Source of the DNA: Terriglobia bacterium | GTDB lineage: Bacteria > Acidobacteriota > Terriglobia > Terriglobales > Acidobacteriaceae | Direction of reading: 5' to 3' | Assembly (NCBI GenBank): GCA_020073565.1 | Contig: JAIQEY010000004.1 | Location: 124,001 to 188,000 of the forward strand | DNA length: 64,000 nucleotides | The notes under the pieces: generated by a model | Database searches by the model: none | Told to the model about the DNA's origin: nothing | Seen by the model: the letters and a program-made list of their open reading frames with translations, nothing else | Position numbers and translations under genes: made by a program | Shown here: one piece after another, positions 1-64,000 of the stretch | How the letters are laid out: every line of letters starts with the position of its first letter | Numbering within the stretch: position 1 is the stretch's first letter

Positions 1-264
1 GCCAAGATCATTGATGTCCAACGTGGAAAACCAGGTGCCGCCTGAGTAGGTACCCAGTTCCCAGACTTTCGCCGCGTGGTCCGGATTGGCCTGAGGATTA
101 AAGCTCCGGCTTACTGTCAGGCCCGGTGTCCTTGAGGCCTGGCTGGCCATTCGATGCTGTAGATGCCTTCCGTTAGGTGGCCTGGTCGCAGGCTGCTGCG
201 CCCATGCCGTCGTTACGAACCATACACTTAGAATGCAAGCAAGAATACTGATGCGTTTCATCAT
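1..264 (-). CDS. HAF-repeat secreted protein, N-terminal part
   Basis: The 5' part of a minus-strand gene that runs off the left edge. Translation from the ATG pair at 264/261 stays open to base 1 (88 codons). A GGAGGG Shine-Dalgarno lies just upstream. The first ~22 residues are a signal peptide (MKRISILACILSVW..., Ala-rich, ending AWAQ). Near the edge it reads WELGTYSGGTWFSTLDINDLG-like, which resembles the HAF repeat (LGTLGG...AxxINDxGQVVG) of probable extracellular proteins. The repeat region is presumably longer outside the window. It is divergent from the winged-helix/TPR regulator, with 277 bp between them. The function of HAF proteins is unknown, so the family assignment is moderate and no role is claimed. 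Confidence 0.7.
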   Translation of the reverse strand, partial: MMKRISILACILSVWFVTTAWAQQPATRPPNGRHLQHRMASQASRTPGLTVSRSFNPQANPDHAAKVWELGTYSGGTWFSTLDINDLG

Positions 265-541
265 TCCCTCCATCGATGGAACTCGTGTGGGACTTCTCAC
301 ACGAGGAAAGTGTGCAGGGCCTTGCTCGCCTCAGGGCGGCTGCGTTCAACATGCGCTGCGGCTGCAGATACTGCAATGCCGAGTGTATGACTTGCGTGAG
401 AAACGTTAGTCACGCGCTACTCGATTGAGAGAACAGCAGATAAGGCGAGCGGTGACCAGCAGATCAGCTAATTTAAGGACGCCGCAGAGGAGTAAGATTT
501 GAGTTGAATCGAGATCCTGTGGACTTCCTGGGGGTGGGCTT

Positions 542-2407
542 ATGCTCCTCTCCACCAATGCGGTCCGTTTCGGCGCCTTCGAGGTCGACCTGCGCGTCGG
601 GGAGCTGCGCAAGAATGGAGTCAGGATCAAGCTCCAGGAACAGCCCCTGCAAGTGCTGGCGATGTTGCTGGAATGCCCGGGCGAGGTGGTGACCCGGGGG
701 GAACTCCAGCGCAAGCTGTGGTCAACCGACACATTCGTTGACTTCGAGCACAGTCTGAACGCGGCCGTCAAACGGCTGCGAGAGGCTCTGGGCGATTCCG
801 CGGACAACCCGCGCTTCATCGAAACCCTCCCGCGTCATGGCTACCGTTTCATTGCCCCGGTGCAAACGGCAACTCAAGCGAACCTCCAGGCCCGGACACC
901 GGCGGCCATCCGGCCGCGATGGCGGATGGTGACGGCCGGCTGCGTAGTTCTTCTATTGATTGCGGGTGCGTCTTATCTGTGGTGGCGCCAGAGCCACGAA
1001 TCGGCGCCGCCGGACAAAAGAGTCATGCTCGCCGTCCTGCCGTTCGCCAACTTCAGCGGAGATCCCGGCCAGGAATTCTTCAGCGACGGCATGACCGACG
1101 AAATGATCAACTGGCTCGGTCGCCTGGACCCGCATCGCCTCGGGGTCATCGCCGCAACATCGGCTATGAAGTACAAGAATTCCACCAAGAAGATCAGCGA
1201 AATTGGCCGTGAACTGGGCGTGGATTACGTTCTGGAAGGTAGCCTGCGAGAGGAGGGAGGCCGGGTGCGCATTACGGCGCAGCTGATCGCCGTCGCGGAT
1301 CAGGCGCACCTTTGGGCAGAAAGTTACGATCGCGACCGCAGCGACGTCTTGCTGGCGCAAGCCGACATCGCCCGCGCGGTGGCGCAGCAGATCCGGCTCA
1401 CCTTGACCCCGCAAGCGCAGGAACGGTTCAGCAGAGCACGCCGTGTCGATCCAGACGCTTATCTGGATTACCTCCGAGGGCAAGTTGAGAACCCTAAGTT
1501 CACCTTTGAGGCAATGGCCAAAGAACAGGCTTATTACGAACGGGCGCTGCAGAAAGACCCCAATTTTGCTCTGGCGTATTTCGGCCTGGCGAATTGCTAC
1601 CTGAACTACATGCAAACTCGCAGACTGCCGCCAGGCGAGGCGGCAAAACGCACGAAGGAGTTCGTCGCCAAGGCTCTCCAAGTGGATGAAACCCTCGGCG
1701 AGGCCTATGCTGTCCTTGCGTTTACAAACTGGCGGTACGACTGGGACGTGCAGGCTGCCGAGCGGAACTTTCAACGAGCCATCGAGTTAAGCCCCAACTC
1801 AGCACACGTCCATATGCAGCACTTTACGTATCTTGCGTGGAGAGGCCGTCGGACCGAGGCTTTCGCGGAGCGGGAGATAGGCCGCCAACTCGACCCCCTG
1901 CGGTTGGAGGCGGGAGCCCACCCTGGACTTATCTACTACCAACTGCGCGACTACGGGCCGATGCTCGAAGGAATGCGGAAATATGTGCCTTCGAATCCCG
2001 GACACTGGGTGGGCCACCACCTGCTTGGTGTCGCGTATGAGGGCTCAGGACAAACCCTGCTGGCCATTCCCGAATATCAGAGAGCGGTCGAGTACTCGGG
2101 CAACGACTCCGATCCCACGGCTGCCCTGGCGTACGCTTATGCGCGTACTGGAAAGAGAGCGGAGGCAGAGAAGATCCTGCGGGATCTGCTGGAACAATCG
2201 AAGACCGGCTACGTCTCGCCGTACATGATTGCCACGATCTACGCCGGCCTGGGTAATAAACACAAAGCCTTCGAATTCCTCGCAAAAGCTTATGACGAGC
2301 GATCTACGGACCTGTCGTATTTTCTAAAGTCCGATTTGAGGATGGATACTCTGCGCTCGGATCCGCGCTTCCAAGACTTGCTAAAGCGCATGGGATTCCC
2401 ACCGTAG
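542..2407 (+). CDS. CadC-like winged-helix DNA-binding / TPR membrane regulator
   Basis: A one-component regulator of 621 residues. Residues 1-106 form an OmpR/PhoB-type winged helix (RFGAFEVDLRVGEL near the start, RHGYRFIAPV at the end). A single membrane segment lies at about 126-148. Residues ~161-290 resemble the TolB-like domain found in CadC/adenylate cyclase-type proteins (AVLPFANFSGDP, YVLEGSLR). The rest to ~610 is TPR-like helical repeats. The DNA-binding domain would be cytoplasmic and the TPR part periplasmic, so it probably senses an envelope signal. The ATG follows a GGGGGTGGG tract. This domain order is common in Acidobacteria. The target genes are unknown; the divergent HAF gene is one candidate. 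Confidence 0.88.
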   Translation: MLLSTNAVRFGAFEVDLRVGELRKNGVRIKLQEQPLQVLAMLLECPGEVVTRGELQRKLWSTDTFVDFEHSLNAAVKRLREALGDSADNPRFIETLPRHGYRFIAPVQTATQANLQARTPAAIRPRWRMVTAGCVVLLLIAGASYLWWRQSHESAPPDKRVMLAVLPFANFSGDPGQEFFSDGMTDEMINWLGRLDPHRLGVIAATSAMKYKNSTKKISEIGRELGVDYVLEGSLREEGGRVRITAQLIAVADQAHLWAESYDRDRSDVLLAQADIARAVAQQIRLTLTPQAQERFSRARRVDPDAYLDYLRGQVENPKFTFEAMAKEQAYYERALQKDPNFALAYFGLANCYLNYMQTRRLPPGEAAKRTKEFVAKALQVDETLGEAYAVLAFTNWRYDWDVQAAERNFQRAIELSPNSAHVHMQHFTYLAWRGRRTEAFAEREIGRQLDPLRLEAGAHPGLIYYQLRDYGPMLEGMRKYVPSNPGHWVGHHLLGVAYEGSGQTLLAIPEYQRAVEYSGNDSDPTAALAYAYARTGKRAEAEKILRDLLEQSKTGYVSPYMIATIYAGLGNKHKAFEFLAKAYDERSTDLSYFLKSDLRMDTLRSDPRFQDLLKRMGFPP

Positions 2408-2441
2408 GCGTGAGTTGCTGAAGCCATCGGTCTCGCGCTGC

Positions 2442-2461
2442 GGCATCGCTAAAGCGATGCC
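2442..2461. repeat. Short palindrome GGCATCGCT-AA-AGCGATGCC
   Basis: A perfect 9-bp inverted repeat with a 2-base loop, between two convergent genes. The core CTAAAG matches other palindromes in this window (GGGGCTTTAGCCCC at 44081, GCGGCCCTTTAGGGCCGC at 44043). There is no T-tract, so it looks like a dispersed REP-like element more than a classical terminator, although it could form a hairpin at both mRNA ends. Confidence 0.6.
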
Positions 2462-2517
2462 CTGATGCGAATCATGTGTTTGCCCGCAGCCGGTGAAGTC
2501 GTGCCCTCCCATTGATG

Positions 2518-3219
2518 CTAATCGCGAACGATCACTTCGCGGCGGGAAGAGATGCGGCTTGGATCCACCATCACTTCCCGTTGGATCTCCATCTCGATCG
2601 ACGTCCCTGGTGTCAGCATCACGTCCGCGCCCCGCGAGAGCATTCCGATCGCCAAGCCAGCTACCCCGCCAATTCCCGCGCCAATCCCAGCTCCCTTGCC
2701 TCCGCCGGTTACCGCACCGATCACCGCGCCCGTGCCCGCGCCTTGCGCAACCGAGCCAACTTTTTTCCCGACATCGCTATCCTGCCGGATCGTCCCTTCC
2801 GAATCTTTCATCGAGGTCTTCTCCGCCCCGGGCGTGTTCTCGACCGAACCGCCCAGCATGACCGTGTAGCCGCTGGGGTAAATCATCGAGGTGAAGTGCA
2901 CGAGCAACTCGGCGCGTCCCTTGACGTGCCCACCGCGCCGGACCCGCGTGATCTTTCCCTGGATATAGGTCCCCGCCGGAATCACGACGCGGTCGTTAAC
3001 CACAAAAGGAAAGGCTGTCTCTGCGTAAACCGGGTCTCCTTCCTTGGCGGTCTTGGTGGAAATCGCCTGCTTCAACGACAGGGGAACCCTGGTGCCGGCC
3101 GGAATGGTCAGCATCGGTTTCTCCGACTGCCCCGAAGGCGCGGCCGGACCCGGAGTCGAAGTTGACTGTGCACCCGCGAGACCTGCCAGCAGCAGTACGC
3201 AAAGCGCAAGGCTTTTCAT
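2518..3219 (-). CDS. Secreted protein with glycine-zipper segment
   Basis: An exported protein of about 233 residues with unknown function. The start was set at the ATG at 3219 because it gives a clean signal peptide (MKSLALCVLLLAGLAGAQ) with GAGGT 9 bases upstream; the frame is open further to 3276. After a Pro-rich linker comes a beta-rich region (LTIPAGTRVPLSLKQAIS, then VIPAGTYIQGKITRVRRGG) that resembles TrbI/VirB10-like or SLBB-like pore-associated domains. Residues ~160-195 are a long Gly/Ala zipper (GAVIGAVTGGGKGAGIGAG) of the kind that inserts in or lies against outer membranes. The C-terminus is basic. It is convergent with the regulator and stands alone. Confidence 0.75.
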   Translation of the reverse strand: MKSLALCVLLLAGLAGAQSTSTPGPAAPSGQSEKPMLTIPAGTRVPLSLKQAISTKTAKEGDPVYAETAFPFVVNDRVVIPAGTYIQGKITRVRRGGHVKGRAELLVHFTSMIYPSGYTVMLGGSVENTPGAEKTSMKDSEGTIRQDSDVGKKVGSVAQGAGTGAVIGAVTGGGKGAGIGAGIGGVAGLAIGMLSRGADVMLTPGTSIEMEIQREVMVDPSRISSRREVIVRD

Positions 3220-3357
3220 CGTATGTGTACCTCGCAAAGGAAATTGGAGACCGCGCATGCGATCTCTGATGCGCACAGTCGGCCAGCAGGTTAGCCGGTC
3301 GAGAAATTGATCGAAACATTCCCGTCAAAGGCGAGCGTAGTGGTTGTGCGGCAAGGG

Positions 3358-3642
3358 CTACTGGCCACTGCCCACCCCACCCCTTCGAGCCCGGTTTTGC
3401 AGCACGTTACCCATGAACTGCGACTGCAGCTTTTGCGCGCACCCTTCTCCGCAAACATGCAGTGCGCCCTCGTGCACCGCCAGTTCCTCGTCCCACGGCG
3501 CCAGATGGACCACCGGGATCCCGCGTTCCCCAAACGAGGTCCACATCACCCACCAGCGGTCGCTGGCTCCTTTCAGTACTCCGCAGTTCGGGCCAGCACA
3601 CCGGTAGAAGGGATTCGGAGTAAACGGAAGAGTATCCGGCAT
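3358..3642 (-). CDS. Small Cys-rich hypothetical protein
   Basis: A 94-residue soluble protein. It has two cysteine pairs, CAGPNC near residue 15 and CGEGC near residue 65, arranged as a possible zinc ribbon or knuckle. Between them is a Trp-rich stretch (RWWVMWTSFGERG). The start ATG at 3642 has a weak AGG upstream. It is the only frame in this stretch with a protein-like composition; the opposite frames are Pro/Ser/Arg-rich shadows. It lies just downstream of the rhomboid gene on the same strand, so they may share a transcript. The function is unknown. Confidence 0.6.
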   Translation of the reverse strand: MPDTLPFTPNPFYRCAGPNCGVLKGASDRWWVMWTSFGERGIPVVHLAPWDEELAVHEGALHVCGEGCAQKLQSQFMGNVLQNRARRGGVGSGQ

Positions 3643-3716
3643 AGGAAACCTGAGTACTCTGAAATTGTATCTGAGGAGTACCTGCTGGTCATCCGCCGAA
3701 TTGGGCCGGGCCGATT

Positions 3717-5225
3717 CTACTTGCTGGCGGTAGCCGACGCTGATTGCCCGCCAACTCGCGCCGCCAACGCCTCTTTAATCCCCGCCTGTATGGCGTGTTC
3801 CAGGTCCAGATGTGGCACCGGAGACACAGCCGCCGCCTGGTAGAACTTCCGCGCATCGTCGGGGCGGTTGAGCCGCTTGAGGCAGATCCGAGCCGCCGCC
3901 ATCTGCGCCATCAGTGCCTGCCGCTCCGAACGATAGGCTTGAATCAGGCTCTCTAACTCAGTCAGGGCCCGGTCATAGTTTTCCCGTTCCTCGAGCATTC
4001 GGCACAGCTCAAACCACGTCGCGACCGGCAGCTTCTGGCCACCCGAGTTCAGGAAATCCTCGTAATCCTGCCAGGCTCCCTCGGGATTCCTGGCCTTCAA
4101 GTGCAACTCGCAGGTCCTCGCGGTCGCCTCGTGATAGGCCGGCAGTTCGCTTCTGCGCCAGTGGATCTGTCGCAACAGATTCCATGCGTCCATCGAGTTC
4201 GGCTGGGCCGAAAGATGCTGTTGCAGCACCGCGGCGGCCTCATCCAACTGGCCATGTTCCATATGCTGATTCGCGCGCTCGACTTCCGGATCGCACGCCC
4301 AGGTCAGCTCTTTCTCAACCTTCTTGTTCACATGCGTCTCAAGACCCGAATAGCGCAGCGTCACTGCTCCCAGCGCGCCGAATGCAAAACCGCCCACGTG
4401 TGCCCAGTGCGCAACCCCGCTCGCCTTGCCAAACAGAGAACCGTAAAAGACCTCCATCAGCACCCACAGGGGCAACAGCCAGTACGCCGAGGCGTTAAAC
4501 CGGTAGGTACGGAAGAAGCCGAAGATCCACAGCATCTCGATCTTCATTTTCGGGAAACGTACCAGAAACGCGCCCATCAGCGCTGCAACTGCACCGGAAG
4601 CCCCCACACAGGCAATGATGCTCCCCGGATTAGCCCAGGCATGAAATTGCAGCGCCGCCGCGCCCGCAATCAGATAAAAGACCGAATACAACGGACGGCC
4701 CCACACGTCTTCGAGTACAAATCCCGCCAGCCACAGAAACCACATGTTGCCGATCAGGTGCAGCCATCCGCCATGCAAAAAGTTCGCCGTCAGATACGTG
4801 ATCGCCCGCGGATGCGCAGGAACAAACGCATACTTCTCCTGCAGCGAATCCGTATGCAACTCCGAATACTTCGCGTTCAGCGAATCCATCTCCGTCTGCA
4901 GCGCCGCCGGATCCTCCTCCAGCCGGATTTTCGCGTCCCATCCATCGATCAGATTCCGCGTTGGGCTCTGAACCTGTGTCCATTCCGTCGGATTCTCAGC
5001 TTTGAAGTCGTCCACCAACTGCCGTGCTTCCAGCGACATGTTCAACTCCGGATGCATTCCGGCTAGCAGGATGATGTGCGCCTTGGTACTGCCCAGTTCC
5101 GGCGACTGCTGTTCCATCGTTCCGTACGTGATCAGGAAGATCAGGGTGTTGAGCACGATCAACCCAATCGTGATGACCGGCCACCGCCGCGCTTCCATAT
5201 TTTCGTGCTTGATCGGAATCAGCAT
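3717..5225 (-). CDS. Rhomboid intramembrane serine protease with C-terminal TPR region
   Basis: A 502-residue rhomboid-family protease that cleaves transmembrane substrates within the bilayer. Membrane helix 1 is at ~15-36, followed by an unusually long soluble loop (~40-135), then the core helices. The catalytic dyad is visible: Ser210 in GASG and His276 in AHWAHVGG. Asn160 in LHLIGNMW helps the oxyanion. From residue ~300 to the end is a soluble helical region with TPR-like spacing that may bind substrates or partners. The start at 5225 has GAGGAG 7 bases upstream. The fusion with TPRs is seen in other Acidobacteria. Substrates are unknown. Confidence 0.9.
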   Translation of the reverse strand: MLIPIKHENMEARRWPVITIGLIVLNTLIFLITYGTMEQQSPELGSTKAHIILLAGMHPELNMSLEARQLVDDFKAENPTEWTQVQSPTRNLIDGWDAKIRLEEDPAALQTEMDSLNAKYSELHTDSLQEKYAFVPAHPRAITYLTANFLHGGWLHLIGNMWFLWLAGFVLEDVWGRPLYSVFYLIAGAAALQFHAWANPGSIIACVGASGAVAALMGAFLVRFPKMKIEMLWIFGFFRTYRFNASAYWLLPLWVLMEVFYGSLFGKASGVAHWAHVGGFAFGALGAVTLRYSGLETHVNKKVEKELTWACDPEVERANQHMEHGQLDEAAAVLQQHLSAQPNSMDAWNLLRQIHWRRSELPAYHEATARTCELHLKARNPEGAWQDYEDFLNSGGQKLPVATWFELCRMLEERENYDRALTELESLIQAYRSERQALMAQMAAARICLKRLNRPDDARKFYQAAAVSPVPHLDLEHAIQAGIKEALAARVGGQSASATASK

Positions 5226-5456
5226 GGTTGAGCTCCTCGTTGCGCCCGGGCGGTCCTGCGTAGACTTGGTCAGGGAGGCCCAATCAGCTTATAGAAGGGA
5301 ATCTGGGAAGGGCAGATAACAACGGGGGATGCGACTTAAGTAACCAGAGACACGATTCTCTGCGACTGACGAAACCAGGCGCTGCATTCTTCAAAGGTGG
5401 AGCAAATTCTTGCGGTTATTATCTGCCCAAGCCCCCGGAGCGGCGATCGAACTTAG

Positions 5457-5476
5457 CCCAGCGCTTCAGCGCTGGG
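5457..5476. repeat. Palindrome CCCAGCGCT-TC-AGCGCTGGG overlapping a stop codon
   Basis: A perfect 9-bp inverted repeat. The minus-strand TGA stop of the muramidase fusion gene (5466-5468) lies in its loop and first right-arm base, so the last codons (Ser-Gln-Arg-stop) are encoded by the repeat. A related half sequence, CAGCGCAGCGCTGGGCCA, occurs at about 51475. It may also act as a weak terminator hairpin. Confidence 0.65.
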
Positions 5477-7862
5477 ACAAGGGCTTGTACAGCAGATACC
5501 TCTCGCGCAGCGCGACGAACTTATCTAGCCTGTCTTGCCAGTCCTCCGCGATCCGCCGCGGGTCCTGCCCCGCGCCCAAAGCGTCAAGGGCCGCCTGATT
5601 CACCAGCAGTTCCGTCATCCGCTCCAGCTTGAAATCATTGGGATAGAGTTTGTGAAGCGCCGCGGCCAATTCAATCCCCAGTTCCGGAGCCTCCAGAGTA
5701 TTTCGATCCAGAAGGATAATGTTCACCCCTTCACACTGTTGCCCAGCGAAGTTACTTGCAAAAGGCGTGAACGTAATCGGCACAAACCGCACACCTTGGA
5801 TACTGCGGCCGTTCAAGTAAGCCGCCAGTTCCCTGCTCTTGATCCACGGAGCGCCCACTACTTCAAAGGGTGTGTCCGTCCCGCGCCCCACCGAAATATT
5901 CGTGCCCTCAATCAATCCCACTCCCGGATATAGCGTTGCCTCCGTCAAGCTCCTCATATTCGGCGACATGTTCATCCAAGCCAGGCCAGTCGAATCAAAC
6001 CAGTCTCCGCGCTGCCATCCCTCCATCGCTACAATTTCGAGGTGCGCGCCAATGTGCCGCTCCAGATTGAACATCTTCGCCAGTTCGCCCAGCGTCATCC
6101 CATGCCGCACCGGCACAGGAAAGTAGCTTGTGAAATTCTCCCGCCCCTCATCCGACACCGGCCCCTGCACAAATGACCCCGTAACCGGATTCGGCCGATC
6201 CAGAATCACCACGTCAATGCCCGCTTTCGCCGCCGCCTCAAGAAAATATCCGGTCGTGGTCTCGTAGGTGTAGAACCGCGTGCCCGCATCCGCGAGATCA
6301 ATGACCACCGCGTCAAGTTGCTTCAGCACCTCCAGCGACGGACGCCGCGCAGCCTCGCGTGCCCCATACACGCTATGAACTGTGACCCCAGTTGCATCGT
6401 CCTTCGAATTCTTGATGTCCGTAGTGTCGAGTGTCCCAGCCAGCCCATGTTCGGGACTGAAAATTGCGTCGAGGGAAATCCCCGGCACGTTCGCCAGCAC
6501 GTCGATCGTACGCCGCCCTTGGGAATCAATACCTGTCTGATTCGTCAGCAGACCGATGCTGCGGGGACCGTCGCCCTTCGCCGGGCGCAAAACGGCAAAC
6601 TTCGTTTCCTCGAGGACGTCAATTCCGGTCTTTACGACTCCGTTCCGCACTGCCAGTTTGCGCGCTCCGCTTTGCATTTCGTTGTAGCCGGTGCTCGAAG
6701 CGATCCGCATTTTCTCCGCCTCATTGGGATCGAGCGCCAAAGCCGCAGCGACGGCGGTTGCGACCCTGGTCCGCAAAGAAACGGCACTTCCCTTCTCTTT
6801 CGCGGGGACGGCATTCATGTGCACCGCGTTCGTCAGCAGTAAGATATAAGTCTTGGTCGCGGGATCGATCCACAGCGAAGTCCCCGTAAACCCCGTGTGC
6901 CCGTAGCCGCCGACTGGCAATAAGTCTCCCCGGTTCGTAGAAAATGGCGAATCGATGTCCCAGCCAAACCCGCGCATCGCCGTGCCGGTCGCAGGCTGTT
7001 GTGGAGAAGTCATCTTGGCAACCGTCGCCGAGGTCAGCACGCCTCGCCCACCATCGAGCAGGGCCTGCGCAAACACTGCGAGATCGTCGGCGGTTGAAAA
7101 CATACCGGCGTGCCCGGCCACTCCGCCCATCCGCCGCGCTGTCGGATCATGCACGACACCATGCAGCAAGTGATGGTTCTCATCTTCCTCCGTCGGCGCA
7201 ATGCGCGGCAGCCACGACGCCGGAGGCAGGAAGCGCGTTTCCTTCATCCCGAGCGGTGCGAACACATGGTGCACTGCGTACTCCTCAAGCGACTCGCCGG
7301 AAAGCCGCTCCACCAGCGCTCCCAGCACAATGAAGTTAATGTCGCTATAAACAAACGCCGACCCTGGAGGCCGATCCGGCGCCACTTCAAACGCCATACG
7401 ATACCCGGTGTCCTTGCTTTCCCACTTCTTACCCAGGTCAAGGTCCTCCGGCAACCCCGAGTAATGCACCAGCAACTGGCGAATGGTGATGTCCTGCTTC
7501 CCGTTCTGCGCGAATTCCGGGAGGTACGTCGCCACCGGATCGCTCATCCGAAACCTGCCCTGCTCCCAAAGCTGCATGATGGCCGTCGTGGTCGCCACGA
7601 CTTTCGTCAGCGACGCACAATCAAAAACCGTATCCAGCGTCATCGCCTCCCGCCGCGGCACGATCGCGCGGTCCCCGTATGCCTTGCGATAAGCGACCTG
7701 ACCGTTGTGTCCGACGATGACAACTGCGCCGGGAATCTGCCGCTGGGCGATGGCGTCATTGATGAGGGGATCGAGGATAGTGAGGCGAGAGTTCAGGGGC
7801 TGCTCGGCAAAAGCCGCCGTAGTAAACAAAACAACGAGAACGATCGCAGCCCTGAATTTCAC
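5466..7862 (-). CDS. AmiE-like serine hydrolase fused to NamZ-type exo-beta-N-acetylmuramidase (DUF1343, GH171)
   Basis: A two-domain exported enzyme of about 798 residues. After a signal peptide (MKFRAAIVLVVLFTTAAFA) comes a beta-lactamase-fold serine hydrolase with S-x-x-K in CASLTK (Ser ~84, Lys ~87) and a YSD motif near 172. From ~410 to the end is a NamZ/DUF1343 domain: GLLTNQTG, FSPEHGL, ADAGTRFYTYETT, LDRPNP and RHGMTLGELA. NamZ releases MurNAc from the non-reducing end of peptidoglycan. AmiE is an N-acetylmuramyl-L-alanine amidase; in Bacillus amiE and namZ are separate neighbours. The start is the GTG at 7862, which gives a clean signal peptide; a TTG at 7892 is also in frame. The next genes (hydrolase, murQ, murA) support a recycling role. 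Confidence 0.88.
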   Translation of the reverse strand: MKFRAAIVLVVLFTTAAFAEQPLNSRLTILDPLINDAIAQRQIPGAVVIVGHNGQVAYRKAYGDRAIVPRREAMTLDTVFDCASLTKVVATTTAIMQLWEQGRFRMSDPVATYLPEFAQNGKQDITIRQLLVHYSGLPEDLDLGKKWESKDTGYRMAFEVAPDRPPGSAFVYSDINFIVLGALVERLSGESLEEYAVHHVFAPLGMKETRFLPPASWLPRIAPTEEDENHHLLHGVVHDPTARRMGGVAGHAGMFSTADDLAVFAQALLDGGRGVLTSATVAKMTSPQQPATGTAMRGFGWDIDSPFSTNRGDLLPVGGYGHTGFTGTSLWIDPATKTYILLLTNAVHMNAVPAKEKGSAVSLRTRVATAVAAALALDPNEAEKMRIASSTGYNEMQSGARKLAVRNGVVKTGIDVLEETKFAVLRPAKGDGPRSIGLLTNQTGIDSQGRRTIDVLANVPGISLDAIFSPEHGLAGTLDTTDIKNSKDDATGVTVHSVYGAREAARRPSLEVLKQLDAVVIDLADAGTRFYTYETTTGYFLEAAAKAGIDVVILDRPNPVTGSFVQGPVSDEGRENFTSYFPVPVRHGMTLGELAKMFNLERHIGAHLEIVAMEGWQRGDWFDSTGLAWMNMSPNMRSLTEATLYPGVGLIEGTNISVGRGTDTPFEVVGAPWIKSRELAAYLNGRSIQGVRFVPITFTPFASNFAGQQCEGVNIILLDRNTLEAPELGIELAAALHKLYPNDFKLERMTELLVNQAALDALGAGQDPRRIAEDWQDRLDKFVALRERYLLYKPLSQR

Positions 7863-7991
7863 GATTGCTGTGACTCTACACGACCTCGGCAACGGCTCTC
7901 AAGCAGGATGGCCAGGCCGCCTCCTGTTGGTAACTTAGCAGGCCGTGGTTCAAGCATCCTGGAAAGCAATATCGTGTGGCACACGGCCTCT

Positions 7992-8018
7992 GCGCGGACA
8001 GGAGTGTCCGCGCTACAC
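7992..8018. repeat. REP-like palindrome, family A (GCGCGGACA-n4-TGTCCGCGC)
   Basis: Perfect 9-bp arms at 7992-8000 and 8005-8013, followed by TACAC. It is one of at least five copies of the same element in this window (others at 8710, 31941, 42858 and 57302). It lies directly upstream of the second serine hydrolase gene, which argues against the upstream GTG at 7945 as that gene's start. Confidence 0.75.
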
Positions 8019-8028
8019 TGAGACAGTC

Positions 8029-9210
8029 TTGACCGCGACCCAGAATCCGCCTGCCGGCTTTTCCTTCCTCGTGCGCAACTCCACCGGGCAGGACGCGCTT
8101 TTTCTCGTCGCCTTCGCCCTTTTGGAAAATGCCATCGCCGCCCGCGCCTTCCCCGCCTGTTCCCTCGCCGTCACCCTGCGCGGAGAACTCATCGCGCACA
8201 AAGCTCTCGGCCGCTTCACCTATGACCCTGCATCGCCCTCCGTCTCAACCGACAGCATCTTCGACTTGGCCTCGGTGACGAAGGTCGTGGCCACGACCAC
8301 CATAGCCATGATCCTTTACGAACGCGGCCTGCTCGATCTGGAAGCGCCGGTCACTGCCATCGTCCCTGAATTCGCCGGAGACGGTCCTGGCCGCAGCGAA
8401 GTAACCGTGCGCCAACTGCTCGCGCATTCCTCCGGCCTGCCCGCCTACGAGAAACTTTACCTGCGCGCCAAGACTCGCGACGAACTTCTTCATGCCGCCT
8501 TCGCTACGGAACTGACCGCGGCCCCGGGTACGCGCGCCGAATACAGCGACATCGGGTTCATCGTTCTCGGCGTCGCCCTCGAACGCCTCGCTGATGAATC
8601 CCTCGACGCCTTCTGCCAGCGAGAAATCTTCGGCCCCCTGGCCCTGTCGCACACCACGTTCAATCCGTCCAAAGTCTGGCGTGATCGCATTCCCCCCACA
8701 GCGAACGAGTGTGGCGCGGACACTCTTGTCCGCGCAGCCGCAGACACTGCAACGCCATCCCGAAGCACCTTCCGGGGCAGAATCATCCAAGGCGAAGTCC
8801 AGGACGAAAACGCGAGCGTCTTAGAGGGCGTGGCCGGTCACGCCGGCGTCTTCTCAACCGCCGAAAATGTTGCCGTCTTTGCCCACGCGCTGCTCAACGG
8901 CGGATATCCCATCCTGCGCCCTGACACTGTCAAACTTTTCACACGCCGCGAGCCCACTCCCGCAGGCACCTCCCGAGCCCTGGGCTGGGACACGCCCTCC
9001 GCACCATCGCAATCCGGCAAGTATTTTTCGCCGCGCTCCTACGGTCACCTCGGCTACACAGGAACCTCGCTGTGGATCGACCCCGACCGCCGACTTTCGA
9101 TAACCTTGTTGACGAACCGCACCTGGCCCGACTGCCAGAACCAGGCAATCAAACAGTTGCGCCCCGCGTTTCACGACGCGGTGATCGAAGCCCTGGAGAA
9201 GAAAGCCTGA
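8029..9210 (+). CDS. Beta-lactamase-family serine hydrolase (AmiE/esterase-like)
   Basis: About 393 residues, a class C beta-lactamase/penicillin-binding fold enzyme that probably hydrolyses muropeptide amides or esters. Motifs: S-x-x-K in ASVTK (Ser ~82), YSD near residue 167 and HLGYTGTSLWIDP near the C-terminus. It is clearly related to the hydrolase half of the muramidase fusion, which has HTGFTGTSLWIDP. The start is uncertain: TTG 8029 is chosen because the region before it is a repeat; GTG 7945 and GTG 8071 are alternatives. It has no convincing signal peptide from these starts. About 20 extra residues (near GADTLVRAAADTA) relative to the paralogue coincide with a REP-like palindrome inside the gene. 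It overlaps the start region of murQ. Confidence 0.82.
   Translation: MTATQNPPAGFSFLVRNSTGQDALFLVAFALLENAIAARAFPACSLAVTLRGELIAHKALGRFTYDPASPSVSTDSIFDLASVTKVVATTTIAMILYERGLLDLEAPVTAIVPEFAGDGPGRSEVTVRQLLAHSSGLPAYEKLYLRAKTRDELLHAAFATELTAAPGTRAEYSDIGFIVLGVALERLADESLDAFCQREIFGPLALSHTTFNPSKVWRDRIPPTANECGADTLVRAAADTATPSRSTFRGRIIQGEVQDENASVLEGVAGHAGVFSTAENVAVFAHALLNGGYPILRPDTVKLFTRREPTPAGTSRALGWDTPSAPSQSGKYFSPRSYGHLGYTGTSLWIDPDRRLSITLLTNRTWPDCQNQAIKQLRPAFHDAVIEALEKKA
8710..8735. repeat. REP-like palindrome, family A, inside a coding sequence
   Basis: Arms GCGCGGACA (8714-8722) and TGTCCGCGC (8727-8735) around a CTCT loop. It lies in frame inside the serine hydrolase gene, where it encodes Gly-Ala-Asp-Thr-Leu-Val-Arg-Ala. 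The paralogous domain in the neighbouring gene lacks about 20 residues at this point. Confidence 0.75.
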
Positions 9211-10133
9211 AGCGTAAAACGACAAGTGCGGATCTCCGCCGTCTCACAACGGAGAAAACTAACACCGCCTCCGCCGACCTCGACCGCAAACCTTCGCTCG
9301 AAATCGCGCGCATCATCAACGCCGAAGACGCCAAGGTCGCCGCCGCCGTAAACCGCGCCTTGCCGAAGATCGCCCGAGCCATCGACGTCATCGCTTCTGC
9401 GCTCTCCAACGGTGGACGCCTCCTCTATGTCGGCACCGGCACCAGCGGACGTATCGCCGCGCTCGACGCCGCCGAATGCCCACCCACCTTTGACACCGAT
9501 CCAAGCCTGGTTCAGTTCGTCATCGCCGGCGGGCCGAAAGCGCTGGGCGCTGCCGTCGAAGCCGACGAAGACTCCCGCCCACTGGGACGAAAGGAAATGG
9601 CGAAGCGAAAGCCGCGCAAGAATGACGTTGTCGTGGGCGTGGCCGCCAGCGGCCGCACTCCCTTCACCGTCGCCGCTCTTCAGTACGCCCGATCCCGCGG
9701 CGCAAAAACCGTTGCAGTCACCTGCAACCGGAACTCCCAACTGGAAAGGGCCGCCCACGTGGCCATCGTTGCCGAAGTCGGCCCCGAGGTCGTTGCCGGG
9801 TCCACCCGCATGAAAGCAGGCACAGCGCAAAAGATGATTCTGAATATGCTCACCACCGGCGCCATGGCCCGCCTTGGGTATGTCTATGGCAACCTGATGG
9901 TCAACGTTCACCTGAAGAACGAGAAGCTTGCCGAGCGCGGGGTTGGGATCCTGGAACAGGCCGCGGACCTTGATCGCCGCGAGGCGCGTAAGCTTTTGTC
10001 CGCCGCCGGAAACCGGGTGCCCGTGGCGCTCGTGATGGCGAAGGCGGGAGTAAAAGCGGTCCAAGCCGTCCACGCCCTGAAGAAATCCGGCGGCCACGTA
10101 CGCAAAGCAATGACCCTGGCAAAAACCACGTAG
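9207..10133 (+). CDS. murQ: N-acetylmuramic acid 6-phosphate etherase
   Basis: MurQ cleaves the D-lactyl ether of MurNAc-6-phosphate to give GlcNAc-6-phosphate and D-lactate in the cytoplasm. It has about 308 residues, the usual family length. Family motifs: LTTEKTNTASADLD at the N-terminus, the SIS-domain phosphate loop GTGTSGRIAALDAAECPPTF, GVAASGRTPF, and the GSTRMKAGTAQKMILNMLTT segment with catalytic-site residues. The frame has no ATG, GTG or TTG near the expected start. A CTG at 9207, overlapping the upstream TGA, has GGAG 8 bases before it and fits the family length. The alternative GTG at 9072 would add 45 non-homologous residues. Translational coupling to the hydrolase is likely. 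Confidence 0.93.
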   Translation: MKRKTTSADLRRLTTEKTNTASADLDRKPSLEIARIINAEDAKVAAAVNRALPKIARAIDVIASALSNGGRLLYVGTGTSGRIAALDAAECPPTFDTDPSLVQFVIAGGPKALGAAVEADEDSRPLGRKEMAKRKPRKNDVVVGVAASGRTPFTVAALQYARSRGAKTVAVTCNRNSQLERAAHVAIVAEVGPEVVAGSTRMKAGTAQKMILNMLTTGAMARLGYVYGNLMVNVHLKNEKLAERGVGILEQAADLDRREARKLLSAAGNRVPVALVMAKAGVKAVQAVHALKKSGGHVRKAMTLAKTT

Positions 10134-10159
10134 GTCCAGCCGAGCGAGGCTCGGCCACG

Positions 10160-10200
10160 CTCCCCTCTGGGTTCCTCTGTGTCCTCTGTGGTTCGCGCTT
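10160..10200. repeat. Dispersed repeat CCTCTGTGTCCTCTGTGG
   Basis: The sequence TTCCTCTGTGTCCTCTGTGG lies after murQ. A near-identical copy is present on the other strand at about 57262-57281 (CACAGAGGACACAGAGG). Just before it, GCCGAGCGAGGCTCGGC forms a small palindrome at ~10139. These are non-coding repeats of the REP/intergenic type. Confidence 0.55.
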
Positions 10201-10304
10201 TTGCCGTTACAAACTAAACTCCGCGTTACATTTCTAACCGCCACTCAACTGCAATCGTAGCTAGAATGAAAGCAAACTCCGGCGGTCTCAGGAGCACGCA
10301 AGCT

Positions 10305-11606
<1,302 letters not shown>

Positions 11607-12063
11607 TGCCGTGACGCGGTGACGAGAAAGACTGTAGCGCCGGCACCTTGCCGGCTGTCGCGAGGGCGCCCCGCCCTCGCTGAAAAGCACGCTCCCTCTG
11701 CTGCGACCCGCCCATCACGGGCCCACGAAGACTTGCGTAGGTAACGATAGTAACCAGCTAAGCCAGGCGACCCAACTTTAGGGCTCCCGTTTCCAGACTT
11801 GATTCCCCGCGTCTTAGAATCCCCACATCGCCGCTCCACCGTTCCCTTCCTCGCATATCTCCTTCGTTACGAACGACGGAAGCTCCCAGGCAACTCTTAA
11901 CCCACAATAGCTCACGATCCCTGCACCCGACTCATGGGTGACTTCCGTAATCCTGCCTTCATCCCTGGCGTGTGTGATAACTGATCTGTAGGCCCGAGGT
12001 TCCAAAAGAAACAAAAGCGACGAAGTGTGGCCGCGCGCGCAGCCACGCTGCAAGGACCCAGTT
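11607..12063. repeat. 457-bp intergenic region with a double-hairpin repeat (11634-11680)
   Basis: The region holds two adjacent perfect hairpins: GCCGGCA-CCT-TGCCGGC (11639-11655) and CGAGGGCG-CCC-CGCCCTCG (11661-11679), preceded by TGTAGC. This looks like a dispersed two-hairpin element; a similar GGGCG-CCCT-CGCCC hairpin with GAGAC in front lies near 39800. The rest, up to the rfbF ribosome-binding site (AAGGA at ~12050), has no open frame I can support. It probably carries the promoter of the polysaccharide operon, but no clear -35/-10 pair was seen. Confidence 0.5.
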
Positions 12064-12846
12064 ATGAAGGTTGTCGTTCTGTGCGGTGGATTAGGCACCC
12101 GTCTCCGGGAAGAAACCGAGTTCCGCCCCAAACCCATGGTTGAGATCGGTGGCCGGCCCATTCTCTGGCACATCATGAAGATCTACGCCCACTATGGCAT
12201 GCGTGAGTTCATCCTCTGCCTCGGCTACCGCGGCAGCATGATCAAGGATTACTTCCTGAACTACGAAGCCATGAACAATGACTTCAAGATCTGCCTGGGA
12301 CGTAAATCGCACGTTCAATTCATGGCCGCCCACCAGGAGCAGGATTTCGCGGTGACGCTCGCCGACACCGGTCTTGATACCATGACCGGCGGCCGTTTGC
12401 ACCGTGTAGCTCGCTATCTCGAAGACGACGACACATTTCTTCTGACCTACGGCGATGGCCTCAGCGATGTCAACATCCGCAGCCTCGTCGAGTTCCACCA
12501 CAGCCACGGGCGCTTAGCCACGGTCACTTCCGTTCCGCCCATCTCGCGCTTCGGTGTGCTTGAAGCCGATCCTCAGGGCCAAGTCCAGCGCTTCATGGAA
12601 AAGCCCAAGGCGAATGGCCAGATCAGCGCAGGCTACTTCGTTTTCAATCGTCGAGTGCTCGACTACCTCAGCGGCCCAGAATGCATCCTCGAACGCGAAC
12701 CGATGGAACGTCTGGCTCGCGATGGCCAACTCATGGCCTATCGCCACGACGGCTTCTTCTTCGCGATGGATACCTATCGCGAATACCAGTACCTGAATGA
12801 CCTTTGGACGAGTGGGCAAACCCCCTGGAAAGTGTGGTCGGAATGA
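12064..12846 (+). CDS. rfbF: Glucose-1-phosphate cytidylyltransferase
   Basis: Makes CDP-glucose from CTP and glucose-1-phosphate, the entry to CDP-3,6-dideoxyhexoses. It has 260 residues (family ~257). The nucleotidyltransferase signature is present: [21 protein letters not shown] with the catalytic Lys, then [11 protein letters not shown], and YGDGLSDV carries the metal-binding aspartate. The start ATG at 12064 has AAGGA 8 bases upstream; longer in-frame starts lack a site. It heads a tightly packed operon: its TGA overlaps the ATG of the next gene (ATGA). It is distinguished from RmlA by the RfbF-like insert and by its genomic partners. Confidence 0.95.
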
Positions 12847-13847
12847 ATTCCTTTTGGCGCGATCGATCCGTACTGATCACCGGCGGGACTGGATTGCTCG
12901 GATCATGTCTGGTCTCGAAACTCCTCGAAGCCGCCTCGAATGTTGTGTGCCTGGTCCGCGACTGGGTCCCCCAGAGTGAACTGGTGCGCAGTCGCCGCAT
13001 CGAACAGGTCAACACAGTTCGGGGCGACATCGCCGACCGTGATCTGATCGAGCGCGCGCTGGGCGAGTACGAAGTCGAAATCGTTTTTCATCTGGCGGCC
13101 CAGGCTATCGTTGGCGTCGCCAATCGCAATCCAGTCTCGACTTTCTCCACCAACATCGGCGGGACCTGGAATCTGCTGGAAGCCTGCCGTCGCTCGCCGA
13201 AAGTTGTCTCCATCGCCGTGGCCTCTTCTGACAAGGCCTACGGCGATCAGGAGCATCTTCCCTACAACGAGACGATGCCTCTGCAAGGCCGTCATCCTTA
13301 TGACGTCAGTAAATCGTGCGCCGACTTGATCGCGCAAACCTACGCCGCTAGTTACAACCTGCCCGTCGCCATCACTCGCTGCGGAAACTTCTACGGCGGC
13401 GGCGATCTGAACTGGAACCGCGTGGTCCCCGGCACTATCCGCTCCATCATTCGTGGAGAGCGGCCAATCATCCGCTCCGACGGTAACTTCGTTCGCGACT
13501 ACTTCTACATCGAAGACGGCGCCGCCGCCTACATGCTGCTCGCGGAACGCCTGGCGTCCGACCCCGCGCTTCGTGGCCAAGCCTTTAATTTTTCCAACGA
13601 GAGCCAGATCAGCGTGCTCGAAATCGTGAACCTCATTCTGCGGAAAATGAAATCTTCGCTTTCCCCCGAAGTTCTGAACCAGGCCAGCAACGAGATTCGC
13701 CATCAGTACCTGAGCGCCGAGCGCGCCCGCAACCAACTCAAGTGGCACCCGCAGTTCACTCTCGACACCGGACTTGATCGCACGCTTGCCTGGTATCGCG
13801 AGTTTCTGGGCGCGCCCGCCGCCATGGCCCAGGCCGGCAGGGGATAA
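12843..13847 (+). CDS. rfbG: CDP-glucose 4,6-dehydratase
   Basis: Converts CDP-glucose to CDP-4-keto-6-deoxyglucose using bound NAD. It is a 334-residue extended short-chain dehydrogenase. GGTGLLG near residue 13 binds NAD, the ASSDKAYG segment carries the catalytic Ser/Thr-Asp-Lys typical of RfbG, and YDVSK ([13 protein letters not shown]) is the Tyr-x3-Lys pair. The ATG at 12843 overlaps the rfbF stop by four bases, so translation is probably coupled. The sequence is closer to RfbG than to dTDP-glucose dehydratase RmlB, and the flanking rfbF and rfbH genes confirm the substrate. Confidence 0.93.
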
Positions 13848-13854
13848 CTCGACC

Positions 13855-15192
13855 ATGAGCAACACTCCCCACCAACTCCGCGACGAAATCCGGACACTCG
13901 TAAAGCAGTACTACGACGTCGCCCTGGCGACTCAGCCCTTCGTGCCCGGCCAGACCAATGTGCCCGTCTCGGGCAAAGTCTTTGACTCGACCGAACTCGA
14001 GTATTTGGTCGAAGCGTCGCTCGACGCCTGGCTCACCACCGGACGTTTCGCCGCCGAGTTCGAGCGCGACTTCGCCGCTTTTATGGGCGTACGTTGCGCC
14101 TCGCTGGTCAATTCCGGATCGTCCGCCAACCTCGTCGCACTCTCCTGCCTGACTTCGCCCGCACTCGGCGAGCGCAGATTGCGCGCGGGCGATGAGGTCA
14201 TTACTGTCGCCGCCGGTTTTCCGACCACCGTCAATCCGATCATTCAGAACGGGCTGGTCCCCGTCTTCGTCGATGTCCAACTGCCAACCTATGACGTTGA
14301 CGTAACCCAACTCGAAGCCGCCCGGTCCGAACGTACCAAAGCAATCATCCTCGCGCACACGCTCGGCAATCCGTTCGATATTGATGCGGTCACAGCCTTC
14401 GCCGCCAAACACAATCTCTGGTTGATCGAGGACTGCTGCGATGCGGTAGGTTCCACCTACAAGGGCCGCTCGGTGGGAACGTTCGGCGCCCTGTCCACCA
14501 CCAGTTTCTATCCCGCCCATCACATCACCATGGGCGAAGGCGGATGCGTCCTCACGCCCTCTCCATCTCTCAAGAAATTGGCGGAGTCGTTCCGCGACTG
14601 GGGACGCGATTGCTGGTGCGCTCCCGGCAAGTCGAACACATGTGGATGCCGCTTTGAATGGAAACTGGGCGATCTGCCCACCGGCTACGATCACAAATAC
14701 ATCTACAGCCACATCGGCTATAACCTGAAGGCTACCGACATGCAAGCCGCCGTCGGCGTCGCGCAGTTGAAGAAACTGCCCGCCTTCATCGCCGCCCGTC
14801 GCGAGAACTTCGCCAAGCTTTTCGCCGCTCTCAAGGACCTCGACGACATCTTCATCCTGCCCGAAGCGACCCCGCATTCGAATCCAAGCTGGTTCGGCTT
14901 CCCGCTGGCGGTGCGTCAGGACGCGCCCGTCACCCGAAATCAGGTCGTGCAGTTCCTGGAGTCGCGCCACATCGCGACACGCCTCTTGTTTGGCGGCAAT
15001 CTGCTTCGCCAGCCTGCCTACCGGGATGTGCATCGTCGCGTGGTCGGCCAACTGCCAAACACCGATTTTGTAATGAACAGCGTTTTCTGGATCGGCCTGT
15101 ACCCCGGCATCACTGAGCCGATGATCGACTACATGGCCGACACTTTTCATCAGGTCCGGAAATCAGTCGCGCAGGGAGCGTCGGCAAGATGA
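13855..15192 (+). CDS. rfbH: CDP-4-keto-6-deoxy-D-glucose 3-dehydratase (E1)
   Basis: A PMP and [2Fe-2S] enzyme that removes the C3 hydroxyl in 3,6-dideoxyhexose synthesis. It has 445 residues, DegT/AHBA fold. Two diagnostic features separate it from aminotransferases: the Schiff-base lysine is replaced by His222 in [14 protein letters not shown], and the cluster ligands follow the E1 spacing C-x57-C-x-C-x7-C (Cys195, 253, 255, 263). The start at 13855 has AGGGGA about 10 bases upstream, 8 bases after rfbG. E1 needs an electron-transfer reductase (E3, RfbI/AscD); no such gene is visible in this window. The stop overlaps the next ATG. Confidence 0.95.
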
Positions 15193-16271
15193 CCATGGCA
15201 AACCGGCTGGCAGACGATCTCGACAATATCCTGGCGCGCACCGAGCCCCTGTGGCGCGACCTGCGCGGCCAGCGAGTCCTCATCACCGGCGCCACCGGTT
15301 TTTTCGGATGCTGGCTGCTCGAAAGTTTTGCCTGGGCCAACCGCCGACTGAACCTCGGCGCTCAAGCCGTCGCGCTCTCAAGACATCCCGCCACGCTCGC
15401 CCAGAAGGCGCCGCACCTGGTGAACGACCCCGCCATTGCCCTGCACGCCGCCGACGTTCGTCACGGCGATTTTCCGACGGGGACGTTTTCCCACGTCATT
15501 CACGCCGCCACCGAAACCACCGCGACGCCAAACGCTGAAACGCGGCTTGGCATGTTCGACACCATCGTCGAAGGAACGCGTCGCGCTCTGCAGTTCTCGA
15601 TCGCCAGTTCTGCGGCCCGCTTCCTATTTGTCAGTTCGGGCGCGGTCTACGGAACCCAACCGCTGCACCTCGCGCACGTAGGTGAATCGTATTCCGGCGG
15701 CCCCGATCCGCTCGACTATGCCTCCGTGTATGGCGAGGGCAAACGCGCCGCAGAGCTGCTGTGCTCGCTCGCCGCCACGCCTCGCTTTGAACCCAAGATT
15801 GCCCGCTGCTTCGCCTTCGTCGGTCCGTACATGCGACTCGACGTGCACTTCGCGGTCGGCAACTTCATCGCCGACGGCATGCGCGGCGGCCCGATCCACG
15901 TTAAAGGCGACGGTTCTCCATTTCGCTCGTACCTCTATGCCTCCGATCTGATGGTATGGCTCTGGACCATCCTGTTCAGAGGGCAGTCCTGCCGCGCCTA
16001 TAACGTTGGCTCCGAAGACGCCCTGAACATTGCCGTTCTCGCCGGTGAAGTAGCCGCCGCCATGCCGCAGAAGGTCAACTTCTCGATCGCCGCCGCCCCC
16101 ACGCCCGGAGCCCCGGTACACCGCTACGTACCCTCAACCGCCCGAGCGCGCGAGGAACTGGGACTTCGCGCCGAGGTGTCCTTACGCGAAGCCATCCACC
16201 GCACTCAACTCTGGTTCTCTGAGCAAGGTCTTACCAGCAATGTACCGGCCGTGCGAGGTGCCCATGTTTAG
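15189..16271 (+). CDS. NAD-dependent sugar epimerase/dehydratase (extended SDR)
   Basis: A 360-residue extended SDR. The cofactor loop ITGATGFFG is at ~33-41, the strand VSSGAVYG carries the active-site Ser, and YGEGK ([16 protein letters not shown]) is the catalytic Tyr-x3-Lys. The C-terminal half has the sugar-nucleotide-binding pattern with [14 protein letters not shown]. It overlaps rfbH by four bases (ATGA), so it most likely acts on the CDP-3,6-dideoxy-4-ketohexose as a C4 reductase or epimerase (like abequose, paratose or tyvelose synthases). UDP-glucuronate decarboxylase-like activity cannot be excluded. The exact sugar product cannot be read from sequence. Confidence 0.82.
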
Positions 16272-16422
16272 CGCGGGCGCTCTCCCACCAATTCGAGTTC
16301 CGTTCGCGGGCTCGCCCGCTGCCCGATGGTCGTATCGTTTCCCCCAATTTAGAAGGACATGTACCCATTCCTGGATGAGCCTGAACCAATGGACCACGCC
16401 ATCTCGGAATAAGGACATTAAC

Positions 16423-16461
16423 ATGTTGATTAACATCACCAGCCGCAAAGGGAGCGCATAG
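16423..16461 (+). CDS. Possible 12-codon leader peptide upstream of neuB
   Basis: A short frame (MLINITSRKGSA) starts at 16423 with AAGGA 8 bases upstream. Its TAG ends three bases before the neuB ATG. The Shine-Dalgarno GGGAG of neuB lies inside it. It may couple translation of neuB to upstream ribosomes, or be chance. Only the sequence layout supports it. Confidence 0.25.
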   Translation: MLINITSRKGSA

Positions 16462-16464
16462 CTA

Positions 16465-17379
16465 ATGCAACACGAAAACAACAACAGATCCGCAGCCAAC
16501 AACGCACAAATTCGACTGGGCTCCAAAGTGGTCGGAGCCGGACAGCCTTGCTACGTCATCGCTGAAATCGGAATCAACCACAACGGCGACATCGATCTTG
16601 CCAAGCAATTGATCAACGTCGCGGTGGGCGCCGGCTGCAGCGCAGTCAAATTCCAGAAGCGGACGATTGATGTCGTCTACTCAGCCGAGGAATTGGCGAA
16701 ACCGCGCGAAAATCCCTTCGGGCCAACCAATGGTGATCTGAAACGTGGGCTTGAGTTCGAGATCGAAGAATACAAGGAAATTGACCGTTACTGCAAAGAA
16801 GTGAAGGTCGATTGGTTCGCGTCCTGCTGGGATGAAGGGTCAGTCGATTTCATTGCGCAGTTTGATGTCCCCTGCTTCAAAATCGCCTCGGCCTCCCTGA
16901 CCGATGACAATTTGTTACGGCACACCCGGGCAGTGGGAAAGCCGATCCTGCTGTCAACCGGCATGAGCACGATCGAGCAGATCGATCACGCGATCGAAGT
17001 CCTGGGCAAGAAGGATTTGATTCTGATGCAGGCATGCAGCACCTATCCCGCTTACTACGAAGAACTGAACCTGCGAGTCATCGACACCCTGATGGATCGC
17101 TATGGACTGCCGGTCGGCTACTCCGGTCACGAGACAGGTTTGCCATCCAGTGTGGCGGCGAGCGTTATGGGAGCCTGCGTCATCGAGCGGCATATCACCC
17201 TCGACCGGTCAATGTGGGGTTCCGATCACGCCGCGTCCCTCGAACCCAACGGAATCACGCGCCTGGTCCGCGACATTCGCTTGATCGAGAAGTCGATGGG
17301 GGATGGAGTGAAGCGCGTGCTCGAGCGCGAACAGCCCGTCATCAAGAAATTGCGCCGGGTGAGTGCGGCACATGCCTAA
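16465..17379 (+). CDS. NeuB-family nonulosonate synthase without SAF domain
   Basis: Condenses PEP with a six-carbon sugar to give a nine-carbon alpha-keto acid (sialic acid family). It has 304 residues, a TIM barrel. NeuB signatures: AEIGINHNGD, AVKFQKR, STGMSTIEQID, YSGHETGL and IERHITLDRSMWGSDHAASLEP. It stops right after the barrel. Usual NeuB/PseI enzymes (~340-350 residues) carry a C-terminal antifreeze-like (SAF) domain that closes the active site, and it is missing here. The neighbouring KdsC-like phosphatase suggests a phosphorylated product, as in KDN-9-phosphate synthesis. No CMP-sugar synthetase is seen nearby. GGGAG lies 11 bases upstream of the ATG. Confidence 0.88.
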   Translation: MQHENNNRSAANNAQIRLGSKVVGAGQPCYVIAEIGINHNGDIDLAKQLINVAVGAGCSAVKFQKRTIDVVYSAEELAKPRENPFGPTNGDLKRGLEFEIEEYKEIDRYCKEVKVDWFASCWDEGSVDFIAQFDVPCFKIASASLTDDNLLRHTRAVGKPILLSTGMSTIEQIDHAIEVLGKKDLILMQACSTYPAYYEELNLRVIDTLMDRYGLPVGYSGHETGLPSSVAASVMGACVIERHITLDRSMWGSDHAASLEPNGITRLVRDIRLIEKSMGDGVKRVLEREQPVIKKLRRVSAAHA

Positions 17380-17869
17380 GATCAAGGCCATAGCCATGGA
17401 TGTCGATGGCGTACTCACCGACGGCGGCGTCTGGTGGGGGCCAAACGGTGAAGAGTGGAAGCGCTTTTGTTTTGCCGACATCATGGGGCTCTCGCTCGCC
17501 CGCAAGGCTGGATTCCTATTGGCCTTGATTTCCGGGGAAAACAGTCCCTTGGTTACTCGACTTGCGACGAAGATGCGGATCACTGATGTCGCGCTCGGTT
17601 GCAAACAGAAGGCAGTCGCGCTGACTGAATTCGTTAAGCAGCACGATCTCGCTCTTGAGGAAGTGTGCTTCATGGGCGACGACGTGAATGACCTTCCGGC
17701 TCTGGAGATCGCCGGACTTTCTGCTGCACCGTCGAACGCACAGCCGGCTGTGCTCGCGAAATGTAAGTTTGTAACGAAAGCTTCTGGCGGCAATGGCGCG
17801 GTCCGCGAACTAGTGAATCACTTGTTGGCCAGCCAGCACCGGGAAGCATCGGCCTCATCGGCTATTTGA
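17372..17869 (+). CDS. KdsC-like HAD phosphatase (C0 subclass)
   Basis: A 165-residue cytoplasmic HAD phosphatase without a large cap domain. Motif I is MDVDGVLTDGG (nucleophile Asp10, acid Asp12); SGENS supplies motif II; Lys in GCKQKAVAL is motif III; FMGDDVNDLPAL is motif IV. This is the KdsC/YrbI group that dephosphorylates KDO-8-phosphate; related enzymes act on KDN-9-phosphate. Its start overlaps the NeuB-like gene by 8 bases, so it most likely dephosphorylates the product of that enzyme. True KDO-8-phosphate phosphatase is the alternative. Confidence 0.9.
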   Translation: MPKIKAIAMDVDGVLTDGGVWWGPNGEEWKRFCFADIMGLSLARKAGFLLALISGENSPLVTRLATKMRITDVALGCKQKAVALTEFVKQHDLALEEVCFMGDDVNDLPALEIAGLSAAPSNAQPAVLAKCKFVTKASGGNGAVRELVNHLLASQHREASASSAI

Positions 17870-17875
17870 TACCTG

Positions 17876-19693
17876 ATGAAACTCTCTGATTACGTCATTC
17901 GATTTGTCGCCGAACTGGGAGTGAAACACGTGTTTCTCGTCTCCGGTGGCGGCGCTATGCACCTGAACGATTCTCTCGGCCGCTGCCGTGACATTGAGTT
18001 CGTCTGCAATCATCACGAGCAGGCCAGCGCCATCGCCGCAGAGAATTACGCGAAGGCGACAAACCATCTCGGTGTAGCCATGGTGACAACCGGGCCCGGC
18101 GGAACGAACGCCATCACCGGCCTCGCGGGGGCATGGTTCGACTCCTCCCCCTGCCTCTTTCTCTCCGGACAAGTGAAGCGTCCCGACCGGATGTTCAATT
18201 CTGACGGCACGCCCCTTGGGGTGCGGCAGAGGGGGATCCAGGAACTCGACATTGTTTCGGTCGTAAAGTCGTTGACGAAATACGCCGTTACCGTAACCGA
18301 TCCGAATTCCATTCGATATCATCTCGAAAAAGCCATTCACCTGGCGCGTTCCGGCCGCCCCGGTCCAGTCTGGATCGATATCCCCATTGACGTGCAAGCC
18401 GCCCCGATCGACGAAACAACTCTTAAGGGATTTCAGCCGAAGGAACTTGAACCAGTCTTTGACAAATCCGTATTGCCCTCCCAGGTCGCGAAAACAATCG
18501 GGCAGCTGAATGAAGCCGAGCGGCCGCTGATTCTTGTCGGCAACGGTGTTCGACTGGCTCATGCCGAGAACGAATTTGAAATAGTCACTGCCAGGTTGGG
18601 GATCCCCATTGCGACCACTTGGGTCAGTTCCGATCTCGTAACGGAGGACGATCCTCTGTTTGTTGGCCGGCCCGGAACGCTGGCCGCACGTGGCGCAAAC
18701 TTCGCGCTCCAGAACTGCGATTTCCTCCTTTTCCTCGGCGCACGAATGGATCTCCCTTTGACCGGCTGGGAACCCTCCCAACTCGCCCGGGCTGCGCACA
18801 GGGTCATGGTCGATGTCGACGCTCCTGAAATCCGGAAACTGGGAAAGTTGATCGACACTCCGATCCACGCGGACGCACGCGCGTTCTTGTGTGAGCTACT
18901 GCGACAGAGTTCGGCCGTCGTCCCCAAGGATCGTCAAGCTTGGGTCAAGCGCTGCCAGGATTGGAAAGTTCGCTATCCCGTGATTCAACCCGACCACCGC
19001 AAGCCTGGCTCTGTGAGCATTTTCCATCTTGCGGAAGTACTGGCCAGCGTGGTTGACAAGCAGGACAGGATTGTCTCCGGCAGCTCAGGATCGGGTATCG
19101 AAACTTTCATCTTCTCCTACCCCGCCAAAAAAGGGCAGCGCGTCTTTCACACTGCCGGCCTTGGATCCATGGGCTTCGGAATCCCCGGCAGCATTGGCGT
19201 TTGTTTTGCCTCTGGCAAGCAACGGACAATTTGCGTGGATGGCGATGGCGGGTTCCAATTTAATATCCAGGAATTGTCCACCATTGCCCACCACCAGTTG
19301 CCCATAAAATTCTTTGTCCTGAACAACGACGGCTACGCCTCCATCCGGGCCTCCCAGACCAACTTCTTCGGGAAACCGAACATTGGATGCGACCATCGGA
19401 CCGGCACGCATCTGCCAGCCCTGAGCAAGGTAGCGCAGGGATACGGGATTGCTTCGGCGGAGATCTCAGACCAGTCTGATTTAGCGGGGCAGATTCGCAG
19501 AGTCCTGGAAACTCCCGGACCGGTGGTGTGCGATCTGAAGGTCATCCCCGATGAGCCCCGGTGTCCGCGTGTCACCTCGGTGCAGCGTCCCGACGGCTCC
19601 TTCGTCTCAAAGCCGCTGGAAGACTTGTGGCCGTTCCTGGACCGCGATGAGTTCCGCGCGAACATGATCGTGGAGCCACTCGTAGAAGATTGA
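17876..19693 (+). CDS. ThDP-dependent enzyme of the acetolactate synthase family
   Basis: A 605-residue three-domain ThDP enzyme. Glu48 in NHHEQASA is the conserved ThDP-activating glutamate, and VDGDGGFQFNIQEL...NND is the GDG-x-N cofactor motif near residues 455-485. It lacks obvious similarity to a single branched-chain amino-acid ALS and sits inside the sugar operon, 6 bases after the phosphatase gene. In Yersinia, YerE is a related enzyme that adds a two-carbon unit from pyruvate to CDP-4-keto-3,6-dideoxyglucose, giving a branched sugar. Such a role here would match rfbFGH upstream, but another carboligation or decarboxylation is possible. Confidence 0.85.
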   Translation: MKLSDYVIRFVAELGVKHVFLVSGGGAMHLNDSLGRCRDIEFVCNHHEQASAIAAENYAKATNHLGVAMVTTGPGGTNAITGLAGAWFDSSPCLFLSGQVKRPDRMFNSDGTPLGVRQRGIQELDIVSVVKSLTKYAVTVTDPNSIRYHLEKAIHLARSGRPGPVWIDIPIDVQAAPIDETTLKGFQPKELEPVFDKSVLPSQVAKTIGQLNEAERPLILVGNGVRLAHAENEFEIVTARLGIPIATTWVSSDLVTEDDPLFVGRPGTLAARGANFALQNCDFLLFLGARMDLPLTGWEPSQLARAAHRVMVDVDAPEIRKLGKLIDTPIHADARAFLCELLRQSSAVVPKDRQAWVKRCQDWKVRYPVIQPDHRKPGSVSIFHLAEVLASVVDKQDRIVSGSSGSGIETFIFSYPAKKGQRVFHTAGLGSMGFGIPGSIGVCFASGKQRTICVDGDGGFQFNIQELSTIAHHQLPIKFFVLNNDGYASIRASQTNFFGKPNIGCDHRTGTHLPALSKVAQGYGIASAEISDQSDLAGQIRRVLETPGPVVCDLKVIPDEPRCPRVTSVQRPDGSFVSKPLEDLWPFLDRDEFRANMIVEPLVED

Positions 19694-19694
19694 A

Positions 19695-20891
19695 ATGACG
19701 ACCGAAACATATTTATCGAAGTTAGAAACGATTCTCAGCGAACCTCTCGCTTTAGTGAAGGAGCGAGAGGCATATACATTTGACCGGCAACTTGCCGAAT
19801 GTTGCCGTCAAGTCGTTTTGTTCGGAGCGGGCAGCCTGGGAAGAACTGCCCTCAAATGCCTTCGGAGTATCGGGGTGGAGCCCTTGGCGTTTTGCGATAA
19901 CAACCAAGACCGATGGGGTGAACTGGTGGAAGGCGTGCCGGCACTTTCTCCCAAGGATGCCGCGGAGAAGTATGGCAGCCGAGCCTTGTTTATTGTGACG
20001 ATTTGGTCCCTGGGACATCGTTACGCAGAAACGAAAGAGAAACTCAGCAGGCTCGGCTGTAAGGGGGTTATCCCAGCATCGAGCCTGCGTTGGAAATTTG
20101 CAGATATTCTGATGCCCTACTTCTGCCAGGACCTCCCTCATAAACTTTTTCAGGATTCTGAAAGGGTGCGCAGCGCTGCATCGTTGTGGTCGGATGACAA
20201 ATCCAGGGAAGAATATTTGAAGCAAGTGGAATGGCGGGTGTCCGGCGATTTTGAAGTCCTGAGTGAACCCGACCGGGAAGAGTCCTATTTCCCGTCCACT
20301 ATCTTCGACCTCAAGAGCGACGAATACTTCGTCGATTGTGGCAGCTACACGGGCGACACGTTACAACAATTCCTGCTGAGAACCGACAATAAGTTTGCCG
20401 GTATCGTTGCCGTCGAGCCCGACCCTAAGAATTTGTTGGACCTGAAGAACTGGACGGGCGGATTAATTCCAGAAGTGCGCGATCGAATCCAGCTGCATGA
20501 CGTAGCCGTTGGGTCAAAGCGCTGTCAAGTTCGATTTGCTGCAGATGGGGGCGAGGGTTCGAGCATCCGCAACGACGGCGGCATTGTCGTGGAGTGTGTT
20601 CCCTTGGATGAACTGCTAGGTAACGCCAGCCCAAGCTACATAAAGATGGACATTGAAGGCGCAGAGCCCGACGCCATCGTCGGCGCGCAAAAGATCATTC
20701 AACGCCATCACCCGGTCTTGTCGATCTGCGTGTATCACACCCAGGACCACCTCTGGTCGATCCCGCTCCTGATCCACGAACTCGTCCCCGGCTATCGGTT
20801 ATTTCTGCGTCCCCACGATGTCGATGGTTGGCAATTGGTTTGTTACGCCATTCCCGAAGAGCGCAGCAACATCGCGGAGGTGAGCCGATGA
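19695..20891 (+). CDS. FkbM-family methyltransferase with N-terminal Rossmann domain (copy 1)
   Basis: A 398-residue protein with two parts. Residues ~37-130 form a nucleotide-binding domain (VVLFGAGSLGRTALKCL, then FCDNNQDRWG) like those found in front of sugar-modifying enzymes. Residues ~205-380 are an FkbM methyltransferase domain: YFVDCGSYTGDT binds S-adenosylmethionine, and SYIKMDIEGAEPDAI is the FkbM signature. It probably O-methylates a glycan sugar hydroxyl in the cytoplasm. It begins one base after the ThDP enzyme stop, so it is in the same operon, and it is followed by a paralogue with the same layout. Confidence 0.87.
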   Translation: MTTETYLSKLETILSEPLALVKEREAYTFDRQLAECCRQVVLFGAGSLGRTALKCLRSIGVEPLAFCDNNQDRWGELVEGVPALSPKDAAEKYGSRALFIVTIWSLGHRYAETKEKLSRLGCKGVIPASSLRWKFADILMPYFCQDLPHKLFQDSERVRSAASLWSDDKSREEYLKQVEWRVSGDFEVLSEPDREESYFPSTIFDLKSDEYFVDCGSYTGDTLQQFLLRTDNKFAGIVAVEPDPKNLLDLKNWTGGLIPEVRDRIQLHDVAVGSKRCQVRFAADGGEGSSIRNDGGIVVECVPLDELLGNASPSYIKMDIEGAEPDAIVGAQKIIQRHHPVLSICVYHTQDHLWSIPLLIHELVPGYRLFLRPHDVDGWQLVCYAIPEERSNIAEVSR

Positions 20892-20931
20892 TCCGGCGAC
20901 GCCACACCATAACTGACATCAGGAGACTCCA

Positions 20932-22131
20932 TTGAGCGCCACTGGAATTGCAACGTCCGCAATGCAGCTCGATCACTTCTTCGCGAGTGTCCATGCCGAA
21001 CCTCACGAGCAGATGATCGCCCGGGAACGGAACACGTTCGATCGTTTAACCTCTCCCTTCAGCGACTCCATCGTTCTTTTCGGCGCCGGCCATTTGGGAA
21101 AATACATGGCCGCTGGCCTGGCGAAGGCAGGGATCCGCATACGCGCCTTCGCCGACAACAACCCCAAGAAGTGGGGGGCTGATGTTTGCGGTTTCCCAGT
21201 CTTGAAACCGGAGGACGCTGTCCGCGAGTACGGCGCCGATTCGAGCTTCGTGGTTACCATCTATCATGGTTCGGCTGCGCGGAAACAACTCCGCGGTTTG
21301 GGTTGCAAGGTCGTTGTTCCCTTTATTTCGCTTTGCTGGAAGTATGGGGAGATTTTCATTCCCGAGAGCGGACTCGACTACCCTCACTTGATCCGCGACC
21401 ACGAAAAGAGCATCCGCAATTGCTTCCATCTCTTCGCTGACGAGGCCTCACGCAGGGAATTCGTGGACCAGTTGAGATTCCGCTACTGGCTCGACTCGGA
21501 GAGTATGGCTCCTTCGAACCTGCCGAAGCAGACCTATTTCCTGGTGCCGGCCCACAAAGATGAGGTGTTCGCGGACTGCGGGGCCCTGGACGGTGACAGC
21601 ATCCGAGCGTTTATTGAACACAGCGGCGGACGTTTCGAGCACGTGGTCGGGTTCGAGCCTGATCCCCACAGCAACCAACTGCTTTCGAGCTATCTTGCGA
21701 ATCTGCCCGAGCCGATCCGATCGCATGCCACGGCTTTTCCGTATGCCGTCGGAAGCCGGAACGAGTGGGTTCAATTCAATGTCACGAGTTCGGCGGCTTC
21801 CAAAATGACAACCGGCGGCTCAGCCAAGGTCGAGTGCCGCAGGCTCGACGACGTGCCGTGGCCAAAAACGCCGACCTACATCAAGATGGATATCGAAGGC
21901 GCCGAACCTGAAGCACTGGCCGGCGCAAGGCAACTCCTGGCCTCCAAGCTTCCGGTACTGGCCGTGTGTGTCTATCACCGCAGTCAGCACCTGTGGGAGA
22001 TTCCGAGTCAGATTCATTCGATCTCGGACGACTACGATATTTTCCTCCGCCGCTACGCTGAGGATTGCTGGGAACTGGTCTGCTATGCGGTACCGCGTAA
22101 ACGAGTCTCGAAGGACGGAATTCTGCACTGA
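20932..22131 (+). CDS. FkbM-family methyltransferase with N-terminal Rossmann domain (copy 2)
   Basis: A 399-residue tandem paralogue of the preceding gene. It has the same N-terminal fold (IVLFGAGHLGKYMAAGL, FADNNPKKWG), the SAM loop VFADCGALDGDS, TYIKMDIEGAEPEAL and a matching C-terminal YDIFLRRYAEDCWELVCYAVP. The start is a TTG at 20932 with AGGAG 6 bases upstream, which decides against the later ATG. The two copies diverge throughout, so the duplication is not recent and they probably methylate different positions or residues of the same glycan. The gene ends 6 bases before the GtrB-like gene. Confidence 0.87.
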   Translation: MSATGIATSAMQLDHFFASVHAEPHEQMIARERNTFDRLTSPFSDSIVLFGAGHLGKYMAAGLAKAGIRIRAFADNNPKKWGADVCGFPVLKPEDAVREYGADSSFVVTIYHGSAARKQLRGLGCKVVVPFISLCWKYGEIFIPESGLDYPHLIRDHEKSIRNCFHLFADEASRREFVDQLRFRYWLDSESMAPSNLPKQTYFLVPAHKDEVFADCGALDGDSIRAFIEHSGGRFEHVVGFEPDPHSNQLLSSYLANLPEPIRSHATAFPYAVGSRNEWVQFNVTSSAASKMTTGGSAKVECRRLDDVPWPKTPTYIKMDIEGAEPEALAGARQLLASKLPVLAVCVYHRSQHLWEIPSQIHSISDDYDIFLRRYAEDCWELVCYAVPRKRVSKDGILH

Positions 22132-22137
22132 GGCAAT

Positions 22138-23130
22138 ATGAAGAAGACGATTTCCATCCTGACGCCATGCTTCAATGAAGAAGACAATGTGCGGGAAGTG
22201 TACGAACGCGTCCGCGCCGTCATGAGTTCTCTCGGAAGTTACAACTACGAACACCTCTTCATTGACAACGCGTCCACTGACAACACTTTTGCAATCCTCA
22301 AGCTCATCTCCTCTTTCGACAACAACGTCAAGGTCATTCGAAACGCCCGCAACTTCGGCCCCATCCGCTCGCCGATGCACGGCCTCTACCAGGCGTCTGG
22401 AGACGCAGTCATTGGCATCGTTGCCGATTTGCAGGATCCTCCGGAGATGATCGTGGACCTGGTTCGACAGTGGGAGCAGGGCTTCCCGATCGTAATCACG
22501 GTCAAACAGTCATCCGAGGAAAGCGGTCTGATGTTCTGGATCCGAAAGAGTTACTACAAACTGGTGAACCGCCTGTCGGGCATCGAAACCTACGAGAACT
22601 TTACCGGCTTCGGTTTGTATGACCGCAGGGTCGTCGAGTTGCTAAAAGAGTTCAACGACCCCTATCCTTATTTTCGTGGCATGATCGCGGAGATTGGGCT
22701 GCCGCATGCCGAGATTCCTTTCCACCAGCCACGGCGGAAGCGAGGCATTACCAAGAACAATTTCTATGCGCTCTACGACATGGCCATGCTTGGGATCACC
22801 AATCTTTCCAAGGTGCCGCTGCGTATCGTGACCCTGAGTGGCTTCGTCGGAGCTGCGATATCGGTTTTCGCCGGGATCACCTACTTCCTCTACAAGTTGC
22901 TCTTCTGGCGTAACTTCTCGGTGGGCATCGCACCCCTCGTAATTGGGATGTTCTTGATGGGATCGCTCCAACTGGTTTTCGTAGGAATCATTGGCGAGTA
23001 CATCGGGCAAATACACACTCTCGTGCAGCGCCGGCCTTTGGTGGTGGAACAGGAGCGTCTCAACTTTCAGCACGCCCCGGGAGAGCCGCTGGCGGAATCA
23101 CCCTTTGACAGGCAATCCCAACCGGTCTAA
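22138..23130 (+). CDS. GtrB-like polyprenyl-phosphate glycosyltransferase (GT2)
   Basis: A 330-residue GT2 enzyme of the dolichyl-phosphate mannose synthase/bactoprenol glucosyltransferase type, which moves a sugar from its nucleotide to polyprenyl phosphate on the inner face of the membrane. The catalytic domain (1-225) has SILTPCFNEEDNV and the acidic ADLQDPPEM metal-binding motif. Two membrane helices follow at ~233-257 and ~268-292. It is the last gene of the plus-strand operon, and converges on gtrA with a four-base overlap. GtrB and GtrA normally work together: synthesis of the lipid-linked sugar and its flipping. Confidence 0.92.
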   Translation: MKKTISILTPCFNEEDNVREVYERVRAVMSSLGSYNYEHLFIDNASTDNTFAILKLISSFDNNVKVIRNARNFGPIRSPMHGLYQASGDAVIGIVADLQDPPEMIVDLVRQWEQGFPIVITVKQSSEESGLMFWIRKSYYKLVNRLSGIETYENFTGFGLYDRRVVELLKEFNDPYPYFRGMIAEIGLPHAEIPFHQPRRKRGITKNNFYALYDMAMLGITNLSKVPLRIVTLSGFVGAAISVFAGITYFLYKLLFWRNFSVGIAPLVIGMFLMGSLQLVFVGIIGEYIGQIHTLVQRRPLVVEQERLNFQHAPGEPLAESPFDRQSQPV

Positions 23131-23600
23131 TTGGCTTGTGGTGATTGGAATGAAAATGTCTTGTGTCCCAGAAATCCCACGACGACATTCAAGCCTGCAA
23201 GAATCGCGCCTGCGATGTAGGGGGCAGCGGCGTCAAACATCGTTGAGTGGCGCACCACGTACACCAGGACGGGCAGCAGGAGTATCCCAGCCGCAATCCC
23301 CCCGCTGTACACCAGCAGGCAGCGACCCCACTCGCGCAGGTAGTTCCCCCTGGTCTTAAAAATGAACCACTTATACCCAAGGAAGGCAACCGTGATATTC
23401 ACGAAACTGGCCAGCACGCTCGCAAAAATGTAGGCATATCGCACGCGAGGCGTGAGTAGAGCAGTCAAGGCCGCGTACATCGCATATCCAAACAGCGTGT
23501 TCCAGACGCCAACAAGGATGTAGCGGCCGAATTGGGCCGGCGGTATGTGTCGCGTGAGTCGTCTGACGAGGCCAGCCTGCTGAAGACTCGCGATCACCAT
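23127..23600 (-). CDS. GtrA-family flippase-like membrane protein
   Basis: A 157-residue integral membrane protein with four helices (about 25-47, 54-77, 90-112, 124-148) and the GtrA pattern FGRYILVGVWNTLFGYAMY at the N-terminus, FLGYKWFIFK after helix 2, FLGHKTFSF at the end. GtrA proteins are thought to flip polyprenyl-phosphate sugars. It lies on the strand opposite its likely partner GtrB, tail to tail, and its start abuts the stop of the gmhA-like gene. Confidence 0.9.
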   Translation of the reverse strand: MVIASLQQAGLVRRLTRHIPPAQFGRYILVGVWNTLFGYAMYAALTALLTPRVRYAYIFASVLASFVNITVAFLGYKWFIFKTRGNYLREWGRCLLVYSGGIAAGILLLPVLVYVVRHSTMFDAAAPYIAGAILAGLNVVVGFLGHKTFSFQSPQAN

Positions 23601-24230
23601 CTAGTCTCCGAAAAGTTCCGTCTCGACAATTTCGGCGAGGATGTGCCCGGTGAGGATGTGAGCTTCCTGGATACGCGGCGTTTCGTCGGACGGGATCCGG
23701 ATGCAGTGTTCGGCGGCGGTGGCGAGTTTGCCGCCACTCTTACCGGTGAGCGCGGCCGTCGACACCGTCATGCGCCGCGCGACTTCCATGGCCCGCAGTA
23801 CATTTTCCGAATTGCCGCTTGTACTGATCCCCAATAGTACATCTCCTGCCCGAGCGAGGCCCTCGATCTGTCGCGAGAACACCTCCTCGTAAGAATAGTC
23901 GTTGGCGATCGCAGTCAGAGTCGAAGTATTGGTGTTGAGCGCGATACCGGCTAAGCTGGGACGCTCCTTCAGGAATCGGCCTGTTAACTCGGCCGCCAAA
24001 TGCTGGGCGTCAGCGGCACTTCCGCCGTTACCACAGAAGAAGATGCGACCCCCGTCGCGCAGCGATCCAGTCATAATTAGTCCGACCTCAGCCACAGAGG
24101 CCAGGTAAGCCTCGTCTTGAAGCAGGAGTTGCTTGACCGAAATGCTCGCAAGCACCTTCGCCGAAATCCACGGAACCAGGGCCGAAGCCTCCGACCGTTT
24201 CAGACGCCTGCTTAGTTGAGGAGTTGACAT
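23601..24230 (-). CDS. gmhA: Phosphoheptose isomerase (SIS domain)
   Basis: Converts sedoheptulose-7-phosphate to D-glycero-D-manno-heptose-7-phosphate, the first step of heptose synthesis, in the cytoplasm. It has 209 residues (family ~190-200) with an SIS fold: FFCGNGGSAADAQHLAAELTGRF binds the phosphate, ISTSGNSENVL is the second phosphate loop, and QEAHILTGHIL carries the metal-site His. It sits directly upstream of gtrA with no gap. The other heptose genes (hldE, gmhB) are not in the window. Sugar-phosphate isomerase variants acting on other heptoses (e.g. for 6-deoxyheptose) are possible. Confidence 0.92.
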   Translation of the reverse strand: MSTPQLSRRLKRSEASALVPWISAKVLASISVKQLLLQDEAYLASVAEVGLIMTGSLRDGGRIFFCGNGGSAADAQHLAAELTGRFLKERPSLAGIALNTNTSTLTAIANDYSYEEVFSRQIEGLARAGDVLLGISTSGNSENVLRAMEVARRMTVSTAALTGKSGGKLATAAEHCIRIPSDETPRIQEAHILTGHILAEIVETELFGD

Positions 24231-24246
24231 GTTGAGTTAGCCCGTC

Positions 24247-26181
24247 CTACTGTTTCCAGAACACCTGGAAGATTCCGAACCGTGTCGTATGCGGGAACCT
24301 GCGCGCCACCTCGGCCTTCACCTCCGGCCTCATCACGGCCCCCGGGAAGTAAGGCGAGTCGTTAATCACCACCAGGTTCAGATCGTCAGATCGTATCGCC
24401 TTCAGAATTTCCTCCGGCGGTTCACCCCCGTCGTCGTGCGCGACGTTCGTCAGCCCGGAAAGAAAGTACAACTGCGGACAGTCATTCCCCGCAAACATCA
24501 GTCCGTTCGGACTGTGGGCCCGCAGAAAGCGAGACATATCATCGAAGAATGCGGCGCCTTCAACCTTCAACCCGCCTGCCCGCGGACCCTGCATCGTGTC
24601 CATGTGGCCGACTACGTATGTAATCTCGTAAATGTAGCGCGGAACCAGACTGACCACCCCAAACGCCAGATATAGCCCCACCACCGAGGCCAGCGCATAT
24701 GTCCCGCTCTGCTTCTTGGCCGTCGACACAATCGCTACCATCGCCAGCAGCGTCAGGGGTACCGCATAACTCAAATAGATCGGAGCCGCAAACGGAAACT
24801 GCACCAGGGTGCACGTCGCCGCCAGCGAGATCAGCAGCACCACCTGCTGCCGTTCGACCTTTGCACTCGGCTTCCTCCGCGCCCACACCACCACCGCCCC
24901 CAGCAGCACCACAAACGGCGTCAGCGCCGCCACCGAAAACCATATTCCCTTAACGATCTCAAACACCTGCACAGCCCTCACCACTAGGACCGCCGCTCCC
25001 AGTCCCAAGGCCGCCCCGACCGCTTTTCCCTGAAACTTATCCCAATACATCGCCGCCGCCAGAACCCCCACCAGCGGCAGTACATACATCATTCCCTCGA
25101 TTCCTACGGGACGAATCACTCCTAGGTCCACTAGTCGCGAGGTCGCGCTCGCAGTTACCCCAAAGAAGAACTTTCCCACCATTCCCGACCGCGCATACGG
25201 CATCAGGAAAACCATCACGGGGCTAAGCAGGCCACACAGAAACGGGATCACCAACCGCAGCATCGTTTTGAATCGCTGCCCTGTTCCCGCCCGCACACTT
25301 CGTTCTCCCAGCACGATCAGCCCCACCACCGACACGGAAGGCAACACGAACTCGTACAGTTCGGGCATACCCAGGCGCGTGCTGAGTACGCGCACCAGTG
25401 TCGCCAGGAACAGCAGCAATGCGCCCACACTGAACGCGCGATACGGCCAGTTGTTCTTCGGGTTCTCAGCCTCCCCACTTTCGCTCTGTTCCAGAAAGGC
25501 AAGAAACAAGAGCACTCCGGCAATGTAATAGGCACCAATCACCTTGATCAGGATCGATACACCCCCGCATACCCCCGCCACAAACAACCATCGCCGCGTC
25601 CGCACCTCCAGATAGCGCAGCAGCGCAGCTGCCCCAAATGTCGCGGAAAATAGGTTGTACCAGGATGGCATCGCCGCCGGATAATTCGGATAACTCCATG
25701 CCACCGCCAGCAGTGTGATCGCACCCGCCCCAATCGCCGAAGTAAAGCGCAGCGCAATATAGTAAACAGCGGGAAGCCACGCCAGAAAAAACAGGAACAC
25801 GCAGATGCGCAGCGACATCAGATTCACGCCAAAAACGCGAAACGCCAGCGCGTGAATAAAACTCAGTCCGCCCGTGTAGATCTCCCCGAAATCACAATGC
25901 GGAAGTTGTCCCTGCATCACCCGCAGAGCGCTCTGGCTCAGCGTCCCGTCATCCGCAGGCACCCAGCCCCGGCCAATATGGACCCAGGTATAGGTCCCGG
26001 CAATCACCAGAACCACAGCCAGCACCACCGCGCGTACGCCCCAGCTCTCACTCTTCCTCGCGAGCCCAACCTCGCCCGTGCAAGCGTCCTCCGCCTTCCC
26101 ATTCACTTCCCGGCTCCTCACCTCCACGCTCAAACCGCGTTCCGCGGGCCGCACCGGCGTCTGCTCCATCTCGCTCTTCAC
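24247..26181 (-). CDS. GT-C type membrane glycosyltransferase-like protein
   Basis: A 644-residue polytopic membrane protein with roughly 12 helices after a cytoplasmic N-terminus of ~48 residues. The first extracytoplasmic loop has PADDGTLSQSALRVMQGQ, an acidic pair in the place used for catalysis by GT-C (PMT/ArnT-like) enzymes. The C-terminal soluble portion (from ~545) has a nucleotide-free alpha/beta look. It would transfer a sugar from a polyprenyl-phosphate donor on the outer face of the membrane. Its ATG overlaps the stop of the upstream TPR-GT-C gene (26178-26181), so they are co-translated. The acceptor is unknown. Confidence 0.72.
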   Translation of the reverse strand: MKSEMEQTPVRPAERGLSVEVRSREVNGKAEDACTGEVGLARKSESWGVRAVVLAVVLVIAGTYTWVHIGRGWVPADDGTLSQSALRVMQGQLPHCDFGEIYTGGLSFIHALAFRVFGVNLMSLRICVFLFFLAWLPAVYYIALRFTSAIGAGAITLLAVAWSYPNYPAAMPSWYNLFSATFGAAALLRYLEVRTRRWLFVAGVCGGVSILIKVIGAYYIAGVLLFLAFLEQSESGEAENPKNNWPYRAFSVGALLLFLATLVRVLSTRLGMPELYEFVLPSVSVVGLIVLGERSVRAGTGQRFKTMLRLVIPFLCGLLSPVMVFLMPYARSGMVGKFFFGVTASATSRLVDLGVIRPVGIEGMMYVLPLVGVLAAAMYWDKFQGKAVGAALGLGAAVLVVRAVQVFEIVKGIWFSVAALTPFVVLLGAVVVWARRKPSAKVERQQVVLLISLAATCTLVQFPFAAPIYLSYAVPLTLLAMVAIVSTAKKQSGTYALASVVGLYLAFGVVSLVPRYIYEITYVVGHMDTMQGPRAGGLKVEGAAFFDDMSRFLRAHSPNGLMFAGNDCPQLYFLSGLTNVAHDDGGEPPEEILKAIRSDDLNLVVINDSPYFPGAVMRPEVKAEVARRFPHTTRFGIFQVFWKQ

Positions 26182-28166
26182 TTTCCCTCCAGTGCCGCCA
26201 GTCGTAGCCGAGCCTCGGTGCTGCCTTGGTTCAGCCGCAACGCCTGCTGATATTCAGCCCGCGCCGCCGCGATATTCCCGCTTCGTTCCAGCGCCGCCGC
26301 CAGCCAGTAGTGGTAGTCCCACACTTTAGGGTCCAGGGCCACCGCCGCCTGCAAATAGGGCTGCGCCTCCCGAACCCGCCCATCCTGCAGAAGTGCTCGG
26401 CCCAGGTAGTGCTTCGGCCCCGCTTCTTCCGGAACCAACTGCACGGCTCGCGACAAAAGTTGCTCGGCCTCCCCGTACTTCCCCGCCATCAGGTGAATAT
26501 TTCCGCAGTTGTAGAGCGCTGTATACAAATTCGGGTCCCTCGCCAGAATCTGGTCGCACAGCCCAAACGCCCGATCGAAATCCCCCATCCGTCCATACAA
26601 CCCGGCCACCGATGCGATTCCCGTCTCCGACTTCAGGAAGTCCGGGTTCACGGCGAGGAACCGATCGAGCCACGCCCGCCCCTCGTCAAAATTCCCGGCT
26701 CGGATATTTGTCTCCGCCAGTGCCAGCAGCGTGTAGACATACTCCGGATGTTCATGCACGCCTTCCCGTGCCAGTTCAATCGCCTTCTCGTGCGCGCCCC
26801 GCTCGCTGTATTCCGCGGCCAGTCCAACGAACACATTCGGGTTCCCCGGATACAGCTTCTGGCCCCGCAACAGCACCAGAAATCCGCTCCCCCAGTACAC
26901 CTGTTGCGATAGCGAAGCCACGACATAGAAACTGCACAGCGCCACCGTCGCGCTCACCTGCACACTCTTCGCACTCCATGCCTTCAGCGATGGCAGCAGC
27001 CGTAATCCCTTTGCCACCAGAATTGCAAAGCCGATCGAAGGCAAATAGATGTAGCGGTCCCGAACGAAATCTCCGTTCCCAAAGCCGCGCAGGTACAGCG
27101 CCGGAGCCAGTCCCACCAGCAGCCACAGCCCGGCGAACGCAACCGTCGAATCCTTTTCGCGCCGGTTCCAATACCACAAAACAGCCAGCGCAATCCCAAG
27201 CACCGCCGCCGGCACGATCACCGGCTTGAAGATTGCTCCAGTAACATACGGCGTGTAATAGAGCCCCGTCAGGCCAATCGGAACCAGTAACTGCCGCAGA
27301 TAGAAGGCTAGTACCAGCGGCAAAGTACGAACCATCTCCAGCATTCCGTGACCGGTATCAAACTGCCCTGTCAAGTGCGGCAATGCATGCTTCCGCAGCA
27401 ATACGTACACCAGCGTCACCGCCGCGTACGGAATTGCCTCGATCACCGCCCCGCGCACCCTCTGTCCCAGTGACGCTTTTTCATCTGCCGGATTCAGCCA
27501 CGCATAGATACCCACCAGCGCCGTGAATGCCACCGCCATCTCTTTCGTCAGCAGCGCGCACATCAGCAGCGCCAAGGATGCCATCCACCACGACGTTCTT
27601 TTCTTCCCAGCCGGCTCCCGTCCATTCAGGAATGCCACAAAGGCGAGTGCCGCAAACATAGCGACCATCGTGTCCGAAGCTGCCGAAATCCAGGCCACCG
27701 TCTCAATATGGATCGGATGCAGTGCGAAGATCAGCGCCGCCAGGGCCGCCGTCCAGTATTCCAATTTCAGCTTGCGCGCCAGCCAGAAGACCGAAGCCAC
27801 CGCTCCCACATGGAGCACAATCGCTCCCAGGTGCCATCCCCACGACTGCAACCTGAACAGCGTGAAATTCAGCATCGACCACGCCACGAACAGCGGCCGG
27901 TAGTACACCTGGTGGCGCGCCACGTGATACCACAAGTCGCTGCTGAAAGCCCGCGGCAGATTACTCCAAGTCCGGATAATTGGGTTGTTGACGATCTGTG
28001 GCCAGTCATCCCACACGAATTCAAAGAAGAGCGTACCGCTGTAGAGTACTAAAGTAACTAGTCCGAGCGCCGGTACGAGTATCCATGGCCTTCCCAGATA
28101 CTCAGCAAGTAGCTCCAGAGCAGTAGGTTCTGAATAGCTGTGCGTCTCGTCCATGCTCTGCGCCAC
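26178..28166 (-). CDS. TMTC-like membrane protein: GT-C core with C-terminal TPRs
   Basis: A 662-residue protein. Residues ~30-415 hold about 10 membrane helices with an acidic FVWDDWPQIVNN motif in the first loop, as in protein O-mannosyltransferases and eukaryotic TMTC proteins. HPIHIETVAWISAASD further on also fits that family. Residues ~430-660 are at least five TPR repeats (e.g. PNLYTALYNCGNIHLMAGKY). Such proteins are predicted to glycosylate secreted proteins. The start is a GTG at 28166 (MAQSMDETHS) or the ATG at 28154. It is the first gene of a minus-strand pair and divergent from the arabinose operon. Confidence 0.8.
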   Translation of the reverse strand: MAQSMDETHSYSEPTALELLAEYLGRPWILVPALGLVTLVLYSGTLFFEFVWDDWPQIVNNPIIRTWSNLPRAFSSDLWYHVARHQVYYRPLFVAWSMLNFTLFRLQSWGWHLGAIVLHVGAVASVFWLARKLKLEYWTAALAALIFALHPIHIETVAWISAASDTMVAMFAALAFVAFLNGREPAGKKRTSWWMASLALLMCALLTKEMAVAFTALVGIYAWLNPADEKASLGQRVRGAVIEAIPYAAVTLVYVLLRKHALPHLTGQFDTGHGMLEMVRTLPLVLAFYLRQLLVPIGLTGLYYTPYVTGAIFKPVIVPAAVLGIALAVLWYWNRREKDSTVAFAGLWLLVGLAPALYLRGFGNGDFVRDRYIYLPSIGFAILVAKGLRLLPSLKAWSAKSVQVSATVALCSFYVVASLSQQVYWGSGFLVLLRGQKLYPGNPNVFVGLAAEYSERGAHEKAIELAREGVHEHPEYVYTLLALAETNIRAGNFDEGRAWLDRFLAVNPDFLKSETGIASVAGLYGRMGDFDRAFGLCDQILARDPNLYTALYNCGNIHLMAGKYGEAEQLLSRAVQLVPEEAGPKHYLGRALLQDGRVREAQPYLQAAVALDPKVWDYHYWLAAALERSGNIAAARAEYQQALRLNQGSTEARLRLAALEGK

Positions 28167-28327
28167 GAGCGGGCATTCCTTTCGCGGACTTCATCGGACA
28201 CAGGTCGCCCCTGCACCGAATTGCCCCATAGTAACTCCGCGTCTCTTTCTACGCATGTTACCCAGGTTACCGTCGTGTGCCATTTGCTTTCCTAGTGCAC
28301 CCTACCTTTTATGCGACCATCAAGTTC

Positions 28328-29788
28328 ATGGGATCTGTCACGGGAGCCAAGCTCGCGAAGGCGCCGTTCCCGGTTCTGTGTGTGGACCTGGACGGCACTC
28401 TGATACGCGGCAACCTCCTGTGGGAGTGTGTTCTCGCTCTCCTCAAGAGTCGTCCCCTCACGCTCTTCCTTCTCCCCTTCTGGCTGCTTTCCGGCAAGGC
28501 CTTCGTCAAGCGCAAACTGGCAGTCAAGACGCGTCTGAATCCAGCTCGACTTCCGTACCGGCAGGAAGTCATCGAACTGCTCCAGCGCGAACGCGCCGAA
28601 GGCCGACGCATCGCGCTCGTCACCGCCGCCGACCGCCAACTCGCTGAGTCTGTCGCTCATCACGTCGCTCTGTTCGACGAGGTCTATGCCAGCGACGGCG
28701 AACTCAACCTGAAGGGAAAAAGCAAAGCCGCGTTTCTTGCCGAACATTTCACTGGACCCGGCTTCGAATATGTAGGAGACTCAGCCGCCGATCTCGAAGT
28801 TTGGCGCAAGGCCCAAGGCGCTTACGTCGTGGGTTCGACCCGGCGCGCCCAACAAGCCGCTGCCGTGACCACGCTCAAGGCCGCCATCCTCGACGAACCT
28901 GCCTCGCTCCCCACCTGGATGAATGCCTTACGAGGACATCACTGGGCGAAAAACGCGCTGCTCTTTCTGCCGCTGGCGCTATCGCACAACCTGGCCTTCG
29001 CACCGCTCGCCCGTACCTTTCTCGGCTTTGCGCTCTATGGAGCGTGCGCCTCTGGACTCTATATCCTCAACGACCTGCTTGATCTTCACTCCGATCGCGA
29101 GCATCCCTGGAAAAAAGAGCGCGCTTTCGCGGCTGGCGAGATATCGATTCCCCAAGGCCTGCTCGCCTCGTTCTTTCTTCTTTCCCTTGCGCTCGGTTTC
29201 GGATTTCTGCTCAACCCCCGATTCGGCGCCGCTTTGCTCGGATACGCTTCCCTCACCCTGTGGTACTCGCTTCATCTCAAGAAGATTGCCTTGCTTGACG
29301 TCTTCGTTCTCTCGAGCTTCTATAGTTTTCGCATCTTGGCCGGCGCCTTGATATCTGGCACCCCGCTGTCCCAGTGGTTCCTCGCGTTCTCTCTGTTCTT
29401 CTTTCTAAGTCTTGCCATGGCCAAACGTTATTCTGAGTTAGTTCACGCCACCGATCTCCTCAAATCCGGTAACTCCGGGCGCGGCTACCGCACCGATGAC
29501 CGGGAACTCTTGCTATCTCTCGGCGTCGGCAGCTGCTTTGCCTCGGTTGTGATCCTGAGTCTCTACGTGCACAGTCAGGAAGTACGCGTTCTCTATACCT
29601 CACCCGAGTTTTTATTTCTTCTCTGCCCCATCGTTCTCTACTGGCTCAGCCGGAACTGGCTTCTGGCGCACCGCGGAGAACTCAAAGAAGACCCCGTGAC
29701 CCTCGCCATCCGCGACCGTGTCAGTTACGGGGTGGCATTCGCATCTTCGATCGTCATCGCCGCGAGCATGCTACACATGAGCTCTTAG
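28328..29788 (+). CDS. HAD phosphatase - UbiA prenyltransferase fusion (polyprenyl-phosphate phosphoribosyltransferase-like)
   Basis: A 486-residue fusion. The N-terminal ~185 residues are a HAD phosphatase (VDLDGTLIRG with Asp20/Asp22; TAADR; YVGDSAADLEVW). The rest is a UbiA prenyltransferase with about 8 helices; its first motif is NDLLDLHSDREHP (Asn248, Asp249, Asp252, Asp256), very like mycobacterial DPPR synthase Rv3806c, preceded by RGHHWAKN. It would join PRPP to polyprenyl phosphate and, through the HAD half, may remove the 5'-phosphate. The next two genes are DprE1- and DprE2-like, which supports the assignment. The start is uncertain: ATG 28328 lacks a clear ribosome-binding site, and GTG 28277 is in frame. 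Confidence 0.88.
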   Translation: MGSVTGAKLAKAPFPVLCVDLDGTLIRGNLLWECVLALLKSRPLTLFLLPFWLLSGKAFVKRKLAVKTRLNPARLPYRQEVIELLQRERAEGRRIALVTAADRQLAESVAHHVALFDEVYASDGELNLKGKSKAAFLAEHFTGPGFEYVGDSAADLEVWRKAQGAYVVGSTRRAQQAAAVTTLKAAILDEPASLPTWMNALRGHHWAKNALLFLPLALSHNLAFAPLARTFLGFALYGACASGLYILNDLLDLHSDREHPWKKERAFAAGEISIPQGLLASFFLLSLALGFGFLLNPRFGAALLGYASLTLWYSLHLKKIALLDVFVLSSFYSFRILAGALISGTPLSQWFLAFSLFFFLSLAMAKRYSELVHATDLLKSGNSGRGYRTDDRELLLSLGVGSCFASVVILSLYVHSQEVRVLYTSPEFLFLLCPIVLYWLSRNWLLAHRGELKEDPVTLAIRDRVSYGVAFASSIVIAASMLHMSS

Positions 29789-29789
29789 A

Positions 29790-31151
29790 ATGTCCGGTCA
29801 ATCAGCAGCAGCGTTGCAGAAGAAACGCGCCGTGGCCCTGTCCACCGAGCGATATCCTTCATGGGGCCGTTACCCGAGGACCGTCCACCAACACGTCCAC
29901 CGGCCCGCATGGAACGACCAGCTGCCGGAGATTCTCCGTTCCGCAGCGCCAGGCTCTCTGCTTCCCTATGGACTCGGCCGCAGCTACGGCGACTCTTGCC
30001 TCAATGCGGGCCGCGAACTCGCTGATTGCCGCCGCCTCAATCGCATCCTCGGCTTCGATCCGGACACCGGCATGGTTCGCTGCGAAAGCGGCGTCACGTT
30101 TTCCGACATCATCGAAGTCTTCCTCCCCAAAGGCTGGTTCCTTCCGGTCACTCCCGGCACGCGCTTCGTCACCGTCGGCGGCGCCATCGCCAACGACGTT
30201 CATGGCAAAAACCATCACCGCGCCGGAACCTTCGGAGCCCACGTCCGTCAACTCGGCCTGCACCGCTCCGACCACGGCTTGGTCGTTTGCAGCCCTGACC
30301 AAAATGCCGACATGTTCCAAGCTACCATCGCAGGCCTTGGCCTGACGGGTGTGATTGCCTGGGCCGACATTCAACTCAAACGCGTGGCCGGACCCTGGAT
30401 CGATTCCAGTGCCGCTCCCTTTCAATCCCTTCAATCCTTTCTAGACCTCAGCCGCGAAAGCGATGGCCGCTTCGAATACACCGTCGCATGGCTGGACTGT
30501 TTTGCCGGCAGAAACACCCGCGGCATCTTCTTCCGGGGCAATCATTCGGAGGAGCGAGGAAAGAACTTCCGTCCGAAGCACGGCCCGAGATTGCCGTTCG
30601 CTCTGCCCGCCCTCGCGCTCAATCGCTACACCATCCAAGCCTTCAACACCGTCTACTACCACGCGCACGCCGCCAGGAAAGACGCGGCCCTTGTTTCATA
30701 CAACTCGTTCTTCTACCCGCTCGATTCCATCCGTCAATGGAACCTGCTCTACGGCAAGCGCGGCTTCCTGCAATATCAATGCGTCATCCCGGAAAATAAC
30801 CTCGAAGCCCTCGAGGAGATCCTCGATCGCATCGCCCGTTCCGGCATGGGTTCATTCCTGGGAGTCCTCAAGCAATTCGGCTCGGCCCCGCCCGCCGGTA
30901 TGCTCTCATTCCCAAGACCCGGACTGACCTTGGCCCTCGACTTCGCCATGCGCGGCGAGCCCACGCTCCAACTCCTACGCTCCCTCGATGAAGTCGTCCG
31001 CCAAAGTGGCGGCGCTCTTTACCCAGCAAAAGACGCGCGCATGGGTCCCGCTTTGTTCGGAGCATCATTCCCGCGTTGGCGCAGCTTTGTTCCCTATATC
31101 GATCCGACGATGTCCTCGTCGTTCTGGCGCCGAGTCACGGAAACCCAATGA
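29790..31151 (+). CDS. DprE1-like FAD-dependent polyprenylphosphoryl-ribose 2-oxidase
   Basis: Oxidises the 2'-hydroxyl of polyprenyl-phospho-ribose, the first half of the epimerisation to arabinose. It has 453 residues, VAO-type FAD fold: PYGLGRSYGDSCLN, TPGTRFVTVGGAIANDVHGKNHH and GLGLTGVI are the FAD-binding segments; YPAKDAR (Lys414) corresponds to catalytic Lys418 of mycobacterial DprE1. The position of Cys387, the target of benzothiazinones, aligns with Ala382 (LTLALDF). The gene starts one base after the UbiA fusion, and its stop overlaps the DprE2-like start. Confidence 0.9.
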   Translation: MSGQSAAALQKKRAVALSTERYPSWGRYPRTVHQHVHRPAWNDQLPEILRSAAPGSLLPYGLGRSYGDSCLNAGRELADCRRLNRILGFDPDTGMVRCESGVTFSDIIEVFLPKGWFLPVTPGTRFVTVGGAIANDVHGKNHHRAGTFGAHVRQLGLHRSDHGLVVCSPDQNADMFQATIAGLGLTGVIAWADIQLKRVAGPWIDSSAAPFQSLQSFLDLSRESDGRFEYTVAWLDCFAGRNTRGIFFRGNHSEERGKNFRPKHGPRLPFALPALALNRYTIQAFNTVYYHAHAARKDAALVSYNSFFYPLDSIRQWNLLYGKRGFLQYQCVIPENNLEALEEILDRIARSGMGSFLGVLKQFGSAPPAGMLSFPRPGLTLALDFAMRGEPTLQLLRSLDEVVRQSGGALYPAKDARMGPALFGASFPRWRSFVPYIDPTMSSSFWRRVTETQ

Positions 31152-31933
31152 TGACGATCACCACACGCTCCTCGGTTCCGCACCCCGTCCGCATGCAGAA
31201 AATCGTCGTCCTCGGCGCCACCTCCGGCATCGCGCTCGAAATCCAGCGCGAACTCGCTCGTCAAGGACGTGAGTTACTCCTGGTTGCTCGCTCCGCGCAG
31301 CGCCTTTCAGAATTGCAATCGGACCTGCTGGCGCGTGGCGCCAAGCAAGTCCTAACTGTCGCAGCCGATCTGGCCCACATCCAGCATCACGCGGAGATCC
31401 TCGACTTTGTCCGTAGGTCCTTTCCTAATTTCGACACCGTTCTCCTCGCCTACGGCACCATGGCGGACCAGAAGGATTCGGAAGCTTCGGTCGACCTGTT
31501 GCTCGACGAATTGAACGTCAACTTCGTCAGCGCCGCCGCGATCCTCACTCTATTCGCCGCCGACCTCGAGCAACGCCGCACCGGATGCCTCGCCGCCATC
31601 ACCTCCGTAGCCGGAGACCGTGGCCGCCGCTCCAACTACGTGTACGGCTCCGCCAAAGGCGCGCTCTCACTCTTCCTTCAGGGACTGCGCAGCCGCCTTC
31701 ATCCCGCCGGCGTCAGAGTTATCACCATCAAGCCCGGCCCGGTCCAGACTCCTATGACCGACCACCTGGCAAACTCCGCCCGCTTTGCCCAACCCGAGCG
31801 CGTCGCGCGCGACATCATCCGCGCTCTTAACCGCCGTTCCCCCGACGTCCTCTACACTCCATGGTTCTGGCGTCCCATCATGACCGCAGTCCGCCACCTG
31901 CCCGAAACCCTCTTCAAACGCCTCGCGTTCTAA
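31148..31933 (+). CDS. DprE2-like SDR (polyprenylphosphoryl-2-keto-ribose reductase)
   Basis: Likely reduces the 2-keto intermediate made by the DprE1-like enzyme to polyprenyl-phospho-arabinose. It is a classical SDR of about 261 residues: VVLGATSGIALEI is the NAD(P) loop, LAYGTMAD replaces the NAG motif, SITS...Y-x3-K is seen as TSVAGDRGRRSNYVYGSAKGA, and KPGPVQTPM follows. The ATG at 31148 overlaps the upstream TGA; a second ATG directly follows it and another in-frame start at 31193 would also keep the fold. It is the last gene of the three-gene operon. Confidence 0.9.
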   Translation: MMTITTRSSVPHPVRMQKIVVLGATSGIALEIQRELARQGRELLLVARSAQRLSELQSDLLARGAKQVLTVAADLAHIQHHAEILDFVRRSFPNFDTVLLAYGTMADQKDSEASVDLLLDELNVNFVSAAAILTLFAADLEQRRTGCLAAITSVAGDRGRRSNYVYGSAKGALSLFLQGLRSRLHPAGVRVITIKPGPVQTPMTDHLANSARFAQPERVARDIIRALNRRSPDVLYTPWFWRPIMTAVRHLPETLFKRLAF

Positions 31934-31940
31934 AGCGTGG

Positions 31941-31966
31941 TGTAGCGCGGGCATTCTTGCCCGCGT
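31941..31966. repeat. REP-like palindrome, family A (CGCGGGCA-TTCT-TGCCCGCG)
   Basis: A TGTAG prefix, then perfect 8-bp arms around TTCT, 8 bases after the dprE2-like stop codon. It is the same element as at 7992, 8710, 42858 and 57302 with a G for A change in each arm, i.e. a compensated variant that keeps the stem. Confidence 0.75.
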
Positions 31967-32035
31967 GCCCAGTCCTAGCCCGCTCGGAGCCCTCCCACAT
32001 CTCATTCCCAATTCGGGATTCTCCTTGCCTTATTT

Positions 32036-32051
32036 TGTGACCTATATCACT
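32036..32051. promoter_or_regulatory. CRP/FNR-type operator candidate TGTGA-N6-TCACT
   Basis: TGTGACCTATATCACT is a near-perfect CRP-family palindrome (TGTGA-N6-TCACA). It lies about 180 bp before the hybrid histidine kinase start, in a 296-bp gap that is otherwise relatively AT-rich (TTATTTTG before, ATAAGAGTCTATAGACC after). It may regulate the kinase gene. No regulator is linked. Confidence 0.45.
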
Positions 32052-32229
32052 GAGTTCTGCCACGTGAATGGTTCATAAGAGTCTATAGACCTGAATGCGC
32101 TAGTTTCAAAACGGGTCCTGAATCATCAGGCGTGGCAATCCGTTCGTGTCTCCCGCGCACTTTGGAGAAGGCTCTCTTCGGGTCACGATGCTGATGTCCG
32201 GAGGGAGAGCAGTAAAAAAAGGCCAGTTC

Positions 32230-35200
32230 ATGAGCGCCACTGGTTCGACGAAGTCGCTGGTCGGCCCTCCCCCTTCCCGAACCCGTGGCTGGCTCTTGCG
32301 CTACGGTTTCGCCCTGCTCGCGGTTGCGGTCGCCGGCGCCCTCCGCTACTGGCTGGGAATGTTCGGACTCACTGCCCCTTACATTACCTTTTATCCGATC
32401 GTCATGTTGGTCGCGATCGTAGCGGGACTTGGACCGGGGTTGCTCGCCACTTTGCTCTCCCTCATCGCGGCCGCTCATTTCTTTCTTGGCCCGGCCGGAT
32501 TCGCAGTCGAAAGTCTCGGTGACAGGATCGGGATGGCGCTGTTCCTGGTCATGGGTGCCGCCATCAACGTCCTCGCAGAAGCGATGCGCCGGCGCAACAC
32601 GCAACTGCGACGCAGCCGCGCCGATCTCAACCGCGCCCAGGCCATCGCTCAGGTTGGCAGCTGGTATCTCGACATCCCTAACAATGTGCTTACCTGGTCC
32701 GACGAAGCCTACCGGCTGTTCGAGGTCCCGATCGGCACGCCCTTGTCATTGGAAGCGTTCCTCGACCGAGTGCACCCCGCGGACCGCCAGCAAGTCTTGG
32801 ATGCTTGGAGCGCTGCCCTCAAGGGGGCGCCCTATGACATCGAGCACCGTGTTCTGGTGGATGGCAAGACCAAGCGGGTACGGGAAAGAGCGGAGGTTGA
32901 ATTCGGAGCCGGAGGCAAACCACAATTCGCCACTGGCACCGTCCAGGACATTACCGAGCGCAAGCAGGCCGACGAGAATCTGCAAAAGTCCATCGTGGAA
33001 ATCGAAGACCTCTACAACCGCGCCCCCTGCGGCTACCACTCCCTCGACCCGGACGGCGTTTTAGTCCGCATCAATGACACGGAGCTCGATTGGCTTGGTT
33101 ACAAACGCGAGGAAGTCCTCGGAAAACTCAACCTTGCCGACGTCCTCACCCCGGAAACGCGCAAGACTTTCGAGGAAAGTTACCCGAAGTTCAAGGCCAC
33201 TGGGCAGGTGAAGGATTTGTACTTCGAGCTGATTCGCAAGAATGGTACTGTCCTGCCCGTCCTGGTCAGCGCCACGGCCATCCGGGATTCAGCCGGCAAC
33301 TTCCTCATGAGCCGCTCCACTGTCTACGACATCGCCGAGCGCAAGCAAGCGGAAGAGGCAGTCCAGAAGAGCGAACAGCGACTCAATCTCGCTCTGGACT
33401 CGGGCCAAATGGGCATCTGGGAACTCGATCTCACGAACGACACTGCCATTCGGAATCTCCGGCATGACCAGATCTTCGGATATCAATCCCTCCAGCCCGA
33501 ATGGGGCCGCGAAATTTTTCTATCTCACATTGTCCCCGAAGACCGGGACGCCGTTAGAAAGCAGTTTGAACAGGCCGCTGCCACCGGCAACTTCTTCCTC
33601 GAATGCCCAATCACGTGGCCCGACCAATCAATTCATTGGATCTGCGCACAGGGAAAAGCCTTTCGGGATGCTCAGGGCAAGCCCGTGAAGATGATGGGCA
33701 CCGTCGCCGACATCACCGAGCGCAAGTGGGCGGAAGAAGAGCTACGTAAAAGCAAGAATGACTGGGAACTCACATTCGATGCGGTTCCTGACCTCGTCAT
33801 GTTGTTGGATGCGGACAATCGCATTCTGCGCGCCAACCGAGCCCTGTGCTCATTCCTTGGCATGGACCACAGCGCCCTCCTCGGCAAACGCTGCTTTGAA
33901 GTGGTCCATCACCAAACTGCCCCTCATCGGGACTGCCCATTGAAGTTCATGCTGATGACTGGACAGGGACAGCAAGGCGAAATTGCAGAACCCAGCCTGG
34001 GCAAGATCTTCGATGTTAGCGTCACCCCCGTTTGGGAGGGAAAGACCTTCCGCGGGGCCGTTCACGTCATGCGCGATATCACCGATCGCAAGCGCGCGGA
34101 AGGACGCCTGCGACAACAACTCAGAGTCAACGATGCCATGTTCGACCAGGCCATCGCTTGCTTCGTTCTCCTTGATCCTGAGTTTAACTTTATCCGCGTC
34201 AATGAAGCCTATGCCAAGGCTTGCCACCGGAAGGTGGAAGATTTTCCGGGCCGCAATCATTTCGAGCTCTATCCCTCGGATACGAAAGCCCTCTTTGATG
34301 AAGTGGTGCGCAGCGGCCTCCCGATTCAGGTTCTTGCCCGGCCTTTTAGTTTTCCCGACCAGCCTGAGCGTGGCACGACCTATTGGGACTGGACCCTGCA
34401 GCCCATTTTCGACGAAACCGGAACGCTGGAATTTCTGTTCCTTTCCTTGAACGACGTAACCGAGCATGAACGTGCTCGGCAAGATCTCAAGCAATCGCAG
34501 GACGAGCTGGCCCGGAAGCACGAGCAGGTGCGCAAAGCTTCCCTCTACACTCGCAGCTTGATCGAGGCCTCTCCCGATCCTCTGGTCACCATCAGTCCGG
34601 AAGGCAAGATCACGGATGTGAATGCGGCCACTGAGACTGTCACCGGACTTTCCCGTGAACGACTCACCGGCAGCGACTTTTGCGACTACTTCACCGAACC
34701 CGGCCAGGCCCGCGAGATCTATCAGCAGGTTTTCGAAAAGGGCTCCGTGCACGACTATCCCCTGGCCATCCGCCACGCCTCGGGCCATATCACCCATGTG
34801 CTTTACAACGCCTCCGTGTTCAAGAATCAGGCTGGACAAGTGGAAGGGGTCTTCGCCGCGGCGCGCGACATCAGCGAAAGGAAGACGCTCGAAGAGCAGT
34901 TACTCCAGGCCCAGAAACTTGAGGCCATCGGGAGACTCGCCGGAGGCGTGGCCCACGACTTCAACAACATCATGGCCGTCATTCTTGGCTTTTCTGGGCT
35001 GATCCAGGAACGCCTGGCCCCCGATCACCCCATCCGTCAGCCCGTCGAAAACATACAGAGAGCAGCCGAACGTGCCGCCGGAGTCACCCGGCAGTTGTTG
35101 GCGTTTAGCCGCAAGCAGGTGATGAAGCCCAAGGTTCTCGAACTCAACGATGTCATCACTGAAGCCTCCAAAATGCTCGTGCGCCTCATCGGCGAGAACA

Positions 35201-36051
35201 TCGATCTCGTTCTCAAACTTTCTGCCGACCTGGCCCGCGTCCAAGCCGATCCCATTCAGATTGAACAGGTGCTGATGAACCTCGCCCTGAATGCCCGTGA
35301 CGCCATGCCCAAAGGTGGCACGCTCACCATCTCGACCTCCAATACGGAACTCAATCACGACTACCAGCAGATGCATGCGCCCATCGTTCCGGGCCCGTAC
35401 GCCATGATCTCAGTTTCGGATACCGGTGTCGGCATGAAGGAAGAAACTCGCTCCCACGTTTTCGAGCCCTTCTTCACCACTAAACCCATGGGCCAGGGCA
35501 CCGGCCTCGGGCTTTCCATTGTTTATGGAATTGTCAAGCAAAGCGGAGGCAACATTTGGGTCTACAGTGAAGCAGGACAGGGAACGACGTTCAAGATATA
35601 TCTCCCCGCCATCGATGTCCCGAAGGAGACCGTACACCAGCTCGAACCGGCCATGATTTCCGCACCCGGCTCGGGAACCATCTTAGTTGTCGAAGATGAG
35701 GCTGCACTGGCGGAACTGACCCGAACCGTCCTGGAAAGACAAGGATATTCGGTCTTGGCCGCCAACAGCGGCGAAGAAGCTCTCAACCTCGCTCGCAGCC
35801 ACCAAGGATCCATTCAGCTGCTGCTGACCGATATCATCCTGCGCGGACGAATGGATGGATTCGAGTTGGCCTCGCTCTTCCACGCGGAACGGCCCGGAAT
35901 GAAAGTGCTCTATATGTCCGGCTACAGCGATGCCCTGAATTCCCCTCGTCGCGAAGTCGACCCGAATGCAACTCTGCTCGAGAAGCCTTTCACCACGCAG
36001 GAGCTTCGCGCTAAGGTCAGCGAGATCTTGACCATGAAACTCTCTGCGTAA
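32230..36051 (+). CDS. Multi-PAS hybrid sensor histidine kinase / response regulator
   Basis: A 1273-residue membrane sensor. Residues ~20-115 are a DUF4118 (KdpD-like) four-helix membrane region. Then come about six PAS/PAC modules, each ending in a DITERK/DIAERK/DISERK-type motif. The kinase core has His909 in GGVAHDFNN, N-box NLALNARDAMP, G-boxes DTGVGM and GQGTGLGLSI. A C-terminal receiver follows with ILVVEDE and phospho-acceptor Asp1201 in LLLTDIIL. The start at 32230 has AAAGG 7 bases upstream; a GTG at 32146 is also in frame. No partner regulator is adjacent, so it may work through its own receiver or a distant output. A CRP-like site lies upstream. Confidence 0.92.
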   Translation: MSATGSTKSLVGPPPSRTRGWLLRYGFALLAVAVAGALRYWLGMFGLTAPYITFYPIVMLVAIVAGLGPGLLATLLSLIAAAHFFLGPAGFAVESLGDRIGMALFLVMGAAINVLAEAMRRRNTQLRRSRADLNRAQAIAQVGSWYLDIPNNVLTWSDEAYRLFEVPIGTPLSLEAFLDRVHPADRQQVLDAWSAALKGAPYDIEHRVLVDGKTKRVRERAEVEFGAGGKPQFATGTVQDITERKQADENLQKSIVEIEDLYNRAPCGYHSLDPDGVLVRINDTELDWLGYKREEVLGKLNLADVLTPETRKTFEESYPKFKATGQVKDLYFELIRKNGTVLPVLVSATAIRDSAGNFLMSRSTVYDIAERKQAEEAVQKSEQRLNLALDSGQMGIWELDLTNDTAIRNLRHDQIFGYQSLQPEWGREIFLSHIVPEDRDAVRKQFEQAAATGNFFLECPITWPDQSIHWICAQGKAFRDAQGKPVKMMGTVADITERKWAEEELRKSKNDWELTFDAVPDLVMLLDADNRILRANRALCSFLGMDHSALLGKRCFEVVHHQTAPHRDCPLKFMLMTGQGQQGEIAEPSLGKIFDVSVTPVWEGKTFRGAVHVMRDITDRKRAEGRLRQQLRVNDAMFDQAIACFVLLDPEFNFIRVNEAYAKACHRKVEDFPGRNHFELYPSDTKALFDEVVRSGLPIQVLARPFSFPDQPERGTTYWDWTLQPIFDETGTLEFLFLSLNDVTEHERARQDLKQSQDELARKHEQVRKASLYTRSLIEASPDPLVTISPEGKITDVNAATETVTGLSRERLTGSDFCDYFTEPGQAREIYQQVFEKGSVHDYPLAIRHASGHITHVLYNASVFKNQAGQVEGVFAAARDISERKTLEEQLLQAQKLEAIGRLAGGVAHDFNNIMAVILGFSGLIQERLAPDHPIRQPVENIQRAAERAAGVTRQLLAFSRKQVMKPKVLELNDVITEASKMLVRLIGENIDLVLKLSADLARVQADPIQIEQVLMNLALNARDAMPKGGTLTISTSNTELNHDYQQMHAPIVPGPYAMISVSDTGVGMKEETRSHVFEPFFTTKPMGQGTGLGLSIVYGIVKQSGGNIWVYSEAGQGTTFKIYLPAIDVPKETVHQLEPAMISAPGSGTILVVEDEAALAELTRTVLERQGYSVLAANSGEEALNLARSHQGSIQLLLTDIILRGRMDGFELASLFHAERPGMKVLYMSGYSDALNSPRREVDPNATLLEKPFTTQELRAKVSEILTMKLSA

Positions 36052-36434
36052 TCCAGTCTCAGGTCTTCCCTCAAATCTCGAAACGCTATTTGAAATTGGC
36101 CCGGATCCGCCACCCACTACCTCTGGCTTCCGCTCCTTCAGCTGGTCACGCCAGCGTGTGACCGCCGTCACAGCAGCCCCTGGGACGGCCGTGACATGCT
36201 CTCCCGCGTCCTCGTTGGACATGGGACGCGGAGTTACAAAGACTTGCTCCTTTAACGCAAGGACTTTCTCTTTGTGGTGACCGAATTGACAGCCGCGCCT
36301 TCGAGGCGTATTTCTTGTGGGTCAACGTGTAGCGTCAGCTGCGATTCGGCGTCCCCCAGCATTCAGCTGGCGTCAGATGTGACCGTCCCGCGCTTGCGGG
36401 CCACTCAATCCTTTCTTCCAGGAGATGTCACTCT
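36052..36434. other. 383-bp leader region before the kumamolisin gene, with a hairpin
   Basis: No open frame I can support. A strong hairpin CCCGC-GCTT-GCGGG lies at 36387-36400, about 20 bases before the AGGAG ribosome-binding site. Two CAGCTG-containing stretches (GCGTCAGCTG at ~36331 and CAGCTGGCGTCAG at ~36363) precede it. It could be a structured 5' UTR of the protease mRNA. It did not match riboswitch consensus sequences I could check by eye, including the GEMM cyclic-di-GMP class. Confidence 0.35.
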
Positions 36435-38504
36435 ATGTGTTGCAAAGCGACAAAGTACCTTCTTTTTGCCTCGGTTGTCTGCATCGCGATCACTTTGATC
36501 GCTATCCCTGCCTTCGCCCAGGGCGCGAAGGCAGGACGATCGCTTCCCCAGCCTCAGCTCCTTGGTCCCGAAAGCCTGTCGAAGCAAATCACCGTCAATG
36601 TCTGGCTCAAGCAGCACAACAAAGCTGCCTTTGACGAACTGGTTCGCCAGATGTACGACAAGAACTCCCCGAACTATCACCACTGGCTCACGCCCACCGA
36701 ATACAAGCAGAAGTTTGCTCCCAGTGACGCGGAAGCGGCGACCGTTCGCCAACACCTCGCGAACAATAACCTGAGCGTGGTTTCCACCGACAAATTCAAC
36801 CACGTCGTCACCGCTCGCGGTCCTGTCGCTGACGTTCAGCGCGCCTTCGGCGTGCAGCTGAATCGTGTTTCTCTCAATGGGAACATTCACCGTATGCCGG
36901 CTGCCGAGCCTGTCATCGCAGGAGCCGCCGGTAAATTGGTCGCCACCGTTCAAGGCCTGGCTGACCTCAGCTACCAGAACTATTCCCAGCGGCGCGTCGA
37001 TCCCGACACGGGACAACCCGAGCCCATGGTCGCGCTCAGTAGTCCCAGTCCCGCAATTAAGTTCTTCAATGCCAATTGCCTCCGCGCCCCACAGACAAAA
37101 GGGTTCAAAACTCCTGGCGGCCCCCGTGCCGTCTATTCCGGTAATCGCTACGGCAACAACATCAATTCTGGACCTCCCAATCTCCCGCCCTGCGGCTATG
37201 ACGCTCCGCAAATCCAGAAAGCGTACGGACTGAAGTCGCTCTACAATCAGAAGCTCGATGGCGCCGGACAGAACATCGTCATTGTCGATGCCTTCGGTAA
37301 CGATACCATCACCAGCGATGCCAATATTTTTTCTGAGATCAACGGCCTTCCGCCCTTGACCCCCGACAATTTCCTGATCCTCTATCCCACGGGTCCCGCC
37401 TCTTGCGGCGGTGTCTGCGGTGGGTGGGCGGACGAGACCAGTCTGGACGTGGAGTGGTCCCATGCGGTCGCGCCCGGAGCCAACATCATTCTTCTGCTCG
37501 CGGCCGATAATTCCTTTACCAATCTCGACCTCTCGGTTCTGTTCGCGATCGAAAATCAGATTGGTCCCGTGATCTCCAACAGCTATGGCATTGGTGAAAT
37601 TGTTCTCGCGACCTATTTCCCCTCCGAACTCACCGTGCAGGACACCCTCAGCCAACTGGCTGCCGCCCTGGGTATGTCCAACAATTTCTCCACCGGCGAT
37701 AACGGAGACTTCTTCCTCAACTACGGTGTTACCACCGTCTCCATGCCGGCGGCCTCTCCCTATTCCGTCGCTGTCGGCGGCACCAGCCTCTTCCTCAATT
37801 CCGACAAGACCACCAAGGTCCAGACTGGTTGGGGCAACAACGAAACCCGCATCGCCAATGTAACCCCTAATACGCCGGTGATTCCGCCGCTGAATTTCGG
37901 ATTCATCTTCGGTGCAGGCGGCGGCGAAAGCCAGGTGTTCGCCAAGCCGTCCTACCAGAGCAGCCTGCCCGGCACCGGCCGTCAGCTGCCCGACATCGGA
38001 TACGTGGCCGATCCCTTCACTGGGGTTGAGATCATCATCACCGATCCCGCCAATCCCGCCGGAGGACCGCTCATCGGCGTCATCGGCGGCACCAGCCTCT
38101 CTTGTCCCATGTTCTCCGCGCTCTGGGCCATTACCAACCAAGCAGTCGGCGGAGACGTCTTCCTCGGCACGTCGCTCGGTCAGGCCTCCCCGCTGCTCTA
38201 TAACCTGCCGCCGGATGCGATCTCCGATGTGCCGGCCGTCACCTCACCCAACAACGTTACGGGCACGGTCTACCTCCCGAATACTCCACCGTACACCGAG
38301 TCAGCCGACTCGCTGGTAGCGCCCCTGCAAAACACCACTGATTACCTCAGCGCGTTGTATAACGGGCTCTCGACTCGCTGGTACGTGCTCAGCTTCGGCA
38401 CCGACAGCTCCTTGACCACCGGCCCCGGCTGGGACAACGTCACCGGTCTCGGCACGCCCAACGGCGCGGCCTTTGTCACCGACGTCGTCGGTTCCCTTCC
38501 CTAG
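36435..38504 (+). CDS. Pro-kumamolisin, secreted S53 (sedolisin) peptidase
   Basis: A secreted acid serine peptidase of 689 residues. Signal peptide ~1-28 (ends AFAQ). The activation propeptide spans ~50-185 (YHHWLTPTEYKQKFAP). The catalytic domain runs ~250-689 with Glu334 and Asp338 (ADETSLDVEW), the oxyanion Asp422 (STGDNGD) and nucleophile Ser554 (GGTSLSCP). The C-terminal GWDNVTGLGTPNG is the calcium-site region. All triad residues are present. The ATG has AGGAG 10 bases upstream and the gene ends at a strong terminator, so it is monocistronic. Sedolisins are abundant in Acidobacteria, which often live in acid soils. Confidence 0.94.
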   Translation: MCCKATKYLLFASVVCIAITLIAIPAFAQGAKAGRSLPQPQLLGPESLSKQITVNVWLKQHNKAAFDELVRQMYDKNSPNYHHWLTPTEYKQKFAPSDAEAATVRQHLANNNLSVVSTDKFNHVVTARGPVADVQRAFGVQLNRVSLNGNIHRMPAAEPVIAGAAGKLVATVQGLADLSYQNYSQRRVDPDTGQPEPMVALSSPSPAIKFFNANCLRAPQTKGFKTPGGPRAVYSGNRYGNNINSGPPNLPPCGYDAPQIQKAYGLKSLYNQKLDGAGQNIVIVDAFGNDTITSDANIFSEINGLPPLTPDNFLILYPTGPASCGGVCGGWADETSLDVEWSHAVAPGANIILLLAADNSFTNLDLSVLFAIENQIGPVISNSYGIGEIVLATYFPSELTVQDTLSQLAAALGMSNNFSTGDNGDFFLNYGVTTVSMPAASPYSVAVGGTSLFLNSDKTTKVQTGWGNNETRIANVTPNTPVIPPLNFGFIFGAGGGESQVFAKPSYQSSLPGTGRQLPDIGYVADPFTGVEIIITDPANPAGGPLIGVIGGTSLSCPMFSALWAITNQAVGGDVFLGTSLGQASPLLYNLPPDAISDVPAVTSPNNVTGTVYLPNTPPYTESADSLVAPLQNTTDYLSALYNGLSTRWYVLSFGTDSSLTTGPGWDNVTGLGTPNGAAFVTDVVGSLP

Positions 38505-38530
38505 TGCAACGTAACGCACTCACAACCATA

Positions 38531-38562
38531 AGCAGGCTGGATCAGATCCAGCCTGCTTTTTT
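38531..38562 (+). terminator. Intrinsic terminator of the kumamolisin gene
   Basis: An 11-bp perfect stem AGCAGGCTGGA / TCCAGCCTGCT around a 5-base loop, followed directly by six T. It lies 26 bases after the kumamolisin stop codon. Confidence 0.92.
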
Positions 38563-38634
38563 CGCGCCGGCGGAATCTGGGTGGCCCAAATCTGGCATCG
38601 ATCAAATCGCCAAAACCTAAGCCGGTAGGACGGA

Positions 38635-39276
38635 TCATTGGTCGTGCCAGTGGAAGAGCTTATGCGTGATCTTCCACTCACCATTCCACTTGAGCAAGGT
38701 GAACACGTCGGAAGCTCGGGCATTGGCGCCAGCCAACTTACCTGACCAGCGTTGAACTTCCAGATGAACGACGGCGATGCTCTCGATGATCTCGATGCGT
38801 GCGAAGCGAGGATTGATATTCGGTGCCGGGCCGTTCTGAGTGATCCATTGGAACACGTGTTCAACCGAGCCGCTATATTCGACCCCTTGACAGTAGCCGG
38901 AGATGGTTGCGGAAGGATGAAAAGCAGGGCGCATGAGATCTCCGTCGCCTGCCCGAGCGCCCGCGATATAGCAGTGCATGGTGCGGGTGATCGCGTCGTG
39001 TTCGACGAGGTAGGCGTTGGCGGCCGGTTTCAGCGGGGGGAGGCTCTCGGATTCATCGATCGAGATTTCGCCGGGACACCTGGTGCGTAAACGGCTCCAA
39101 GCCTCTATCTCGTGCCTGTAAGCGAAGACGGTGTCCTGCTTTTCGTGCTCACGGCGGTGGACTGGGAGTCCCTCACTCGCTTCCCAGCGCCGCACCGTGC
39201 GTTCACTGCGGTCCAGGTAGGCCGCGATCTGCTTCCACGATTCCAGAGTTTTCTGTGGGGTGTTCCGCTCAGCCAT
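38635..39276 (-). CDS. Helix-turn-helix plus NTF2-like (SnoaL/lumazine-binding) protein
   Basis: A 213-residue two-domain protein. Residues ~8-60 are a MerR/excisionase-like helix-turn-helix (LESWKQIAAYLDRSERTVRRWE, then VFAYRHEIEAW), a segment also seen in front of acidobacterial TPR regulators. Residues ~85-213 are an NTF2-like domain (MRPAFHPSATISGY, WSGKLAG, FTLLKWNGEWKITHK) closely related to the neighbouring gene product. It could be a ligand-responsive regulator. The start ATG at 39276 follows a G-rich tract; an in-frame upstream start adds 31 residues of low-quality sequence. The catalytic or ligand role is unknown. Confidence 0.72.
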   Translation of the reverse strand: MAERNTPQKTLESWKQIAAYLDRSERTVRRWEASEGLPVHRREHEKQDTVFAYRHEIEAWSRLRTRCPGEISIDESESLPPLKPAANAYLVEHDAITRTMHCYIAGARAGDGDLMRPAFHPSATISGYCQGVEYSGSVEHVFQWITQNGPAPNINPRFARIEIIESIAVVHLEVQRWSGKLAGANARASDVFTLLKWNGEWKITHKLFHWHDQ

Positions 39277-39329
39277 CCCAAAACCCCCGCGGAAGACTAT
39301 ACCAGAGGCCCCGCCGCTAAGCTGAGCTC

Positions 39330-39716
39330 TCATGTGTGCCAGTGAAACGCCTTCTGGATGATTTTCCACCCGCTTGGCATCTTGAGAAGCGTGAACAGGT
39401 CGGACATACGCACGCCCGAGCCAGCCAAGTTACCTGACCACCCGGCTACCTCCAGTCGAACGACCGCGATGGATTCGAGGATGTCCACACTAACCACGCG
39501 GGGCTCAATCTTGGGAGCGGGACCATTCTTGTCGATCCAGTCGAAAAGGAACTTGATTCCGATGGCGAGTTGTTCCCCGGCGTAGCCGAAAAATGAGGCG
39601 TCCGGGTGGAAGGCGGGACGCATCAGCTCGCTTTTGCCTTGTTTGCTTCCGTCAATATACATCTGCATGGTCTTGACGATTTCGTCATATTCGGTGAGGT
39701 ATTCGCTCTTAGGCAT
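39330..39716 (-). CDS. NTF2-like nuclear-transport-factor-fold protein (putative lumazine-binding family)
   Basis: A 128-residue single-domain NTF2-like protein: AFHPDASFFGYAG, FDWIDKNGPAPKIEP, WSGNLAGSG and FTLLKMPSGWKIIQKAFHWHT. It is a paralogue of the C-terminal domain of the adjacent gene (same motifs in the same order), with which it would be co-transcribed 53 bases apart. The function is unknown; family members act as small-molecule-binding proteins or isomerase-like enzymes. The ATG at 39716 was chosen because the upstream extension has repeat-like, low-quality sequence. Confidence 0.72.
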   Translation of the reverse strand: MPKSEYLTEYDEIVKTMQMYIDGSKQGKSELMRPAFHPDASFFGYAGEQLAIGIKFLFDWIDKNGPAPKIEPRVVSVDILESIAVVRLEVAGWSGNLAGSGVRMSDLFTLLKMPSGWKIIQKAFHWHT

Positions 39717-39839
39717 GCCGGAGACAGTAGGATCGGAGAGTGCGGGGCGGCAACAGCCAAACGTGGCCAAAGTCGGTCGCCAATATGGGTCCCATGGAGA
39801 GACGGGCGCCCTCGCCCGCCCCACCAGGCTCCAGCTAGC

Positions 39840-39868
39840 AAAAAAAGGCCGCGATCTCTCGCGGCCTT
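39840..39868 (-). terminator. Intrinsic terminator of the rpsO-pnp operon
   Basis: On the minus strand, AAGGCCGCGA-GAGA-TCGCGGCCTT is followed by five or more T. It is a perfect 10-bp stem and lies about 38 bases after the pnp stop. Confidence 0.93.
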
Positions 39869-39905
39869 GCATTCTCGAAAAGCAACTAGAAACCAGCAAC
39901 CATTC

Positions 39906-42332
39906 CTACCGGCGGCCTCCGCGTCCACCACCACCGCCGTGGTGGCCGCCTCCGTGCCCACCGCCTGGCCCACGTCCACCGCTGCGACCGCCCCCACGCC
40001 GGCGCCGATTGCGATCGCCGCCGCGTCCGTCGCGTCCGCCTTCCGGCCGTGCCGGCGCAGCGCCAGCCTCTGCCGGAGCGTGCTCCAGATCCACGCGGTT
40101 GAAGTTCGGTTCATCGTCGTCGCTGAACTCCGCGCCGCCCTCAATCACAGCAGTCGGTGAGCCTACTGCAGCTACCGGAGCTGCCGCCGGTGCTCCTTCC
40201 ATTTCCGGAGGCGGAGCCCCGCCGCCCATCTTCGCCCGCTGCTCTTTCAGAATCGCCTTGCGCGACAGCTTGATGCGGTTGCCCTCGACCGCCAGCACCT
40301 TCACTAGCACCTGGTCGCCTTCTTTCAGTTCGTCCCGAACATCTTTAATCCGATGTTCCGCGACCTCGCTGATGTGCAGCAACCCATCCAGGCCGGGTAG
40401 AATCTCAACGAACGCTCCAAAATCCGCCAGCCGGCTGACCTTCCCGAGATAAGTCTTCCCTACCTCAGCCGAAGCCGTAAGGTCGCGAATAATCTGTAGC
40501 GCCTTATTCGCCGACACTTCATCGTTCGAAGCCACGTTCACCTTGCCCGTATCTTCGACGTCGATCTTCACACCCGTCTGCTCGATGATGCTTCGAATCA
40601 TCTTGCCACCGGGCCCAATCACGTCGCGGATCTTGTCGACCGGAATCTGCAGGGTGTAGATGCGCGGCGCATATGCCGACACCTTCACGCGCGCTTCGCT
40701 TAGGACTTCGTCCATCTTGCCGAGAATGAACATCCGTCCGCGCTGCGCCTGGGCCAAAGCCTCCCGCATGATCTGCGGCGTGATGCCTGCGACCTTGATG
40801 TCCATTTGCAGAGCAGTGATGCCGTCTTTGGTGCCAGCGACTTTGAAATCCATGTCGCCGTAGTGATCTTCCGCGCCCGCAATGTCGGTCAGGATGGCGT
40901 ACTCGTCGCCTTCCTTCACCAAGCCCATCGCGACCCCGGCAACCGGCGCCTTCAGGGGAACACCTGCATCCATCAGAGAGAGAGACGCGCCGCAAATGGT
41001 CGCCATCGAAGAGGATCCATTCGACTCCAGAATGTCGGAGACAACCCGCATGGCATACGGCCAATTCTCTTCCGTAGGGAGAACCGAGGAAACCGCCCGC
41101 TCCGCTAGCGCACCGTGCCCAATCTCACGACGTCCAGCCCCCCGCAGGAATGCCACTTCTCCTACCGAGAAAGGCGGGAAATTATAATGCAGCATAAAGC
41201 GTTTCTTGGCCTCGCCTTCGAAGCCTTCCAGACGCTGCATGTCGTCGCTGGTGCCGAGGGTGGTCGTAACCAGGGCCTGAGTTTCGCCTCGCGTGAAGAT
41301 TGCGCTGCCGTGGGCGCGGGGCAGAACGCCGGCTTCGATCCAGATTTCGCGAATCTGGTCGAAGGCGCGTCCGTCGGGACGGCGCTTGTTTTTGATGACC
41401 TGATCGCGGAAGATGCGCTCGCGCAGAATCTCGTAGTACTTCTTGAGTTTCGCCTTGCCCAGGACATCGTCCTCGGGAAGCGCAGCCAGCAGTTCCTTCT
41501 CCAGGGTTCGAACCAGTTCGTAGCTCTCGGATTTCGGATGCTTCTGCGTGTCGAGATTTTCTGCCAGACGCTTGCCGATTTTCGATTCCAGCTCCTTGAA
41601 GTAGGCCTCGTCAAATTCGGGCGACGTCACCGCACGCTTCGGTTTTCCAGCTTTGCTGCGGAGTTCGTTGATGCCGGCGCAAATCTTCTTGATCTCGGTA
41701 TGGCCGAACTCGATCGCGTCCACCACCGTCTCTTCTTTCACTTCCTTCGCGCCCGACTCGATCATCACGATGGCGTCGGATGTTCCGACGACCATAATGT
41801 TGAGCAGGCTTTCGCGCATTTCTGAGTAAGTCGGGTTGACGATGAAACGCCCTTCCACCAATCCCACGCGCACGGCGCCAATCGGGCCCAGGAACGGAAT
41901 ATCGGAGACAGTCAGAGCAGCCGAAGCCGCGTTGATGCCGACTACGTCGGGATCATTCTCGGTGTCAGCCGAGAGCACGAACGCGATCACCTGGGTCTCA
42001 CACCTGAAGCCTTCGGCAAACATCGGACGCACCGGCCGGTCGATCTGACGGCTGGTGAGAACTTCGCGTTCACTCATGCGTCCTTCGCGTTTGATGAAGC
42101 CGCCGGGGATGCGTCCGCCGGCGTAGGTGTACTCACGGTAATCAACGGTGAGTGGAAAGAAGTCGATGCCCTCGCGGGGGTCGGGATTGGCAACCGCAGT
42201 CGCCAGCACCACGTTCTCTCCCAGGCGGACCACGGCGGAGCCGTGCGCTTGCTTGGCAAGTTTTCCGGTTTCAAATGAGATGTTCTTCCCGCCGGTCAGT
42301 TCGACGGTTACTTGGGTGGGTTCAGGCTTCAT
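39906..42332 (-). CDS. pnp: Polyribonucleotide nucleotidyltransferase with Arg/Gly/His-rich tail
   Basis: A 3'-5' phosphorolytic exoribonuclease of 808 residues, longer than the usual ~700. Two RNase PH domains (~1-230 and ~310-550) are followed by a KH domain (GPGGKMIRSIIEQTG) and an S1 domain (DFGAFVEILPGLDGLLHISE). The last ~45 residues are a basic Gly/Arg/His-rich tail with RGG-type repeats, preceded by an Ala/Pro/Glu-rich linker. Such tails often increase RNA binding. The start ATG at 42332 has GAGGA 6 bases upstream. It follows rpsO on the same strand, the conserved bacterial rpsO-pnp arrangement. Confidence 0.97.
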   Translation of the reverse strand: MKPEPTQVTVELTGGKNISFETGKLAKQAHGSAVVRLGENVVLATAVANPDPREGIDFFPLTVDYREYTYAGGRIPGGFIKREGRMSEREVLTSRQIDRPVRPMFAEGFRCETQVIAFVLSADTENDPDVVGINAASAALTVSDIPFLGPIGAVRVGLVEGRFIVNPTYSEMRESLLNIMVVGTSDAIVMIESGAKEVKEETVVDAIEFGHTEIKKICAGINELRSKAGKPKRAVTSPEFDEAYFKELESKIGKRLAENLDTQKHPKSESYELVRTLEKELLAALPEDDVLGKAKLKKYYEILRERIFRDQVIKNKRRPDGRAFDQIREIWIEAGVLPRAHGSAIFTRGETQALVTTTLGTSDDMQRLEGFEGEAKKRFMLHYNFPPFSVGEVAFLRGAGRREIGHGALAERAVSSVLPTEENWPYAMRVVSDILESNGSSSMATICGASLSLMDAGVPLKAPVAGVAMGLVKEGDEYAILTDIAGAEDHYGDMDFKVAGTKDGITALQMDIKVAGITPQIMREALAQAQRGRMFILGKMDEVLSEARVKVSAYAPRIYTLQIPVDKIRDVIGPGGKMIRSIIEQTGVKIDVEDTGKVNVASNDEVSANKALQIIRDLTASAEVGKTYLGKVSRLADFGAFVEILPGLDGLLHISEVAEHRIKDVRDELKEGDQVLVKVLAVEGNRIKLSRKAILKEQRAKMGGGAPPPEMEGAPAAAPVAAVGSPTAVIEGGAEFSDDDEPNFNRVDLEHAPAEAGAAPARPEGGRDGRGGDRNRRRRGGGRSGGRGPGGGHGGGHHGGGGGRGGRR

Positions 42333-42512
42333 AAGTCATCCTCAGAGAACAGGAGTTAGCTTCGTTCCCACGTTTCGAAAAGCGCGAAACGTGGGGCCCC
42401 GGCGCGGAGTTCGCACGGATAGGCGGGTGCCAGTGGTTCGCGGTTGGGAAACGCACGCTTAATAGAGGCTCTCGGAGTCAAAGACCGGCTCCGCACGGAG
42501 CCAGTCGCGCTT

Positions 42513-42779
42513 TTATTTGCGGATGCCGAGCTTGGAAATTACGGTCTTATACCGTTCCGAGTCGTACTTCTTCAGGTAGTCCAGCAAACGACGCCGTTTG
42601 CTGACCAGCATGAGAAGTCCGCGGCGCGAGCCGTGGTCTTTCTGGTGCGTTTTGAAGTGCTCCGTCAATTGGCCAATGCGCTCGCTCAACAGCGCGATTT
42701 GTACTTCGGGGCTACCGGTATCGGTGGCGTGCGTGCGGTACGAGTCAATCACGGATTGCTTTTGCAGTCTGGCTAGCAC
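42513..42779 (-). CDS. rpsO: 30S ribosomal protein S15
   Basis: S15 binds 16S rRNA and bridges to the large subunit. With the GTG start at 42779 the product is 88 residues, the usual length; AGGAG lies 12 bases upstream. Conserved residues are [43 protein letters not shown] and a C-terminal ISKLGIRK. An upstream ATG at 42833 would add 18 residues not seen in the family. It heads the operon with pnp. Confidence 0.96.
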
Positions 42780-42857
42780 TAACCTGTTGCGCTCCTGTCT
42801 ATTCTCTTTTCGTAACGCCTTCGAGGATAACATGTTGCGGAAGACAGTGGCAAGCCA

Positions 42858-42908
42858 ATGTGGCGCGGGCACTCCCTTCGACTTCGCTCAGGGCAGGCTC
42901 TGCCCGCG
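42858..42908. repeat. REP-like element, family A, with internal insertion
   Basis: GTGGCGCGGGCACTC starts as in the other family-A copies, but the second arm (TGCCCGCG, 42901-42908) is separated by about 27 bases of a different repeat-like sequence (CCTTCGACTTCGCTCAGGGCAGG). The same CCCTTCGACT...GCTCAGGG type of sequence recurs near 49960-50011. It suggests one repeat family inserted into another. Confidence 0.55.
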
Positions 42909-43003
42909 AAAGGTCTGCGCCGAAGCGACTCTGTGATTGGCTCGCTCCCATCGCCGATAAAGTACGCTCTCCGATTTTGTCCTAACTATTACAAATCTCC
43001 AAC

Positions 43004-43249
43004 CATTCATTTCGCAAGCGCACACCACGCCTGGCGTTCATCAAATTCCTGATGCCCGATGTTCCGGTCGTCCTGTTATCAGGCTCGACCGCGCTACCGT
43101 CTACCGAACTGATCTTTGTTGATGCGCACTTTGGATTCGGAACAGCGCTGGACGATCTGTTGTGGACCATGCGGACACTGACCGCTGCGGCCACCGCACC
43201 GCCCATGGCGAAAAGCCGGGCCATGACACCAGCTGTCGATTCAACATGA
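43004..43249 (+). pseudogene. Response-regulator receiver fragment (3' half)
   Basis: The frame encodes LAFIKFLMPDVPVVLLSGS, then LIFVDAHFGFGTALDDLLWTMRTL. This resembles the beta4-alpha5 half of a CheY-like receiver: VVLLSGS at beta4 and VDA before the KG position, with FGFG where Lys is usual. The half with the acidic pocket and phospho-acceptor aspartate is absent; an in-frame TAA lies at ~42982. I read it as a decayed remnant, but a short real ORF from the ATG at 43052 is possible. Confidence 0.4.
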
Positions 43250-43373
43250 TTGCCAAGAGGCACTCCCCGTTCTTGGGCATTCAGGTGTTCGGGCCCAAGG
43301 ATGGGGGGCGGTATTACGGGCTATGTAATCTGAAGGGATAGCCAAGTTTCCTGGTATGTGGCAAGCTTGGCTC

Positions 43374-43556
43374 ATGGCAAAGAGCAAACTAACCGCACGT
43401 GAGAAGTCCCGCCAAGAGCGCGAACGAGCCAAATCCCTCGAAGACCGCTCCCGGCAGCTGATGAAGAAAGCGGCCCAACTCCAGCAAAAGGCACAGCAAG
43501 AGGATATCCGCGAAGCCGCTGCGGGGATCGCGAAACAGCCGACTGAGGTGAAGTAG
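43374..43556 (+). CDS. Small basic coiled-coil protein, hypothetical
   Basis: A 60-residue frame (MAKSKLTAREKSRQERERAKSL at the start) rich in Lys, Arg, Glu and Gln, with heptad spacing typical of a coiled coil (residues ~5-48). No convincing ribosome-binding site is seen; an in-frame start at 43356 exists. It stands alone between the receiver fragment and rpsU. It may be a real small protein or a chance frame. Confidence 0.35.
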   Translation: MAKSKLTAREKSRQERERAKSLEDRSRQLMKKAAQLQQKAQQEDIREAAAGIAKQPTEVK

Positions 43557-43640
43557 TTCGGTGCTGACTGCGATGGTGTCCAGATCGCAGGTCAAGAACA
43601 AGCTACGTTCATCGCGGTGCTGAAGGCGCTGCGCCACCCA

Positions 43641-43674
43641 AAATCAAGAAGGCCGCTGCTTGGCAGCAGCGGCC
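43641..43674 (-). terminator. Intrinsic terminator of rpsU
   Basis: On the minus strand GGCCGCTGCT-GCCA-AGCAGCGGCC forms a 10-bp perfect stem followed by TTCTTGATTTT. It lies 12 bases downstream of the rpsU stop codon. Confidence 0.85.
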
Positions 43675-43685
43675 CCACTCGCAAC

Positions 43686-43889
43686 TTAATCCGGCTCTCT
43701 GCGAACTTTCTTTCGGGCACGCTTTCGGGCCAATGCTTCCTTGACCCGGCGTTTCGCGCCCGGCTTCAGGTAGTAGGAGTGACGCTTGACTTCCTTAATG
43801 ATGTCTTCCGTCTGAACCTTGCGCTTGAACCGACGCAGGGCGTTCTCGATCGACTCGCCCTCTTGCAATCGAACCTCCGCCAATTTCAT
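43686..43889 (-). CDS. rpsU: 30S ribosomal protein S21
   Basis: A 67-residue very basic protein of the small subunit. Family signature: VRLQEGESIENALRRFKRKVQ, then SYYLKPGAKRRVKEALARKRARKK. The ATG at 43889 gives the correct family length; a G-rich tract precedes it. The gene stands alone, with its own terminator. Confidence 0.95.
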   Translation of the reverse strand: MKLAEVRLQEGESIENALRRFKRKVQTEDIIKEVKRHSYYLKPGAKRRVKEALARKRARKKVRREPD

Positions 43890-44042
43890 CACCCCCAAAC
43901 CAGCACATGTGTACCTATTAGAGCTTATCTCATTTCGAGAGGCTTGGCACTTCCACCGCTCCACACGCAGAGGACGCCGAGTTTGTCGAAGGCCACGGCT
44001 CCACACTCTGCGGAAAAACTCACTGTAAACTACCGTGGAAGA

Positions 44043-44094
44043 GCGGCCCTTTAGGGCCGCGTCAGTCCTGCAAAACACGCGGGGCTTTAGCCCC
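44043..44094. repeat. Pair of CTTTAG-core palindromes
   Basis: GCGGCCCTTTAGGGCCGC (44043-44060) and GGGGCTTTAGCCCC (44081-44094) are perfect palindromes about 20 bases apart. They share the CTTTAG/CTAAAG core with the element at 2442. A run of T follows the second one at ~44101, so it could also end transcripts on the plus strand. Confidence 0.6.
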
Positions 44095-44182
44095 AGCGGT
44101 CTTTTTTCCTCGGAAGATTGCATTTCTCCCCCACCTCTCCAGCCCCGCTCAATCGCGACGATATAATCTTGACGTTCACCTT

Positions 44183-44665
44183 ATGAATAGAACAATTCTC
44201 ATTTTGTCCCAAGCTGTCCTGATGGCCTGGGCCTTAAGCGCGGCGGCCCCAGCGCAATCAAACCCGTCGCCAACGCCCGCGACGCAAGCAGTGCCAGCGA
44301 TCCATGGTGGAGCGGGCCCGTGCGCGGTAGAATTCACCATCACCACCGCCGACGGCAAGCCCGCCGTGGCCGCGACCGTCAAAGTTCACATTGCGTATGG
44401 CTTTGGCGGATTTCACAAGCTCGATCTCCAAGCCGGCACTAATTCGGACGGCAAAGTGAAGTTCACCGGACTGCCGTCGCGTGTCCGGCGATCGCTGCTG
44501 GAGTTCGAGGCGTCGAAGGATCAATTGGTAGGGGCGGCAAGCTACGATCCCGCGACGGAGTGCCAGGGGAATCGCGAGATCAAACTAGGGAACGGTGGAG
44601 GCGGCAATCCGTCACACCAGAGGTGGGTTACTGCGCGCCGCCCGTCCTTCGGCGACATCGATTGA
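44183..44665 (+). CDS. Secreted hypothetical protein with carboxypeptidase-regulatory-like fold
   Basis: A 160-residue exported protein. Signal peptide ~1-25 (ends APAQS). The middle (VEFTITTADGKPAVAATVKVHIAYG, then TNSDGKVKFTGLP) resembles an Ig-like or transthyretin-like beta sandwich. The C-terminus is less regular. A TATAAT at 44162-44167 is 16 bases before the ATG, and no Shine-Dalgarno is seen, so the mRNA may be leaderless or have a very short leader. The function is unknown. Confidence 0.68.
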   Translation: MNRTILILSQAVLMAWALSAAAPAQSNPSPTPATQAVPAIHGGAGPCAVEFTITTADGKPAVAATVKVHIAYGFGGFHKLDLQAGTNSDGKVKFTGLPSRVRRSLLEFEASKDQLVGAASYDPATECQGNREIKLGNGGGGNPSHQRWVTARRPSFGDID

Positions 44666-44706
44666 GCCGGGACGATCGAATGGCCTGATGATTCAGCATG
44701 CGGAGT

Positions 44707-46044
44707 TCAAGGCAGGGGCGGGCAGGTCGCAGACTGGAAGTAGAGTTGACACTCCTCGGCGGCAAAGGTGCGGGTGACACGGCTGCGACCTAGGTTGAGC
44801 AATTCGCGGAGGTCGAAACTGTCGACCTGAACGGTCCCGTCCGCACTGGCGGTGGCGAGGCGTTTGCCATCGGGGCTGAAAGTCACACCGTCAACAACGT
44901 CCGAGTGGCTGCGCAGGGTCAGCAATTCCTTGCCGCTCTCCGCGTCCCACACCTTCGCCGTCTGGTCCCCACACGCGGTGGCGAGGCGCTTGCCATCGGG
45001 CCTGAAGGCCACACCGCAAACAGGGCGCGAGTGGCCGCGCAAGGTCAGCAATTCCTTGCCGCTCTCCGCGTCCCACACCTTCGCCGTCTGGTCATCACTG
45101 GCAGTGGCGAGACGCTTGCCATCGGGGCTGAAGGCCACACCGTTAACACCGCCCGAGTGGCCGCGCAGGGTCGTACGTACCTGAGAAGACAAGATCGCTT
45201 GACGCAGTGCCTCTTCCGCAGCGGGCAGAGGAGGTTGCCCAAATCGAAGCGTGGCGTTCACCGCCTGCATGCCCAGAAGGATGCTCTTCTCAGGATCCTC
45301 GCTGAGACTTACAGTCGATAACGCGGCCAACTCCCTGGCCCGTGACTCACGCGCGTTTCGCTGAGCGAGGTTATTTTGTATAAAGGCGTAGACTGCCAAT
45401 CCCACGGCAATCACAAACGCAGCGGCAACTGCTCCAATGATGACCCGCTGCAGCTTGGTCGCGGCCTGGCGGCTGGCCAGGATGTAATGCGAATGCAGCG
45501 TGGTCGGCTTGGGCTCTTTTTCAGCACTCTTCGCTACCCATTGCTCGGCCTCACGCAGGTCTTTGCCGCGAAGCAGGAAGCTGCTGTCCTTTCCCTCCCG
45601 TTCCCACTCTTTGGCCCGGATTAGTAGGCGGGTATGTACGTTGACCCAAGCTAGGTCGGTATCAAGAGCCGCGATGAGCGTCGCAAATCTCGCTTCGAAG
45701 CTGTCGTCATCGCTGAAATCGATCCATTGAAACTTACGGAGAGCCTCAGGAACCGCATCATCCGGTACCTGTCGGCGAACGATCGGAAACATCCGCTTGT
45801 TGTTCGCTACCGCGTGATCGATCTCTTTCCTGCAGTTGGGCGAAGTAGCTGAGTCGGGACTGATGACGAACAGAAAGTTCTCTGCGCCCTCGATATTGGT
45901 CAGAATTTCCTGCTGCCACTCCGCCGTCAGCGGAATGTCTTTCCAGTCGATCCAAGCGTCACGTTTCTGATGGGCGAGGGCGTCGCTAAGCTTGCGGACG
46001 AAATCCTTGTCCTTGCGGGAATAAGAAGTGAAGACTTGAGCCAC
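44707..46044 (-). CDS. TIR domain - membrane helix - WD40 protein
   Basis: A 445-residue membrane protein. Residues 1-130 are a TIR domain; Glu74 in NCRKEIDHAV is in the place of the NADase catalytic glutamate. One membrane helix is at 201-223. Residues ~294-420 are three WD40 repeats of exactly 42 residues (GHSGGVNGVAFSPDGKR...), followed by a partial repeat and a conserved tail (RVTRTFAAEECQLYF). Larger homologues usually have many more WD40 blades, so this one may have lost repeats. The 126-bp DNA repeats are almost identical. Proteins with this layout are thought to be stress or defence effectors; no partner gene is adjacent. Confidence 0.88.
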   Translation of the reverse strand: MAQVFTSYSRKDKDFVRKLSDALAHQKRDAWIDWKDIPLTAEWQQEILTNIEGAENFLFVISPDSATSPNCRKEIDHAVANNKRMFPIVRRQVPDDAVPEALRKFQWIDFSDDDSFEARFATLIAALDTDLAWVNVHTRLLIRAKEWEREGKDSSFLLRGKDLREAEQWVAKSAEKEPKPTTLHSHYILASRQAATKLQRVIIGAVAAAFVIAVGLAVYAFIQNNLAQRNARESRARELAALSTVSLSEDPEKSILLGMQAVNATLRFGQPPLPAAEEALRQAILSSQVRTTLRGHSGGVNGVAFSPDGKRLATASDDQTAKVWDAESGKELLTLRGHSRPVCGVAFRPDGKRLATACGDQTAKVWDAESGKELLTLRSHSDVVDGVTFSPDGKRLATASADGTVQVDSFDLRELLNLGRSRVTRTFAAEECQLYFQSATCPPLP

Positions 46045-46245
46045 GGTGTCCCATCCTCACACATTCCGCGTTTTTGGGCGACCCACATGTTACTGCTTCT
46101 TCAGTTGTTTTTCTTTTCCATTATTTTCACATCGCCACCGAAACTGATCACACAAGAATGGCTCTTCCGGGTTAGGATGAAACGCCAAGCCCGGGCAATG
46201 CGCCACCGGGCATCCTGCGACGTGACTTCATTTGGAGGCACCCCG

Positions 46246-46632
46246 ATGTCCTGGACAGTTTCGCAGATCGCCGTTTGCTCCATCGCTGTTCTTCATGTGT
46301 TGTTCATGCTCGGTGAACTCGTTCGATGGGAGTCCCCGTTCATCATGACCCTTGTTTTACAGAAATGGCCTCACAAACTCGAGCTTTCGGCCGACGAAAG
46401 TCATTTCGTTTCGATGGTCGTTCACAACGCTGGAATCTACAACGGAATTGTTGCCAGCGGTCTGTTTGTGGCCGCGGCTCTCGGCCGCGATGCGTTCCCG
46501 GTGCAAGTCGCACTCTTGACAGGTGGCATCGTAGCCGGTCTGTTCGGCGCTAAAACCTTGACGAAAGCGACGATCGCGCAGGCTATCCTCGGCGCGATCG
46601 CTCTTGTCATAGTCCTGTGGTTTCGGACATAA
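46246..46632 (+). CDS. DUF1304-family membrane protein
   Basis: A 128-residue integral membrane protein with four helices, typical of the DUF1304 family: VLHVLFMLGELVRW in helix 1, the conserved HNAGIYNGIVASGL in the second, and IVAGLFGAKTLTK in the third. The start ATG at 46246 has GGAGG 7 bases upstream; frames beginning further left overlap the TIR gene and lack homology. Biochemical function is unknown. It is divergent from the TIR gene. Confidence 0.85.
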   Translation: MSWTVSQIAVCSIAVLHVLFMLGELVRWESPFIMTLVLQKWPHKLELSADESHFVSMVVHNAGIYNGIVASGLFVAAALGRDAFPVQVALLTGGIVAGLFGAKTLTKATIAQAILGAIALVIVLWFRT

Positions 46633-46808
46633 GGAATTTCCGGCGGAGTTCCCTTAAGAACTGGTTCTTCGATTGACGGTCAATTGCCTGCCGCGTAGAA
46701 TGGCCGCGCCCTGCCAGACATTGTTTCCCGCCGCACGACCCTTTGACGGGCGTCCGACAGGCGGGCCCCATTCCAGTTCAAATCAAAACGTGAGAGGGGA
46801 AAATAGTA

Positions 46809-47300
46809 ATGCGTAAACTCGTGTTTGTAGCCTGCTCGTTGGTTTTGTGCGTAAGCGTATCTGCGGCAGCAGACAAGATCTCTTCGCAATGGAAGTGCGA
46901 TGCCAAGGCTGCCGACGAACACAGTATCGCCGTCGGAGATCAGGACGGTCATGCCTACCACATCAGCCAAGGCAAATGCGCTTCCGAAAAGGGCGCGATG
47001 GGAGACGCGAAGGAGCAAGCCGGGATGTGGACCCAGTTTGATGACGTCACCGGCAGCACGCTCAAGAACCACGGCGTGTTTGTGGTCACGCTGGCCAGCG
47101 GCGATAAGGTTTTCTACAACTATCGTGGCTCCCAGACCGTGAAAGACGGCAAAGTGGAAAACGGCACTAACACCTGGACCCTTGGCGGCGGCACCGGCAA
47201 ATTCAAGGGCGTCAAGGGTGAAGGCGCTTGCAAAGGCACGGGCAATCCGGACGGTACTTCCACCTGGAATTGCGACGGCACCTACTCTGTGGGGCCGTAG
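46809..47300 (+). CDS. Secreted hypothetical protein
   Basis: A 163-residue exported protein with a signal peptide ending at about residue 21 (SVSAAADK). The mature part is beta-rich, with two Cys pairs (WKCDAK, GKCASEK; GACKGTG, WNCDGTY) and a GTGKFKGVKGEGACKG segment like the barrel fold of allene-oxide-cyclase-like or dirigent proteins. It has a good ribosome-binding site (GAGAGGGGA about 8 bases before the ATG). The function is unknown. It is convergent with the frameshifted endonuclease and overlaps its 3' end by about 19 bases. Confidence 0.75.
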   Translation: MRKLVFVACSLVLCVSVSAAADKISSQWKCDAKAADEHSIAVGDQDGHAYHISQGKCASEKGAMGDAKEQAGMWTQFDDVTGSTLKNHGVFVVTLASGDKVFYNYRGSQTVKDGKVENGTNTWTLGGGTGKFKGVKGEGACKGTGNPDGTSTWNCDGTYSVGP

Positions 47301-47844
47301 CTTTCAGATCCCGCACGCGTTCGAGCCGCTCTTCGGAGCGGTTTTTCCCTGGGGCGCGTGCCGCCGTCTATTTCTCGAAGCAGGTGCCAGGCTTCGCGGT
47401 AGGCCCCATAGAGGCCCGGAGTGAGGGGGTAGTCGCGAGGCGCCAGAAGAAGAGTGGTGTGGCCCTGGGCAACGGCAATAGGGACGATGAACCAACTGTC
47501 TTCGGGAATGACGTGGGCGACGATAAAGTCAATTTCCTCGGGTTGGTACGGAACTAGGCCCCCGTGTGTGCGACGGTGGCAATTGACATGGTAGCGGCCG
47601 TTTCGAAGCGTGGTCGTTCCCTTGACCTGGATGCGCGAGAGGCGATGTCCGGCCTCGAGGATGAAATCGTAGCGCTCGCTGTCGCCGTAGGGCTTGGCCA
47701 CGTGGAAACCCTGAGTGGCGGCTTTGTAACAAACGCCAGTTCGGAAAGTTCTCCGCGGCGCTTGGTGGTGAGTTCGCGCTCGCGGGCAGTCTTTGGCCCC
47801 TGGGAGCGGGATCGGCCCGCCCCCTTACTTCTTTTACTTTGCAT
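47282..47844 (-). pseudogene. PD-(D/E)XK endonuclease (group I intron-type, PDDEXK_5), frameshifted
   Basis: Two minus-strand frames form one protein. The first (from the ATG at 47844) gives a basic N-terminus and TTKRRGELSELAFVTK; the second continues AATQGFHVAKPYGDSERYDFILEAG and then RLSRIQVKGTT. A missing base at about 47722 (ACAAAG|CCGCC, where ACAAAGGCCGCC would restore the frame) explains the break. Catalytic residues Asp (ERYDFIL) and Gln-x-Lys (IQVK) are intact. It may be a real recent pseudogene or an assembly error. Full length would be about 187 residues. It has a hairpin just upstream at ~47860. Confidence 0.72.
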
Positions 47845-48250
47845 GAGTCCCCAAATAAAAAAGGCACAAGCGGATGGCTTGTGCCTGGATTCTTTACCTT
47901 ATACTTATAGTATAGCAGTTTCGATAGGGGTATTCCGAAGAGCTAACGAACAATATTTTCAGTTTGGAATGAGCGGGTTAGGGAAAAAACGCCGGTTTGG
48001 GGGGCTTGACAAGAAAACAACTGGGAACCACTGAAGTTTCAGTTTCCGAATGAGACTAGGCTCGGCGATCGGAACCTGTTGCCTTGAACTGCTGCAGAAG
48101 GCGGATCACCAGAAAAGGCAAGAACACGCCGGAGACTAAGATTGTTCACAAAAATGGGCTCTGTGCCAAAATATTTGTACCTTGCGGCCTGCCTCGGAAT
48201 CTCACCGAGGAGCGTAAGCGTTTGAATCCATCATCAGGAGACATTAGGGA
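47845..48250. other. 406-bp intergenic region with a minus-strand terminator-like hairpin
   Basis: The stem GGCACAAGC-CATC-GCTTGTGCC (47862-47885 region), followed by TTTTTT on the minus strand, looks like an intrinsic terminator. No gene for it to end is visible on that strand between it and 48250. The short palindrome ATACTTATAGTAT (~47901) and a TTGACA (48006-48011) are nearby. I see no coding frame. A minus-strand small RNA is possible. Confidence 0.4.
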
Positions 48251-48592
48251 ATGAAAGTGAATCGGCTTGTTACCACTGTACTCGGGATGCAATTGTTGGC
48301 GGGACTGGCAGTGCCAGCTCTGGGTGCCGGTAAGAGTCAGACTCTGACCGGAACGGTCAGCGACGCGATGTGCGGGGCGAAACATCAGATGCCGGGCGAT
48401 GCCGCCGGGTGCACGCGGGCCTGCGTCAAGCACGGCTCGAAGTATGCCTTGGTGGTGGGCGACAAGGTATATACGCTGGAAACTGCCGATCAGGCTACGC
48501 TCGACAAACTGAACGACCTAGCCGGGGCGTCGGCGAAAGTGACGGGCGACGTGGACGGAGACACGATTGCTGTGAAGTCGGTGGCGAAGTAA
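48251..48592 (+). CDS. Small secreted protein with conserved Cys residues
   Basis: A 113-residue exported protein. Signal peptide ~1-26 (ends LGAG). The mature part (LTGTVSDAMCGAKHQMPGDAAGCTRACVKHGSKYALVVGDKVYTL) has three Cys in a pattern (MCGAKH, GCTRAC) that may bind a metal or form disulfides. It resembles small DUF5818-like proteins of Acidobacteria. AGGAGA lies 13 bases and AGGGA 3 bases before the ATG. It ends in a terminator. The function is unknown. Confidence 0.75.
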   Translation: MKVNRLVTTVLGMQLLAGLAVPALGAGKSQTLTGTVSDAMCGAKHQMPGDAAGCTRACVKHGSKYALVVGDKVYTLETADQATLDKLNDLAGASAKVTGDVDGDTIAVKSVAK

Positions 48593-48633
48593 ACCGCGTC
48601 GCAGGTCTTGGTTCTCAGGTCTCTGGAAAAACA

Positions 48634-48665
48634 AAACCCGGCGTCGTCGCCGGGTTTCTTTCTTG
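48634..48665. terminator. Bidirectional intrinsic terminator between convergent genes
   Basis: AAACCCGGCG-TCGT-CGCCGGGTTT is a 10-bp perfect stem followed by CTTTCTT on the plus strand and preceded by AAAAAC (T-rich in the minus direction). It lies between the small secreted protein gene and the M48 protease gene, 41 bases after the first and 16 before the second. Confidence 0.85.
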
Positions 48666-48680
48666 CGATCTGAAATTTGC

Positions 48681-49802
48681 TTAGTCCTGTTTCTGATCGT
48701 CCCTGCGCTTTAGAGTTGGGCGATCATCGTCATTCGTCTTGTCGGTGCTGCCGGTCTTGTCGGTGGTGGAGGTGCGGCGCAGGCTGGGACGGTTCCCTTC
48801 CTTGTCGTCCAGCACTTTGTGGCGGTTCTCGATGACCGCCAGACGCGATTTCACATCGTCAAACTCAGAGGTAGAAACAACATATTGCGGTCGCGCCGGG
48901 AGAATCTTGCCAATTTCCTCCTGCGACTTCTCGATGCGGTCCGGAGTCTGCGGGTGTGAAGCGAAAGCCTTGGCCAGCGTCCCCGGCTTCTTCTTCTCCT
49001 TCGCTTCCAACTTCTCAAAAAAGCTGACAAAGGCCTGAGGATCGTACCCAGTCTTGTACATGTACTGGAGACCGAGGTAATCGGCTTCGGCTTCGAAGTT
49101 GCGCTGGAACTTCATGAAGGTTAGAGGAATGCCGAAACCGGCGGCTTCATAGACAGCATAGCCTACGCCTCCGCCTACGAAGATCAGGGGGATGGTGCCG
49201 AGACGGGCCCACTGGGAGCGCGTCATCTGGCGGGCGTAGTGGTGGGCGCAAACGTGGGCGATTTCGTGGGCCATCACGCCCGCTAGTTCGGCCTCTTCGT
49301 CGGCGGCCAGGATCAGGCCGGAATTCACGTAGAAGAAACCGCCGGGCAGGGCGAATGCGTTGACTTCGTCGGAGTCGATTACCTTGATGGTGAAGGGCAC
49401 CTGCGCGTCGGAATTGCGCACCAGGTTCTGGCCGATGCGGTTGACGTACTCGTTGATGACCGGGTCCTGTACAAGTTTGGCGCTGGCCTCAACCTGCTGG
49501 GCGTATTCGCGGCCGAGCTTGATCTCGGATTCCAGGGAATACCAGTTGCCCATGCCGCGGGCGCCGATCTTGCGGTTGCCGATCGCGTCCACGTCCTTCT
49601 CGCTGCCGTCGTGCTTGACCTTGCTGTCGTCGGGCTGCTGGATGGGGGGCGAGGTCTTGGGTCCGCTCGCGTCTGGGGCCGGCTCCTGCTGGGAAGCTTC
49701 ATCTTTCGAATTCGGGTCCTTCTGGGTTTGGTCCTGCGCCAGCGAGGCGGGCACGACGAAAGCCAGTAAAGTTAGCGAGATCAACCAGTTGCGGAACGAC
49801 AT
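48681..49802 (-). CDS. M48-family zinc metallopeptidase (BepA-like)
   Basis: A periplasmic metalloprotease of about 373 residues, involved in the family in outer-membrane protein quality control. Signal peptide MSFRNWLISLTLLAFVVPASLAQ, then a charged Gln/Asp-rich spacer. The catalytic site is HEIAH (His179, Glu180, His183) with the distal Glu in EAEAD (Glu237). The segment VNAFALPGGFFYVNSGLI is typical. The C-terminus (~320-373) is disordered and rich in Asp/Lys/Thr. The start at 49802 has GGGGAG 5 bases upstream. There is no C-terminal TPR as in E. coli BepA, so it is a shorter subfamily. Confidence 0.92.
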   Translation of the reverse strand: MSFRNWLISLTLLAFVVPASLAQDQTQKDPNSKDEASQQEPAPDASGPKTSPPIQQPDDSKVKHDGSEKDVDAIGNRKIGARGMGNWYSLESEIKLGREYAQQVEASAKLVQDPVINEYVNRIGQNLVRNSDAQVPFTIKVIDSDEVNAFALPGGFFYVNSGLILAADEEAELAGVMAHEIAHVCAHHYARQMTRSQWARLGTIPLIFVGGGVGYAVYEAAGFGIPLTFMKFQRNFEAEADYLGLQYMYKTGYDPQAFVSFFEKLEAKEKKKPGTLAKAFASHPQTPDRIEKSQEEIGKILPARPQYVVSTSEFDDVKSRLAVIENRHKVLDDKEGNRPSLRRTSTTDKTGSTDKTNDDDRPTLKRRDDQKQD

Positions 49803-50105
49803 GTGACTCCCCCATCGGAAGCGGCAGAATAAGTTGATTATACGCCGCATGGCAAGTGCCAGCGACACAGAGTCCTGCTTGATTGGACGCAAGAAGAAGG
49901 TAGAAGGTTACTTGGGGATTTGGGGCGGCGAGCCACGCTTTCCTGAGGAAGGTAGCGGCCCTTCGACTCCGCCGGAACTTCACGAAGTGAAGGTCCGGCT
50001 CCGCTCAGGGTGACAGGGGTAGGAAGGTCATCCGTTAGACCACCATTTTTGTGTTGGGGGCGGTTGAGGTGTACTATGGCGCGTTTCTGGAAAGGCGGAG
50101 TTGCA
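49803..50105. repeat. 303-bp divergent intergenic region with repeat-like sequences
   Basis: CCCTTCGACTCCGCCGGA...CCGGCTCCGCTCAGGGTGACAG (49958-50012) holds a nested hairpin CTTCAC-GAA-GTGAAG inside a TCCGG-type stem. It is related to the insertion seen in the repeat at 42858. The region must also carry promoters for the M48 gene and the PLP enzyme gene, though no clear box was identified. Confidence 0.4.
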
Positions 50106-51395
50106 ATGCTGGATCGTCGGGGATTCCTTTCGTCGTCGTTGGCCGTGAGTGCGGGGCTGGCTTTTCGGGGCGGCCTGTGGGCGCAACTGGAAGCTTTACC
50201 GTCGAAACTGCCGGAGCGGTCGCTGTATGAGTCGAATGAGGACTCGTATTGGCGCGAAATGCGGAAGCAGTTCTTGATTCCGGCTGACGAAGTGTACCTG
50301 AACAATGGCACGGTGGGGTCGAGCCCGGCGCCGGTGTTGCGGGCGGTGTTCGAGGGATATGAGGCGTGCGAGAAGTTGAACGAGGCCGATCCCGAGGACT
50401 ATCCGATCTGGGGATACGCCTCATGGAACCAGTTTCGCGATCCGCTGGCCGCGTTTGTGGGCTGCGATCGCAACGAGATCGCGCTTCTCAGAAATGCAAC
50501 CGAAGCCAACAGCTACATTGCGAACGGCGTGGATCTGAAGGCGGGCGACGAAGTGCTTATCACTGACCAGGAACATCCTGGAGGCGAGCACCCGTGGAAT
50601 TTGCGCGCCAAGCGTTACGGGATCGTGGTGAAGAAGGTCACGCTGCCGAGGCCGGTAGAAAACCCGGCGCAAGTGCTGAATCTGTTCAGCGATGCGATCA
50701 CTCCCCGGACGCGCGTTTTGTTCTTCAGCCACATCAGCACATTCTCCGGAGTTGTGCTGCCGGCGAAGGAACTGTGTGCGCTCGCCCGAAGCAAAGGAAT
50801 TCTCTCGGCAGTCGACGGCGCGCATGTTCCCGGGATGATGCGGCTGAACCTGCACGAACTGGGTTGCGACATGTACTCATCGAGTCCGCACAAGTGGCTG
50901 CAGGCGCCGAAGGGATCGGGATTCCTGTTTGTGCGCGATGAGGTGATTGACCGGGTCTGGAACACGATTGCGACCGAGGGATGGGACGATGTGAAGATCC
51001 GGGCAGAGCGGTTTCAGCGGATCGGCAGTTCGAATGTGCCGGCGCTGTGGGGATTGCGGGCGTCAATTCAACTGGCAAATGAAATTGGCATGGACCGGAT
51101 CGAGCGGCGGCACCGGCAGTTGTGCGACTACATTCTAGCGGCGATGCTCAAGCGCGGGGCGGTGTCCTGGACTTCTCCGGATGCGTCGCTGCGGTGCGCG
51201 ATCGCGACGGTCAACGTGCCGCCGCTGCCACGGATGGAGTTAGAGAAATGGCTGTGGCAGGAAAAGAAGATTCGCATCCGCGGGGCGGATCCGCACAAGC
51301 TGCGGTTGTCGACTCCGTATTACCTCTCGCGGGCGGATATTGACCGCTTCCTGGAGGCGCTCGACGAGTTCAAGAAAAGGAAGGGCGTCGCGTGA
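50106..51395 (+). CDS. Tat-exported class V aminotransferase-fold PLP enzyme
   Basis: A 429-residue PLP protein with an N-terminal twin-arginine signal (MLDRRGFLSSSLAVSAGLAF), so it is likely folded with cofactor before export. The fold is class V aminotransferase: NNGTVGSSP, TEANSYIANGV, VDGAHVPGMM and the PLP-lysine in SSSPHKWLQAPKGSGFL. It is closest in appearance to isopenicillin N epimerase-like or cysteine desulfurase-like proteins. The start at 50106 has GGCGGAG about 5 bases upstream. The substrate is unknown. An extracytoplasmic location is unusual for this fold. Confidence 0.88.
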   Translation: MLDRRGFLSSSLAVSAGLAFRGGLWAQLEALPSKLPERSLYESNEDSYWREMRKQFLIPADEVYLNNGTVGSSPAPVLRAVFEGYEACEKLNEADPEDYPIWGYASWNQFRDPLAAFVGCDRNEIALLRNATEANSYIANGVDLKAGDEVLITDQEHPGGEHPWNLRAKRYGIVVKKVTLPRPVENPAQVLNLFSDAITPRTRVLFFSHISTFSGVVLPAKELCALARSKGILSAVDGAHVPGMMRLNLHELGCDMYSSSPHKWLQAPKGSGFLFVRDEVIDRVWNTIATEGWDDVKIRAERFQRIGSSNVPALWGLRASIQLANEIGMDRIERRHRQLCDYILAAMLKRGAVSWTSPDASLRCAIATVNVPPLPRMELEKWLWQEKKIRIRGADPHKLRLSTPYYLSRADIDRFLEALDEFKKRKGVA

Positions 51396-51556
51396 CCTCC
51401 GAGGCTTGAAACCGGAGACCAATATCTTGACCTCGGCGGCTAAAGCCTCCAACGAAAGCGGAGGCGTTATCGCAGCGCAGCGCTGGGCCACCCAAGAGCA
51501 AGTCATCGCACTTCCTGTAAAATTGTCGCCGCCAGTGGAGAAGTAGGTGGTGGCTT

Positions 51557-53170
51557 ATGCGATTGATTCCAACTCTCGTGGTTGTGCTTCTACTGAACGT
51601 CAACGCGGTCCAGGCCGACGAAGGTCATCATCACGAACTCAGTGAAAACGAGGTCGGATCCGTGCACTTTTCGACTTCGTGCTCAAAAGACGTTCAAACC
51701 AGCTTTCAGCGAGCGGTCGCTCTGCTGCATTCGTTCCAGTACGAACAAGCTAGGGCGGCCTTCAACGACATTTCCCGGCAGGATCCGCAGTGTGCGATGG
51801 CGCAATGGGGCGTTGCCATGTCGCACTATCACGGACTCTGGCGCAACGGCGACACAGCCGCTGGTCGGGAGACGCTCCGTAAAGCTCAGCAGACTGCGTC
51901 CAGCAATGCCGCCACCACGCCACGGGAACGCGGCTATATTGATGCGCTCTCGGAAATTTACAGGGAAGATGGGAAAGACGAGTACGCTCACGCGCAGGCA
52001 TACGAACAGAAACTGGCGGCGCTGCAGGCTTCCTATCCCGACGATACCGAAGCCGCCATCTTTCACGCTCTGATGCTCGACGTCACAGCGCCTAAGACGG
52101 ACAAGACCTTCGCCAACCAGCGTAAGTGCGGTGAGATTCTCGAGCCGATCTTTGCCAAACAGCCAAACCATCCCGGTGTCGCGCATTACATCATCCATTG
52201 TTACGACAACCCGGTTCTCGCCGAGAAAGGCTTGGGCGCTGCGCGCAAGTACGCGACTATTGCGCCCGCGTCCGCGCACGCCAACCACATGCCGTCGCAT
52301 CTGTTCACCCGGGTTGGATCCTGGGACGAATCCATTCATTCCAATTTGCGTTCCGCCGAACTGGCCCGAGATGCCGAGGCCACGTCTTCCAACGGCGAAG
52401 CGCGCGACCAGCGCCTGCACGCCATGGACTATCTTGAATATGCCTATTTGCAGCGTGGACGCGTCAGCGATGCCCGCTCCGTCCTCGATCAGATGAATGC
52501 CCTGCCGCCTCTTGCCGGGCTCACGCTCACTGGCGACTACGCACTGGCAGCGATCCCCGCCCGCTACGATGTGGAGTTGGGCAAGTGGGAAGACGCCGCC
52601 CGCCTGCAGCCCGTCGCCGGCAGCGTTCCCTGGGCGCAAGCCATCACCTGGATGGCAGTCGGCCTGGGAGCGGCTCGCTCTAACGATCTCACTCGCGCGT
52701 CCGAAGCGGAGCGGAACCTGGCCAGACTCCGCGATGCCGCCCAATCGAAAAGTCTGTACTGGTCGAATCAGATCGAAGTCCAACGCCGGGAAGTGGCGGC
52801 ATGGATAGCACAAGCTTCGGGCAAGCCTGACGACGCTCTAGCCGGAATGGGTACCGCCGTCGAACTCGAAGAGAGCATGGACAAGGACGCCGTAACACCT
52901 GGCGCGGTCGTCCCGGCCCGGGAGTTGCTTGCCCAGTTGCTGCAGGCACAAGGCCGGTTGCAAGATAGCTTAGTGGAGTATGAAACCGTTCTGAAGACAG
53001 CTCCCAACCGTTTCAACGCTCTGTGGGGAGCGGCTTCCACGGCGGAGGCGACTGGCAACACGAGCGCGGCCTCAACCTATTTTCGAAAATTAATCGACAT
53101 TGGAGTAGGCGCCGAGCGCCCGGAACTGGTGACCGCTCGTAAGAAGGTCGGAGTGGTAGCTCAGAATTGA
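51557..53170 (+). CDS. Secreted TPR-repeat protein
   Basis: A 537-residue exported protein with a signal peptide (MRLIPTLVVVLLLNVNAVQA) and TPR-like repeats through ~50-520 (QTSFQRAVALLHSFQYEQARAAF at the start). A His-rich stretch (DEGHHHELSENE) directly after the signal peptide may bind metal. No enzyme motif is seen. It belongs to a family of periplasmic TPR proteins common in Acidobacteria. GGTGG lies 6 bases before the ATG. It is convergent with the following membrane protein gene. The role is probably scaffolding. Confidence 0.78.
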   Translation: MRLIPTLVVVLLLNVNAVQADEGHHHELSENEVGSVHFSTSCSKDVQTSFQRAVALLHSFQYEQARAAFNDISRQDPQCAMAQWGVAMSHYHGLWRNGDTAAGRETLRKAQQTASSNAATTPRERGYIDALSEIYREDGKDEYAHAQAYEQKLAALQASYPDDTEAAIFHALMLDVTAPKTDKTFANQRKCGEILEPIFAKQPNHPGVAHYIIHCYDNPVLAEKGLGAARKYATIAPASAHANHMPSHLFTRVGSWDESIHSNLRSAELARDAEATSSNGEARDQRLHAMDYLEYAYLQRGRVSDARSVLDQMNALPPLAGLTLTGDYALAAIPARYDVELGKWEDAARLQPVAGSVPWAQAITWMAVGLGAARSNDLTRASEAERNLARLRDAAQSKSLYWSNQIEVQRREVAAWIAQASGKPDDALAGMGTAVELEESMDKDAVTPGAVVPARELLAQLLQAQGRLQDSLVEYETVLKTAPNRFNALWGAASTAEATGNTSAASTYFRKLIDIGVGAERPELVTARKKVGVVAQN

Positions 53171-53248
53171 AGCCGTTCCCGGAGCTGGCCTCGCTCTTAT
53201 CGATCGGCCAGCCCCCCCTTCGACGAGTTCAAGAAGAAGGGGTAGAAC

Positions 53249-54964
53249 TTACGCCGATTTTTCCTGAACCTGTGCCGCAGCGCCCGGTTCGTCGAACACT
53301 TCCAGGATTCGCTGGACTCCCTGCGCAATCCGTCCACGTATTTCCAACACTCTGAGCGCGACGGTGTCGTTTTTTGCGTTGGCTGAGCCGGACACGATGT
53401 GAAGACATGCGCCCGCGAGTACCTGCCGCAGATAGGGCAAGTCCGTGGTGCTGTCCACTAACAACAGGACTCGGTCCGGTGGGACGTCGCTGATGAGGGT
53501 CTGCAATTCGAAGATGCACCCCGCGTGTTGTGACGTAAAGCCGCGCAGGTCCATCAGCACTCTGTCGCAGCGGTGAGTGAGGCGGCGGAGCGCAAGCCGC
53601 CAGGTATCGTCGAAGCAGAAAAATTCCGTGACCCGAAAACGCCGGTCAAAGTCTGGCAGCAGGTCGATCTGCTCCACCCGGCTTTCCAGTTGGTCCTGGT
53701 TGGCGATGAAGTAACGTGTGAGCCTGCCGCGGAGGAAATCGAGAAACTCGTGAGGCTCGAGCTGACTAGTCGCCAAATCCGTGCCAGCAATCATTTGAAC
53801 GCTGCCATAGTAACGCCAGCGCGCCGTGAGGACATCGAACAACTTTTCGCTGCGGCGCCGGGACCCGAATACGCGCAACAATAACAGCTTCACGCCTTCG
53901 CATGGAGGAGAGCGCCTCCTGAGGATCCGGAATCCGATCGACCTCGCTATCCTGTAACTCAGGAACGAAGTGAGTCCCAGGATTGCCCACACCCCTCGCT
54001 CCTGCGCCAGGTCCATCAGTATTTGAGACAGGGTGAATACCATCCAAATGGAATCAATCATGACGGACTGGTCACTCAGTTGCTTGGCCTCATAGCGGCG
54101 CCGGATCCAGGCAGCACCCAGCCAGCCCGGGATCAGGAACAGGACAAATCCGATTGCAACAAAGGACCAGACGACGGTGCCAACGTCCAGCTTCAGTTTG
54201 ACAGCAGTGCCGACAACGAATTTCGCGGCACCAGGGCTAAAGCTCAATGCATTCGCCAGCGCTCCGCCAAGAACTGCCACGAGCATGAAGACGTAGACCA
54301 AGGGACCGACGGCCCGAATCCGGCGGTTCAAAAAAAAGAACAGCAAGACGGTCGGAAGCAGCGCTCCCAGCCCCCATATGAGGAACATCTGTTCCACCGG
54401 TCCGAAGGTGATGCCAAACCGGGTCATGGTCGTGGCATGCGAACTCAGAGCAAGCGTCAGGAACACGGCGAAGTATCCCGCGGCGAGAAGCACTCGGGTC
54501 CTCCACCCCGATAGCCAGAACAACCCAAAGACGAGCACTGCGGGCCAGAGATGCGCCCAATAAACGCTGAACGTGCGGTACGGAAGAAACTCAATTTTGG
54601 AAAAAGAAAACAAAAGGATGGTCGCCACCGCCGCATGAACCGCGCCCGCCGCTGCATAAACGACCGCGGTGCTCCAAAACGACTGACGCGCGGCACGCAA
54701 CTGGGCTGATTGCTGGCGGGGTTGGTTCGGGTCGCCTCGGGCGTCCAGCAGTCTCAGATCCAGAGATGGACACGTGGAGTTCGTTGGATGTGCAGCGGCG
54801 ATGGGCGTGAGGTTCCCGGCCGAATCGCTCAAACCGGCTCGAGACGTCATCGAGCGCCGAACCGAGTGTCCATACAACCAGATCAATCCCGGAGCCACTA
54901 CAAAGGTCAGAGCGGCTGCGACAACGAAGACCACCACCATCATGGGCAGGGCGAAGGTCGCCAT
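53249..54964 (-). CDS. Uncharacterised polytopic membrane protein with C-terminal soluble domain
   Basis: A 571-residue protein that I cannot assign to a known family. One N-terminal helix (~5-30) is followed by a short soluble linker and seven or eight further helices (~96-330). From ~370 to ~560 there is a cytosolic alpha/beta domain: KLLLLRVFGSRRRSEKLFD, GSVQMIAGTDLATSQLEP, DRVLMDLRGFTSQHAGCIFEL, RVLLLVDSTTDLPYL. The alternation resembles TIR- or SLOG-like Rossmannoid folds but no catalytic signature is clear. A perfect AGGAGG lies 5 bases before the ATG. It stands alone. It might be a sensor or an effector anchored in the membrane. Confidence 0.7.
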   Translation of the reverse strand: MATFALPMMVVVFVVAAALTFVVAPGLIWLYGHSVRRSMTSRAGLSDSAGNLTPIAAAHPTNSTCPSLDLRLLDARGDPNQPRQQSAQLRAARQSFWSTAVVYAAAGAVHAAVATILLFSFSKIEFLPYRTFSVYWAHLWPAVLVFGLFWLSGWRTRVLLAAGYFAVFLTLALSSHATTMTRFGITFGPVEQMFLIWGLGALLPTVLLFFFLNRRIRAVGPLVYVFMLVAVLGGALANALSFSPGAAKFVVGTAVKLKLDVGTVVWSFVAIGFVLFLIPGWLGAAWIRRRYEAKQLSDQSVMIDSIWMVFTLSQILMDLAQERGVWAILGLTSFLSYRIARSIGFRILRRRSPPCEGVKLLLLRVFGSRRRSEKLFDVLTARWRYYGSVQMIAGTDLATSQLEPHEFLDFLRGRLTRYFIANQDQLESRVEQIDLLPDFDRRFRVTEFFCFDDTWRLALRRLTHRCDRVLMDLRGFTSQHAGCIFELQTLISDVPPDRVLLLVDSTTDLPYLRQVLAGACLHIVSGSANAKNDTVALRVLEIRGRIAQGVQRILEVFDEPGAAAQVQEKSA

Positions 54965-55129
54965 CGGAACCTCCTAGGGGAAACTGTTCACTGAGCGGGC
55001 CCAAGAGCTTGGGGAAGAGGAGAAGGTCGTCATGATGGTACGACTAATTCAGAGGTGAGCGAACGATAATTTTCGCCCGGTTCAAGAGCTACAGTGGGGG
55101 TGGTCCGTCGAGAGAGTTGAAGGCTTACT

Positions 55130-56257
55130 CTACGTCCAGCGGAACCAGCGCAGGGCCAGGACAAACGAGATCCCTCCCCAGAGCGCGAGAATCAGGAGGC
55201 GTACCGACTGCGAGGGCAGCGAGGCGCCTTCTAGAATCGTGGCTCTGAGCGCGTCGTTGAGCGCGGTCAGGGGCAGGGCCTTGATGAACGGCTGCGCCAT
55301 GGCCGGAAAATGCTGGTAGGAGAAGAAGACGCCGGAGAAGATCCACATCGGCATCATTACTAGATTGATCAGGCCGCTAACGCTTTCGATCTTCTGCGCG
55401 CGGCAGGCGGTGAGCAGGCCGATTCCGCCGAAAGCAACTGCGCCGAGCGTGCCCAGCAGCAGCACCGAAACAATCGAGCCCAGCACGGGCATGTGAAACA
55501 CCAGCACCCCGAAGCCGAGGAGCAGCGCGACTTCGATCACCATCAGGACCAGGCGGCTGCTGGTGAGCGCTAGCAGGAAGTCGGTGCGGCGCATTGGGGT
55601 GGCTACGAAACGCTTCAGCAGTTTGCGCTGACGCATCTCGACCAGCGCGAAGCCGACTCCCCACATACCGGAGTTCATCAGGTTCATGCCGAGCAGGCCG
55701 GGAATGAGGAAGTCGATGTAGCGGGAGCCGGGCTCGCTGGAGATTTTGTTTGAAATGGCGAGCGCGTCCTTGCGTCCTGCCGACGCCTGAAGGGCAGCAT
55801 CGATCTCGGAGCGCGAGAGCACGCTCTCGGGGCGCGTCGGGTCGTAATGATAAGTGATGCTGCCATCGGGGTTGGGCTCGATGACCAGATCGACCTTTCC
55901 GAAATGAAAATCTTTCAGCGCTGCTTCGCGATCGAGGACGGTCGCATGGATGGAAGAGTGGGCGGGCGACGCCTGCAGCATGGCGAGGGTTTTGATGGCG
56001 CCTGCGTTTTGGACCACGGCGACCGAGGTGGTGTTGGCAGGCTTGTTGCGGAAGGCGATACCGAGTCCGAAGGCGAGCAGGAGAGGAAAGACAAATACCC
56101 AGAAGATGATTTCGGGCTCGCGTTTGAGTTCCAGCATGCGCGCCCAGAGCAAGTGTGTGTATCCGGACCAGCGGCCATTGCGGCGCGCGGGAGCGGCGGG
56201 AAGGGGCGGCCTATCTGCGCGTTTCGGAGTCTGCGGTGTGGTGGTTTCAGTTGCCAT
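55130..56257 (-). CDS. ABC-2 type transporter permease
   Basis: A 375-residue ABC-2 (NodJ/YhhJ-like) membrane subunit. A cytoplasmic N-terminus and helix at ~52-72, a large extracytoplasmic loop (~75-185), then five helices with the ABC-2 signature region. The motif LIPGLLGMNLMNSGMWGVGFALVEMRQRKLLKRF fits. It starts immediately after the stop of the ATPase gene, so they form one exporter operon. Substrate unknown: drugs, lipids or glycans are possible. Confidence 0.9.
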   Translation of the reverse strand: MATETTTPQTPKRADRPPLPAAPARRNGRWSGYTHLLWARMLELKREPEIIFWVFVFPLLLAFGLGIAFRNKPANTTSVAVVQNAGAIKTLAMLQASPAHSSIHATVLDREAALKDFHFGKVDLVIEPNPDGSITYHYDPTRPESVLSRSEIDAALQASAGRKDALAISNKISSEPGSRYIDFLIPGLLGMNLMNSGMWGVGFALVEMRQRKLLKRFVATPMRRTDFLLALTSSRLVLMVIEVALLLGFGVLVFHMPVLGSIVSVLLLGTLGAVAFGGIGLLTACRAQKIESVSGLINLVMMPMWIFSGVFFSYQHFPAMAQPFIKALPLTALNDALRATILEGASLPSQSVRLLILALWGGISFVLALRWFRWT

Positions 56258-57196
56258 TTAGTCCTCCCGCAGATGACGGCCGGTTAAGTTTACGAACACA
56301 TCTTCGAGGCTTGCCTGGCGCGTGCTCAGGTGTTCGAGTTGCTGGCCTTGACGGTTGACGGCGTCGAGTAACGCGGGAATGGTGAGATGCGGCTCGCGGA
56401 CGTTGAGACAGATTGAGCCGTCTTCGTTGCGGACGGATTCGACGCTGGGGAGCGCGCGCCACACATCAGTGCCCTGCCCGTTGCTACTGGCTTTGCCAGT
56501 CACTTGGAATTCGACTACGTGATGGCCGCCGAGGCGGTCGATCAAGTCGGGTGGAGTTCCTTCCGCGATGATCTGGCCATGATCGACGATGGCGAGGCGG
56601 TCGCAGAGACGTTCGGCTTCGTCCATGTAGTGCGTGGTGAGCAGGACGGTCCCGCCTTTCTGTTGAAACGCACGAACTATCTCCCAGAGTTGACGACGGC
56701 TTTGCGGATCGAGGCCGGTCGTGGGTTCGTCGAGAAAGAGGATGCGCGGGTTGCCAACGAGCGCCGTGGCTACGGCGAGGCGCTGCTTCTGGCCTCCAGA
56801 GAGCTTGCCGACCCAGCTATCGGCTTTCTCGGTGAGTTCGAGTTCGCGGAGAACATCGGCGGCGGGGCGCGGGTCGCTGTAGAAGCTGGCGAAGAGTTCG
56901 ATGGTCTCGCGGACGTTCAGCTTTTCTGAGAGGCGGGTTTCCTGCAGGGAGATGCCGATCCACTCGCGGAGCTGGCGCGGGTTGTCGGCCCAGGTGTGGC
57001 CGAAGATGCGGACGTCGCCCGACGTGGGGGCGAGCAGGCCTTCGAGGATTTCGATGGTGGTGGTCTTCCCTGCCCCGTTGGGACCGAGCAGGCCGAAACA
57101 TTCGCCCGCTTCGATGCGCAGACTTAGGCCGCGGACGGCTTCGACTTTGCCGTCGTAGGTCTTGCGCAGGTTGGTGCACTCGATCGGGGAACCCAC
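56258..57196 (-). CDS. ABC transporter ATP-binding protein (CcmA/DrrA-type)
   Basis: A 312-residue ATPase. Walker A is GPNGAGKTTT (~37-46), the signature LSGGQKQRL (~133-141), Walker B ILFLDEP (~155-161) and H-loop TTHYMDEAE. A C-terminal extension (~215-312), as in DrrA-like exporters, follows. The start is a GTG at 57196 with no strong ribosome-binding site. It is the first gene of the two-gene exporter operon. Confidence 0.93.
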   Translation of the reverse strand: MGSPIECTNLRKTYDGKVEAVRGLSLRIEAGECFGLLGPNGAGKTTTIEILEGLLAPTSGDVRIFGHTWADNPRQLREWIGISLQETRLSEKLNVRETIELFASFYSDPRPAADVLRELELTEKADSWVGKLSGGQKQRLAVATALVGNPRILFLDEPTTGLDPQSRRQLWEIVRAFQQKGGTVLLTTHYMDEAERLCDRLAIVDHGQIIAEGTPPDLIDRLGGHHVVEFQVTGKASSNGQGTDVWRALPSVESVRNEDGSICLNVREPHLTIPALLDAVNRQGQQLEHLSTRQASLEDVFVNLTGRHLRED

Positions 57197-57261
57197 TGGG
57201 GCATTTTAGCTTAGGCGCCTGTGGCAAAGACTTCGATTACCTCTCTGACTAAGGCAAGAAG

Positions 57262-57328
57262 CAGAAAGCACAGAGGACACAGAGGCTCACGGAGGAAGGC
57301 AGCGCGGGCAGGAGTGTCCGCGCCACAC
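57262..57328. repeat. Two dispersed repeats before the phosphoesterase gene's 3' end
   Basis: CACAGAGGACACAGAGG (57262-57281 region) is the reverse complement of the repeat at 10167. GCGCGGGCA-GGAG-TGTCCGCGC followed by CACAC (57302-57328) is a family-A palindrome with a single mismatch between arms. Both lie between the 3' end of the phosphoesterase gene and the ABC ATPase gene. Confidence 0.65.
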
Positions 57329-57330
57329 GG

Positions 57331-60090
57331 TCATTTGCCTTTTGCATCCTGCCATAGGATTGCGTTTAGTTTTTTTGCGTCGGCGGCGTCGGGGCGGGAG
57401 AAATCCATTTGCGACGACTCTTTTGCGCCGGGCGCTTTCTTTTCGTTTACCTGATAGAGCAGGCCGCTGCGGAGGTTCTTGTCGTCGGCCTGATAGGGCG
57501 GTTGCGTTCCTGGACCTGAGAACAGCGGCGTCATCAGGGGGGCGTGGGCGTCGAACAGATTCATTGGGGGAAGACCGAGCAGTTCCTCCATGGTGTGGAT
57601 CATGCTGACGGTTGTATAGAAGTGATGATCTACGAAGGCGTGGCCGTTACGCGGGGAGTACTTGCTGATGACGAAGGCGATGGAGCGGTGGGCGTCGACG
57701 TGGTCGGCTCCGTCTTGTGCGTCGTCTTCGAGGACGAAGATGGCAGTATCGTCCCAGTAGGGGCTATGGGAGACGGCATCGACCACGCGGCCTAGCGCTA
57801 GATCGTTATCGGCGACGGAGGCTTGCGGCGTGGGCTTGCCGGGGCGCGTGCCGCCGGTGTGGTCATCGGGCAGATAGAGCAGGGTGAACTGGGGGAGTTC
57901 TTTGGGTGTTCCCTTCTGTTTCACAAACTCGTCGAACTCGCGCAGGAATTCGTCAGCGCGGAGTTGGTCGGGATAGTCGGTTTCGAAATCGGGAAAGAGC
58001 GGGTCGTAGTGGTCACGCAGGACAGCCTTGGTCGGGCGCATTTGCTTTATTTGGGGAATCGCCCACGGCCAGGGGCTTGGGCCTCCCCGCGGATTGCCGA
58101 CGTTCTTGGGTAGGGACTCACCTTTCTTGATTTCAGTCACGGGGCAGCTGTCCGAGGCGGACGACGGTGTTCCCTGCTTCGGCGAACTTACTTTATGGTT
58201 CTTGCACCAGACGGCGTGGATGAATTCTCCGTAGATGCGATAGGTGAGGGCGCGCTTGGCGAGGTTATCCCAGATGAAACCGGTGCCGGGATCGTCAATG
58301 TCGGGGATTTCGTGTTCGAGAGGTAATTCGTCGGCCACGCTGCCGTCGGCGTCGTAGGTGCGCTCTTTGCTGCGATATCCGATCGGCCAATTCTTCTCGT
58401 TGTAGTCGCTGGTGGTCGAGGCCGTGGACCAGATGTGGCCGTCGCCAGAGACCTCGCCGCTGTCGTAGAAGTTGTCGAGCACGCCGAACTGCAGGGCTAG
58501 TTTGTGCTGGTTGGGCGTGATGTCGGCTCCGTACATGGTGAGTGAGGGATCGCCGTCGCCTGCGGGCAGGTCGCCGAGGATCTGATCGTAGGTGCGGTTT
58601 TCTTTGAGCACATAGATGACGTGGCGGATCGGATTCTTGCCGGCGGCGAAAGTGAACTTGCCGGGATCGGCATGGAGGAGATTGTCTTCTTCTACCTGAT
58701 GCGTGTACGCGGCGAGATTCTTGTCGATGTCGGCAAGGCTGAGGCGCTGGATAGAGCCTCCGATCAGGGTTGGGATGTAGGGATGCTCATTTCTCTTCCG
58801 CTCACCTTTTAGCGTGCCCTGCATGTTGTTCGGGCCGCTGCTTTCTCCTTTAGCGGTGGCAATGAGGAGGTCGTTGCCGGCGATGGCTAGGGCGCTGGGG
58901 TACCACTCGGTGGGGATGAAGCCGAGAGGAGACAGTTCGGGGCCGCCGGCGTGAGTATCGAAGACCGCGACTGCGTCGAGCGAAGCGCACGCCACGAACA
59001 AACGCTTGCCGTCAGGGGAGAGAGCAACGGACTGTGGGACTGAGCCCCGATCACTTTCCAAAGAGCTCTTGAGGTTAGCGTGGAAGCGATACCCCACTTG
59101 ATTAGGCTTAAGGTCGAAAGCTAGGACAGAGTCGAAATCCGTGTTGCTGAGGCCCACGTAAAGCGTGTCTTCCGCGGAATTGAGGGCCATGGCAGTTGGG
59201 TGGCTACTCGGAGCGGTCGGAATTGTTCGATTGAACGCGTCGTACCACGCGTCTACCTTCGCGGTCGCTAGATTCAACTGTGCGATGGTGGCGGCATTCC
59301 AGAGGCTGATCCAGGCTTTGGTTCCTGCTTTGTTCGCGACGACGGTGTATGGGTATGCGGCTGGGATGTAGCGGCTGCGGCTCAGGTCGAAGGACTGCAG
59401 GATCTGGCCGGAGGTGGCGTCAAGAAGCACCACGTTGTCGGAGAGATTATTCGCGACGAGCAGGCGATCGCCGCTGGGACCGGGCAGGACGGCTAGCCCA
59501 GCGGGATATGGGAGCGTAGTTCCAGGCGGAGTCTTGCGCACTCCGAACGCCACTTCTTTCCCTTCGGCTAGCCGCTGTGGCGCGATCTTGAGGAAGCGCT
59601 CGGGAGTGACTTGTCCGTCGGCGAATTTGTAGACCGCTATGCCGTTGCCCGTGCTCTTTGGCTTTTCGCCGGTGGGGTCGGTGATCGAGCCCATGGAGGC
59701 GTAGAGATGCTTGCCGTCGCTCGCAAATGCCAGGCCGATGAAGTAGCTCTGGCGGGTTGTCTCCTCGTCGCTGAGGCGGTCGTCGGGAAAGTCGTGCAGC
59801 TGATTGTTGCTCAGGTCGAGGATAGCGATCGACTGGCGTGCGCCGCTTTCCTGTGTGCCGTAGCCCTGGTTGAGGAGCGCGGCGTAGCGGCCGTCGGGGC
59901 TGAGGGCGATGGTGGCGGGAAAGCTGTTGGTGCGGGCCACATAGCCGGGGACGGGGAGCGTCAGGCTCTTGCTGGTCGGAAGGTTGATCTGGCGCGAGCG
60001 TTCGGCGGCGCGTGCAATCACGAACACGATCAGCAGCGAGGAAAGGGTAAGGCAGGAGACAAGGGCGAGCTTTTTCATGAACTCTTTCAC
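57331..60090 (-). CDS. YncE-like beta-propeller fused to alkaline phosphatase/phosphoesterase domain
   Basis: A 919-residue exported protein. A signal-like N-terminal helix (~8-28) is followed by a beta-propeller (~45-420) with repeated ALSPDGR/ANNLSDNVVLLD-type blades as in YncE/SMP-30 proteins. From ~495 comes a phosphoesterase of the alkaline phosphatase superfamily: VLKENRTYDQILGDLP, a GDGHIWS segment and FVLEDDAQDGADHVDAHRS near 770. Metal ligands of that family are present. It is a common pairing in Acidobacteria. The substrate is unknown. The start is a GTG at 60090; the ATG at 60078 is equally acceptable. Confidence 0.85.
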   Translation of the reverse strand: MKEFMKKLALVSCLTLSSLLIVFVIARAAERSRQINLPTSKSLTLPVPGYVARTNSFPATIALSPDGRYAALLNQGYGTQESGARQSIAILDLSNNQLHDFPDDRLSDEETTRQSYFIGLAFASDGKHLYASMGSITDPTGEKPKSTGNGIAVYKFADGQVTPERFLKIAPQRLAEGKEVAFGVRKTPPGTTLPYPAGLAVLPGPSGDRLLVANNLSDNVVLLDATSGQILQSFDLSRSRYIPAAYPYTVVANKAGTKAWISLWNAATIAQLNLATAKVDAWYDAFNRTIPTAPSSHPTAMALNSAEDTLYVGLSNTDFDSVLAFDLKPNQVGYRFHANLKSSLESDRGSVPQSVALSPDGKRLFVACASLDAVAVFDTHAGGPELSPLGFIPTEWYPSALAIAGNDLLIATAKGESSGPNNMQGTLKGERKRNEHPYIPTLIGGSIQRLSLADIDKNLAAYTHQVEEDNLLHADPGKFTFAAGKNPIRHVIYVLKENRTYDQILGDLPAGDGDPSLTMYGADITPNQHKLALQFGVLDNFYDSGEVSGDGHIWSTASTTSDYNEKNWPIGYRSKERTYDADGSVADELPLEHEIPDIDDPGTGFIWDNLAKRALTYRIYGEFIHAVWCKNHKVSSPKQGTPSSASDSCPVTEIKKGESLPKNVGNPRGGPSPWPWAIPQIKQMRPTKAVLRDHYDPLFPDFETDYPDQLRADEFLREFDEFVKQKGTPKELPQFTLLYLPDDHTGGTRPGKPTPQASVADNDLALGRVVDAVSHSPYWDDTAIFVLEDDAQDGADHVDAHRSIAFVISKYSPRNGHAFVDHHFYTTVSMIHTMEELLGLPPMNLFDAHAPLMTPLFSGPGTQPPYQADDKNLRSGLLYQVNEKKAPGAKESSQMDFSRPDAADAKKLNAILWQDAKGK

Positions 60091-60176
60091 GAGCGGAAGC
60101 CTCGGGAGGGTTTTACCATCCGCGACGGTCGGGAGGCAAACCCGCTTCCGCCTCGGGCAAGGTGTCGCCGCTTGGT

Positions 60177-62069
60177 TTACTTCGGGCCTTCGTCTTGAAC
60201 TGCCGGCGCGAATGACAGCGTCTGGGTCGTATGGATCTTCTGGGCTGGTAGAAGCAGGTCGAGCAGCAGGTCCTGTGGGGTAGCGGACGAGAACTCGACG
60301 TCATACGTTTCCCCTACCGTAATCGTAAGCTGTGCTTTGGTCGGACGCACGACATTCGCCGGTAGATCAGCGCCGTCTTTCGCGATATTCAACCACTCCA
60401 CCGGGCCGTTTGTATCGCGAAGAGACACCTGCATCGCTTGGTTGTTGGTCGAGATGTTGATCAGCCGGAGGCGGTATTTTTTGCCCGCCTGTAACTGCAG
60501 CGTTTTGCTTTGTGGCGTCCCGTTGATGAGCGCCAACTCCTGCAACGCGCCGAAATCGCCGATGCTGAATACGAACACCAGATCGGATGCAGGATCGAAT
60601 TTCTCTCCTGGCGGCAGCACGATCAACGGGCCGTAGATGCCGTTGGTGAGCTGCAATTGATCGTGCCAGTGCGTGTGATAGATGAATGTTCCGGTGCGCG
60701 GCGGCGCCATCCGAGCTACAAATGACGTTCCTGGCGCGACTGGTGGCATGATCTGTGTGTCTGTACCACTCCATCCTGGGACTCCGTCGTAATAACTCTC
60801 CAACTCGATTCCGTGCCAGTGGATGGCGGTTGGATCTTTGAGTCTGTTCACCACTTCGATTTCTACCGATTGGCTGCGCGTCAGCACGATCGGCGGACCG
60901 ATCAGTCCCGGCTTGCTCGGGGTGGCTACGGCTTGCGCGCCTTCACGCAACTGCAGAGCGTAGCGGGGCGCGCCGCTGCGTTCGCTGATCTCGAGTTGCA
61001 GTTTGCGATCTGTGTGCCACTCGGCGCCGGACGCCGCCCTTTTAGTCCCGGGTACGGTTATGCCCAATACGAGCTGCCCCATACCAGATGCTTCGTGCAT
61101 CGTCGCGTGCTCGTCCGGACGGGGGAGGGCCGCTCTCATCGACAGCCCCGGCACCCTGGGCACGATGGGCGGAGTCATGTGCTGGAGCATGTGGCAGTGA
61201 AAGAGCCATTGTCCAGGCCGATCCGGCGACCAACTCATGTCGAACGTTTCGCCCTGTGTGATTCGCTGGGTCACGACCATCGGTCGCGATTCGCCGTTGT
61301 AGCTTTGCACTCGCCCGCCGCGATTGAAAGCATCAATCCTGTAATAGAAGCCATGCAGGTGCAGCGCGTGCGGTTCATTGGTAGCGTTGATCCAGCGCCA
61401 ACGCACCGGTTGACCGATGTCATAGTGAAACCGCTGTGTGTAAGGCCAGGACTTGCCGTTGATAGTGGCCAGCGTTTCCCTGGCGTTGGCGCCGGGATGC
61501 TCTGACATCATCTCCATAACGAAGATCTCGTCGTTCGCGCTGCTGCCGGCCGGATCGACCACGAACGCGCCGGTCAACTCCGAGTTGATGCCGTAGCGCA
61601 ACTTCAGATCCTCGCCTTCCGACGCACCCCAATAAAAGTACAGCCCGGGCGTTGTTGCTTTGAATCGAACCTGCTCCACCGTTCCAGGTGCGATATGCAC
61701 GACCGCATCGCTGACGCCGGGATCTCCCAGGCCATGCACAGCGATCGGCACGGCGAGCGTGTTGTGCAAGGAGGCGCTAATTTCGGTGCCTTGGGTCACG
61801 CGGATCATCGGACCGGGAGTCTGCAGTGGGCGTCCAGGCTCGCCGAACGCATACACGGACAGCGCAATGCCGTCATCAGCTTCCGGATGCCACTCGCCCT
61901 TCGCGATCTCAAGCTGAACCGACAACACTCCATCGCGGAGGATGCCCGCCGGCGTGTGGTTCTGGTTTGCTTCGATTGGAGGCAACGACTCCGCCGGGAA
62001 TCCGAAAGTGGTAACGGCAAAGCACATCGGAAGCAGCCTTGCAATCCGCCCAAGCCAACCGCAGGTCAT
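60177..62069 (-). CDS. Multicopper oxidase with permuted domain order
   Basis: A 630-residue exported copper oxidase. It contains all four H-x-H pairs of the trinuclear centre and the type 1 ligands, but the order is unusual: NEPHALHLHG (His234, 237, 239) and FHCHMLQHM (His291, Cys292, His293, His297) come first, while AIHWHG (His417, His419) and YHTHWHD (His465, His467) come later. In laccases the last two motifs come first. An extra N-terminal cupredoxin domain (~60-175) has lost its ligands (VHGLG, YFYWGAS). Signal peptide ends near residue 26. GGAG lies 5 bases before the ATG. Confidence 0.9.
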   Translation of the reverse strand: MTCGWLGRIARLLPMCFAVTTFGFPAESLPPIEANQNHTPAGILRDGVLSVQLEIAKGEWHPEADDGIALSVYAFGEPGRPLQTPGPMIRVTQGTEISASLHNTLAVPIAVHGLGDPGVSDAVVHIAPGTVEQVRFKATTPGLYFYWGASEGEDLKLRYGINSELTGAFVVDPAGSSANDEIFVMEMMSEHPGANARETLATINGKSWPYTQRFHYDIGQPVRWRWINATNEPHALHLHGFYYRIDAFNRGGRVQSYNGESRPMVVTQRITQGETFDMSWSPDRPGQWLFHCHMLQHMTPPIVPRVPGLSMRAALPRPDEHATMHEASGMGQLVLGITVPGTKRAASGAEWHTDRKLQLEISERSGAPRYALQLREGAQAVATPSKPGLIGPPIVLTRSQSVEIEVVNRLKDPTAIHWHGIELESYYDGVPGWSGTDTQIMPPVAPGTSFVARMAPPRTGTFIYHTHWHDQLQLTNGIYGPLIVLPPGEKFDPASDLVFVFSIGDFGALQELALINGTPQSKTLQLQAGKKYRLRLINISTNNQAMQVSLRDTNGPVEWLNIAKDGADLPANVVRPTKAQLTITVGETYDVEFSSATPQDLLLDLLLPAQKIHTTQTLSFAPAVQDEGPK

Positions 62070-62134
62070 ACCTACTCCGATCCAAACGAAAGATTTTGAG
62101 GAAAATCGATCTATGGGCTCCCGACGGCAACAAT

Positions 62135-62311
62135 CTAGCCCCGCTTCGTGGATAGAGCCACCACCACGATGATGTTCCAGCAGACCACGAGAGTGTAAAA
62201 CAGGTTCACCACCCAGACCAGCTTTCTTACTCCCATGGCAATCGCCACTGCGATCAATTTGCTGATGCGTACACCACGCAAGTGCCCGAACTGGAGAGTC
62301 AGTTGCGCCAC
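62135..62311 (-). CDS. Possible small one-helix membrane protein
   Basis: A 58-codon frame from a GTG at 62311 with AGAGAGGTG about 9 bases upstream. The C-terminal half has a hydrophobic helix (LVWVVNLFYTLVVCWNIIVV) and a basic end (STKRG). It lies 65 bases before the multicopper oxidase on the same strand and may be co-transcribed. An internal ATG (MGVRKLVW) is also possible. It is short and could be chance. Confidence 0.35.
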   Translation of the reverse strand: MAQLTLQFGHLRGVRISKLIAVAIAMGVRKLVWVVNLFYTLVVCWNIIVVVALSTKRG

Positions 62312-62499
62312 CCGGGGTTCACCTCTCTCCGGTGTCCGCTTCTCGGCTTCAGAGCCTTTCTGTGAGCCAGTCTCTGCTGGGGAAATATCACGGCATGCTC
62401 GTGTTGCCTTAGTTCCGAAAGCCCTCCTGCGGTATGCTGGAGCTGGTTCGGTTGTTTCTGTCCGATAATGAATCCAAGACTTTCATAGAGGATGCGGCA

Positions 62500-64000
62500 A
62501 TGAAGGCTACGTCAAAGATCGCGGTGTTTGATACCACTCTAAGAGATGGCGAACAGGCAGCGGGAACCCGCCTGGGGAGTCGTGACAAGATCACGCTTGC
62601 GCGCCAGCTGGCCCGGCTGAAGGTGGATATTATCGAGGCCGGCTTCCCGGCGTCATCTCCCGAAGACTATGATGCCGTCCGGAAGATCGCGCAGGAGATC
62701 GAGGGGCCTACCATCTGTGCGCTGTCGCGCGCGGTGGCGGCCGACATCGAGTCCTGCGGTAAGGCGCTCGCCAAGGCCTCGCGCCCCCGCATTCACACCG
62801 GCATCGGCGTTTCCGACATTCACATCATGGGCAAGTTCCGCGACGAGCGGTATGGCAAGACGCTCGAAGGCAAGAGGGAAAAGCTGGTGGCGCTGGCCGT
62901 GGATTCCGTCAAGCGTGCGCGCAACTGCGTGGGCGACGTTCAGTTCTACGCCGAAGATGCCGGCCGCGCCGCGCCCTTGTACCTCTACGAGATGCTGGAG
63001 GCGGTCATCGATGCGGGCGCAACGGTCGTCAACATTCCCGACACCACGGGCTACACGGTTCCCGAGCAGTACGGCGCTCTGATTCGCGGCATTCGCGAGA
63101 ACGTTCCCAACATTGCGCGCGCCACCATCAGCGTACACTGCCACGACGACCTGGGTCTTGCGGTGGCCAATTCCCTGGCAGGTATTCGCAATGGTGCGCG
63201 CCAGGTGGAAGGGACGATCAACGGAATCGGCGAACGAGCTGGCAACGCCGCGCTGGAAGAAATCGTGATGGGCATCCGCACCCGCGCCGACTACTACGGA
63301 GTGAGCACCGGAATCGAGCCGCGCGAGTTCTTCCGCACCAGCCGCATGGTCGCCGACATGCTCGGAATGCCGGTCCCAGCCAACAAAGCCGTCGTCGGCT
63401 CGAATGCGTTTGCGCACAGTTCCGGCATCCACGTGGACGGATTCCTGAAAGACCGGCAGACCTACGAAATCATGCGTCCCGCCGACGTGGGAGTTACCGG
63501 GAGCCGGGTTGTCCTGACGGCGCGCACGGGCCGGGCCGGGCTTCGCTCACGGCTGGAAAAACTCGGCTACCAACTCTCCAAGCCGGAGCTTGATAGCATG
63601 TACCAACGCTTCCTGGCCGTGGCGGATAAGAAACAGGAAGTGCTCGATGAAGACCTGGCCGCACTGGTTCACGATGAATTCCCTCCGGTTCAGCAGAACC
63701 TGAAATTGGAGTACCTGCACAGTTACAGCGGTACGACAGCGATTCCGACCGCGACCGTGCGCTTGCTCGTGAACGGAAAGACGAAGGAAGGAGCTTCGAT
63801 TGGCGACGGACCGGTCGATGCCGTGTACAAGGCGATTGCGGGACTCACTGCCACCCACGCGAAACTCTTGCGCTATGACATTCGAGCCGTAACCGAAGGT
63901 ACCGAAGCCATGGGAGAAGTCACCGTACAACTGGAGATCGGCAACCGCCGCGTCATGGGCCGCGGTGCTTCCACCGACATCATCGAGGCCAGCGCAAAAG
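62500..64000 (+). CDS. leuA: 2-isopropylmalate synthase, 5' part
   Basis: The gene begins at 62500 with GAGG 8 bases upstream and runs off the right edge (500 codons seen). LeuA condenses acetyl-CoA with 2-ketoisovalerate in leucine synthesis. DTTLRDGEQAAGTRL starts the TIM barrel, VHCHDDLGLAVAN supplies metal-binding His residues, and GERAGNAALEE and NAFAHSSGIHVDGFLK are the family signatures. The C-terminal regulatory domain (from ~residue 400) is mostly present in the window. Re-citrate synthase, homocitrate or citramalate synthase are alternatives, but the whole pattern fits LeuA. Confidence 0.94.
   Translation, partial: MKATSKIAVFDTTLRDGEQAAGTRLGSRDKITLARQLARLKVDIIEAGFPASSPEDYDAVRKIAQEIEGPTICALSRAVAADIESCGKALAKASRPRIHTGIGVSDIHIMGKFRDERYGKTLEGKREKLVALAVDSVKRARNCVGDVQFYAEDAGRAAPLYLYEMLEAVIDAGATVVNIPDTTGYTVPEQYGALIRGIRENVPNIARATISVHCHDDLGLAVANSLAGIRNGARQVEGTINGIGERAGNAALEEIVMGIRTRADYYGVSTGIEPREFFRTSRMVADMLGMPVPANKAVVGSNAFAHSSGIHVDGFLKDRQTYEIMRPADVGVTGSRVVLTARTGRAGLRSRLEKLGYQLSKPELDSMYQRFLAVADKKQEVLDEDLAALVHDEFPPVQQNLKLEYLHSYSGTTAIPTATVRLLVNGKTKEGASIGDGPVDAVYKAIAGLTATHAKLLRYDIRAVTEGTEAMGEVTVQLEIGNRRVMGRGASTDIIEASAK

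Follow-up and report, generated by a model that had tools for sequence, protein, structure and literature searches.

Multicopper oxidases are classed as two-, three- or six-domain proteins (PMC13151041, PMC7036934). In trimers of the two-domain enzymes each trinuclear copper centre is built jointly by two subunits, domain 2 of the one and domain 1 of its neighbour (PMC13151041). Among the six-domain enzymes, MnxG carries motifs C and D at its N terminus and motifs A and B at its C terminus (PMC3618234); domains 2 and 3 hold the trinuclear site between them both in algal Fox and in those six-domain enzymes of bacteria that were identified together with MnxG (PMC3600357). According to a published evolution scheme, two-domain units multiplied and copper sites were then lost (PMC3600357). 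A four-domain version is absent from the passages of PMC13151041 and PMC7036934 that set out the two-, three- and six-domain classes, and we found no description of a four-domain multicopper oxidase in the open-licence PMC literature; in PMC10654088 the words 'four-domain' refer to Mo enzymes. The selection described in PMC3600357 took only sequences longer than 800 amino acids (aa), so a four-domain family would be left out of it. Here we describe a gene of a Terriglobia bacterium whose product is probably an exported four-domain multicopper oxidase, and we consider it likely that this protein arose by tandem duplication of a two-domain multicopper oxidase.

An oxidase gene with reversed copper motifs

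The gene lies near the end of the window, by which we mean the whole stretch of 64,000 nucleotides that was analysed, and its features are collected in Table 1. Pfam places Cu-oxidase_2 (aa 198-299) N-terminal to Cu-oxidase_3 (aa 389-487) and adds a short Cu-oxidase match at aa 513-544 of the 630-aa protein, for which no NCBIfam model reached its cut-off (best copper_res_A, 111 of 479 bits). The N terminus, judged by eye, resembles a signal peptide, suggesting that the oxidase is probably exported. The C-terminal-type motifs (H234-H239 and the HCH motif of residues 291-297) stand upstream in the chain of the N-terminal-type motifs (HWH 417-419 and HTH 465-467). A preliminary description made from the sequence had claimed this reversed order; the Pfam order and the residue positions show it to be real, and the residue numbers given there were correct. 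The motif residues were assigned to type 1 or trinuclear copper as is usual for the multicopper oxidase superfamily.

Table 1. Features of the oxidase gene and its product, in positions of the window
Feature	Position	Strand	Basis
Four-domain multicopper oxidase gene, 630 aa	60177..62069	-	ORF with ATG start; Pfam; homologues
GGAG, ribosome-binding-site-like, 5 nt before ATG	62075..62078	-	sequence
Domain 1 (aa 30-175), N-type cupredoxin, trinuclear ligands lost	61545..61982	-	hhalign D1 vs D3 97.5%; phmmer
Domain 2 (aa 176-315), C-type, type 1 site and half of trinuclear ligands	61125..61544	-	Pfam Cu-oxidase_2
HALHLHG, aa 234-240 (H234 type 1; H237, H239 trinuclear)	61350..61370	-	three His in 77/77
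HCHMLQH, aa 291-297 (H291, H293 trinuclear; C292, H297 type 1)	61179..61199	-	H291, C292, H293, H297 in 77/77
His/Met-rich insertion, aa 298-329, type 1 His to conserved Met	61083..61178	-	at least 3 His+Met in 72/77
M330, candidate axial type 1 ligand	61080..61082	-	Met in 76/77, Phe in 1
Domain 3 (aa 346-490), N-type, other half of trinuclear ligands	60600..61034	-	Pfam Cu-oxidase_3
HWHG, aa 417-420	60810..60821	-	H417, H419 in 77/77
HTHWH, aa 465-469 (H465, H467 trinuclear)	60663..60677	-	H465, H467 in 77/77
Domain 4 (aa 491-630), C-type, without copper ligands	60180..60599	-	hhalign D2 vs D4 96.8%

The superfamily features that are present comprise the eight trinuclear His in four HxH motifs and the type 1 His, Cys and His; these 11 ligands are identical in all 77 rows of alignment A2, window included, and are also invariant in a smaller alignment (16/16). 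A2 holds the window and 76 of the 80 loci described below; the four left out are L095, with stops inside the match, L093, which a contig end cuts, and L078 and L121, which nearly duplicate L077 and L120. The feature that is absent is the axial Met, Leu or Phe five residues past the type 1 His. The preliminary description had all type 1 ligands retained along with the trinuclear ones; this stands for the eight His and for H234, C292 and H297, but the axial position (I302) is variable. Because the ligands are completely conserved, the 630-aa protein is probably a working oxidase, and the activity foreseen in that description gains support to the same extent.

A widespread family

In a scan of genome contigs, relatives in the wide sense (E 1e-3) were encoded by at least 549 of at least 590 stretches, of which the 80 best homologous loci were kept. 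The match region is an open frame in 79 of these, and in all 79 the HCHxxxH motif precedes a conserved HWHG-type motif. With the same order in all open loci, from many assemblies and several phyla, an assembly or chimera artefact is ruled out: the reversed-order oxidase is a member of a widespread family and not a single oddity. The titles of the 80 loci include Acidobacteria, Gemmatimonadetes, Eremiobacterota, Rokuibacteriota, Flavihumibacter, Opitutaceae, Steroidobacter and Rhodospirillaceae, and the proteins, as cut from the loci, are 590-696 aa long except for one shortened by a contig end. Two of the family members come from cultured isolates, Gemmatirosa kalamazoonensis KBS708 (L062) and Flavihumibacter profundi (L129).

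Matches at E < 1e-100 occur in 13 of 61 genomes related to that of the window and in 4 of 297 drawn from its phylum, its own genome being counted in both. Among sampled Gemmatimonadota, 69 of 200 genomes match A2 at E 1e-60 or better, with up to five matches per genome; some matches are incomplete or are situated at the end of a contig. A2 matches were found in 4 of 296 genomes from the phylum of Flavihumibacter and, at E 1e-30, in 6 of 398 from the phylum of Steroidobacter, where the match is full-length solely in the centre genome and the other five cover the second half, in frames 477-518 aa long. Each of these last three samples counts its centre genome, which was positive beforehand, and only a few first-look candidates were scored per genome.

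Several relatives depart from this pattern. A 534-aa protein (G011:C28:8677-10092) matches aa 25-245 and 353-596 and not the HCHxxxH part, and is possibly a deletion variant. The window's own genome holds pairs of further Cu-oxidase_2 matches at C114:31605-33783 and C69:66744-68946 (L144-L146, L148) with an unusual type 1 motif, HTVHFHG...HCHITPPEHLQMGM, in frames of 747 and 548 aa. In proteins of 676 aa (L002, own genome, C122:20418) and 666 aa (L025, same genus) a cupredoxin (HCGTPMIAEHIANGM) matches aa 83-185 of the oxidase, and two frames of 442 and 404 aa (L030, L031) carry HTPHWHG and HCHxxxH with an uncommon spelling of the C-type motif.

Two colinear halves

Alignment A2 was split at the linker into a first half (aa 30-315) and a second half (aa 346-630), and comparison of the two with hhalign gave a colinear match (probability 99.1, E 5.9e-19, 194 columns, 26% identity). 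Domains 2 and 3 also scored 96.7 against each other, and other domain pairs 74-78; cupredoxin kinship by itself gives high hhalign scores, though not colinear across two domains. With phmmer domain 1 alone retrieved nitrite reductases and two-domain laccases (best E 1.1e-6); a search with domain 4 alone gave weak laccase matches only (best E 0.011). H112 of domain 1 is kept in 47 of the 77 rows, and the window's copy has neither His of the YHTH motif, which upholds the earlier view of an N-terminal cupredoxin domain with most or all ligands lost. That view was right about the extra domain at the N terminus but missed a fourth domain (aa 491-630) after the HTHWH domain, and in the window's protein none of the C-type ligands is present there. 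In one homologue (L137) there is one more HxHG at about residue 110, in domain 1, possibly a remnant of lost N-type ligands.

Because the halves align, domain 1 with domain 3 and domain 2 with domain 4, and ligands have been lost in domains 1 and 4, the architecture is better described as N*-C-N-C*, that is, as two two-domain units, (N*-C)(N-C*). In a plasmid record from Nostoc, 75% of the query is matched by two pieces that lie within 822 bases, the domain 3 match just upstream of the domain 2 match; so short a stretch would not suffice unless both halves of the query match one two-domain stretch.

Predicted structure

The full chain, modelled with AlphaFold2 on A2, reached a pLDDT of 89.4 and a pTM of 0.91, with a low-confidence stretch between domains 2 and 3 (pLDDT 52-53 at aa 311-330). 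In Foldseek searches the best matches of this model were a venom factor V-like chain, ceruloplasmin, factor V and factor VIII, and MnxG (9bxa_A) followed at rank 18 with a TMq of 0.63 over 855 columns; across this group TMq was 0.55-0.63 and the rmsd 6.0-9.2 A over 687-855 columns. Three-domain oxidases gave a TMq of 0.30-0.34 at an rmsd of 16.6-18.9 A; for 9cck_A, in which an oxidase bears an additional cupredoxin domain, the rmsd was 27.0 A. Foldseek alignments are sequential, so a reversed domain order cannot be followed in these values. The top match in a viral structure library was a giant-virus copper oxidase (TMq 0.31). A separate model of domains 2 and 3, built on alignment A3 (61 of the 77 A2 rows), had a pLDDT of 83.4 and a pTM of 0.81 and matched ceruloplasmin and factors V and VIII at a TMq of 0.47-0.59 (rmsd 6.3-11.5 A) and the other listed oxidases, laccases included, and nitrite reductases at 0.26-0.34; MnxG was not in the best 50 of its 539 matches (E 0.001 or better).

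Given the rmsd values, the predicted domain packing appears akin to that of the six-domain proteins without being identical to it. Indirectly, the models support the idea that the four HxH pairs may converge on a single tricopper cluster at the junction of domains 2 and 3. The circularly permuted oxidase with an extra domain, as put forward in the preliminary description, does not fit these results as stated: the halves are colinear, and the model matches six-domain proteins but fits three-domain oxidases poorly.

A possibly split type 1 loop

The usual axial position of the type 1 site, ten residues after the Cys and five after the type 1 His, is occupied here by I302 and holds Met in 3 of the 77 rows; Met, Leu or Phe together account for 15 of 77, and the pair Gly-[MLF] at +4/+5 occurs in none. 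Of 40 reference HCHxxxH sites from other oxidase frames, many of which are closely related, Gly-[Met/Leu/Phe] stands at +4/+5 in 26 and Met at +5 in a further 12, and two, from Nostoc (L059) and Variovorax (L061), show neither pattern; not counted were L143, which is the copy in the window itself, L058-, an antisense frame, and reference frames that lack HCHxxxH.

A Met equivalent to M330 stands just before the next strand, +13 to +49 residues (median 29) from the type 1 His, and we propose that it may serve as a replacement axial ligand. The stretch between the two residues contains on average 2.9 His and 1.6 Met, and His and Met make up a mean of 14% of aa 303-345 vs 6% of the whole protein. 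As a flexible neighbour in sequence of the type 1 ligands, the His/Met-rich insertion may bind copper or shape the access of metal or phenolic donors. Were the type 1 loop truly split, this would be a new way to tune a blue copper site.

Origin of the domain order

The origin that we favour has two two-domain units fused in one chain, from which the N-type ligands of the first unit (domain 1) and the C-type ligands of the second (domain 4) would have been lost. Since this loss is complementary, a single complete centre would remain at the inner junction of domains 2 and 3, the type 1 copper being held by domain 2. A reductant would then deliver electrons to the type 1 site (H234, C292, H297 and probably M330), from which they would follow the H-C-H path to the trinuclear centre and there reduce O2 to water. 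Duplication with complementary ligand loss accounts for all four domains, and we prefer it, without regarding it as proved, on grounds of parsimony and structure. For a tree of two-domain units, 58 rows (260 columns) were selected by hand: both halves of 16 of the 77 family members, 11 two-domain references and 15 three-domain references. Each half formed one clade, and the halves joined opposite the two- and three-domain enzymes on a branch that is not firm (support 92/67). AU tests did not reject the placements of the second half with three-domain enzymes (p 0.239), of the second half with two-domain enzymes (0.166) or of the first half with two-domain enzymes (0.254).

A circular permutation at the gene level, converting a laccase-like ancestor N-C*-[N*]-C into N*-C-N-C*, would fit the motif order exactly. 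The second half (profile 390-568) aligns with domains 1 and 2 of a laccase (positions 31-213 in 4f7k_A), and its joining with the three-domain clade is among the placements kept by the AU test. We nevertheless regard this route as unlikely: the best tree, on that same infirm branch, keeps the halves together, and a duplicated two-domain unit gives the same order unaided, the inner site in a six-domain chain being exemplified by MnxG and algal Fox (PMC3600357). It is likewise improbable that the family is a shortened relative of the six-domain MnxG/Fox1-type enzymes that lost two domains. The location of the trinuclear site between domains 2 and 3, with type 1 copper in domain 2, is that of the bacterial six-domain enzymes (PMC3600357), and the Foldseek match of the full model to MnxG agrees with it; by sequence, however, MnxG is not in the best 60 of 171, 180 or 291 matches among PDB chains, and although it may rank lower in the two profile searches (180 and 291 matches), two- and three-domain oxidases and ceruloplasmin do appear in their best 60.

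The active centre might also form between molecules, from domain 2 of one chain and domain 3 of another, as the two-domain trimers work (PMC13151041), and the low confidence of part of the stretch between these domains would allow for it. We consider this very unlikely in view of the high pTM of the single chain and of the ligand loss in both outer domains, which leaves one site per chain, most simply at the inner junction.

Returning to the duplication of a two-domain unit, we tentatively extend it to a fuller proposal, possible rather than likely: that the family is an undescribed four-domain class which arose from a duplicated two-domain ancestor and retained its inner centre (domains 2/3), where the three-domain enzymes kept the outer one, and in which a copper-binding His/Met-rich insertion splits the type 1 loop and the axial Met follows about 30 residues on. 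If true, such a class would stand between the two- and six-domain enzymes as the intermediate to be expected.

Genomic neighbourhood and possible function

Clustering of 789 ORFs, taken from loci of 9 kb or more, 55 of which have the family gene in the clustering, showed no widely recurring neighbour; the largest neighbour clusters cover 9, 6 and 5 loci, one member of each resembling by eye a protein kinase, a regulator with a TolB-like propeller and a TonB-type receptor, respectively. In the window a 919-aa beta-propeller/phosphoesterase-type protein is encoded 86 bp downstream of the oxidase on the same strand (57331-60090), and it has no match among the 789 ORFs at E 1e-5. Among these neighbours none that is conserved hints at a substrate, and an operon-based function was set aside; the pattern would suit an oxidase that stands alone. 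We found no assay of a homologue in the open-licence PMC literature. Judging by the superfamily and by the His/Met-rich loop, our guess is a laccase-like phenol or metal oxidase.

Discussion

A common four-domain family, present in about one-third of the sampled Gemmatimonadota genomes, makes an intermediate evolutionary stage testable. Soil laccase surveys that use two- and three-domain models may count four-domain enzymes as either. In one such survey, made with two- and three-domain laccase profiles, Gemmatimonadales had the most laccase genes by order (PMC12045287), and the count reported there may include the four-domain family.

The reversed motif order itself is not new, being known from six-domain MnxG and algal Fox1. 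The preliminary description had asked whether a family with this order was already published: the order is, for MnxG and algal Fox (PMC3618234, PMC3600357), but in six-domain proteins. What we did not find described in the open-licence PMC literature is the construction from four domains and the displacement of the Met, together with the His/Met-rich loop.

Each known group shares part of this arrangement. In the two-domain type B enzymes (type 1 copper in domain 2; SLAC, CjMCO) the N-C unit corresponds to each half of the oxidase, and the trinuclear centre would occupy the domain 2/domain 1' kind of junction described for them (PMC13151041); here, in contrast, two units form one chain of four domains and 630 aa with one centre left. 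The three-domain enzymes CueO, CotA, CopA and the fungal laccases share the ligand motifs and give sequence matches to N- and C-type domains, but their order, as seen in the references, is N-C*-C, with the N-type domain first and the C-type domain last, whereas here it is N*-C-N-C*. Ceruloplasmin and factors V and VIII, with six tandem cupredoxin domains (PMC3600357), are the best structural matches, although the trinuclear centre of ceruloplasmin lies between its domains 1 and 6 (PMC3600357). As in MnxG and Fox1, motif positions set against the domain map place the trinuclear ligands in domains 2 and 3 and the type 1 site in domain 2; MnxG reaches this arrangement in six domains and 1217 aa (PMC3618234), whereas the family described here has four domains in 590-696 aa.
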